The translations under genes and the position numbers were made by a program. Below are positions 1-34,580 of a stretch of DNA of 34,580 nt, in pieces. This stretch comes from Bacilli bacterium (GTDB lineage Bacteria; Bacillota_I; Bacilli_A; RF39; UBA660). Every line of letters starts with the position of its first letter. Position 1 is the stretch's first letter. The notes beneath the pieces were generated by a model. The model did not search any database, was not told the DNA's origin, and was given only the letters and a program-made list of their open reading frames with translations. Location: the NCBI GenBank assembly GCA_022795155.1, contig JAAWGF010000017.1, positions 1 through 34,580 of the forward strand, given 5' to 3'.

Positions 1-43
1 TGATATTGGTATTTATTTTGTAATCAAAATTGATTATATCTAG

Positions 44-1978
<1,935 letters not shown>

Positions 1979-2214
1979 TAACAAACGTGGCACGTTTTGT
2001 TGAAACTCTGTTTCAATGAAAGTGGCGATAGTTTGTTACCACGACTTATGTAATTTTATTTTATTACGAAGTTTTAAAACATTATGGAATAAGTCCAAAG
2101 GGTCTAGGGAAGCCCTAGCCCACGAGGTAATTTTGATGGTACGTCAAAATACCTAGGGGGTTAAACATTTTGACAAAGCCAAAATATGTTTAAAATAAGG
2201 AGTGTGATTTATAT
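1979..2214. other. Structured intergenic region, candidate oriT/leader
   Basis: No gene is visible in these 236 bases, but several inverted repeats are. TAACAAAC at 1979-1986 pairs with GTTTGTTA at 2031-2038 and encloses a perfect hairpin, TTGAAAC (2000-2006) with GTTTCAA (2010-2016). Further right lie a GGGTCTAGGG...CCCTAGCCC element at about 2100-2120 and a near-perfect stem formed by GGTAATTTTGA and TCAAAATACC at about 2125-2151. Its position just before a small gene and the relaxase is where a mobilizable element would carry its transfer origin. I did not recognise a known MobV nick-site sequence, so oriT is an inference. A ribosome binding site (AAGGAGTG) for the next gene closes the region. 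Confidence 0.4.
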
Positions 2215-2427
2215 ATGGACTTTGAATATAAAAAGGAATTTTATAATTTAAAATATGGTAAATGTTATCTTATTGAAGAAAAGGAAAACTTGTATTTAAT
2301 CTATGCTGATAAGTGCTTTAATCACTACATTGTTTGTACTTATATTGAGCCAAACTCTAATGCAATGATGAATCTAGAGTTCTTCCCTACTTTAGAAGAT
2401 GCAAGAAAATATTTTAATGAAAAATAA
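2215..2427 (+). CDS. Small unknown protein upstream of relaxase
   Basis: This is a 70-residue protein of no family I recognise. It is soluble-looking, rich in aromatic residues (many Tyr and Phe) and acidic, with no membrane segment. A good ribosome binding site (AAGGAG) precedes the ATG. It ends 14 bases before the relaxase gene, so the two are very likely co-transcribed. The position suggests a small accessory factor of the mobilization module, but nothing in the sequence shows its role. Confidence 0.7.
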   Translation: MDFEYKKEFYNLKYGKCYLIEEKENLYLIYADKCFNHYIVCTYIEPNSNAMMNLEFFPTLEDARKYFNEK

Positions 2428-2441
2428 GGGGTTGATAGTTT

Positions 2442-3833
2442 ATGAACGAATTATCTTATTCACTACATTTAAGTAGTGATAAAAATAGAAAACCATCATC
2501 AAAAAATATGGCAAAGAATAATGCTTCTGGTAGTACTTCTTTATCAAATAATGCTATTCAAAATGCAAAGCAATTATCAAGAGTTGATAAACACAACTAT
2601 CGTAAATATGATAATAATAGTAAACTAATAGAAATAATAAAAGGTACTACCTCTCTTTATGAAGATGTTAAAAATCTCTATTTAGAAGAATTTGAAGAAT
2701 CACGACTTGAATATAATAAGGAGCAAGAAAATAAAGGTAGAAATGATAGAAAAATTACTGATTACTTTAAAAAGATAAGTGATAATACTAAAAACGATCT
2801 TGCTTGTGAGATTATTATAGAACTTGGAGATAAGAAATACTGGGACACTAAAGATGATAAATTTAAACATAAAATGACTAATGTCTTTAAAGAACAACTT
2901 AATGATTTACAAGAGTTAGTTCCTGATTTTAAAATAGCAAGTGGAATTATTCATTATGATGAAACTAGCCCACATCTTCATATTGTTGGTGTTCCAATAA
3001 AATATAAAACTAAAAATGGTATGTCTAAACAAGTTGGTAAAGGTGATGTTTTCACAAGAGATAGTTTACGTACTATTCAAGATAAAATGAGAACTTTATG
3101 CATTGCTAGTTTTAATAAAGAATATGGTCTTAACAATATCTTAAAGAAAAAAGAAAAAGGTAGAAATAAAGATATAAATGTTAAAGATATGACTAACTAT
3201 CAAGCAATGAAAGAAGAACTTAATAAGAATAAGAAAACACTTGAAATTGCCAGTAAAAAGTCTAATGAATTAGATAAAACTACAAATGATATTAAAGATA
3301 CTATGAATAATCTTAAAAAAGCACCAATAGTTAAAAATACTTACACTATTTCAGAGAGTGTTAGAAATAAGATTATTGAATATGTTGATAAGGTACAAGA
3401 TACTAACAAAGACTTTAAAAAGACAGAAATGTTATCAATAACCTTAAATAATGTAGATACTGAATTACAAGAAAATAGAGAAAAGATTAAGATACTAACT
3501 GAAAACAATAAGGCATTATCACTTAAAGTTGATACTTTATCTAAAAATATTGATAATAAAAACAAGGAAATTAAAGATTTAAAAAGTGATAACAAACACT
3601 TACAAGAAATGGTCGATTACTTCAAAAATCTATTTAGTAGATTAGTAAAATTCATCAAAAATAAGATGTTTGGTAAAGATAAAGAACGAGAAGATTATTG
3701 GAGAGTTTCAAAAGATATGTACGAACATGGAATATTTAGTGATGATACTATTGAATCAATCAAAGATGACTATGTTTTGAATAAAGAAAATGATAAACAT
3801 AAAGATAAAGGTCGAGATGACTTTGAATTATAA
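2442..3833 (+). CDS. MobV-family relaxase (Mob_Pre)
   Basis: This plasmid-mobilization relaxase would nick one strand at the element's oriT and carry it to a recipient using another element's conjugation machinery. The MobV signature is clear: HNYRKYD at residues 51-57 and the metal-binding HYDETSPHLH at 171-180, where His171, His178 and His180 are the expected ligands. The catalytic domain covers about residues 1-230. The remainder is a long lysine- and asparagine-rich coiled coil (about 245-405), normal for the family, and a short charged tail. At 463 residues the length is typical. It lies 14 bases after a small partner gene. The last 60 or so codons and the downstream flank are repeated in degraded form at 5299-5565. 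Confidence 0.92.
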   Translation: MNELSYSLHLSSDKNRKPSSKNMAKNNASGSTSLSNNAIQNAKQLSRVDKHNYRKYDNNSKLIEIIKGTTSLYEDVKNLYLEEFEESRLEYNKEQENKGRNDRKITDYFKKISDNTKNDLACEIIIELGDKKYWDTKDDKFKHKMTNVFKEQLNDLQELVPDFKIASGIIHYDETSPHLHIVGVPIKYKTKNGMSKQVGKGDVFTRDSLRTIQDKMRTLCIASFNKEYGLNNILKKKEKGRNKDINVKDMTNYQAMKEELNKNKKTLEIASKKSNELDKTTNDIKDTMNNLKKAPIVKNTYTISESVRNKIIEYVDKVQDTNKDFKKTEMLSITLNNVDTELQENREKIKILTENNKALSLKVDTLSKNIDNKNKEIKDLKSDNKHLQEMVDYFKNLFSRLVKFIKNKMFGKDKEREDYWRVSKDMYEHGIFSDDTIESIKDDYVLNKENDKHKDKGRDDFEL

Positions 3834-3955
3834 TTTTTTTTTAGCCAGTTTTACAAGTGATGAATTACTTTATAAGTAGTTCTCTTTTTTTGACTTGAGC
3901 ACTATTAAAATGTCTTAAAAAGTAGTATAATTAGATTATCAAAAGAGATGAATAA
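3651..3955 (+). repeat. Copy A of the duplicated mob 3' end and flank
   Basis: This stretch covers the last codons of the relaxase gene and about 120 bases after it. It matches 5299-5565 as a diverged direct repeat. Shared runs include TTTGGTAAAGA, AAAGAACGAGAA, GAACATGGAATATTTAG, CTATTAAAAT and AAAGTAGTATAAT. Copy A is the intact one. Confidence 0.8.
3901..3945 (+). promoter_or_regulatory. Candidate promoter for the cargo gene, conserved in both repeat copies
   Basis: A TATAAT -10 box lies at 3926-3931 in the stretch CTATTAAAAT...AAGTAGTATAAT, which is preserved at 5511-5555 even though the sequence around it has diverged. A convincing -35 at 17 bases is absent (TATTAA at 3903-3908). A TTGACT at 3890-3895 is too far away. 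In both copies the next gene starts 55-80 bases downstream. Confidence 0.45.
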
Positions 3956-4011
3956 ATAGTAATTTGATTCAAATAATATTTATGAAATTTCTAAAGGAAA
4001 GGTGATTGATA

Positions 4012-5007
4012 ATGGATAAAATAGGAAAATTGATAGAAGAAACTTTAAATATTGATGAAGTAAAATCAAAGTGTACAATTGACTATGACGAGTCCTATAA
4101 TGAGAGAAGCCAAAAATCTAATTGTTTAGCTCAAATAATTAATTATTGTATTTTATTTAGAAATAATAGCGATATTGTAGATTATATTAATACTGAAAAT
4201 AAAAAAGATTTTTTAATAAAAAAAATTGCCTCTCTATTAGGTATTAGTAATGAAAATATAAAAGTAAAATTTAGTGAAATATTAAAATTTGCCTATTATA
4301 ATTTTTTTATAGAAGGATTTATTTTTCATGCAACAAACAGTTTATATGGTAATCAATTAATAACAAATGGCTTTTTTGTAAGAAACAATGAGGAAGAAAA
4401 AAACGATATTGAACATGTGAATCAGATTTTGCAAAAATCTGGCAAATTATCTCCGTTTAAATTTATATTTTTTGATTTATCGCATGATTATACTGGTCTA
4501 TTTTGTAATTCTGATCCTTTATTAATTACAAATTATTGTAGTGGGCCTGAATGGTTTAGACTATTTTGCGGAGAGGCTCCAGTATATCATCAACTTGTTG
4601 ATTATAAAAAAGAATATGGGTTTCGTAATAAAAATTATGATGATGCTTTAGAATGTATAAAAAATCTGATTGATTATCATAATCTATCAGATAAGGACGC
4701 AAAAGAAGTATTAGCCTTTTTTAATAAATATTGGAACAAATTTAAAGATGCAAAACCGATGGTTATTTTAATTCCAACTAAAATGGTTTTTAATGAGGAT
4801 GCAATGTCAAATGCTATTTCCAATAGTCTAAACGGGTTCAATATTGATCATATTTTTGATATTATTTCTTCGGGTAAATCACTTCTATATAACAATTTTT
4901 GTGTAAAAAATGCAATTAATAATACGAGTTTAGACTATTTTTTGCTAGATCAAGTAGTATTATCAAAGAATGAAGAAAATGTTAAGAAAGGTAGTCAAAG
5001 TTTATGA
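4012..5007 (+). CDS. Unknown cargo protein of the mobilizable element
   Basis: This 331-residue protein has no family I can name with confidence. The start is ATG 4012 because AAAGGAAAGGTG sits just upstream at the right distance. It looks cytoplasmic, with no signal peptide or membrane segment. A stretch at about residues 104-124, FHATNSLYGNQLITNGFFV, recalls the opening of ADP-ribosyltransferase-fold proteins, where an H-x-T/S is followed by a loop and an I..GL/F segment. This is only a weak resemblance. Other visible features are an aromatic segment with SGPEWFRLFCGE in the middle and a VILIPTKMVFN strand near residue 247. It is a single gene between two copies of the mob 3' end, the usual cargo slot. 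A toxin or phage-defence role is possible but not shown. Confidence 0.75.
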   Translation: MDKIGKLIEETLNIDEVKSKCTIDYDESYNERSQKSNCLAQIINYCILFRNNSDIVDYINTENKKDFLIKKIASLLGISNENIKVKFSEILKFAYYNFFIEGFIFHATNSLYGNQLITNGFFVRNNEEEKNDIEHVNQILQKSGKLSPFKFIFFDLSHDYTGLFCNSDPLLITNYCSGPEWFRLFCGEAPVYHQLVDYKKEYGFRNKNYDDALECIKNLIDYHNLSDKDAKEVLAFFNKYWNKFKDAKPMVILIPTKMVFNEDAMSNAISNSLNGFNIDHIFDIISSGKSLLYNNFCVKNAINNTSLDYFLLDQVVLSKNEENVKKGSQSL

Positions 5008-5109
5008 ATATCTAAATTGTGTAATAAGGTGGCATGCTTTTTTATGCAAAAGATGATAAAATTGACAAAAATCTATTCCAAAATAATAAAAAACATGATA
5101 TATTATTAC

Positions 5110-5240
5110 TAGCAACGGAAGGTATTTAGTTATTGGAAAAAAGTTGTAGATAACTACGACACTCGCTCCATAGTGAAATCTGCTCGGACTTTTCGAGTAT
5201 TAGATAAATAACTAATCTAAATTTTGGATTAGTTTTTTTG
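5110..5240 (+). ncRNA. Candidate structured RNA ending in a terminator
   Basis: This gene-free stretch holds a chain of possible stems. GTTGTAG and CTACGAC surround an ATAA loop at about 5134-5152, ACTCG at 5161-5165 can pair with CGAGT at 5194-5198, and a perfect terminator stem follows at 5210-5234. It looks like a short terminated RNA or an attenuator. No intact gene lies directly after it, only the relaxase remnant. I do not recognise a known riboswitch or T-box. Confidence 0.35.
5210..5239 (+). terminator. Rho-independent terminator
   Basis: AACTAATC (5210-5217) and GATTAGTT (5227-5234) form a perfect 8-bp stem followed by seven T residues. Confidence 0.75.
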
Positions 5241-5298
5241 CATTTACAAAAAGATTAGTAGTATTAATCTAGTATATATCAAATGGAACATAATGAAT

Positions 5299-5466
5299 TA
5301 ATTAAAAATAAGACGTTTGGTAAAGAGAAAGAACGAGAAAATTGCTGGAAAGTATCTAAGGATATGTGTGAACATGGAATATTTAGCGGAGTATAAAAGA
5401 TGATTATATTTGAAATAAAGAAAATGAAAAATATAATGATCGATGCCGTGATGACTTTTAATTATA
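5299..5466 (+). pseudogene. Relaxase (MobV) 3'-end remnant
   Basis: The translation begins IKNKTFGKEKEREN and continues CWKVSKDMCEHGIFS, closely matching the last 60 residues of the intact relaxase. It then runs into an in-frame TAA at about 5394. After that stop the homology continues in a shifted frame (DDY, NKEN, RDDF). The rest of the relaxase gene is missing. This is a relic of a second related element or of a cargo-exchange event, and it covers part of the gene-poor 5008-5595 stretch. Confidence 0.8.
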
Positions 5467-5565
5467 GTTTTCAAGAGTGAGTTATAAAAATTTGAATGTT
5501 TTGTATCATAGACTATTAAAATACTCTCAAAAGTAGTATAATATAGATTATAAAAGTTATATACA
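5299..5565 (+). repeat. Copy B of the duplicated mob 3' end and flank
   Basis: This is the degraded direct repeat of 3651-3955. It includes the promoter-like CTATTAAAAT...AAGTAGTATAAT block, with the -10 TATAAT at 5537-5542 upstream of the PPOX gene. Confidence 0.8.
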
Positions 5566-5595
5566 AATAGTAGGCTGAAAATGAGATGAAGAATT

Positions 5596-6012
5596 ATGAA
5601 TTTAAAGAAAATAGAAAATTTTATTGATAAACAAAAAGTTAGTTTTATATGTTCTATTGATGATGAAAATTGTCCTAATGTAAAAGCAATGCTAAAACCT
5701 AGAAAGAGAATAGGTCTAAAAGAATTTTATTTTTCTACTAATACTTCATCTTTAAGAGTTAATCAATATAAAAATAATCCAAATGCTAGTATTTATTTTT
5801 ACCACAAAGGATTAATTAAATATGTTGGTGTTATGTTAAAAGGTAAAATGGAAGTCTTAACAGATCAGGAAACAAAAAATATGATTTGGGAAAAGGGAGA
5901 TACAATTTTTTATAAAAAAGGAGTGACCGATTTAGATTATTGTGTTTTAAAATTTACTTCTACAAGTGGTAGGTATTATTGTGATTTGAAAACAGAAAGT
6001 TTTGATATTTAG
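5596..6012 (+). CDS. Pyridoxamine 5'-phosphate oxidase (PPOX)-fold protein
   Basis: This is a 138-residue protein of the split-barrel flavin-binding superfamily, similar in layout to general stress protein 26 types. Visible family features are the N-terminal helix (FIDKQKVSFICSIDDENCPN), the strand segment EFYFSTNTSS followed by VNQYKNNPNASIYFYHK, and GKMEVLTDQE. Members usually bind FMN, F420 or heme, and the substrate cannot be read from this sequence. It is a full-length single domain. It is preceded by the copy B promoter block, so it is probably transcribed alone. It may be cargo of the older element copy. Confidence 0.8.
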   Translation: MNLKKIENFIDKQKVSFICSIDDENCPNVKAMLKPRKRIGLKEFYFSTNTSSLRVNQYKNNPNASIYFYHKGLIKYVGVMLKGKMEVLTDQETKNMIWEKGDTIFYKKGVTDLDYCVLKFTSTSGRYYCDLKTESFDI

Positions 6013-6047
6013 TGATTATTAAATTATAATTTATAAAGGAGAATGGC

Positions 6048-6517
6048 ATGTCTGAAGAGAAAAATAAAACCTATTCTAAAGTTGCACTAATATATTGGAT
6101 TCTATATATGATTGGACTTTTAGTAATGGGAATTTTATATAAAAATGGCGTCAATCATTATAATATCTTGCTTTATTGTTATTCTAACTTTTGTTATAAG
6201 TGTTATTGTGGGAAAATATTAATTGTCTAGATTAATTAGAGGCAGTTTATATTATTTGTTTTATATATCTTTATTAGAAGAAACGTTATTTAGAGGATTT
6301 ATACAAAGTTATTTGTTTGGATTAAAATGTAATAAGTATATAATCTTTATAATAGGTACATTACTATTTTCATTAACTTACATTATAGAATCATTCCCTC
6401 AATTAATATTTTGCTTTGTATTTCATTTAATGATGTGTTTTAACCTATAAAAGAAAAGATATTACTATTCCCACAGCATTGCATTATGCGATAGATTACC
6501 TACAAAGCACTTTATAA
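6048..6517 (+). pseudogene. CPBP-family intramembrane protease, broken
   Basis: Three pieces of one membrane-protease gene lie in different frames. The first is an N-terminal membrane segment (MSEEKNKTYSKVALIYWILY) from ATG 6048, which leaves frame at about 6148, where another frame continues as IIIISCFIVILTFVISVIVG. The second carries the diagnostic EETLFRGF motif at about 6278-6301. The third carries the C-terminal IPTALHYAID motif at about 6469-6498. At least three lesions and a shortened middle show that it is no longer functional. Intact members are integral membrane proteases or bacteriocin self-immunity proteins. It follows the PPOX gene by 35 bases. Confidence 0.8.
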
Positions 6518-6601
6518 ATTATAATTTATCTAACTCTCATTTTATGTCCTGTTAATATTCTAATAAATTGTATATAATCCTTTTTGAAATGGGCAAAATA
6601 G

Positions 6602-6910
6602 ATAAATCAAGAAAAAATTGGAAAATTCATTGCTGAATTAAGAAAAGAAAATAATATGACACAAGAAGAATTACTAGATATGAGAGATACAATTACTAAT
6701 TTGATTCAGTATGAAGCTAATAAGCAAATAAAAGATTATAAAAAATTTAATAAGTATAATTTAATTGGTTCTATTACTTTGGTATTAGCATTACTTCATA
6801 ATGCATTTGGTTATTTGGATTATATTTTTACCCCTAATATAGTAGAATTTGTACAAGGAGCCTTATTTGGAATAAGTATATGTGCAAATATGATTAGTTT
6901 ATATAATTGA
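6602..6910 (+). pseudogene. XRE-type regulator remnant with membrane tail
   Basis: The reading frame gives INQEKIGKFIAELRKENN and then MTQEEL, the typical start of an XRE helix-turn-helix protein. The expected ATG is ATA at 6602-6604, with a stop codon just before it, so the true start seems lost. Directly after MTQEEL the sequence jumps to a C-terminal part with two membrane segments (about 6755-6900), so the middle of the HTH and the linker are deleted. An internal ATG at 6656 could still give an 84-residue membrane peptide. A non-functional remnant is most likely. Confidence 0.65.
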
Positions 6911-7126
6911 AATCACAGTGTTACATTATGTGAAAAGAAAAAAGAACTTATAAAAAGGTTAAAAAAATAATAGTTAAATTACAATTTATGAGAAAATTAC
7001 AAAATCAGTAAAATTTACTCCATAAATACTCGAAATGTTGCATATTATTACTAACAGCAGAAGACAATATGTACTCTTTTGTTATTGGTGCATAGTTATA
7101 AATATCAATATTCTTTGTTTCATAAA
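6911..7126. other. Gene-free stretch
   Basis: I see no coding potential, known RNA or strong repeat here. It separates the rightward remnants from the leftward operon and ends in a strong terminator. Confidence 0.6.
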
Positions 7127-7166
7127 AAAACAACTTATGAATTGTCAAAAGTTCATGAGTTGTTTT
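7127..7166 (-). terminator. Terminator of the GppA/PurA-like operon
   Basis: AAAACAACTTATGAA (7127-7141) pairs over 15 positions, one of them a wobble, with TTCATGAGTTGTTTT (7152-7166). On the reverse strand the stem is followed by a seven-T run. Rightward transcripts could also end here. Confidence 0.8.
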
Positions 7167-7196
7167 ATTTAAATTTAATAAATATTATTAACTAAT

Positions 7197-8080
7197 TTAA
7201 ATCTTTTTTAATTTTTTTACGTAGACATCATTTTTATGGGGCGCAAAAGCATTCATTTTTTCATGCCATTGAATAGCATCTGTTAAGGTATTATTTCCCA
7301 TTTCGTCTAACACATTGTAATATTCTTCAGGCAAGATATTTTTAGAAGTTCCAAAGAATGCTCTGTGCCCAGTTTGTTGGTGTATCTTTTCTATAGCTAT
7401 TCTCATTTTTAATTTTATTGGATTAGTAACCTCGACACCATTTTCGCAATAAGTCCAATCTTCCGGCTTGATTTCCTTCCAACCAAATAATTCACAATTA
7501 TCCTTGGCAAATTTTCCTGTAAAGAAAGTTTTCCTTATTTTCATAATATCTTCAAATGTTAATTCTTTGTTATATTTAAAATACTCAAGTAATGGTGCCA
7601 AATTACAAGCATCTTTTATTACTATACTTTCTTCCCCAAGCCCTAAACAAATGTCATCATCAGTAACATTAAGTATAGGATACTCAGGACTTTGATATAA
7701 TAAATCGCTTGCTAATTTTCTTTCATTTGGAACAAATAGCATACTTCTATAAGAAAAATAACCATTTCGTGGACATAAATTTTTCTGTTATTCAAATATT
7801 TATTGACTTTTTTATATTCTTCTATAAATATTTCCATATCTATAGCCGAACCGGGGCCAATGAATAATTCAGTGTTTGGATTGACTGCCGATACAGGGAT
7901 ATTTCTAAAAATAGTAGGTATCCATTTTTCATCAACAAAAGTATGCCCAGCATTAGGCATACAATTAGTTACAGATGCACCAAGGTTAAGTGATTTATCG
8001 GTTGCTATTTCACCAATGACTTTGGCTTCACCACAACTTCCAGTTTCGCCATAGATTACTGCTATTACATTTTTAATTAT
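7197..8080 (-). pseudogene. PurA/PurZ-like adenylosuccinate synthetase homolog, frameshifted
   Basis: The N-terminal third looks like adenylosuccinate synthetase. It has GETGSCGEAKVIGE at the GDEGKGK P-loop position, the conserved PNAGHTF with the catalytic histidine, and the NPNTELFIGPGSAID stretch. The PNAGHT form and short length recall the archaeal/phage (PurZ) branch. From about residue 105 onward it no longer follows PurA: I find no STGRGIGP motif, and the C-terminal half is unknown. Two frames join at about 7770: restoring one A in the A-run of the HEM codons gives HENGYFSYRSMLF and one continuous frame of 294 residues. No ATG, GTG or TTG lies at the true N-terminus. After the GGGGG ribosome binding site the frame offers only ATA (8080) or ATT (8077). 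It is the second gene of an operon with the Ppx/GppA-like gene. It may be a pseudogene or a homopolymer sequencing error. Confidence 0.65.
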
Positions 8081-8120
8081 ATTATCCCCCTAATTTATGA
8101 TTAATAATTATTTTAGGTCG

Positions 8121-8996
8121 TTAATAACCCCAATTTAGGTTTGATGGAATAATCCATTTGACATTTGCCATTTTAAATAGTACTAATGGTATAATTGCCC
8201 CACTTCTAGCTCCATCCATCCACTTAGGATTTGATGGCATTAGTTTATATAATTCATCGATTGAAATATCATTAAATACCTTTTCGGTACCTTTAATATA
8301 ATCTTCTAAACTTAACATATATTTATGAATATTGTCATTAAATAAAGTGTTTTCAATTAAATTAAAGCCTGTTAAAAGTTCAAATCTCTCTTCACCACCT
8401 GTGAATATAGCGCAATCATAATCGTTATCTAATTCAAGATTATTTAGATTTTTAGTAACAAAATTTTCCATTTCTTCAATAGTATTAGCACTATATTTCT
8501 CATTTACTTTATCGAAATTATTTAATAAATCGGCAACTCCTAAGTTTAAATTCTTTGTATCAGTTATTTTAGTTCCAACAAATGTTACTAGTTCGGTTGT
8601 TTTACCACCCATATTTATTATTAATACTTTTTTGTCGTTATAATTATTTTCCATAGCTTTAGCTAAATAATAATTTTCAATACCATGACTAATAATATTA
8701 AAATGTAAATCAAATTTATCGTTGAATAATCTAACTAATTCTTGTTTTCTTTCTTGAATTAAATTTCTAAAAATTCCAGTAACGAAAATATGTGTATTAT
8801 CATATTTTAAATTATATTTTTCCTTAAGTTCTTTAAAATAATTACATAATTCTTTTAAATTACTTTCACTAATGCCTTTTTCAGCATCAAAATCATTTTT
8901 AAAATAGATAGAGTGTTCTTCAATTAATTTTAATTCAAATTCAAAGCAATAAACTTTTATTATTGATGAACCAAGATCAATATAGTAATTTTTCAT
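8121..8996 (-). CDS. Ppx/GppA-like actin-fold phosphatase homolog
   Basis: This 291-residue protein has the layout of the exopolyphosphatase/guanosine pentaphosphatase family, the ASKHA (actin-like) fold. The N-terminal YIDLGSSIIKVY is the phosphate-1 loop. A second loop reads INMGGKTTELV, against the usual GGGSTEL, with the conserved catalytic-type Glu. CAIFTGGEERF fits the adenosine-type loop. Only the N-terminal pair of domains is present, since full Ppx proteins are longer. It starts after AGGAGTTGATTAT and is followed 40 bases later by the PurA-like gene. The pairing suggests handling of a nucleotide or alarmone. Housekeeping Ppx is unlikely given this partner and the accessory setting. 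Confidence 0.75.
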   Translation of the reverse strand: MKNYYIDLGSSIIKVYCFEFELKLIEEHSIYFKNDFDAEKGISESNLKELCNYFKELKEKYNLKYDNTHIFVTGIFRNLIQERKQELVRLFNDKFDLHFNIISHGIENYYLAKAMENNYNDKKVLIINMGGKTTELVTFVGTKITDTKNLNLGVADLLNNFDKVNEKYSANTIEEMENFVTKNLNNLELDNDYDCAIFTGGEERFELLTGFNLIENTLFNDNIHKYMLSLEDYIKGTEKVFNDISIDELYKLMPSNPKWMDGARSGAIIPLVLFKMANVKWIIPSNLNWGY

Positions 8997-9016
8997 ATAA
9001 TCAACTCCTAAATATT

Positions 9017-9072
9017 ATTTTACTATAAAATTACATATTTTTCGATAGATAAATGTTCTTTTATAGTAAAAT
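9017..9072. promoter_or_regulatory. Two-copy operator of the GppA/PurA-like operon
   Basis: ATTTTACTATAAAA at 9017-9030 and its exact reverse complement at 9059-9072 lie 28 bases apart, upstream of the leftward operon. Each arm is itself an imperfect palindrome (TTTTA-nnn-TAAAA). The left copy would overlap the -10 region of the leftward promoter (reverse-strand TATAGT). This is the layout of a repressor that binds two sites. The divergent RHH-like gene is a natural candidate for the regulator. Confidence 0.6.
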
Positions 9073-9167
9073 GTTATTGTCGATGATATTTTAATATAAA
9101 AGCATTTAAAATTTATTAGTCTATTTGTACATATACACAAAAATAATATTAATTTTATAAATAACTA

Positions 9168-9196
9168 TTGACAAAAGAATTAGTTTATTATATTAT
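9168..9196 (+). promoter_or_regulatory. Promoter of the RHH-like gene
   Basis: TTGACA at 9168-9173, a 17-base spacer and TATTAT at 9191-9196. Transcription would begin near 9203, so the gene must start at ATG 9213 with a very short leader. Confidence 0.75.
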
Positions 9197-9212
9197 GGTT
9201 GTGGTGGTATGT

Positions 9213-9827
9213 ATGGAAAATATAGATAATAGTATGATAAAAAGAATTGAAGAACAATTTGCTACTCCAAAAGATTTAAATAAACGACAGATTTCCGTAT
9301 TTTTAAAACCAGAAACTATAGAAGAATTAGATAAATCTATTGAAAAAGTAAAAGAATATTCTGATAAAAAAATAACTAGAAATACTATGATAGAGTTAGC
9401 AGTTGGAAATTTAATTGAGTGCATACCTATAGCACTTAAAAATTATGAAGAAAAAAATAAAAGTTTAAAAGAAGAATATGATACAGTTGTTTTTCCTTGC
9501 GACGAAACAGGTGTAGCTACTTTTATAAGAACAAAAAGTTGGTTTTATGTAAGAACTGATAAAAATAAAATAGATAATTTAAAGTATATTGCGCTTTATA
9601 CAGCATATCCAGTTCAGAGTATTACTCATTATGGTGTTATAGATAGATATGAACCTAGAGATTTTAATGGTAAAACAAAATATATTTATTATTTAAAAGG
9701 AGAACCAATTGAACTAGCTAAACCTATACCTTTAGGGAATATTAATCCTCAAAGTACTAGATCACCACGATATACAACTTTAAAGAAATTAAAAGCAGCC
9801 AAAGAATATGCTGACTTGGCAATTTAA
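9213..9827 (+). CDS. RHH-like N-terminal domain plus conserved C-terminal domain
   Basis: This is a 204-residue protein from ATG 9213, a start fixed by the promoter just upstream. Residues about 20-75 (KRQISVFLKPETIEELDKSI, then ITRNTMIELAVGNLIE) look like a ribbon-helix-helix DNA-binding domain. The C-terminal part, about 90-204, contains DTVVFPCDETGV, IALYTAYPVQSITHYG and the ending SPRYTTLKKLKAAK. I know this pattern as a recurrent domain, possibly of PUA/EVE-like fold, but cannot name it with certainty. It is divergent from the GppA/PurA-like operon and may regulate it through the 14-bp repeats. The small peptide gene at 9857 follows 29 bases later and may be partly co-transcribed. Confidence 0.75.
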   Translation: MENIDNSMIKRIEEQFATPKDLNKRQISVFLKPETIEELDKSIEKVKEYSDKKITRNTMIELAVGNLIECIPIALKNYEEKNKSLKEEYDTVVFPCDETGVATFIRTKSWFYVRTDKNKIDNLKYIALYTAYPVQSITHYGVIDRYEPRDFNGKTKYIYYLKGEPIELAKPIPLGNINPQSTRSPRYTTLKKLKAAKEYADLAI

Positions 9828-9856
9828 ATAAATGAGTGATGAGGAGGTGGGTTAAA

Positions 9857-9925
9857 ATGGAAGTAGTAACTATTCTTTTGGCTTTAATTATTTTACTTTT
9901 AGAACTGAAAAAAAGCACTTATTAG
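9857..9925 (+). CDS. Small hydrophobic peptide, candidate type I toxin
   Basis: This is a 22-residue peptide, MEVVTILLALIILLLELKK plus STY, with a near-perfect ribosome binding site (GAGGAGGTGG) seven bases upstream. A single membrane helix followed by lysines is the layout of holin-like type I toxins such as TxpA or BsrG relatives. A consensus promoter on the opposite strand (10026-9999) drives an antisense RNA that ends inside the last codons of this gene, and the gene has its own strong terminator. I infer a type I toxin-antitoxin pair. The sequence itself does not prove toxicity. Confidence 0.65.
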   Translation: MEVVTILLALIILLLELKKSTY

Positions 9926-9992
9926 TAATAATAAGCACTTAAGCAACTCATATAAAAACTTATATGAGTTTTTCCTTGTGATAAAACATCAC
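9908..9992 (-). ncRNA. Candidate antisense antitoxin RNA
   Basis: A perfect-consensus reverse-strand promoter would start an RNA near 9992. A reverse-strand terminator ends it: TAATAAGCAC (9929-9938) pairs with GCACTTATTA (9915-9924) across a 4-base loop, followed by seven reverse-strand T residues (9914-9908). The predicted RNA of about 85 bases is complementary to the 3' end of the peptide mRNA, including its stop codon and terminator. Confidence 0.65.
9945..9973 (+). terminator. Terminator of the small peptide gene
   Basis: AACTCATATAA (9945-9955) and TTATATGAGTT (9960-9970) form a perfect 11-bp stem with a 4-base loop, followed by a T-run. Confidence 0.85.
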
Positions 9993-9998
9993 AATACT

Positions 9999-10026
9999 AT
10001 TATAAAATAAATATACAGTTTGTCAA
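9999..10026 (-). promoter_or_regulatory. Consensus promoter of the antisense RNA
   Basis: On the reverse strand, TTGACA (10026-10021), a 16-base spacer and TATAAT (10004-9999). Both boxes match the sigma-A consensus exactly. No protein gene follows on that strand, which supports an RNA gene. Confidence 0.8.
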
Positions 10027-10128
10027 GGTTATATTATTTTAAGTTTTGTAAAAAACTGAAACTCAAATTTAAATATTTTTGTATTTTAGATAAGTTTATA
10101 TGATATAATTTATTAGTGAGGTGAAGTT

Positions 10129-11544
10129 ATGAATTTGAAATTATATAATTCATTAACTAGAAAAAAAGAAGATTTTGAATCTATAGTTCCTGACTGTGTT
10201 GGAATGTATGTTTGTGGGCCAACTGTTTATGGTATGCCCCATTTAGGGCATGCTAGAAGTTATGTAACATTTGATTGCTTAAGACGTTATTTTGAATATA
10301 GTGGTTATAAAGTTAAATATGTTCAAAATATTACGGATGTTGGGCACCTTGTCGGCGATGTTGATGATGGGGAAGATAAAATTCAAAAACAAGCTAGATT
10401 AGAACAGATTGATCCTGTTGCCATAGCTTATAAATACGAAAATATTTATTTTGAGGCAATGGATAAATTAAATGTTAAAAGACCAACAATAAGTTGTCGT
10501 GCGACAGGTCATATTATTGAAATAATTGATATGATTCAAAAGTTATTAGATAAAGGATATGCTTATAAAACAGAGCAAGGTAATGTTTATTTTGATATTC
10601 ATAAATTTAAAAATTATGGTATTATGTCAGGTCGAAGTTTAGATGAGACATTATCAGGGCAGAGAATAAATATTGCTGGTGATAAAAAGTGTAATGAAGA
10701 TTTTGCTTTATGGAAATGTGCCGATAATGGTCATATTATGCGTTGGCCATCACCATTTGGGTTAGGTTATCCTGGTTGGCATATTGAGTGCTCCGTTATG
10801 GCAAAAAAATATTTAGGCGATACTTTTGATATTCATGGTGGTGGGATTGATAATATGTTTCCACATCATGAGTGTGAGATTGCCCAATCAACTTTAGCTA
10901 ATGGCAACTCTTTTGCTAGATTTTTTGTTCATAATAATTTAGTTACTATTAATGGACAAAAAATGGGTAAATCATTAGGCAATTCAATTGATTTGCAAAC
11001 CTTATTATCTAAATATAATCCTGATGTTTTAAGACTTTATTTGTTACAAAATCATTATCGTAGTGTTTTAGATTTTACGGATTTTGGTTTAGAAGAAACG
11101 CAAAAAACTTATAACAAATTTCTTGCATTTATTAAACAAACGAAAGATATATCACAAGATAATTTAAATATGGAGTATTCGGATATTACTGAGTTGAAAG
11201 AAAAATTCCTAGAAGCTATGGACGATGATTTGAATACAGCTTTAGCATTATCATATTTATTGCAAATGTTAAAAATAGGTAATTCAACCGACAATAATAA
11301 AAAGAAATCTTATATAAAAAATGTTTTAGTAGATTTACTAGAAAATATTTTTGGACTTAGATTAGAAGTAAATACTTCTAATAGTAAGGAAGATGAAGTT
11401 ATTAATATTCTAATTAAATTAAGAGATAAGTTTAAAAAAGATGGAAACTATGAAATGTCTGACTTTATAAGAAATGAACTTAAAAATATTGGAATTACTT
11501 TAAATGACAGTAGAGAAGGTACGACTTATAAAATAGAACAATAA
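10129..11544 (+). CDS. cysS: Cysteinyl-tRNA synthetase
   Basis: CysS charges tRNA-Cys with cysteine in the cytoplasm. The class I signature HLGH is at residues 38-41 and KMGKS at 278-282. The zinc-site cysteine CGPTVYG is near residue 29, with later partners in GWHIECSVMA and HHECEIAQS. The C-terminal helical anticodon-binding region carries the usual FADxxRxxL-like segment, here SDFIRNELKNIG. At 471 residues it is full length. AGGTG lies five bases before the ATG, and a TATAAT at 10104-10109 with a poor -35 is the likely promoter. It stands apart from gltX, which is adjacent to cysS in many Bacilli. Confidence 0.97.
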   Translation: MNLKLYNSLTRKKEDFESIVPDCVGMYVCGPTVYGMPHLGHARSYVTFDCLRRYFEYSGYKVKYVQNITDVGHLVGDVDDGEDKIQKQARLEQIDPVAIAYKYENIYFEAMDKLNVKRPTISCRATGHIIEIIDMIQKLLDKGYAYKTEQGNVYFDIHKFKNYGIMSGRSLDETLSGQRINIAGDKKCNEDFALWKCADNGHIMRWPSPFGLGYPGWHIECSVMAKKYLGDTFDIHGGGIDNMFPHHECEIAQSTLANGNSFARFFVHNNLVTINGQKMGKSLGNSIDLQTLLSKYNPDVLRLYLLQNHYRSVLDFTDFGLEETQKTYNKFLAFIKQTKDISQDNLNMEYSDITELKEKFLEAMDDDLNTALALSYLLQMLKIGNSTDNNKKKSYIKNVLVDLLENIFGLRLEVNTSNSKEDEVINILIKLRDKFKKDGNYEMSDFIRNELKNIGITLNDSREGTTYKIEQ

Positions 11545-11635
11545 ATTTGTTTTATTTTTTGTTTTAAAAATACTATACAAAATTTATCTAAAAATGATAT
11601 ACTGTTATTGTTAATTAGTTGTAGGGGATGAGATT

Positions 11636-12625
11636 ATGTTAATTTTAGCAAAAGCTATATTAGCGATGATGATAGGATTTATATTATCAGTTATATTTGG
11701 TTTTTTCTTTATACCTATTTTAAGAAGAAACAATATTAAGCAAAAAGTTAGTACTTATCTAACAAAGCATAAAAAAAAGGATGGAACTCCTACGATGGGA
11801 GGCTTAATATTCATTATTCCAACCATTTTAACGGTAATTATTCTATTGTTACTTAACAAAATAGAGTTTACAGAAAATTTATTTATTGTTATGTTTGTTT
11901 TTGTAGCTTATGCTTTTTTAGGATTTTTAGATGATTTTTTAATTATTAAAAAGGGTAATAATTCTGGTCTTACAGTTTTACAAAAATTGTTTGGTCAATT
12001 ATTTATAGCTGTTATTTTTTTCTATATTTTTATTCATAATGGTAATGAACCAGTATTAGATATACATACATTAGGTATTAGAATTGATATGGGGTGGTTC
12101 CACGGTATTTTCCTTTTATTTGTCCTTTTAGCAGGATCAAATTCTGTTAATTTGACAGATGGTTTGGATGGTTTAGCTGGTGGTTTATCTTTAATTGCTT
12201 TTTTAGCGTTTGGCCTTATCAGTTGGAATTCTACTTGGATATCTGGTAGTGAAGAAATGGCGGTTTTTTGTTTTATATTAGTTGGGTCTTTGTTAGGCTT
12301 CTTATTTTATAATACGCATCCTGCCAAAGTTTTTATGGGGGACACGGGTTCTTTATCTTTAGGTGCAACTTTGGCAACCATTGCGATTTTGACTAGTCAT
12401 GAGATTACTTTAGTAATTGTATCTGGTGTTTTTATAGTTGAAACTCTTAGCACAATTATTCAGGTGGTTGCGATAAAAAAATTCCATCATCGAGTATTTT
12501 TGATGGCACCGATTCATCATCATTTTGAGAAACTAGGTTGGGAAGAGACTGATATAGTTAAGATATTTTGGGTTGTAGGTTTTATATTAAGTATGTTAGG
12601 TATTGCCTTTGGTGTTTGGTTATAA
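11636..12625 (+). CDS. mraY: Phospho-N-acetylmuramoyl-pentapeptide-transferase
   Basis: MraY transfers phospho-MurNAc-pentapeptide from UDP to undecaprenyl phosphate and so makes lipid I at the inner face of the membrane. The polytopic protein shows the family motifs in order: GTPTMGGLIF at about 50-59, the AYAFLGFLDDF aspartate pair at about 99-100, NLTDGLDGLAGG at about 174-185, FMGDTGSLSLG at about 233-243 and APIHHHFEKLGW at about 290-301. The length of 329 residues is normal. It lies outside a division/cell-wall (dcw) cluster and seems to be transcribed alone, with GGGGATGAG before the start and a TATACT box upstream. The gene shows that the organism makes peptidoglycan and is not a wall-less mollicute. 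Confidence 0.97.
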   Translation: MLILAKAILAMMIGFILSVIFGFFFIPILRRNNIKQKVSTYLTKHKKKDGTPTMGGLIFIIPTILTVIILLLLNKIEFTENLFIVMFVFVAYAFLGFLDDFLIIKKGNNSGLTVLQKLFGQLFIAVIFFYIFIHNGNEPVLDIHTLGIRIDMGWFHGIFLLFVLLAGSNSVNLTDGLDGLAGGLSLIAFLAFGLISWNSTWISGSEEMAVFCFILVGSLLGFLFYNTHPAKVFMGDTGSLSLGATLATIAILTSHEITLVIVSGVFIVETLSTIIQVVAIKKFHHRVFLMAPIHHHFEKLGWEETDIVKIFWVVGFILSMLGIAFGVWL

Positions 12626-12627
12626 AT

Positions 12628-12656
12628 TTGACTTTAATATTTTAGTATGCTACTAT
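12628..12656 (+). promoter_or_regulatory. Promoter of the lipoprotein gene
   Basis: TTGACT at 12628-12633, a 17-base spacer and TACTAT at 12651-12656, beginning two bases after the mraY stop. Confidence 0.6.
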
Positions 12657-12682
12657 ATATAATTAAATGAAGGAGATAATAT

Positions 12683-13126
12683 ATGAAAAAATTTCTATCT
12701 TATACTACTATTTTGGTTTTTATTATTTTATTAACTGGTTGTGGGAAAAAGAGTGTTGAATGTTCTGGAGATGTAACGCAAAATGATTTAACAGCGTCAA
12801 TAAAAGTTTTTGGTGATTTTGATAAAGATAAATTAGTGAAACAAAAAATTGAAATGAAATTTGATTTAACAAACTATTTGCAATATGCTGATATTGATAG
12901 TTATTACGATGGTTTTAAAAATCAATATGATAAGTTTAATGAATATGATGGGATTTCTACAAAAGTAGAAAAAGATGAAAGCTCAGTTTTAGTAATTGTT
13001 GAAATGGACTTGGAAAAGATTGATGAAGAAGCTTATAAGGAATTGAATCTTGGTAGTGGAAGTGTTGAGATTTCTTCTAAAAAATTTCAATCTGAATTAG
13101 AAGATATGAATCTTACTTGTAAATAG
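12683..13126 (+). CDS. Small secreted lipoprotein
   Basis: This is a 147-residue lipoprotein. The N-terminus has Lys residues, a hydrophobic stretch and a lipobox LTGC, with Cys at about residue 20, so signal peptidase II should cleave before the cysteine. The mature part is acidic and lysine-rich, with alternating strand-like segments (SVLVIVEMDLEKID, SGSVEISS). The overall look resembles DUF1307/YehR-type lipoproteins of Firmicutes, but I cannot confirm the family. It has its own promoter and a strong terminator, so it is a single-gene unit. A cysteine near the start of the mature chain (VECSGD) and one near the end (LTCK) could form a disulfide. Confidence 0.8.
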   Translation: MKKFLSYTTILVFIILLTGCGKKSVECSGDVTQNDLTASIKVFGDFDKDKLVKQKIEMKFDLTNYLQYADIDSYYDGFKNQYDKFNEYDGISTKVEKDESSVLVIVEMDLEKIDEEAYKELNLGSGSVEISSKKFQSELEDMNLTCK

Positions 13127-13150
13127 GATAGAGTTGTCTATCTTATTTTT
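13122..13150 (+). terminator. Terminator of the lipoprotein gene
   Basis: AATAGGATAGA (13122-13132) pairs over 11 positions, one of them a wobble, with TCTATCTTATT (13137-13147) across a GTTG loop, followed by a T-run. It overlaps the stop codon. Confidence 0.85.
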
Positions 13151-13163
13151 AGTCTATCAATAT

Positions 13164-13192
13164 TTGACAATATAAATACTTAATGGTATAAT
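13164..13192 (+). promoter_or_regulatory. Perfect sigma-A promoter
   Basis: TTGACA at 13164-13169, exactly 17 bases, then TATAAT at 13187-13192. It lies upstream of the gene at 13219, so high basal expression is expected. Confidence 0.85.
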
Positions 13193-13218
13193 AGCATAAC
13201 ATTAAGTAGGGGGTATTT

Positions 13219-13977
13219 ATGTTAAATTTATTTGATACAAATCTGTTGGAAACTATTTTAGAATTAGATGAAAGAATAGAAATAAATACATATGGCAATA
13301 TGCTTAACTATTATCAATTATTAGGTGTTAATTTAGATTGTAATAAAACAGAATTGGAGAAAAACTATAATAGGTTGATTGAGCTTATCTCTAAACATCG
13401 TAAGTATTTTACAGAACAGGAAATTATGCATATAAAGGAAGGCTATGAAAGATTCTCTAGTGTTTTAGGTGCTACTTGGTATGAACATAATATTGGTAGT
13501 GCTGGGGCTAAAAATATTCAAATTCTATATGGCAATAATGAAACATTTGAAAAGATGTTTAGTCAGTTAGAAGTAAATAAAGGAAATGAAATAACTGTTA
13601 AGTATTTAGAACAAAATGAAAATCAGTTTGATGAAAAAAAATTAGAGAGTATTTTGGTTAGTAGCGTTAGTTATGATAGTATTATTGTCCATGTTTTAAA
13701 AGATGGAAAAAGAAATGGCTTTAAAAAAATAGATTTTTTAGGTAAGGAAACAGCAATTGTTGAAATAACTAATCAAGCTGGGGAAACTATATACAATAAT
13801 CCTTATTTAGCTTCTTTAGAAAAAAGAAAGTTGTATAATAATGATAATCTTAATGTCTTTAGAATTGTTTGTTATAATTTCAATAATGCTAAGGTAATTG
13901 ATGTGATGGAAAATGCTGATGTAATAGATAGTAGTAAAGAGGGAAAAAGTGCGTATACAAAAAAATATAGTGAGTAA
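13219..13977 (+). CDS. Unknown protein with degenerate J-like domain
   Basis: This is a 252-residue soluble protein. Residues about 30-80 read NYYQLLGVNLDCNKTELEKN followed by IKEGYERFSSVL, which follows the helix pattern of a DnaJ domain (YYxLLGV, then a charged helix, then an AYExL-type helix). The HPD tripeptide that stimulates Hsp70 is absent, so it is unlikely to be a normal DnaK partner. The rest (about 95-252) matches nothing I know. It is driven by a perfect promoter, with AGGGGG before the ATG, and ends at a terminator shared with pyk on the other strand. The function is unknown. Confidence 0.75.
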   Translation: MLNLFDTNLLETILELDERIEINTYGNMLNYYQLLGVNLDCNKTELEKNYNRLIELISKHRKYFTEQEIMHIKEGYERFSSVLGATWYEHNIGSAGAKNIQILYGNNETFEKMFSQLEVNKGNEITVKYLEQNENQFDEKKLESILVSSVSYDSIIVHVLKDGKRNGFKKIDFLGKETAIVEITNQAGETIYNNPYLASLEKRKLYNNDNLNVFRIVCYNFNNAKVIDVMENADVIDSSKEGKSAYTKKYSE

Positions 13978-13998
13978 ATAGTTCACTATATTTTTTTA
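13964..13998. terminator. Bidirectional terminator between the J-like gene and pyk
   Basis: AATATAGTGA (13964-13973) and TCACTATATT (13983-13992) form a perfect 10-bp stem with a T-run on one side and an A-run on the other. It can end both convergent genes. Confidence 0.85.
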
Positions 13999-15393
13999 TA
14001 TTTCTTCAATTTTCATTAAATTTGTATGTTCTGTTTGATGTTTAGGGAAAGAACCAGTTATGACAACAACGTCATTTTTTTCTAAGTTAAACATTTGAAC
14101 AGCTTTATCTTTAGATGCTTTAATTATATCATCAGTATTTTCCATTTCGCCAACGTTAGCAGAATATACACCCCAGTTTAGAGCAAGTCTACGACCAGTT
14201 TTGTCATCTGGACATAGAGCTAAAATTGTTGAGTTAGGTTTTAAATTACTAATAACTCTAGCTGTTTTACCACTCATAGTTGCTGCACAAATTAGTTTGG
14301 CATTTAAAATATCAACACTATCAACAACACTTCTAGCAATAGCGGTGGTAATATTATTTTCTGTTGGTTCATAATCAAATTTTGCATATTTCTCAGCGGT
14401 TTCACAAATATCAGCCATAGCTTTTACAGTTTCAATTGGGTGTTTACCAATTGTTGTTTCACCACTTAACATAACGGCATCTGTTCCATCAAATACAGCA
14501 TTAGCGATATCACTTGTTTCAGCTCTTTTAGGACGCATATTTTCCATCATTGTTTCAAGCATTTCTGTAGCAACAATACATATTTTACCCATACGACGAC
14601 AAGTTTTAACCATATCTTTTTGAACGATTGGCAACATTTCACTTGGAATTTCTGTTCCCAAATCGCCACGAGCTACCATAATACCAGCAGATACTTCAAG
14701 AATTTTTTCTAAATTTTGAATACCTAGTTCGCTTTCAATTTTACAAATAATTTGTAAATCTTCTCTTCCATGTTCTTTTAAAATTTCTTTTACTTCAAGA
14801 ACATCTTCAGGTCCACTAACAAATGAAATAGCTAAAAACTCTCCACCATGTTCACAAGAATAAATAATATCTTGTCTATCCATTTCACTAATGTAAGGAA
14901 TGTTTAGTTTTTTACCAGGAATACTTAAGCTTTTACGATTTCCTAGAATTCCTCCGTTAATAATACGGCAAGTTACACCATCACCATCATTAGATTCAAC
15001 TTCAATTTTCATCTTCGCATTTTCTAATAAAATGAAATCTCCTGGAACTAAGTCATCTAATACTTGTGGATGATTAACAGTAATACGTTCCTCATTACCA
15101 AGAACGTTTTCTTTAACAATACGAATGGTTTTCCCATCAACTAAATTAATAGAATCATTTTCTAAGACCCCGCTTCTAAATTCTGGACCTTTAGTATCCC
15201 AAAGAATCGCTATATTTCTTCCTGTTCTTTTACGAACCTCTCTAACTGAATCTTGGGCAATTTGTCTTTCTTCCATAGTTGCATGTGAAAAATTTATTCT
15301 GGCAACATTCATACCAGCTAATACCATTTTCTCCATAATGTCAACTTGATTACTAGCAGGTCCTATGCTACAAACGATTTTTGTTCTTTTCAT
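13996..15393 (-). CDS. pyk: Pyruvate kinase
   Basis: Pyruvate kinase converts phosphoenolpyruvate and ADP to pyruvate and ATP. The N-terminus MKRTKIVCSIGPAS, the NFSHA segment, LWDTKGPEFRSG, the FVSGPEDV and ICKIES stretch with the catalytic lysine, and MVARGDLGTEIP are all present, along with the ETMM and DGTDAVMLSGETTIG motifs. The C-terminal regulatory domain is complete. At 465 residues it has no extra PEP-utilizer domain, unlike the Bacillus enzyme. AAGGAG precedes the ATG, with a single-gene promoter upstream. It converges on the J-like gene. Confidence 0.97.
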   Translation of the reverse strand: MKRTKIVCSIGPASNQVDIMEKMVLAGMNVARINFSHATMEERQIAQDSVREVRKRTGRNIAILWDTKGPEFRSGVLENDSINLVDGKTIRIVKENVLGNEERITVNHPQVLDDLVPGDFILLENAKMKIEVESNDGDGVTCRIINGGILGNRKSLSIPGKKLNIPYISEMDRQDIIYSCEHGGEFLAISFVSGPEDVLEVKEILKEHGREDLQIICKIESELGIQNLEKILEVSAGIMVARGDLGTEIPSEMLPIVQKDMVKTCRRMGKICIVATEMLETMMENMRPKRAETSDIANAVFDGTDAVMLSGETTIGKHPIETVKAMADICETAEKYAKFDYEPTENNITTAIARSVVDSVDILNAKLICAATMSGKTARVISNLKPNSTILALCPDDKTGRRLALNWGVYSANVGEMENTDDIIKASKDKAVQMFNLEKNDVVVITGSFPKHQTEHTNLMKIEEI

Positions 15394-15422
15394 TTTTATA
15401 CTCCTTTCAAATTAACGAAATG

Positions 15423-15452
15423 ATTATATCACAAAAATAGGATGATGTCGAA
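15423..15452 (-). promoter_or_regulatory. pyk promoter overlapping an 0A-box match
   Basis: On the reverse strand, TATAAT (15428-15423) and TTCGAC (15452-15447) lie 18 bases apart. The -35 region contains TTCGACA, equal to TGTCGAA on the forward strand at 15446-15452. This is an exact match to the core Spo0A box, so Spo0A might repress here. A single 7-mer can occur by chance. Confidence 0.5.
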
Positions 15453-15543
15453 TATTTTTTTTAAAAATGTTAAATTTTTCTTTGCTTTTTTACATATTTA
15501 TGATATATTACTCTAATACCCTTTTAGAAAGTGAGATGGTTTT

Positions 15544-16185
15544 ATGAACCAAAATACTAATTTATTAAAAGTTGAAACGTGGTTTGATTATTATAAAAAA
15601 GTATATGAGATTTTTAGACGTGCGGTTTTGATTAATCATTCTAATAATTTATCTATCCAGCTATCATTTTTTAATTTTGCTCCTCAAGAAGATGAATTTG
15701 ATAGTATTGGACAAATTGCGAAGCTAGAATTATTTGATAACCAAGCACTTGTTTATGGTATATCATTAAAAGCCACTGGTCATGAAGAACAATTATTTCA
15801 GTATGTATGGATATTAGTTGTTAATCATTTCATAAAAAATAATTATTCAACAAATAGTAAAATTAAAATATATGGATTTGAACATTCGACTAGGAATTTT
15901 AAATATTTATTAAGTGATATTAAAAATAATAGTAAAGCAATTGCTAGGGCTAATTTTACTATAACATATAATAAGCAAGAATATGACGAAATGTTACACC
16001 AATTAGTACTTAATCATAATAATTTTCATGATAATGAAGTATTAGTTCAAAATGTTCGGAATTATATTGTCGAAAATTATCATGCTCCTATTTCAAGTGA
16101 GTTAAATAGTTCTATTACTAAATCTAAAAAGGTATATGAAAATTTAATTCATAATAACTATTATAATAATCGATTTACTGCATAA
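15544..16185 (+). CDS. Unknown 213-residue protein
   Basis: I do not recognise this gene. The product is a soluble, asparagine-rich protein. A mixed strand/helix N-terminal part (QLSFFNFAPQEDEFDSIGQI) is followed by an aromatic helix (HEEQLFQYVWILVVNHF), a strand pair around IKIYGFEHSTRNFKYLL and a helical C-terminus. There is no signal peptide. GAAAGTGAG lies before the ATG, and a likely terminator follows. It is a single-gene unit between pyk and polA, and base composition does not set it apart from its neighbours. It may be a lineage-specific core protein. Confidence 0.65.
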   Translation: MNQNTNLLKVETWFDYYKKVYEIFRRAVLINHSNNLSIQLSFFNFAPQEDEFDSIGQIAKLELFDNQALVYGISLKATGHEEQLFQYVWILVVNHFIKNNYSTNSKIKIYGFEHSTRNFKYLLSDIKNNSKAIARANFTITYNKQEYDEMLHQLVLNHNNFHDNEVLVQNVRNYIVENYHAPISSELNSSITKSKKVYENLIHNNYYNNRFTA

Positions 16186-16210
16186 TTATATTGGATTTAA
16201 TTAAAATAAT

Positions 16211-16257
16211 AGAATTTACGATGTTTTTTGTTTTAACTAGGTTAAATTCTTTTTTTT
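16211..16257 (+). terminator. Terminator before polA
   Basis: AGAATTTA (16211-16218) and TAAATTCT (16243-16250) form a stem around a long loop that contains a second small stem (TTAACTAGGTTAA). Eight T residues follow. Confidence 0.6.
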
Positions 16258-16316
16258 ACATTGATATTCCATAGATTTTCTAAGAGAAATTTGTTACAAT
16301 AATATAGGTGATAAAA

Positions 16317-18905
16317 ATGGAAAAGATAATCTTAGTTGATGGTAATAATTTATTATTTAGAAGTTACTATGCAACTGCTTATAATGGAAACTTAATGAAA
16401 AATAGCAACAGTTTTCCAACTAATGCTTTATTTGGCTTTGTAAATATGATAAATAAAATTGTTAGTGAAGAGAAACCTGTTTATATGATTGTCGCTTTTG
16501 ATAAAGGAAAAACATTTAGACACGCTAAATACGAATCATATAAAGGTGGCAGAATGGAAACTCCTGACGAACTTAAATTACAGTTTCCAATTGCCAAACA
16601 AATTTTAACAGCGATGGGGATTAAGTATTACGAAATTGATAATTATGAAGCTGATGATATAATTGGAACATTTGCTGAATATTGTAATAAAGATTCTAAT
16701 TATGAAGGCTTAATTGTTAGTAGCGATAAAGATTTATTACAGCTTATTAGTCATGATGTTAGTATCAAATTATTAAAACAAAAAGATTATATTTTTTATA
16801 CAGAGGAAACTTTTATTAATGATTATGGCATAAATCCGATTAATATAATTGATTTGAAGGCATTGATGGGTGATAGTTCGGATAATATTCCAGGCATTAG
16901 TGGTGTTGGTGAAAAAACGGCTTTAAAATTATTACAACAATATAAATCTTTGGATAATATTTATAATAATATTGATGAAATAAAAGGTGCTTTAAAAGAA
17001 AAATTAATTAAAGATAAAGATAAGGCCTATATGAGTTATGATTTAGCGACCATTGTAAGAGATGTACCCGTTGATATTAATTTAGATGATATTAAATATA
17101 TTGGTGAACAAACAGCTGATTTAATTAAATTATATGAAGATTTAGAATTTTATTCTTTTTTAAAAAATAAGGAAAATGTTATAAAAAAAGAAATAGTAAG
17201 CTCGGTTTCAATTTTAGAAACGATAGATGATATTAAAATATTAGAAGATTCAGCTATTTATTTAGAAATTTTAGGAACTAATTATCATACAGCTAAAATA
17301 TTAGGTTTAGCTATTTATAATTCCAAGCAAAATTTATATATACCCTTTAAATTACTTAAAAATAATCCTAGGATATTAGATGGATTTAATAAAATAACTT
17401 ACGATTTAAAAAAGGTATATGTTGCTTTAAAGTGGCAAGGAATAGAAATTACAAATATTACTTTTGATACGATGTTAGCAAGTTACTTATTAGATTATAA
17501 TATTAAAGATGATATCGCTTATTTAGCTAATACTTTTAATTATGATATTGCTTTTTACGATAACGTTTTTGGCAAAACGAAGTTAGTTGAACCCGATATA
17601 AAGGTTATTGCTGATAATGCTTCTAAAAAAGCTCAATTTATTTATGAAACAAAAGATGAATTTGATCAAAAGTTAAAAGCTGAAGAGATGAATGATTTAT
17701 TTTATAATATTGAGGTTCCCCTTTCTTATGTTTTAGGTGATATGGAATATCAAGGTATTTTTGTTGATAAGCAAATACTAAATAATATGGGTGAAGAAAT
17801 TAAAGTTAAAATTGATGAAATTGGTAACGAAATTTATGCTTTAGCAGGATTAGAATTTAATATCTCGTCACCAAAACAATTAGGTGAAGTATTATTTGGA
17901 CATATGGGATTGCCACATGGTAAGAAAAAAACGAATGGTTATTCAACATCAATTGATGTTTTAAATAAATTAAAAGATGTTAATCCAATTATTAATTTAA
18001 TAATTGATTATCGAATGTATACAAAACTTTATACAACTTATATTGAAGGTTTATCTAATTCTATTTTAAAAGATAATAAAATTCATACTATTTATACGCA
18101 AGCTTTGACACGTACAGGTCGCTTATCGTCAATTGAACCAAATTTACAAAATATTCCAACGCGTCAAGAATATGGCCGTTTAATAAAAAAAGCCTTTGTT
18201 GCTTCGAATGCTTCTAAAATTGTAAGTGCGGATTATTCACAAATCGAGCTTAGAATTTTAGCGCATATGGCTGATATTGAATCGTTAATTGTTGCCTTTA
18301 AAAATGGGGACGATATTCACACTAAAACCGCTAGTGATATTTTTCATGTATCAATTAATGAGGTAACTGGTGAGATGCGAAGAATGGCTAAAGCTGTTAA
18401 TTTTGGGATCATTTATGGTATAAGTGGGTTTGGTCTATCAGAAAATTTGGATATTCCTGTTAATGAAGCTAAAAAATTTATTGATCATTATTTAGAAAGT
18501 TATCCTGGTGTCAAAAAATATATGGATGAGAGTATTGATAAAGCTTATTTAAATGGCTATGTTAGGACTTTATTTAACCGTAAAAGAATTATTCCTGAAC
18601 TTAATAATAAAAATTATATGATTAGAAGCCAAGGAGAGCGGATGGCTCTTAATACACCAATTCAAGGAACAAGTGCTGATATTATTAAGAAATCTATGAT
18701 TGATATTTCTAAAAAATTTAATGAAGAAAAACTTAAAAGTAAAATGATTTTACAGGTTCATGATGAATTAATTTTTGATTGCTTAGATAGTGAATTAGAT
18801 AAAGTTACAGATATTGTTAAGTGTGTTATGGAAAAAGTTTTTGAGCTTAATGTACCACTTAAAGTTGATATAAATTATGGTGGAAATTGGTACGAAGCTA
18901 AGTAG
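16317..18905 (+). CDS. polA: DNA polymerase I
   Basis: This repair and Okazaki-fragment polymerase has 862 residues. ATG 16317 is chosen because AGGTG (16306-16310) lies six bases before it, which makes the in-frame GTG at 16308 part of the binding site. The N-terminal 5'-3' exonuclease (about 1-290) shows LVDGNNLLFRSYYAT, EADDIIG, SSDKDLLQL and GDSSDNIPGISGVGEKTA. The middle 3'-5' exonuclease-like domain lacks the metal-binding Asp/Glu pair: its first motif reads YLEILGT in place of DTET, so proofreading is probably lost, as in other Bacilli. The polymerase domain has TRTGRLSS, SADYSQIELRILAHMA, RRMAKAVNFGIIYG and QVHDELIFD. All polymerase motifs look intact. Confidence 0.96.
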   Translation: MEKIILVDGNNLLFRSYYATAYNGNLMKNSNSFPTNALFGFVNMINKIVSEEKPVYMIVAFDKGKTFRHAKYESYKGGRMETPDELKLQFPIAKQILTAMGIKYYEIDNYEADDIIGTFAEYCNKDSNYEGLIVSSDKDLLQLISHDVSIKLLKQKDYIFYTEETFINDYGINPINIIDLKALMGDSSDNIPGISGVGEKTALKLLQQYKSLDNIYNNIDEIKGALKEKLIKDKDKAYMSYDLATIVRDVPVDINLDDIKYIGEQTADLIKLYEDLEFYSFLKNKENVIKKEIVSSVSILETIDDIKILEDSAIYLEILGTNYHTAKILGLAIYNSKQNLYIPFKLLKNNPRILDGFNKITYDLKKVYVALKWQGIEITNITFDTMLASYLLDYNIKDDIAYLANTFNYDIAFYDNVFGKTKLVEPDIKVIADNASKKAQFIYETKDEFDQKLKAEEMNDLFYNIEVPLSYVLGDMEYQGIFVDKQILNNMGEEIKVKIDEIGNEIYALAGLEFNISSPKQLGEVLFGHMGLPHGKKKTNGYSTSIDVLNKLKDVNPIINLIIDYRMYTKLYTTYIEGLSNSILKDNKIHTIYTQALTRTGRLSSIEPNLQNIPTRQEYGRLIKKAFVASNASKIVSADYSQIELRILAHMADIESLIVAFKNGDDIHTKTASDIFHVSINEVTGEMRRMAKAVNFGIIYGISGFGLSENLDIPVNEAKKFIDHYLESYPGVKKYMDESIDKAYLNGYVRTLFNRKRIIPELNNKNYMIRSQGERMALNTPIQGTSADIIKKSMIDISKKFNEEKLKSKMILQVHDELIFDCLDSELDKVTDIVKCVMEKVFELNVPLKVDINYGGNWYEAK

Positions 18906-18909
18906 ACAA

Positions 18910-18943
18910 AAAATAAGGAAATTTTTATATTCCTTATTTTCTT
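18910..18943 (+). terminator. polA terminator
   Basis: AAAATAAGGAA (18910-18920) and TTCCTTATTTT (18930-18940) form a perfect 11-bp stem with a 9-base loop. The A-run and T-run flanks could serve both directions. Confidence 0.85.
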
Positions 18944-18982
18944 TGAGGCATAAAATATATAAAGAGTAAAGAGGTAATGTTC

Positions 18983-19837
18983 ATGAAAAAAGTTTCAAGT
19001 ATTTTAACAGTAAGTTTAATTACTAATTTTATGTTGTCATTATTTAAAATTATGACAGGGCTTATCGGTTCATCGGGTGCTTTAATTGCTGATGGAATAC
19101 ATTCATTTAGTGATCTTGTAACCGATATAGTTGGTATTATTGGCTCCATTTTTTCTAAAAAACCATCTGATGAAAAACACCCTTATGGTCATGGTAAAAT
19201 GGAATATCTAATAAGTATTTTTATAGGGTTAGTAATTTTATCATTAGGCTTTATGATTATTTATGATTCGATTAATCGTAAGGTTATTGTACCAAGTGTA
19301 ATTGTTATTTTTGTTAGTTTGTTTACGGTTGTTGTTAAGTTTTTACTAGCGCATTTTTTAGTAAAAAAGGGTCGTGAATTAAATAGTTGCATTTTAGTTT
19401 CAAGTGGAAAAGAAAGTAGTACCGATGTCATTAGTTCTCTTGTTGTTTTAGTTGCTTCTATTTTAATGCAGACTAATATTGAAATTTTTAAATATTCTGA
19501 TATTATTGCGGGAATTTTAGTTGGTATATTTGTTGTTAAAGTTGGCTTTGATGTTTTAAAAGAAAATATTAGTACTATTTTAGGAGAGCAAGAAACAGAT
19601 TTTGATTATTTAAATGAAGTAAAAAAAGTTATGTTAGAGAATGCACATATAAAAAATATTGATGATTTAATTATTCTAAAGTATGGACCTTATTATAAGT
19701 TAATAGCGCGTGTTAGTATAACACATAATTTATCAATTACGAAGGCTTATGAAATCATTTTTAAAATCGAAAATAATATAAAAGAAAAGTTTGAACGGAT
19801 TGATTATGTTAATATAAGTTTGCAACCTGATAAATAA
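18983..19837 (+). CDS. Cation diffusion facilitator (CDF) family transporter
   Basis: This is a membrane antiporter for a divalent metal such as zinc, manganese or iron. The start is ATG 18983, with GAGGT seven bases upstream. The in-frame ATG at 18977 is too close to that site. The N-terminal membrane domain carries the family pattern ALIADGIHSFSDLVTD in helix 2, with metal-site His and Asp, and KKPSDEKHPYGHGKME in the loop after it. The helix-5 site is SGKESSTDVISSL, where Asp is kept. Six membrane helices are followed by a cytoplasmic domain of about 85 residues with the usual fold pattern. The 284-residue length is normal. The substrate cannot be decided from the motifs. No promoter stands out, and it lies 40 bases after the polA terminator. 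Confidence 0.9.
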   Translation: MKKVSSILTVSLITNFMLSLFKIMTGLIGSSGALIADGIHSFSDLVTDIVGIIGSIFSKKPSDEKHPYGHGKMEYLISIFIGLVILSLGFMIIYDSINRKVIVPSVIVIFVSLFTVVVKFLLAHFLVKKGRELNSCILVSSGKESSTDVISSLVVLVASILMQTNIEIFKYSDIIAGILVGIFVVKVGFDVLKENISTILGEQETDFDYLNEVKKVMLENAHIKNIDDLIILKYGPYYKLIARVSITHNLSITKAYEIIFKIENNIKEKFERIDYVNISLQPDK

Positions 19838-19843
19838 AGTAGG

Positions 19844-19872
19844 TTGACATAATAGTTAAGGCATATTATAAT
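19844..19872 (+). promoter_or_regulatory. Perfect sigma-A promoter
   Basis: TTGACA at 19844-19849, 17 bases, TATAAT at 19867-19872, upstream of the gene at 19900. Confidence 0.85.
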
Positions 19873-19899
19873 TTGGTTAAATTAATTGGAGGTTTTTAT

Positions 19900-20265
19900 A
19901 TGAAACTTGATTCTATAAATTTTAATTATAATAAAATGCATAAAGCTGCAACGGCAAATGATACCAAAGATGAAATTGTTAGCGCTATTGAAAATGAAGT
20001 AGTAGATAGAATGTACAAGACAGTAGAGGCTATTGGTAATATGGATATTTCATCGAGTAGTCATGCAATGGTAAGGTAACGTGATGAAAATGAAATAATG
20101 AATCAATTAAACGAATCATTAAAAAAAGAAGCTGAATATCGAACTAGGGGTGTTTCTGATAAACAAGAAGGGGATTGTTTTGATATGGCATTAAAAGGTT
20201 CTAAAAATTTTTTAGAATCACAAGGGCATATTTTGAAAAAAACATTTGATTTAAAAAGAAAATAA
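19900..20265 (+). pseudogene. Unknown small gene split by an in-frame stop
   Basis: ATG 19900 follows a GGAGG site and a perfect promoter. The frame runs 59 codons to TAA at 20077-20079, then stays open in the same frame for another 61 codons to TAA at 20263. The second half is clearly protein-like (NQLNESLKKEAEYRTRGVSD, then DCFDMALKGSKNFLESQGH). The simplest reading is one soluble protein of about 121 residues interrupted by a single nonsense change. The alternative is two short proteins, with the second starting at ATG 20098 without a clear ribosome binding site. I do not recognise the family. Confidence 0.55.
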
Positions 20266-20266
20266 A

Positions 20267-20295
20267 TTGATTTATTGAATAATTTATGGTATATT
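20267..20295 (+). promoter_or_regulatory. Promoter of the small RNA
   Basis: TTGATT at 20267-20272, 17 bases, TATATT at 20290-20295. An alternative pair is TTGAAT (20275) with TATATA (20297). No protein gene follows on this strand before the terminator. Confidence 0.65.
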
Positions 20296-20302
20296 GTATA
20301 TA

Positions 20303-20417
20303 GATGAAAGAAATTTCATAAAATAAAAAAGGATATACTTAGCTTTCGTGTGGTTAGGTACATTCTATTGTTGGTATGCACACTAATACTCCAACTCGAG
20401 CGTTAGTGTGCATTTTT
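20303..20417 (+). ncRNA. Candidate antisense antitoxin RNA
   Basis: A promoter at 20267-20295 and a strong terminator at 20376-20417 define an RNA of about 115 bases with no open frame. Its terminator stem is complementary to the last codons, stop and 3' end of the peptide gene on the reverse strand. This 3'-overlap arrangement is known for type I antitoxins such as RatA and SR4. Confidence 0.6.
20376..20417 (+). terminator. Terminator of the small RNA
   Basis: ATGCACACTAA (20376-20386) and TTAGTGTGCAT (20403-20413) form a perfect 11-bp stem, followed by TTTTT. Confidence 0.85.
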
Positions 20418-20495
20418 AATAATAAATAGTATTACAAATACTAATATAAATAGGAGGATAATTATAATAAATTGAGATAATTCTCTTTTCGTCAT
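20403..20495 (-). CDS. Small hydrophobic peptide, candidate type I toxin
   Basis: This is a 30-residue peptide starting MTKRELSQ, then a helix of about 18 Ile/Leu/Phe/Val residues, and ending IIKNAH. The ribosome binding site is a perfect AAGGAGGTGA just before the ATG, so translation should be strong. Charged ends around one membrane helix match the layout of type I toxins. Its stop codon lies in the terminator stem of the opposite-strand RNA. No clear promoter was found for it. The family name cannot be given from sequence alone. Confidence 0.65.
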   Translation of the reverse strand: MTKRELSQFIIIILLFILVFVILFIIKNAH

Positions 20496-20606
20496 AAATA
20501 TCACCTCCTTTGAAAATTAATGTAAAGGAGTGCGCCTAACGCTAATCAAGAATAGCTACAAATATTTTTTATAAAAAGATATATTGTTGGATAGGAGAGA
20601 ATTATT

Positions 20607-21257
20607 ATGAAGGATATTGATAAAGATTTAGAACAATATATTATAAATAATATATTTCCTTTATATGATAAGGTTGATGATGGGCATAATTTAAAAAATC
20701 ACATTTTACCAGTTATAAATCAAAGTATGGGTCTAGCAAAAAAAATAAATGATATTAGTATAAATTTTAATATGGTTTTTGTAATTGCTGCCTACCATGA
20801 TATTGGATTAATTAAGGGAAGAGACTTACATCATATATATAGTAAAATTTTTGTTCAAGAAGATGTTAATTTAAAAAAATGGTTTAATGATGATGAAATT
20901 GAATTGATTGCGGAGGCTGTAGAGGATCATAGGGCCTCAAAAAAGCAAAGACCACGAAGTATTTATGGAATGATTATATCAGATAGTGATAGAAATGTAG
21001 ATTTAAATGAAATATTATTGAGAACACATTTATGCATCCAAACGAAATTTCCGAATTTAAATTTAAATGATTTTGAAACAGAATTTGAGAAAGCTTATGA
21101 ATGGATTGTTGAAAAGGATAGTAAAGATGGATATCTCAATTTTTATTTAGATAAACAGAAACAAGAAAAGTTAGTTGAATTGCACAAACAAGTTTCGAAT
21201 AAGCTGTTGATAAAGAATAAATATTATATTATTTATAATAAAAGTAAAAGCTTTTAA
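20607..21257 (+). CDS. HD-domain phosphohydrolase
   Basis: This 216-residue HD-superfamily metal-dependent hydrolase probably acts on a nucleotide or phosphate ester. Expected metal ligands are visible: His27 in DGHNLKNH, the His64-Asp65 pair in AAYHDIG, HHIYSK near 75, EDHRAS near 107 and an Asp in SDSDRN near 126. It has one domain and no RelA/SpoT synthetase part. GGATAGGAG lies before the ATG. The upstream gene-free stretch (20496-20606) holds the divergent peptide gene's control region. The exact substrate is unknown. Confidence 0.85.
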   Translation: MKDIDKDLEQYIINNIFPLYDKVDDGHNLKNHILPVINQSMGLAKKINDISINFNMVFVIAAYHDIGLIKGRDLHHIYSKIFVQEDVNLKKWFNDDEIELIAEAVEDHRASKKQRPRSIYGMIISDSDRNVDLNEILLRTHLCIQTKFPNLNLNDFETEFEKAYEWIVEKDSKDGYLNFYLDKQKQEKLVELHKQVSNKLLIKNKYYIIYNKSKSF

Positions 21258-21331
21258 TATTATAGATATAGTAATCTATATTTATAATAACAAACCTAAT
21301 ATTTTCACATATCTTATATTGAGGTGGAAAT

Positions 21332-22252
21332 ATGAGTTTTGATTATCAATTTGGCAATCAATATTATAATTATTACGATGGAATAGGCATAAAAAGTACG
21401 GAATATGAAATAATGGCACCTGAACAATCCCAAGCCGATCAACCGGGGATGGAATATTTAATGACTCCAAAACCAATTTTCGATAATCCTAATTATCATG
21501 GTAGTGGAAAATTAAATGGTAAGGTTGCGATAATAACGGGTGGCGATAGTGGTTTAGGTAGGGCAGCGGCAATTGCTTTTGTACGTGAGGGAGCGAAAGT
21601 AGTTATACCTTATTATGATGAACATAAGGATGCATTTGATACTAAAAATTACATTGAAAATTTAGGTGGCGAATGCTTATTATTATCGGGTGATATATCG
21701 GATAAAAATTTTTGTTTAGAAATTGTTAATGCTACACTAGAGAGGTTTGGACATATTGATATTTTAGTAAATAATGCTGGGGTACAATATCAACAAGATA
21801 CTTTAGAGTGTATTAGTGATGAACAGTTTGATCGAACAATGAAAGTTAATATTTATGGAATGTTTTATTTAACTAGGGCTGTGTTACCTTATTTAAATAG
21901 TGGGGCGTCAATTATCAATTTATCCTCAGTAACAACCTTTTATGGCGATCCACAATTGATTGATTATGTGACAACCAAGGGAGCAATTGTCGGTTTTACT
22001 AGAGCTTTAGCTAGAAATTTAGCTCTAAAAAATATTCGTGTAAATGCGATTGCGCCGGGGTTCTTTTGGACGCCATTACAACCAGCTTGTTGGCAAAAAG
22101 AAAAAATACCATCATTAGGTAGTAATGCTGCAATGGCTAGAGGGGCAATGCCTTATGAATTGGCTCCAACATTTGTTTTTTTAGCTTCTGATGATTCAAG
22201 TTATGTAACTGGTCAAGTATTGCATAATAATGGTGGAGAAGTTATGGGCTAA
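21332..22252 (+). CDS. Short-chain dehydrogenase/reductase (GSP39/YghA-like)
   Basis: This is a 306-residue NAD(P)-dependent oxidoreductase of the long-tail SDR subgroup that includes general stress protein 39 and YghA. A 60-residue N-terminal extension rich in Tyr and Pro precedes the Rossmann fold, including QSQADQPGMEYLMTPKP, a segment typical of this subgroup. The nucleotide-binding TGGDSGLGRA, the NNAG motif and the catalytic Ser and YVTTK (Tyr-x3-Lys) are in place, and the chain ends in a normal GQVLHNNGGEVMG. GAGGTGG precedes the ATG. It appears to be a single-gene unit, and its physiological substrate is not known. Confidence 0.9.
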   Translation: MSFDYQFGNQYYNYYDGIGIKSTEYEIMAPEQSQADQPGMEYLMTPKPIFDNPNYHGSGKLNGKVAIITGGDSGLGRAAAIAFVREGAKVVIPYYDEHKDAFDTKNYIENLGGECLLLSGDISDKNFCLEIVNATLERFGHIDILVNNAGVQYQQDTLECISDEQFDRTMKVNIYGMFYLTRAVLPYLNSGASIINLSSVTTFYGDPQLIDYVTTKGAIVGFTRALARNLALKNIRVNAIAPGFFWTPLQPACWQKEKIPSLGSNAAMARGAMPYELAPTFVFLASDDSSYVTGQVLHNNGGEVMG

Positions 22253-22302
22253 GTTTTAACTCATTTTATGAAGTCATTTAAAATTTTTAATTGACTTTTT
22301 TC

Positions 22303-22331
22303 TTGTATAACTAAGGTATTTGTTGTATAAT
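22303..22331 (+). promoter_or_regulatory. Promoter of the dusB-RDD-lysS operon
   Basis: TTGTAT at 22303-22308, 17 bases, TATAAT at 22326-22331. Transcription would begin near 22338, which fits a start codon at 22347-22350. Confidence 0.6.
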
Positions 22332-22349
22332 TTTAATCAGGTGGTAATG

Positions 22350-23333
22350 GTGTTTAAAATTGGGAATGTAGAGATTAAAAACAGAGTTGTTTTAGCGCCA
22401 ATGGCAGGTATTTGTAATAATGCTTTTAGAAGAATTATAAAAGAAATGGGTTGTGGTTTAATTTATGCCGAGATGGTTAGTGATAAAGCCATAATGCATG
22501 AAAATGAAAAAACGTTTGATATGCTTTATATGACTAATTTTGAAAGACCAATTACTCAACAAATTTTTGGTAGTGATAAGGAATCATTTGTTATTGCTGC
22601 TAAGCGGATTTATGAAACAATGTGCCCTGATATAATTGATATCAATATGGGCTGTCCAGTTCCTAAGGTGGCTTTAAGAAGTCAAGCTGGTAGTGCTTTA
22701 TTAAAAGATCCTTTTAAGGTTAAAGAAATTGTTGAGGCGGTTGTTGCTAGTGTTCCTATTCCTGTAACTGTCAAAATAAGAAGTGGTTGGGATAGTGACA
22801 ATATAAATGCAGTTTCTATTGCCAAAATAGTTGAAGAAGCTGGTGCTAGCGCGATTGCTGTTCATCCTCGTACACGTAGTCAACAATATAGTGGTAAGGC
22901 TGATTGGAATATCATAAAACAGGTTAAAGATAATGTTAAAATTCCTGTTATTGGAAATGGCGATATTAAATCTTGTTATGATGCTAAAAGAATGCTTGAT
23001 GAAACGGGCTGTGATGCGGTAATGATTGGACGAGCAACTTTAGGTAATCCTTGGTTAATAAGAGATTGTGTTTCTTATTTAGATGGTGGTGTGTTACCAA
23101 AGCCTGCCACAGATTTGGAAAAGTTAGATATGATAGTAAAGCATTTTAATTATTTATTACAAATAAAGCCAGAACATATTGCCATTAAGGAAATTCGTAG
23201 TCATGTAGCTTGGTACTTAAAAGGTATTAAAAACTCTGTTAGTGTAAAAACACAAATTTTTAAATGTACAGCCAAGGAACAAATTATTGATGTTTTAGAT
23301 AATTTTAGAAAGGAACTATATGAAAACAAATAA
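22350..23333 (+). CDS. dusB: tRNA-dihydrouridine synthase B
   Basis: This FMN enzyme reduces specific uridines in the tRNA D-loop. I prefer the GTG at 22350, because AGGTG lies six bases before it as in neighbouring genes and the protein then starts with FKIGNVEIKNRVVLAPMAG, the normal DusB N-terminus. ATG 22347 is only three bases from the site. The motifs include INMGCPVPKV with the catalytic cysteine, AGSALLKDP, VKIRSGWD, IAVHPRTRSQQYSGKADW, GNGDI and IGRATLGNPW. At 327 residues it is full length. Its end overlaps the RDD gene by 14 bases, which marks an operon that runs on into lysS. DusB next to lysS is a known Firmicutes arrangement. Confidence 0.93.
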   Translation: MFKIGNVEIKNRVVLAPMAGICNNAFRRIIKEMGCGLIYAEMVSDKAIMHENEKTFDMLYMTNFERPITQQIFGSDKESFVIAAKRIYETMCPDIIDINMGCPVPKVALRSQAGSALLKDPFKVKEIVEAVVASVPIPVTVKIRSGWDSDNINAVSIAKIVEEAGASAIAVHPRTRSQQYSGKADWNIIKQVKDNVKIPVIGNGDIKSCYDAKRMLDETGCDAVMIGRATLGNPWLIRDCVSYLDGGVLPKPATDLEKLDMIVKHFNYLLQIKPEHIAIKEIRSHVAWYLKGIKNSVSVKTQIFKCTAKEQIIDVLDNFRKELYENK

Positions 23334-23949
23334 AGCAAGTTTGGGTAAGAGAATATTAGCTTATTTGATTGATATTATTTTAGTTTTTATAATTGTTATA
23401 TTGTTAGAAGTGTTGCTACCGAAAAATAATAATATTGAAATTTTAAATAGAGAATTAAATGAGACAACTGATCAATTTTTTGGCAAGCAAATTGATTTTT
23501 CGGTTTATTTTAATCAAACGGCTTTAATTTTTAGAGATTTAGATAAAGCTAGAATTATGTATAGTGTTATTAACGGCGTGTTAATATTTATATATTTCAT
23601 ATTTATACCATATTTTTTTGATGGGAAAACGATTGGTAAAAAAATATTAAAAATAAAGACCATTCGTAATGATCAGGAATACTTATCACTTAAAAATTTA
23701 GTAATTAAAAATATGATTGATACAGGACTTATGTATATGTTGTTTTCTTTAATGCTTATATATATATTACCTGGTACTTCATATTTTACATTTACATTGT
23801 TTTTATCAATCTTTCAAATAGGGCTTATTATAACAAGCTTTATAATGATAATAAAGCGAAAAGATAAAAGGGGATTAAATGATATTTTAAGTGGCACAAA
23901 AGTTATTGAAAATAATATTATAGAAGATAATGTTGAGGTGGAAGAATGA
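23320..23949 (+). CDS. RDD-family membrane protein
   Basis: This is a 209-residue membrane protein with the RDD pattern at both ends of its first block: SLGKRILAYLIDIILVFIIV near the start and FDGKTIGKKILKIKTI at about residue 101. It has four predicted membrane helices and an acidic tail. The family includes sodium/proton antiporter-like and envelope-protein modules, but the role here is unknown. It overlaps dusB by 14 bases and lysS by 4, so the three genes are translationally coupled. Confidence 0.85.
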   Translation: MKTNKASLGKRILAYLIDIILVFIIVILLEVLLPKNNNIEILNRELNETTDQFFGKQIDFSVYFNQTALIFRDLDKARIMYSVINGVLIFIYFIFIPYFFDGKTIGKKILKIKTIRNDQEYLSLKNLVIKNMIDTGLMYMLFSLMLIYILPGTSYFTFTLFLSIFQIGLIITSFIMIIKRKDKRGLNDILSGTKVIENNIIEDNVEVEE

Positions 23950-25424
23950 GAGAATTTAGTGAACAAGAATTAGTTAGAAGAGGAAAAATAGAGGAGATTA
24001 AAAAATTTTGTAATCCTTATCCTGAAAAATATGGAATTACGCATAGTTTGAAAGATGCTAGTAATTTGCCTGATGAAACAAAAGATGTAAGTGTAGCTGG
24101 GCGTATTGTTTTTATGCGTAAAATGGGTAAATTAAGTTTTTTAAAGTTACGTGATATAGAAGGTGACCTTCAAATTTCAATTAAAATTGATTTAGTGGGT
24201 GAAGAAGCTTATGAATTCTTTAAATCAAATGTTGATGTTGGGGATTTTATTGGCGCAAAGGGTGAAATATTTACGACCCATACTGGTGAAAAAACTTTAA
24301 GAGCCGACAAATTTGAATTTTTAGGCAAAGCCTTAAAACCACTGCCTGAAAAATTTCATGGTTTAAATGATATTGAAACAATTTATCGTAATCGTTATGT
24401 TGATTTAATTACTAATGAAGAATCACGTGTTAAATTTTTGTTTAGAAGTAATTTAATTCGTGAAATTCGTACATTTTTAAATAATAATGGGTATATTGAA
24501 ATAGAAACGCCAATTTTAAATAATAAAGCTAGTGGCGCTATGGCAAAGCCATTTACAACGCATCATAATGCTTTAGATATTGATTTGTATTTAAGAATTG
24601 CGCCTGAAACTTATTTAAAAAGAGCAATTGTTGGGGGATTTACAAAAGTATTTGAATTTGCCCGTTGTTTTCGAAATGAAGGAATTGATGCTACTCACTT
24701 ACAAGATTTTACAATGTTAGAAGGTTACGGGGCTTATTTAAATTACCAAGATAATATGAAATTTTTACGTGAGATGATCCAAACGGTTGTAATGAATCTA
24801 TTTGGAAATCTAGAAATTACGGTTGAAGGTAAAACAATTGATATAAGTGGCGAGTGGGAAGAAATTACAATGCGTGATTTAATTTTGAAACATTCTAATA
24901 TCGATATTTATGAATTTGATACAAAAGAGAAATTATTATCTAAAATTAAAGATGAAAAGATAGAAATTGATAGCGAAACACCATTAGAAGATTTAGGCTA
25001 TGGTAATTTAGTTGATCAATTATATAAGAAAGTTGCCCGTCCTTTTGTAACTGGTCCAGTATTTTTAACAAAGCATCCAATTAGTCTATCACCACTAGCT
25101 CGTGCTAATGATGAAAATAATAATTTGACAGATCGTTTTCAACTTATTATGAATGGCGCTGAGATAATTAATGCTTATTCCGAATTAGTTGATCCAATGG
25201 AACAAGAAAAACGACTAATTGAACAAGCTAATTTAAAGGCCAATGGTGATGATGAAGCGATGATGATGGATTATGACTATATTGAAGCAATGGAATATGG
25301 TATGCCACCAATTTCTGGTTGGGGAATTGGGATTGATCGTTTAGTTCAAATTCTAACCAATTCGGATAATATAAAAGATACAATTATGTTCCCTTTAATG
25401 AAACCACAAAGTGATAATAATTAA
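23946..25424 (+). CDS. lysS: Lysyl-tRNA synthetase, class II
   Basis: LysS charges tRNA-Lys. The N-terminal anticodon-binding OB-fold (about 50-150) has VAGRIVFMRKMGKLSFLKLR. The catalytic domain has YRNRYVDLI, motif 1 around LIREIRTFLNNNGYIEIETP, motif 2 in FEFARCFRNEGIDATH with QDFTMLEGY, and motif 3 in GWGIGIDRLVQIL. At 492 residues it is full length. AGGTGG lies just before the ATG, inside the end of the RDD gene. No terminator is visible after it, so read-through into the debris at 25.4-26.5 kb is likely. Confidence 0.97.
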   Translation: MREFSEQELVRRGKIEEIKKFCNPYPEKYGITHSLKDASNLPDETKDVSVAGRIVFMRKMGKLSFLKLRDIEGDLQISIKIDLVGEEAYEFFKSNVDVGDFIGAKGEIFTTHTGEKTLRADKFEFLGKALKPLPEKFHGLNDIETIYRNRYVDLITNEESRVKFLFRSNLIREIRTFLNNNGYIEIETPILNNKASGAMAKPFTTHHNALDIDLYLRIAPETYLKRAIVGGFTKVFEFARCFRNEGIDATHLQDFTMLEGYGAYLNYQDNMKFLREMIQTVVMNLFGNLEITVEGKTIDISGEWEEITMRDLILKHSNIDIYEFDTKEKLLSKIKDEKIEIDSETPLEDLGYGNLVDQLYKKVARPFVTGPVFLTKHPISLSPLARANDENNNLTDRFQLIMNGAEIINAYSELVDPMEQEKRLIEQANLKANGDDEAMMMDYDYIEAMEYGMPPISGWGIGIDRLVQILTNSDNIKDTIMFPLMKPQSDNN

Positions 25425-25452
25425 GTAATAAGAATATAATATGGGGTTAAGT

Positions 25453-25581
25453 ATGGCAAAAGAGTTAAGTGATTTAACAGCATATTTAAAAGAGGTTTTT
25501 AAAGATTTTCCAGTAGAAGAAGAATGGCACAAAGGACAAACCTTAAAATGTTATTTATATTGGCGCAATTATGCGGAATAA
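25453..25581 (+). CDS. Short unknown reading frame after lysS
   Basis: This is a 42-codon frame after a GGGG site. It starts MAKELSDLTAYLKEVFKDFP, and its last ten or so codons overlap the start of the ygjV fragment in another frame. The front part looks like genuine protein, so it may be the N-terminus of a gene whose rest was deleted when the neighbouring fragments were joined. I do not recognise it. Confidence 0.35.
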   Translation: MAKELSDLTAYLKEVFKDFPVEEEWHKGQTLKCYLYWRNYAE

Positions 25582-25749
25582 TAACTTTAGTATTAACCGT
25601 AATCGCTATTCAATTTAATTCTAAAGAAAAAATTGTCATATGCAATATTTGCTAATGCATTTGTCGCAATACAATATTTATTGTTAGGCGCATCTACTTG
25701 GGCTGTAATATCTATTTTAAATACAATAAGAGATATCATTTCACCTTGA
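25548..25749 (+). pseudogene. ygjV-like membrane protein fragment, frameshifted
   Basis: From ATG 25548 the frame gives MLFILAQLCGIITLVLTVIA, then IQFNSKEK. It then leaves frame near the A-run at about 25627, and the homology resumes in another frame as LSYAIFANAFVAIQYLLLGA with STWAVISILNTIRDII. This is the N-terminal part of a YgjV/Imp-type inner membrane protein. It stops at 25749, where the DHH fragment begins. Confidence 0.65.
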
Positions 25750-26506
25750 TAAATATGAGTTAAGACTTGATGATAAATTCATTATAATTGATTTATCGAA
25801 TAAAGCTTTTTTCGAAAACTTTGTTCAAGAGGATAACGTAGTTGAACTTATTGATCATCATCCCCGTTTTGAAAATTATTGGACTGATAAATTAAAAGAA
25901 AATGCTCATATCGAACAAGTAGGCGCTGTTGCGACAATTATCGCCGAAAAATATGAACAATATAATTTACTAAATAGTATGGATAAAGATATTGCCAAAT
26001 TACTAATGGCTGCAATTTTGGATAATACTTTAAATTTTACAGCTAAAGCTACTAAACAAAGGGATATAGATGCCTATAATAAATTAGAGATTTTAACAAA
26101 CTGTTTTGATTTTAGGTCTACTTATTTTGGGGAAGCTCAAAATTTTATTGAAAAAGATTTAGTAAACGCAATAGTAAATGATATGAAATTAGAAGAAACT
26201 TGTGAATATTTACCTAAAACATTAGGACAACTTACTATTTATGATATAACCACAATTTTAGATAAATTGAAAATTGTAAAAGATACAATGCATAGATATG
26301 ATGAAAATTGGTTGATAAATATTATTAGCTTAAAGGAAAATAAGAGCTATATAGTATGTTCTGATGAAGAGGTTACGGATAATTTAATAAAGATGTTCAA
26401 TATGCCGTCAACTAATAATATTGTTGTATTACAACCTAGTATTTTTCGAAAAGAAATTATTAAAACGGCCCTTGAAATGTCAAAAAATGTAAGCCATCGA
26501 AAATAA
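25739..26506 (+). pseudogene. DHH phosphoesterase, 5'-truncated
   Basis: The open frame reads FHLDKYELRLDDKFIIIDLS and then VVELIDHHPRFENYW, where DHH is the diagnostic motif, and continues about 200 residues to 26506. The N-terminal block with the DxD metal motif is missing, because the sequence runs straight into the ygjV fragment upstream. The first possible ATG (25979) lies after the DHH motif, so any product from it would be inactive. The parent family includes manganese-dependent inorganic pyrophosphatases and related enzymes. It is a different subfamily from the intact nrnA 1.2 kb downstream. Confidence 0.75.
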
Positions 26507-26540
26507 TTTAAATAGGGAATAATAGAAAAGAGGAAAAATA

Positions 26541-27719
26541 ATGAAAATTTTATCAGTAAATGCTGGTAGTTCGTCTTTAAAATTTCAAGCCTATGAAATG
26601 CCTGAAGAAACGGCTTTAATTTCGGGAGTTATTGAAAGAATAGGGATTTGTAATAGTTTTTATACAATTAAAATAAATGGTGAAAAAATAAAAAAGGAAA
26701 TCGAAATAAAAGATCATCGTGAAGCTTTTGAAATTGTCGTTAATGAATTATTAGAAAATAAAATTGTTTCATCATTAGATGAGATAAAAGGTATTGGTAA
26801 TCGTGTTGTTCAAGGTGGGGCATATTTCGATAAAACAGTTATTGTTGATGATAGTGTTATTGCTAAAATTGATGAGTTATCAAGCCTAGCGCCATTACAT
26901 AATCCAGCAGCTATTACGGGAATCAAGGCTGCCAAAGATGTAATTCCGAATGCTATTCAAACGGTTGTTTTTGATACCGCTTTTCATCAGACAATTAGTG
27001 AAGAAAATTTCTTATATGCCTTACCTTATGAATGGTATACGAAATATAAGGTTAGACGCTATGGTGCACATGGTACTAGTCACAAATATTTGTCGATAAG
27101 AATGAGCGAAATTTTAAATCGTACTGATTTAAAACTTATTACTTGTCATATTGGTAATGGTTCTAGTATAAGTGCTATAGAAAATGGTGTATGCAAAAAT
27201 ACTTCAATGGGACTTACCCCAAATGCTGGATTAATTATGGGTACACGCTGTGGTGATATAGATGCAACAATTATACCTTATATGATGGAAAAAACAGGTA
27301 TGACTCCTAAAGAAATAGATAATGCTATGAATAAACAAAGTGGGCTACTTGGCATTAGTGGTGCTTTTAGTGATTATCGAGATATCGATGATGGCATCGT
27401 TAATGGTAATGAAAAATGTATTTTAGCTGAAAAAATGTTAGTTAATCGTATTGTTGATTATATTGCTAAATATTATGTCGAATTAAACGGTTGTGATGCT
27501 ATCATCTTTACTGCTGGTTTAGGTGAAAATGCTGATCGTGTTCGAAAAGATGTTTTAAATAAATTAAAAATATTAGGTATTAGAGTAGATGATGCTAGAA
27601 ATAACATTAGAGGCGTTGAGGCTTTAATAACTGCTGATGATTCTAGTATTCCTTGTTATGTTATCCCAACTGATGAAGAAGTAATGATAGCGCGTGATAC
27701 ATATAATCTAGTTAAATAG
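26541..27719 (+). CDS. ackA: Acetate kinase
   Basis: AckA makes ATP from ADP and acetyl phosphate at the end of acetate fermentation. The ASKHA-fold protein shows the N-terminal MKILSVNAGSSSLKFQAY, TVVFDTAFHQT with the catalytic Asp, RRYGAHGTSHKYLS, CHIGNGSSISAIENG and FTAGLGENADRVR. At 392 residues it is full length. No pta gene is in the window. The nrnA gene starts 13 bases later, so they form an operon. GAGG lies before the ATG. Confidence 0.97.
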   Translation: MKILSVNAGSSSLKFQAYEMPEETALISGVIERIGICNSFYTIKINGEKIKKEIEIKDHREAFEIVVNELLENKIVSSLDEIKGIGNRVVQGGAYFDKTVIVDDSVIAKIDELSSLAPLHNPAAITGIKAAKDVIPNAIQTVVFDTAFHQTISEENFLYALPYEWYTKYKVRRYGAHGTSHKYLSIRMSEILNRTDLKLITCHIGNGSSISAIENGVCKNTSMGLTPNAGLIMGTRCGDIDATIIPYMMEKTGMTPKEIDNAMNKQSGLLGISGAFSDYRDIDDGIVNGNEKCILAEKMLVNRIVDYIAKYYVELNGCDAIIFTAGLGENADRVRKDVLNKLKILGIRVDDARNNIRGVEALITADDSSIPCYVIPTDEEVMIARDTYNLVK

Positions 27720-27732
27720 AAAGTGTGAGAGT

Positions 27733-28695
27733 ATGTATAGTATATATAAAAAAATCTACAAAAAAATTAGGAAATATGATATGATTGTCATTGCTCGTCA
27801 TATTGGGCCAGATCCAGATGCTTTGGCTAGTGAACTTGCTTTAAAAGAAATTATTTTAGAGACATTTCCAAATAAAAAAGTTTATGCAGTTGGCTGTCCA
27901 ACAGCTAAATTTCGCTATTTAGGCACACTTGATAAAATTGATGATACGGAAATTACTGAGGCTTTATTAATTGTTACTGATACGCCCGATAGAAGAAGAG
28001 TTGATAATGTTGATTTCTCTTTATTTAAAGAAAGTATAAAGATTGATCATCATCCTTTTATTGAAAAATTTTGTGATTTAGAGTACATTGATGAAACTGC
28101 TAGTAGTGCTTCACAAATGATTATGGAAATTGTTTATCATACGAAGTTAAAAATGACAAAGAGTGCTGCTGAAAAGTTATATATTGGTCTTACAGCCGAT
28201 ACAGGTAGATTTTTATTTAATTATACTACTTCTAGAACTTTCGATTTAGTATCAAAATTAATTAAGGAAACAAAAATAGATTTTACAAATCTTTATACTA
28301 ATTTATATATTAGACCTTTAAAAGAAATAAAATTTTTAAGTTATATATATTCAAATATTAATGTTACAGAGAATGGCTTTGGGTATTTAAAGATAACTGA
28401 TGATATTTTAACTGAATATAATGTTGATCCAGCAACAGCTGGTAATATGGTCAATGAATTAAATTATATTAATGAAATTATTGCTTGGGGGTTATTCTCT
28501 GTTGATAAAGTTAATAATAATATTAGAGGCACATTACGATCACGTGGCCCGATTGTTAATGAGATTGCTACTAATTATGGTGGTGGTGGGCATACAATGG
28601 CTAGTGGTGTTAAATTAGAAAATTTTGAGATGGTTGATAATTTAATTAATGATTTAGATTTGATTTGTAAAAATTATAAAGAGGAAAACGAATAA
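27733..28695 (+). CDS. nrnA: DHH/DHHA1 phosphoesterase, NrnA-type
   Basis: NrnA-type enzymes degrade short oligoribonucleotides and 3'-phosphoadenosine 5'-phosphate (pAp). The DHH domain has HIGPDPDALASELAL for metal binding, TDTPDRRRVD and KIDHHP. The DHHA1 domain ends in the substrate-binding GGGGHTMASG. At 320 residues the length is normal. It is co-transcribed with ackA and ends before a strong terminator. A pAp phosphatase matters for sulfur metabolism, and the PAPS-reductase-fold gene at 32 kb may be a functional link, though this is only a speculation. Confidence 0.92.
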   Translation: MYSIYKKIYKKIRKYDMIVIARHIGPDPDALASELALKEIILETFPNKKVYAVGCPTAKFRYLGTLDKIDDTEITEALLIVTDTPDRRRVDNVDFSLFKESIKIDHHPFIEKFCDLEYIDETASSASQMIMEIVYHTKLKMTKSAAEKLYIGLTADTGRFLFNYTTSRTFDLVSKLIKETKIDFTNLYTNLYIRPLKEIKFLSYIYSNINVTENGFGYLKITDDILTEYNVDPATAGNMVNELNYINEIIAWGLFSVDKVNNNIRGTLRSRGPIVNEIATNYGGGGHTMASGVKLENFEMVDNLINDLDLICKNYKEENE

Positions 28696-28726
28696 ATTTT
28701 TATTGTAAAAAGACTTTTTAAATGTT

Positions 28727-28760
28727 AAAATGATTATATAAGATATATAATCATTTTTTT
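28727..28760 (+). terminator. Terminator of ackA-nrnA
   Basis: AAAATGATTATAT (28727-28739) pairs with ATATAATCATTTT (28745-28757), followed by more T residues. The ribosome binding site of the next gene begins directly after. A promoter-like TTGTAA (28703) with TAAAAT (28726) at 17-base spacing overlaps it. Confidence 0.75.
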
Positions 28761-28775
28761 AAGGAGTGATATAAA

Positions 28776-29630
28776 GTGTTTAAAGGGAATAAAAAGGGAA
28801 AATTAAATAATAGAGGTTTTGCTATAACAAGCATAATTTATTCAATGCTGTTACTTTTTATTGTTTTAATGACACTTGTTATATTAACATTAAGTAGAAA
28901 AAAAACTATGCTTGATAAATCTAAAAATGAAACAATCGATTTTTTAACTGATATTTCTAGACAATATGACTATCCTGAAGTTAATTTGTCGATATCATCA
29001 ATGGGTCAGCTTTATTTACCCAAAATTAATGATAATAATTTTACTATATCAGGCATAGAAATTAGTTATAGTTTAGATTTGCCTGGGGATAATTATACTT
29101 TTGATTGGGTTTTTGGTGGTGGATCTGGGTCTTTACAATTTTGTAATCTTAATAACGTTTGTACAAAGATTGTTGGTGGAAAATTGTTATCTCCGACTAG
29201 TGGGACGGTTACTACGACGGAACCTGGGCGTCTTAGTTTAGGTTTTGAAGGTGTATCTATTTCTATAAATAATTTGTTACTAGATGGTAAGAAGGTTAAA
29301 ATTAATAGTGATTTAGCAGTTAATGCACCAAATTTCAATATTAAAAGTGGTTGTACTAATAATTCTGGATCATTTACGTGTGCTAATAATCATGATAGTG
29401 GTGCTACAATATCTGGAGATGTCTATATTTTTGCTCCTAATAATGGCAGTTTTACACAACAATATAATATTGATGGTGCGAGTGAGTGGGTAAATGGTAC
29501 AAATTCGGCAAACGGTTATTATATAAAAATTAGTGGAAGTGGAAAGCATGTAATAAAGGCTCGTACATATTGGTCTAATAATGATTTCTATTCTAAAGAA
29601 ACTGACGATATAATTTTTACAATACAATAG
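28776..29630 (+). CDS. Exported pilin-like (prepilin N-terminus) protein
   Basis: This is a 284-residue protein with a GTG start chosen by AAGGAGTG nine bases upstream. A short basic leader is followed by NNRGFAITSIIYSMLLLF and a hydrophobic helix, the layout of a type IV prepilin, with cleavage expected after the Gly of RGF. The usual Glu at position 5 of the mature chain is missing. The rest (about 60-284) is a secreted, Ser/Thr/Asn/Gly-rich beta domain with two cysteine pairs (FCNLNNVC and SGCTNNSGSFTC). No pilus-assembly genes lie nearby. It is a single-gene unit with its own terminator. Surface display is likely and the function is unknown. Confidence 0.7.
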   Translation: MFKGNKKGKLNNRGFAITSIIYSMLLLFIVLMTLVILTLSRKKTMLDKSKNETIDFLTDISRQYDYPEVNLSISSMGQLYLPKINDNNFTISGIEISYSLDLPGDNYTFDWVFGGGSGSLQFCNLNNVCTKIVGGKLLSPTSGTVTTTEPGRLSLGFEGVSISINNLLLDGKKVKINSDLAVNAPNFNIKSGCTNNSGSFTCANNHDSGATISGDVYIFAPNNGSFTQQYNIDGASEWVNGTNSANGYYIKISGSGKHVIKARTYWSNNDFYSKETDDIIFTIQ

Positions 29631-29636
29631 TAATTT

Positions 29637-29685
29637 AAGAAGTGGTGAAACGATAAAAATATAAATCGTCCTACTTCTTTTTTTA
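29637..29685 (+). terminator. Terminator of the pilin-like gene
   Basis: AAGAAGT (29637-29643), continued by GG and GAAACGAT, pairs with ATCGT, CC and ACTTCTT (29673-29679). A long T-run follows. Confidence 0.8.
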
Positions 29686-29688
29686 TTT

Positions 29689-29705
29689 TTCGACATAGTT
29701 CGACA
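29689..29705 (+). promoter_or_regulatory. Tandem 0A boxes upstream of spo0A
   Basis: Two exact copies of TTCGACA, the reverse complement of the Spo0A core box TGTCGAA, lie at 29689-29695 and 29699-29705. They are exactly 10 bp apart, on the same face of the helix. The probable -10 is TATAAT at 29750-29755, with AGAATT at 29727-29732 as the -35. Autoregulation of spo0A is expected. Confidence 0.75.
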
Positions 29706-29788
29706 AAATTAGAAAATTTTTGCTATAGAATTAGATATATATTATATAGTATAATAGAAAAGTCAAAATAATAGATAGGGGAATAAAA

Positions 29789-30559
29789 ATGGAAAAAATC
29801 AAAGTTTTAATGATTGATGACAACGTTAATTTAGTTAATATGGTTAAGGAGTATTTTAGCAGCCATTGTATAATAGATATAGTATTAGAAGCGTATGATG
29901 GTGAAGAAGGGATTAATACAATTCAAAATAATTTAGATAAATTTGATGTAATTGTTTTAGACTTAATTATGCCTAAACGAGATGGTATGTATGTATTAGA
30001 TGAAATGCATCAAAGAGGAATTGATAAAAATGTAATTGTAGCCACAAGTTATAATGCTCCAGATATTATTAGAGATATATCGGAAATGGGTGTAAATTAT
30101 TTTATTTTAAAACCTTTTGAATTATCGGATTTAGAAAAAAGGATTTTAGATACAATGAAGTCAAAACAACAAGGCTCAAGAAATATTGATTTTTATCACA
30201 ATAATTTACAAATTTCAATCACTAAAATATTGCACGAGTTAGGTATACCTTCACATATAAAAGGCTATCAATATATAAGAGAGGCTGTTGGAATTATTTT
30301 TGAGCATCCTGAGACGATTGGTGGGATTACTAAGGAGTTATATCCTGAATTAGCTTTTAAATTTGATACAACAGTATCTAGAGTAGAGAGGGCAATCCGC
30401 CATGCGATAGAGGTTAGTTGGAGTCGTGGTAATTTAAGTTTAATGGAAGAAATCTTTGGATATAGTGTTGATATTGATAAGGCAAAGCCAACCAATTCAG
30501 AGTTTATTGTTACTATTGCAGATAAATTAAGATTAGAATTTCATAAAACGCAATGCTAA
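29789..30559 (+). CDS. spo0A: Sporulation master regulator Spo0A
   Basis: Spo0A is the phosphorelay response regulator that starts sporulation and other stationary-phase programmes. The receiver domain has Asp10-Asp11 (MIDDN), phospho-acceptor Asp58 (VIVLDLIMP), Thr86 in VATSYN and Lys108 in LKPF. The C-terminal Spo0A DNA-binding domain is well kept: [28 protein letters not shown] and the recognition region [19 protein letters not shown]. The length of 256 residues is close to the Bacillus protein. GGGG precedes the ATG. Tandem 0A boxes sit upstream. An intact spo0A argues for a spore-former or a recent descendant of one. Confidence 0.95.
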
Positions 30560-30572
30560 ATAAGGAGACAAT

Positions 30573-31934
30573 ATGGCTAAAAAAACTAGTAAAACAACAA
30601 AAAGTTTAATAGTTTTATGTTTTGTGCTTTTAGTTTCAATAATTGGTTTTAATGTATATCAAAAATTAGTAAATACACCTAAGAAGATTTTTATTGACGC
30701 AATTAATAGTTTAACGACTGATTATAAATATTTTAATAATATTGAAAATATAAATTACAATTTTCCTAATAATGATTTTACTTATAATGGAAAAATTGAT
30801 ATTAATTTTATTTCACCTTTAATTGATTCTTTAAAATTGGAACAAGATTATAAGAATATAGTAGATATGTTTAATATTTTAAATGAAGTTAAAATTAACT
30901 ATAAACTACAAAAAAGTAATCAAGAAATATTATTAGAACTAAATGGAAGGATTAGAGACAATACTTTAGATTTATTATATTATATGGATGGAATTGATCA
31001 TTATATTAAGCTAATGGATTATAGTGATAACTATATAAAAATTAGTAAAATGATTGAGAATATCAAAGGTAATTTTATTTATATTGAAGATAATGATTAT
31101 TTATTTGATTTTATTAAGAATAGTTTTATAAATAATTTAGCTAATGAATATTTCAAAACAGTTAAGGATGAGATTGTTATAAATAATGAAAAAATTAGCG
31201 TTAGTAAAAATATATTAACGTTAGATCGAAAAAATATAACAACAATTTTAAATAAGGTAATATCTGATTTGAAAAATGATGATAAGGCATTTAATATATT
31301 ACTAGAAATATTTCCTGATTTTGAAAATTTTGATATTACAATAGAAGATAATATTGAAGATGATATTGTAATCTATTTTAATACTTATACGGATAATAAT
31401 AAATTAATTAAATATGATTTAGAGATTAACAATATATCTAAATTTATGGAATTGCCTATAGACAATATTGTAATTTCATTCTTTAAAAATAGTAATATTA
31501 TTGAGATAATGATTGATAATAAAAAAACGGCTAGTATAAAATTTTATGATGAAGAGGAAGGCTATCGTATGGAAGTATATCTTAATGATAGCAAAATATT
31601 AACTCTTTTCGTTAGCGATAAGAGTACGAATAAACAGGTCGAAATAAATTCAGGATTTTTAACGGGAAATAGTTTTAATTTGTTGTTATCAGAAATTTTA
31701 GATGAAAATATTTTAGAGGATTATGATAAATTAGAGGATAAATTGTTATTTAATTTTAATTTTCTAGGGTTTAATATGTTAGAATTTGAATTAAAAAGTA
31801 CTTCTAATATTTATGATGAATCTAATATTGATATTTCTATTCCAACTTCACAAGATTTAGATAATTTTAATGAATTTGATTTTCAAAAATTAAAAAATAT
31901 TATTTTAGATTTTATCGATATTAAGGAAAGTTAA
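30573..31934 (+). CDS. Membrane-anchored unknown protein
   Basis: This is a 453-residue protein with one N-terminal membrane helix (about residues 12-30, SLIVLCFVLLVSIIGFNVY) after a Lys/Thr-rich start. It is probably a signal anchor that leaves the large remainder outside. The outer part is very rich in Asn, Ile, Asp and Lys, with repeated strand-like segments and no cysteines. The layout (helix, short helical linker, then long beta sheets) resembles other extracytoplasmic lipoprotein-like or DUF-type proteins of Firmicutes. I cannot name the family. It starts 13 bases after spo0A, with AAGGAG before the ATG, so it shares spo0A's transcript. A role in sporulation or envelope change is only a guess from that. 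Confidence 0.75.
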   Translation: MAKKTSKTTKSLIVLCFVLLVSIIGFNVYQKLVNTPKKIFIDAINSLTTDYKYFNNIENINYNFPNNDFTYNGKIDINFISPLIDSLKLEQDYKNIVDMFNILNEVKINYKLQKSNQEILLELNGRIRDNTLDLLYYMDGIDHYIKLMDYSDNYIKISKMIENIKGNFIYIEDNDYLFDFIKNSFINNLANEYFKTVKDEIVINNEKISVSKNILTLDRKNITTILNKVISDLKNDDKAFNILLEIFPDFENFDITIEDNIEDDIVIYFNTYTDNNKLIKYDLEINNISKFMELPIDNIVISFFKNSNIIEIMIDNKKTASIKFYDEEEGYRMEVYLNDSKILTLFVSDKSTNKQVEINSGFLTGNSFNLLLSEILDENILEDYDKLEDKLLFNFNFLGFNMLEFELKSTSNIYDESNIDISIPTSQDLDNFNEFDFQKLKNIILDFIDIKES

Positions 31935-31955
31935 TATAATGACTTTCTTTTTTTA
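31923..31955 (+). terminator. Terminator of spo0A operon
   Basis: AAGGAAAGT (31923-31931) pairs with ACTTTCTTT (31942-31950), nine pairs with one wobble, and the T-run continues to 31954. It overlaps the stop codon. Confidence 0.75.
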
Positions 31956-31978
31956 TTTAAATAATTTATTGAAAGTGC

Positions 31979-32011
31979 TATAATAAAATTAATTGGAAAT
32001 ATTTTCCAATT
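31979..32011 (+). promoter_or_regulatory. Promoter with perfect palindromic operator
   Basis: The -10 TATAAT is at 31979-31984, with TTTAAA 17 bases upstream (31956-31961). A perfect 9-bp inverted repeat, AATTGGAAA (31991-31999) and TTTCCAATT (32003-32011) with a TAT centre, lies on the expected transcription start. This is where a repressor would block the ibrAB-like operon. Confidence 0.65.
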
Positions 32012-32025
32012 TTGGAGTGTGTAGT

Positions 32026-33339
32026 ATGCCTAAGATATATAGTGATAAGGATGTTTTAACAGCAGCATTTGAAAGATTAGAATATGTTTTTGCAAATTTT
32101 GATAATTACTATTTTTCGATAAGCGGCGGTAAAGATAGCAGTGTGATGTTACAACTAGCAGCAAAGAAAGCCCGCGAATTAAATAAGAAATTTAGTGTTT
32201 TATATGTTGATTTTGAGGCTCAATATAAAGCAACAATTGATCATATATATGAGCTTATTGATGAGGTTAGTGACTGTCTTAATGATTGGTATTGGATTGC
32301 GCTTCCACTTTCATTAAGGAATGCTGTTTCGGTAATTCAATCAAAGTGGATTTGTTGGGATAAAACTGATAAGAAAAAATGGGTTAGAGCTATGCCGCAC
32401 AACAAATATATTATAAATGAACAAAATTATCCAAAGGAATGGACTTGGTTTTATAAAGGCATGGAGTTTGAACAATTTATCATTTATTTTGCAGAATGGT
32501 TTAATCAAAAAAATGGTGGTAATTCGGCTTGTGGCGTGGCAATAAGGACAGATGAGAGTTTAAATCGCTTTAGAACAATTACCAATCGTTCAAAGGAGAC
32601 ATTTAAGGGAAATAAGTGGACAACAAGAGTTAAGTATAGTACACATAATACTAATACTTATACTTTTTTCCCTATCTATGATTTTAGTACAGCTGATATA
32701 TGGGGAGTTGTCGCTAAATATAATTTAAAGTATAATGAAATTTATGAGCAAATGTATAAAAATGGGGTTCCAATTTATGAACAACGACTTTGCCAACCTT
32801 ATGGTGATGATCAGAGAAAAGGCTTAAATCAATTCAAAAGTTTAGAGTATGATACATGGGAAAAGGTTTTAAATAGAGTTCATGGCGTTAATTTTGGTAG
32901 CATTTATTGCCGAACCAGCTTATTAGGTATGCTTAAAACAGAAAAACCAAGTGGCATGACTTGGCAACAGTATGCAGTTTTCCTTTTGGAAAGTTTAGGA
33001 CTTTATGCTCCTGAATTACGTGATCATTATCATCATAAGATTTCTAATTTTTTAAAGTGGTATTCTATTCGTAAGGGGATAGAAGTCTCTGATATTAAGG
33101 ATGAGGAGGATAAAAAATTGGAGAATGCAAAAAAAGTGGCAAGTTGGCGTCGCATTGCTAGAGCTATTGAACACAATGATTTTTGGATGAAAAGGCTCAG
33201 CTTTAGTCAAACAAAGTCCGATGTTAAAAAATTATATCAATTGCGCGAAAAATATCGAAATTTGTTGGCCGAAAACAATAATGATAAAGATTTAGATGAA
33301 ATTTCTAGAAAAATTAGTAGGGGTGATATTGATGTATAG
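32026..33339 (+). CDS. PAPS-reductase-fold protein with DUF3440 (IbrA-like)
   Basis: This 437-residue protein starts at ATG 32026, with GGAGTG nine bases upstream. An earlier in-frame ATG at 31993 falls inside the operator and is unlikely. The N-terminal PP-loop ATP pyrophosphatase domain has FSISGGKDSSVML at about 30-42, as in PAPS reductase, sulfurtransferase and DndC-type enzymes. Later blocks fit DUF3440: CGVAIRTDESLNR, FPIYDFSTADIWG, QRLCQPYGDDQRKGLNQF and YCRTSLLGM, with scattered cysteines. IbrA proteins are encoded next to ParB-like IbrB on mobile islands of Enterobacteria, and the same pair stands here. The chemistry is unknown; adenylation or sulfur transfer to a nucleic acid is a reasonable inference from the fold. 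Confidence 0.9.
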   Translation: MPKIYSDKDVLTAAFERLEYVFANFDNYYFSISGGKDSSVMLQLAAKKARELNKKFSVLYVDFEAQYKATIDHIYELIDEVSDCLNDWYWIALPLSLRNAVSVIQSKWICWDKTDKKKWVRAMPHNKYIINEQNYPKEWTWFYKGMEFEQFIIYFAEWFNQKNGGNSACGVAIRTDESLNRFRTITNRSKETFKGNKWTTRVKYSTHNTNTYTFFPIYDFSTADIWGVVAKYNLKYNEIYEQMYKNGVPIYEQRLCQPYGDDQRKGLNQFKSLEYDTWEKVLNRVHGVNFGSIYCRTSLLGMLKTEKPSGMTWQQYAVFLLESLGLYAPELRDHYHHKISNFLKWYSIRKGIEVSDIKDEEDKKLENAKKVASWRRIARAIEHNDFWMKRLSFSQTKSDVKKLYQLREKYRNLLAENNNDKDLDEISRKISRGDIDV

Positions 33340-33742
33340 TGTTAAAGTTTATATGGGAAATTATGATAAAGGCGAGTTTTATTCAATAATGGGCAAGTTT
33401 TTTGCCGAACGTATATATAAAAGAGTAATGCCTTATTTAATTAATGATAAGGAAAAAATTTGGTATTTATTTTTTTTAGATGATAAATTAGCTGGTTTTT
33501 GTGGTGTCAGTATTTGTGATGAGTATACTAATTTTACTGATATTTATGCCGTTGATAAATATCAAAAAACGGGTATATTAGATTTTATGTGTAATCGTTT
33601 ATTTAAATTATATTGTATGGAGAATATTAGAGTTTTAACGGATGATTCAAAAGAAATGGAAATTTGGATGGATTTAGGTTTTAAAAATATTGGAGAAAAG
33701 GGTAGATATCATAACTTATTATGGGTGAAAAATAATGAGTAA
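33332..33742 (+). CDS. GNAT-like acetyltransferase protein
   Basis: This is a 136-residue protein starting at ATG 33332, where GGGGTGAT lies just upstream and inside the end of the previous gene (8-base overlap). The strand pattern KIWYLFFLDDKLAGFCGVSI, then FTDIYAVDKYQKTGILDFMC and the closing WMDLGFKNIGEKGRYHNLLW, resembles a GNAT fold, but the Q/RxxGxG/A acetyl-CoA loop reads KYQKTGILDF and is degenerate. It is translationally coupled to both neighbours and therefore part of the same system. Confidence 0.7.
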   Translation: MYSVKVYMGNYDKGEFYSIMGKFFAERIYKRVMPYLINDKEKIWYLFFLDDKLAGFCGVSICDEYTNFTDIYAVDKYQKTGILDFMCNRLFKLYCMENIRVLTDDSKEMEIWMDLGFKNIGEKGRYHNLLWVKNNE

Positions 33743-34271
33743 AATTGATTTTCCTGTTTTAGATGTAAAAATGATACCTATTGATAAAGTAGTTGCTAAT
33801 GATTATAATCCTAATAAAGTTGCGAAACCAGAATTACGTTTGTTGAAGCATTCAATTGAGAAAGATGGATATACACAGCCTATTGTTGCATATTATGATA
33901 AAAAGAGTGATTTATATATAATTGTTGATGGTTTTCATCGTTATAGATGCGCCAAAGAGTTTTTTAATTTAAAATTGATTCCAATTGTTGAGATAAAAAA
34001 AGATATTAGTAATCGAATGGCTTCGACGATACGTCATAATCGAGCACGCGGTACGCATCAAATTAAAGATATGAGTAAGATAGTTAAAGATTTATCGGAA
34101 ACTGGTTGGAGTGATGAGAGAATTTGTCGTGAACTTGGAATGGAACTTGACGAGGTTATTAGGCTTAAACAAATTACAGGTTTAAAAGAAGCATTTCAAA
34201 ATCATGATTTTAGTAAATCTTGGAAAGAATTTGAGGCTAAATATTATAGTGATGAAAAAAAAGATGTCTAG
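33735..34271 (+). CDS. ParB-like nuclease-domain protein (IbrB-like)
   Basis: This 178-residue protein has an N-terminal ParB/Srx-type domain. IDKVVANDYNPNKVAKPEL, LLKHSIEKDGYTQPIVAY, VDGFHRYRCAKE and STIRHNRARGTHQ follow the ParB box order, with GFHRYR in place of GERRYR. A short helical C-terminus contains an HTH-like segment (WSDERICRELGMELDEVIRL). It is not a chromosome-partition ParB: it is shorter, lacks a ParA partner and sits with an IbrA-like gene. ParB-fold proteins can bind CTP or act as nucleases. It overlaps the GNAT-like gene by 8 bases and ends the operon. Confidence 0.88.
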   Translation: MSKIDFPVLDVKMIPIDKVVANDYNPNKVAKPELRLLKHSIEKDGYTQPIVAYYDKKSDLYIIVDGFHRYRCAKEFFNLKLIPIVEIKKDISNRMASTIRHNRARGTHQIKDMSKIVKDLSETGWSDERICRELGMELDEVIRLKQITGLKEAFQNHDFSKSWKEFEAKYYSDEKKDV

Positions 34272-34297
34272 ATTTGAATTTATATTCAAATTTTTTT
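34272..34297 (+). terminator. Terminator of the ibrAB-like operon
   Basis: ATTTGAAT (34272-34279) and ATTCAAAT (34284-34291) form a stem with a TTAT-type loop, followed by seven T residues. Confidence 0.8.
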
Positions 34298-34397
34298 GTT
34301 AATTAAATTATATAATTTATATAATTTAAAGAAATTTTCCTCATTTAAAAGGATTTTTAATATTTTTGAAAAATACTTATAATAGGAGGTATTAAAA

Positions 34398-34580
34398 ATG
34401 ATCGAAATAAAAGAAAAAAAGTTAGTTCCGATAAGATGTGATAAGGTCTTTAAAAAAATGTGGGGAGATCCTGATAATATAAATCGTTTATCAGCTTTAT
34501 ATCAGCTTTACTCAGTATTATTTTAAAAATTACCTATGAAAAGATAAAAGGTAATGTTGAAATTATCGAATCTGAAAAAA
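34398..34580 (+). pseudogene. PD-(D/E)XK nuclease-family (transposase-like) gene, frameshifted and cut by window end
   Basis: ATG 34398 follows AGGAGGT. The product begins MIEIKEKKLVPIRCDKVFKK and then MWGDPDNINRLSAL, the usual N-terminus of PDDEXK-type Rpn/YhgA-like proteins, which are often labelled putative transposases. The frame then ends at TAA 34524. An 11-bp tandem duplication (34489-34510) shifts the frame. Without it the sequence would continue as LSIILKITYEKIKGNVEIIE, in good agreement with the family. The C-terminal part lies outside the window. Confidence 0.65.
34489..34510 (+). repeat. Perfect 11-bp tandem duplication
   Basis: TATCAGCTTTA occurs twice in direct succession (34489-34499, 34500-34510). 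It interrupts the PD-(D/E)XK gene by a frameshift and looks like a recent slippage event. Confidence 0.9.

Follow-up and report, generated by a model that had tools for sequence, protein, structure and literature searches.

A candidate type I toxin-antitoxin module of the 3′-overlap kind with a putative co-transcribed repressor gene in an uncultured gut lineage of Bacilli

Described systems and the anatomy of the locus

Detecting type I toxins by homology is very difficult. Among type II systems, omega-epsilon-zeta combines a protein antitoxin and an enzyme toxin with a separate ribbon-helix-helix repressor gene that heads the operon. The type I systems that most closely resemble the locus described here are those of Bacillus subtilis, in which TxpA/RatA of the skin element consists of a 59-aa toxin and a 222-nt antisense RNA, and BsrG/SR4 and BsrE/SR5 of the prophages consist of toxins of 38 and 30 aa with antisense RNAs of 180 and 163 nt, respectively (PMC7430163). 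Pairing at the 3′ ends leads to decay by RNase III in the case of txpA/RatA and bsrG/SR4 (PMC7430163). In the Fst / RNAI-RNAII par system of pAD1, the two RNAs have one terminator in common and overlap outside of the coding region, and in TisB/IstR-1 of E. coli transcription of the toxin, but not that of the antisense RNA, is controlled by LexA (PMC4147584). Fusions of a helix-turn-helix (HTH) domain to an ASCH domain are found in predicted toxin-antitoxin operons (PMC7641849).

We analysed a stretch of 34,580 nucleotides from a Bacilli bacterium, the whole of which is referred to as the window, and find in it a locus that is probably a type I toxin-antitoxin module with 3′ overlap, in which a putative repressor, co-transcribed with the toxin, would add another layer of control. 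Its predicted features are as follows.

9168–9196, plus strand: operon promoter, TTGACA-17-TATTAT, an 11/12 match
9213–9827, plus strand: first gene, a putative repressor of 204 aa with a ribbon-helix-helix-like N-terminus and an ASCH/PUA-like C-terminal domain
9842–9856, plus strand: ribosome-binding site AGGAGG and spacer of the peptide gene
9857–9925, plus strand: putative toxin peptide gene, ATG at 9857 and TAG at 9923–9925, 22 residues (MEVVTILLALIILLLELKKSTY)
About 9945–9973, plus strand: intrinsic terminator of the operon mRNA, 11-bp stem and short U tract, identified by eye and by fold
10026–9999, minus strand: antisense promoter TTGACA-16-TATAAT, a 12/12 match, with TTGACA at 10026–10021 and TATAAT at 10004–9999
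9908–9992, minus strand: putative antitoxin RNA of ~85 nt with three hairpins, its start inferred from the promoter and its end from the terminator
9908–9940, minus strand: terminator of the antisense RNA, a hairpin (about 9940–9913) and seven U (U tract 9914–9908)

A first-pass annotation of this DNA had proposed a 22-residue hydrophobic peptide with a near-perfect ribosome-binding site, and such a gene is present at 9857–9925, its AGGAGG being free of mismatches; AGGAGG-9-ATG without a mismatch occurs a single time in the window, at 9842–9859. The best 12-residue hydropathy of MEVVTILLALIILLLELKKSTY is 3.5, and the peptide has the form expected of a type I toxin, being small (<60 aa) and hydrophobic, with one membrane-spanning stretch and a polar or charged C-terminus. 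The sole strong plus-strand promoter, at 9168–9196, lies ahead of the frame at 9213–9827, the stop of which is 29 bases ahead of the peptide ATG. Because the promoter scan reported nothing beyond weak, chance-level matches on the plus strand between 9197 and 9857, the peptide gene probably lacks a promoter of its own and is the second gene of an operon headed by 9213–9827, making the toxin mRNA most likely dicistronic, a point that the first-pass annotation had not raised.

On the other strand, the consensus promoter that had been proposed is the only 12/12 site between 8500 and 11500, and folding supports the RNA of about 85 bases that was said to end at a second terminator in the last codons of the peptide. 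The predicted fold of this RNA has an energy of −26.2 kcal/mol versus a mean of −12.9 for shuffled sequences (z −4.75, or −5.35 with a slightly different end). Its terminator, which extends into the last peptide codons, forms a fully paired hairpin only as minus-strand RNA, with two G-U pairs there versus two C/A mismatches on the plus strand. The peptide's own terminator, likewise proposed in the first pass, is recognizable on the plus strand at 9945–9970 by eye and by fold. Both terminators are called from folds; the built-in terminator scan reported neither, because the stems are A+T-rich or G-U-paired. The two RNAs are predicted to overlap at their 3′ ends over about 9908–9973 (~65–70 bases), so that an antisense RNA with a predicted promoter and terminator lies opposite the toxin mRNA, as in type I systems. 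A search of Rfam gave no match.

The module resembles TxpA/RatA in its hydrophobic peptide and in a convergent antisense RNA that overlaps the 3′ end of the mRNA, for which RNase III decay would be expected, whereas it differs in the sizes of the peptide (22 aa) and RNA (~85 nt) and in that a regulator shares the operon of the toxin gene. With BsrG/SR4 and BsrE/SR5 it likewise has in common 3′-end pairing, here predicted, as well as small toxins and a small antisense RNA, although their antisense RNAs are longer, they have no co-transcribed regulator, and no sequence similarity to them was found. The genes of Fst par are convergent as well, and repeats common to the antisense RNA and leader in five of nine related loci (see below) recall its DRa and DRb; however, our module has two terminators, and its antisense RNA reaches the last codons. 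As in TisB/IstR-1, toxin transcription would be under a protein repressor, repression here being putative, whereas LexA is a global regulator encoded outside of the module and IstR-1 acts at the 5′ leader. A putative ribbon-helix-helix gene at the head of a toxin operon recalls omega-epsilon-zeta, except that an RNA would here take the place of the protein antitoxin, and a membrane peptide that of the enzyme. Finally, the HTH-ASCH proteins of predicted toxin-antitoxin-like GNAT-EVE operons (PMC7641849) share the fusion of a DNA-binding domain, in our case a putative one, to ASCH and the toxin-antitoxin-like setting, but their HTH is not a ribbon-helix-helix, and their partners are PIN, GNAT or EVE proteins instead of a peptide and an antisense RNA.

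Searches of Pfam and NCBIfam with the window peptide and its relatives, at E values up to 10, yielded chance matches only, and by these libraries the peptide would not belong by sequence with TxpA, BsrG or Fst. The likeness to TxpA and BsrG drawn in the first pass holds for the 3′-overlap anatomy, but the peptide gene is not free-standing: it apparently follows a regulator gene within one operon, and it shows no kinship to these toxins in the family libraries. The new element would be the co-transcribed ribbon-helix-helix/ASCH gene; the literature that we searched, the coverage of which was incomplete, yielded no description of a peptide and antisense RNA combined with such a gene.

Recurrence of the module with the first gene

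The window peptide is too short to search with on its own: tblastn against 291 family genomes returned out-of-frame chance matches only, a pattern of ribosome-binding site plus hydrophobic start applied to 386 genomes revealed no relative except the window gene itself among 30 fetched loci, and DNA similarity in plasmids and phages was limited to A+T-rich, chance-like matches. By eye, the matches of the pattern search were SecG-, stomatin- and LemA-like proteins rather than related peptides. Because the peptide search gave chance matches only, the protein of the upstream gene was used as the marker with which to look for conservation. Fourteen distinct members of this protein were found in the family, and no full-length relative was found outside of it in viral contigs, phages, or samples of the class and phylum; plasmids yielded only two GIY-YIG proteins, which share its C-terminal domain.

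Directly downstream of nine of the 14 homologs lies a short hydrophobic peptide of 19–26 residues, MEVVTILLALIILLLELKKSTY in the window and MDLVTPLLMCLIIIMILINTITYDKN, MESVLLSIIVIIILVDALKNKKY, METTLLCIIFIMFLLNVIKYKNN, METFAVYLVTIVLLINALKYHSN, MATLILTVFVITLLVTVVNRGY, MQIILLEIIVIMLLIESNSYRQN, MEYLIIFAILILLLEHHEK and MEYLVILVILILIVNQKDKK elsewhere. The conservation of the peptide frame and antisense promoter in related genomes, a check suggested by the first-pass annotation, was thus looked for and found in these nine loci, with diverged peptides. Identity of the relatives to the window peptide is 18–42%, in peptides too short for strong homology statistics, while the frame, ribosome-binding site and hydrophobic pattern are kept as the DNA diverges. 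The nine loci represent at least eight genera, including the window's own (G298 and G394 both fall under g88). Seven of the peptides start with ATG and two with an apparent ATA (METT... and METF..., in which the first residue is written as M by assumption). When only ATG starts are counted, a peptide follows seven of 14 upstream genes versus two of the 205 remaining genes in the fetched loci, and both of these control genes lack an antisense promoter. The ATA-start frames (L082 in G394 and L083 in G298) appear to begin ATA-GA(A/G)-AC, downstream of a good ribosome-binding site, and would represent either a rare AUA start or gene decay.

The 3′-overlap design, which had been likened to TxpA/RatA and BsrG/SR4, is predicted in the window and has the same arrangement in relatives. 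An antisense promoter with an exact TTGACA and an overall match of 11–12/12 is found in all nine peptide loci, 89–114 bases past the peptide stop, whereas none of 189 control genes has an exact-TTGACA antisense site of at least 11/12 in the same interval, and dinucleotide shuffles of the downstream interval (120 bases past the stop) reach 11/12 in ~1% of cases. The z scores of the nine antisense RNAs range from −2.5 to −6.2, and in eight of the nine loci the fold of the antisense strand is better than that of the corresponding sense strand. Because the hairpins are poorly aligned in a MAFFT alignment of all nine, covariation was read on the six closer antisense RNAs only, in which six pairs, in two hairpins, have changed on both sides; the hairpins are kept despite sequence change.

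A repeat of 12–14 nt is common to leader and antisense RNA in five of the nine loci; in the leader it lies immediately ahead of the ribosome-binding site and ends 13–17 bases before the start codon. As the antisense RNA of these loci contains a copy of the leader, the 3′ end of the mRNA should be able to fold back on the leader, with the antisense RNA and leader in competition, an arrangement that recalls both the Fst repeats and the hok foldback without being identical to either. Direct repeats of the Fst type, for reaching the toxin leader, are therefore seen in five of the eight other loci but not in the window locus, where the repeat is only 6 nt (P about 0.8); because it is absent there, mRNA decay is the more likely mode of RNA action in the window locus.

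The upstream end of the operon recurs as well, a strong promoter (11–12/12) preceding the first gene in all nine peptide-bearing loci. A comparison of the flanks of the 14 loci found no protein in common except for that of the first gene, and therefore the parts of the module recur together at different chromosomal sites. In a tree of the first-gene protein, peptide-bearing members are found in both deep clades, so the association of the peptide with the first gene would be either old or gained or lost more than once. In a sister species (L007), the interval between a Ppx-like gene and cysS holds other genes; this interval, at 9100–10060 of the window, may be a variable site. The family of 19–26-residue peptides is absent from the family libraries searched, and a larger, searchable gene that marks these peptides makes the family findable in an uncultured gut lineage of Bacilli.

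The first-gene protein and its putative operator

The N-terminus of the 204-aa protein has a strand-helix-helix pattern resembling that of ribbon-helix-helix DNA-binding proteins, with a strand at residues 24–31 according to motif and alignment, and helices at 33–47 and 56–82 in the structural model. The model has an overall pLDDT of 71; its N-terminal part is below 65 and has no Pfam family match, and low values would not be surprising in a domain that must dimerize in order to fold. Modelling is better for the C-terminal half, which matches structures of the ASCH protein of Zymomonas mobilis (ZmASCH) with an E value of 5e-4. ASCH is a nucleic-acid-binding fold of the PUA superfamily. Pfam and NCBIfam searches with the whole protein gave no family above the cut-off. 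The Zymomonas protein is reported to be a ribonuclease specific for single-stranded RNA (PMC5615036). An ASCH-like C-terminal domain is also present in proteins of ~330 aa (L061–L065, L069, L091–L095), and the plasmid matches of this domain are annotated as members of the GIY-YIG nuclease family.

Palindromes CTATATGTT..AACATATAG adjoin the operon promoter in relatives, exceeding shuffled sequences in G064 and G298 (0/40) and being borderline in G394 (2/40). Because a shuffle test found no palindrome beyond chance upstream of the window operon, we infer autorepression there from the relatives and from the type of protein. If the first-gene protein does repress the operon, transcriptional control in the style of type II systems would be joined to the RNA control of type I, and the ASCH-like domain turns the signal that releases the toxin into a directly testable question.

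Proposed mechanism and alternative explanations

The comparison shows how the parts are laid out in the sequence, that they recur and are linked, and that they covary; from this, a course of transcription, pairing in the cell, toxicity, neutralization and repression can be proposed. The promoter at 9168–9196 would drive a single operon mRNA encoding the ribbon-helix-helix/ASCH protein and then the 22-residue peptide, which would insert into the membrane and be toxic in excess. A constitutive convergent promoter would supply the ~85 nt antisense RNA, which would pair with the 3′-terminal 65–70 bases of the operon transcript, a segment that runs from the final toxin codons as far as the terminator, leading to cleavage by RNase III as with RatA and txpA mRNA. 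The first-gene protein probably represses the operon promoter and not the antisense promoter, so that toxin production would require either relief of repression or loss of the antisense RNA. An extension of this scheme, which we regard as unlikely, casts the first gene as a modification- or RNA-sensing repressor that silences the operon until phage DNA or RNA is met. The locus would then be a defence system of three parts, with a type I toxin restrained by a sensor-repressor together with an antisense RNA.

Alternatively, the peptide could be a small membrane partner, an anchor or sensor, of the ribbon-helix-helix/ASCH protein instead of a toxin, with the antisense RNA tuning its level. The tight linkage of the peptide to the first gene across nine loci and at least eight genera is what such a partnership would predict, but we consider it improbable, since five of the 14 first-gene homologs have no peptide and the peptide family also occurs standalone, separated from the first gene. 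Searching with a profile built from the nine peptides detected two tandem copies elsewhere in the same genome, ~440 bases apart, of the sequence MEYLVIL(V/A)VLILLL(D/G)RNSKNKD:

Contig C30, 21326–21825, minus strand: tandem standalone copies L104 and L110, MEYLVILVVLILLLDRNSKNKD and MEYLVILAVLILLLGRNSKNKD

In both tandem copies an antisense terminator and promoter are present, and ~25 bases of the leader are complementary to the 3′ end of the same copy. Each also has a second frame that overlaps the toxin and is preceded by a stronger ribosome-binding site, and this overlapping leader frame appears to resemble hok/mok coupling. Tandem copies, an antisense RNA and a long 5′–3′ foldback are usual for type I toxins. 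The sister species has one standalone copy (L097), and a LepA-like gene adjoins both this copy and one of the two tandem copies; in another genus there is a diverged standalone copy, the antisense half of which looks lost. Because standalone copies with antisense anatomy exist away from the first gene, the role of toxin is more likely for the peptide than that of a partner of the first gene.

These standalone copies would also suit a classical free-standing pair of the TxpA/RatA type, which by chance lies behind an upstream gene and has a toxin promoter that escaped detection. This reading is very unlikely: a promoter of at least 10/12 is absent from the 250 bases upstream of the peptide in eight of nine loci, the ninth having a weak 10/12 match; operon promoter and peptide are present or absent together, no promoter of 10/12 or better preceding the first gene in the five peptide-less loci; and linkage to the first gene recurs in nine loci of at least eight genera. 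Least probable of all, although the operon is one transcript by its anatomy, is an antisense RNA that serves as a general 3′-end regulator or decay signal, mainly for the ribbon-helix-helix/ASCH gene and with the peptide as a by-product, since no comparable antisense unit was seen downstream of the five homologs without a peptide, and the peptide frame, ribosome-binding site and hydrophobic pattern have been kept through DNA divergence.

Apart from the module at 9168–10026, the window contains an unrelated second candidate of the same design at 20267–20512, where a minus-strand peptide, MTKRELSQFIIIILLFILVFVILFIIKNAH, has a strong ribosome-binding site. A plus-strand RNA opposite to it (about 20309–20425, z −5.7) is predicted to terminate in a hairpin that lies within the final peptide codons, and its promoter is weak (9/12). 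The window also encodes a large serine recombinase (65–1978) and a Mob/Pre relaxase (2442–3833), and the region 65–3833 is probably part of an integrated mobilisable element.
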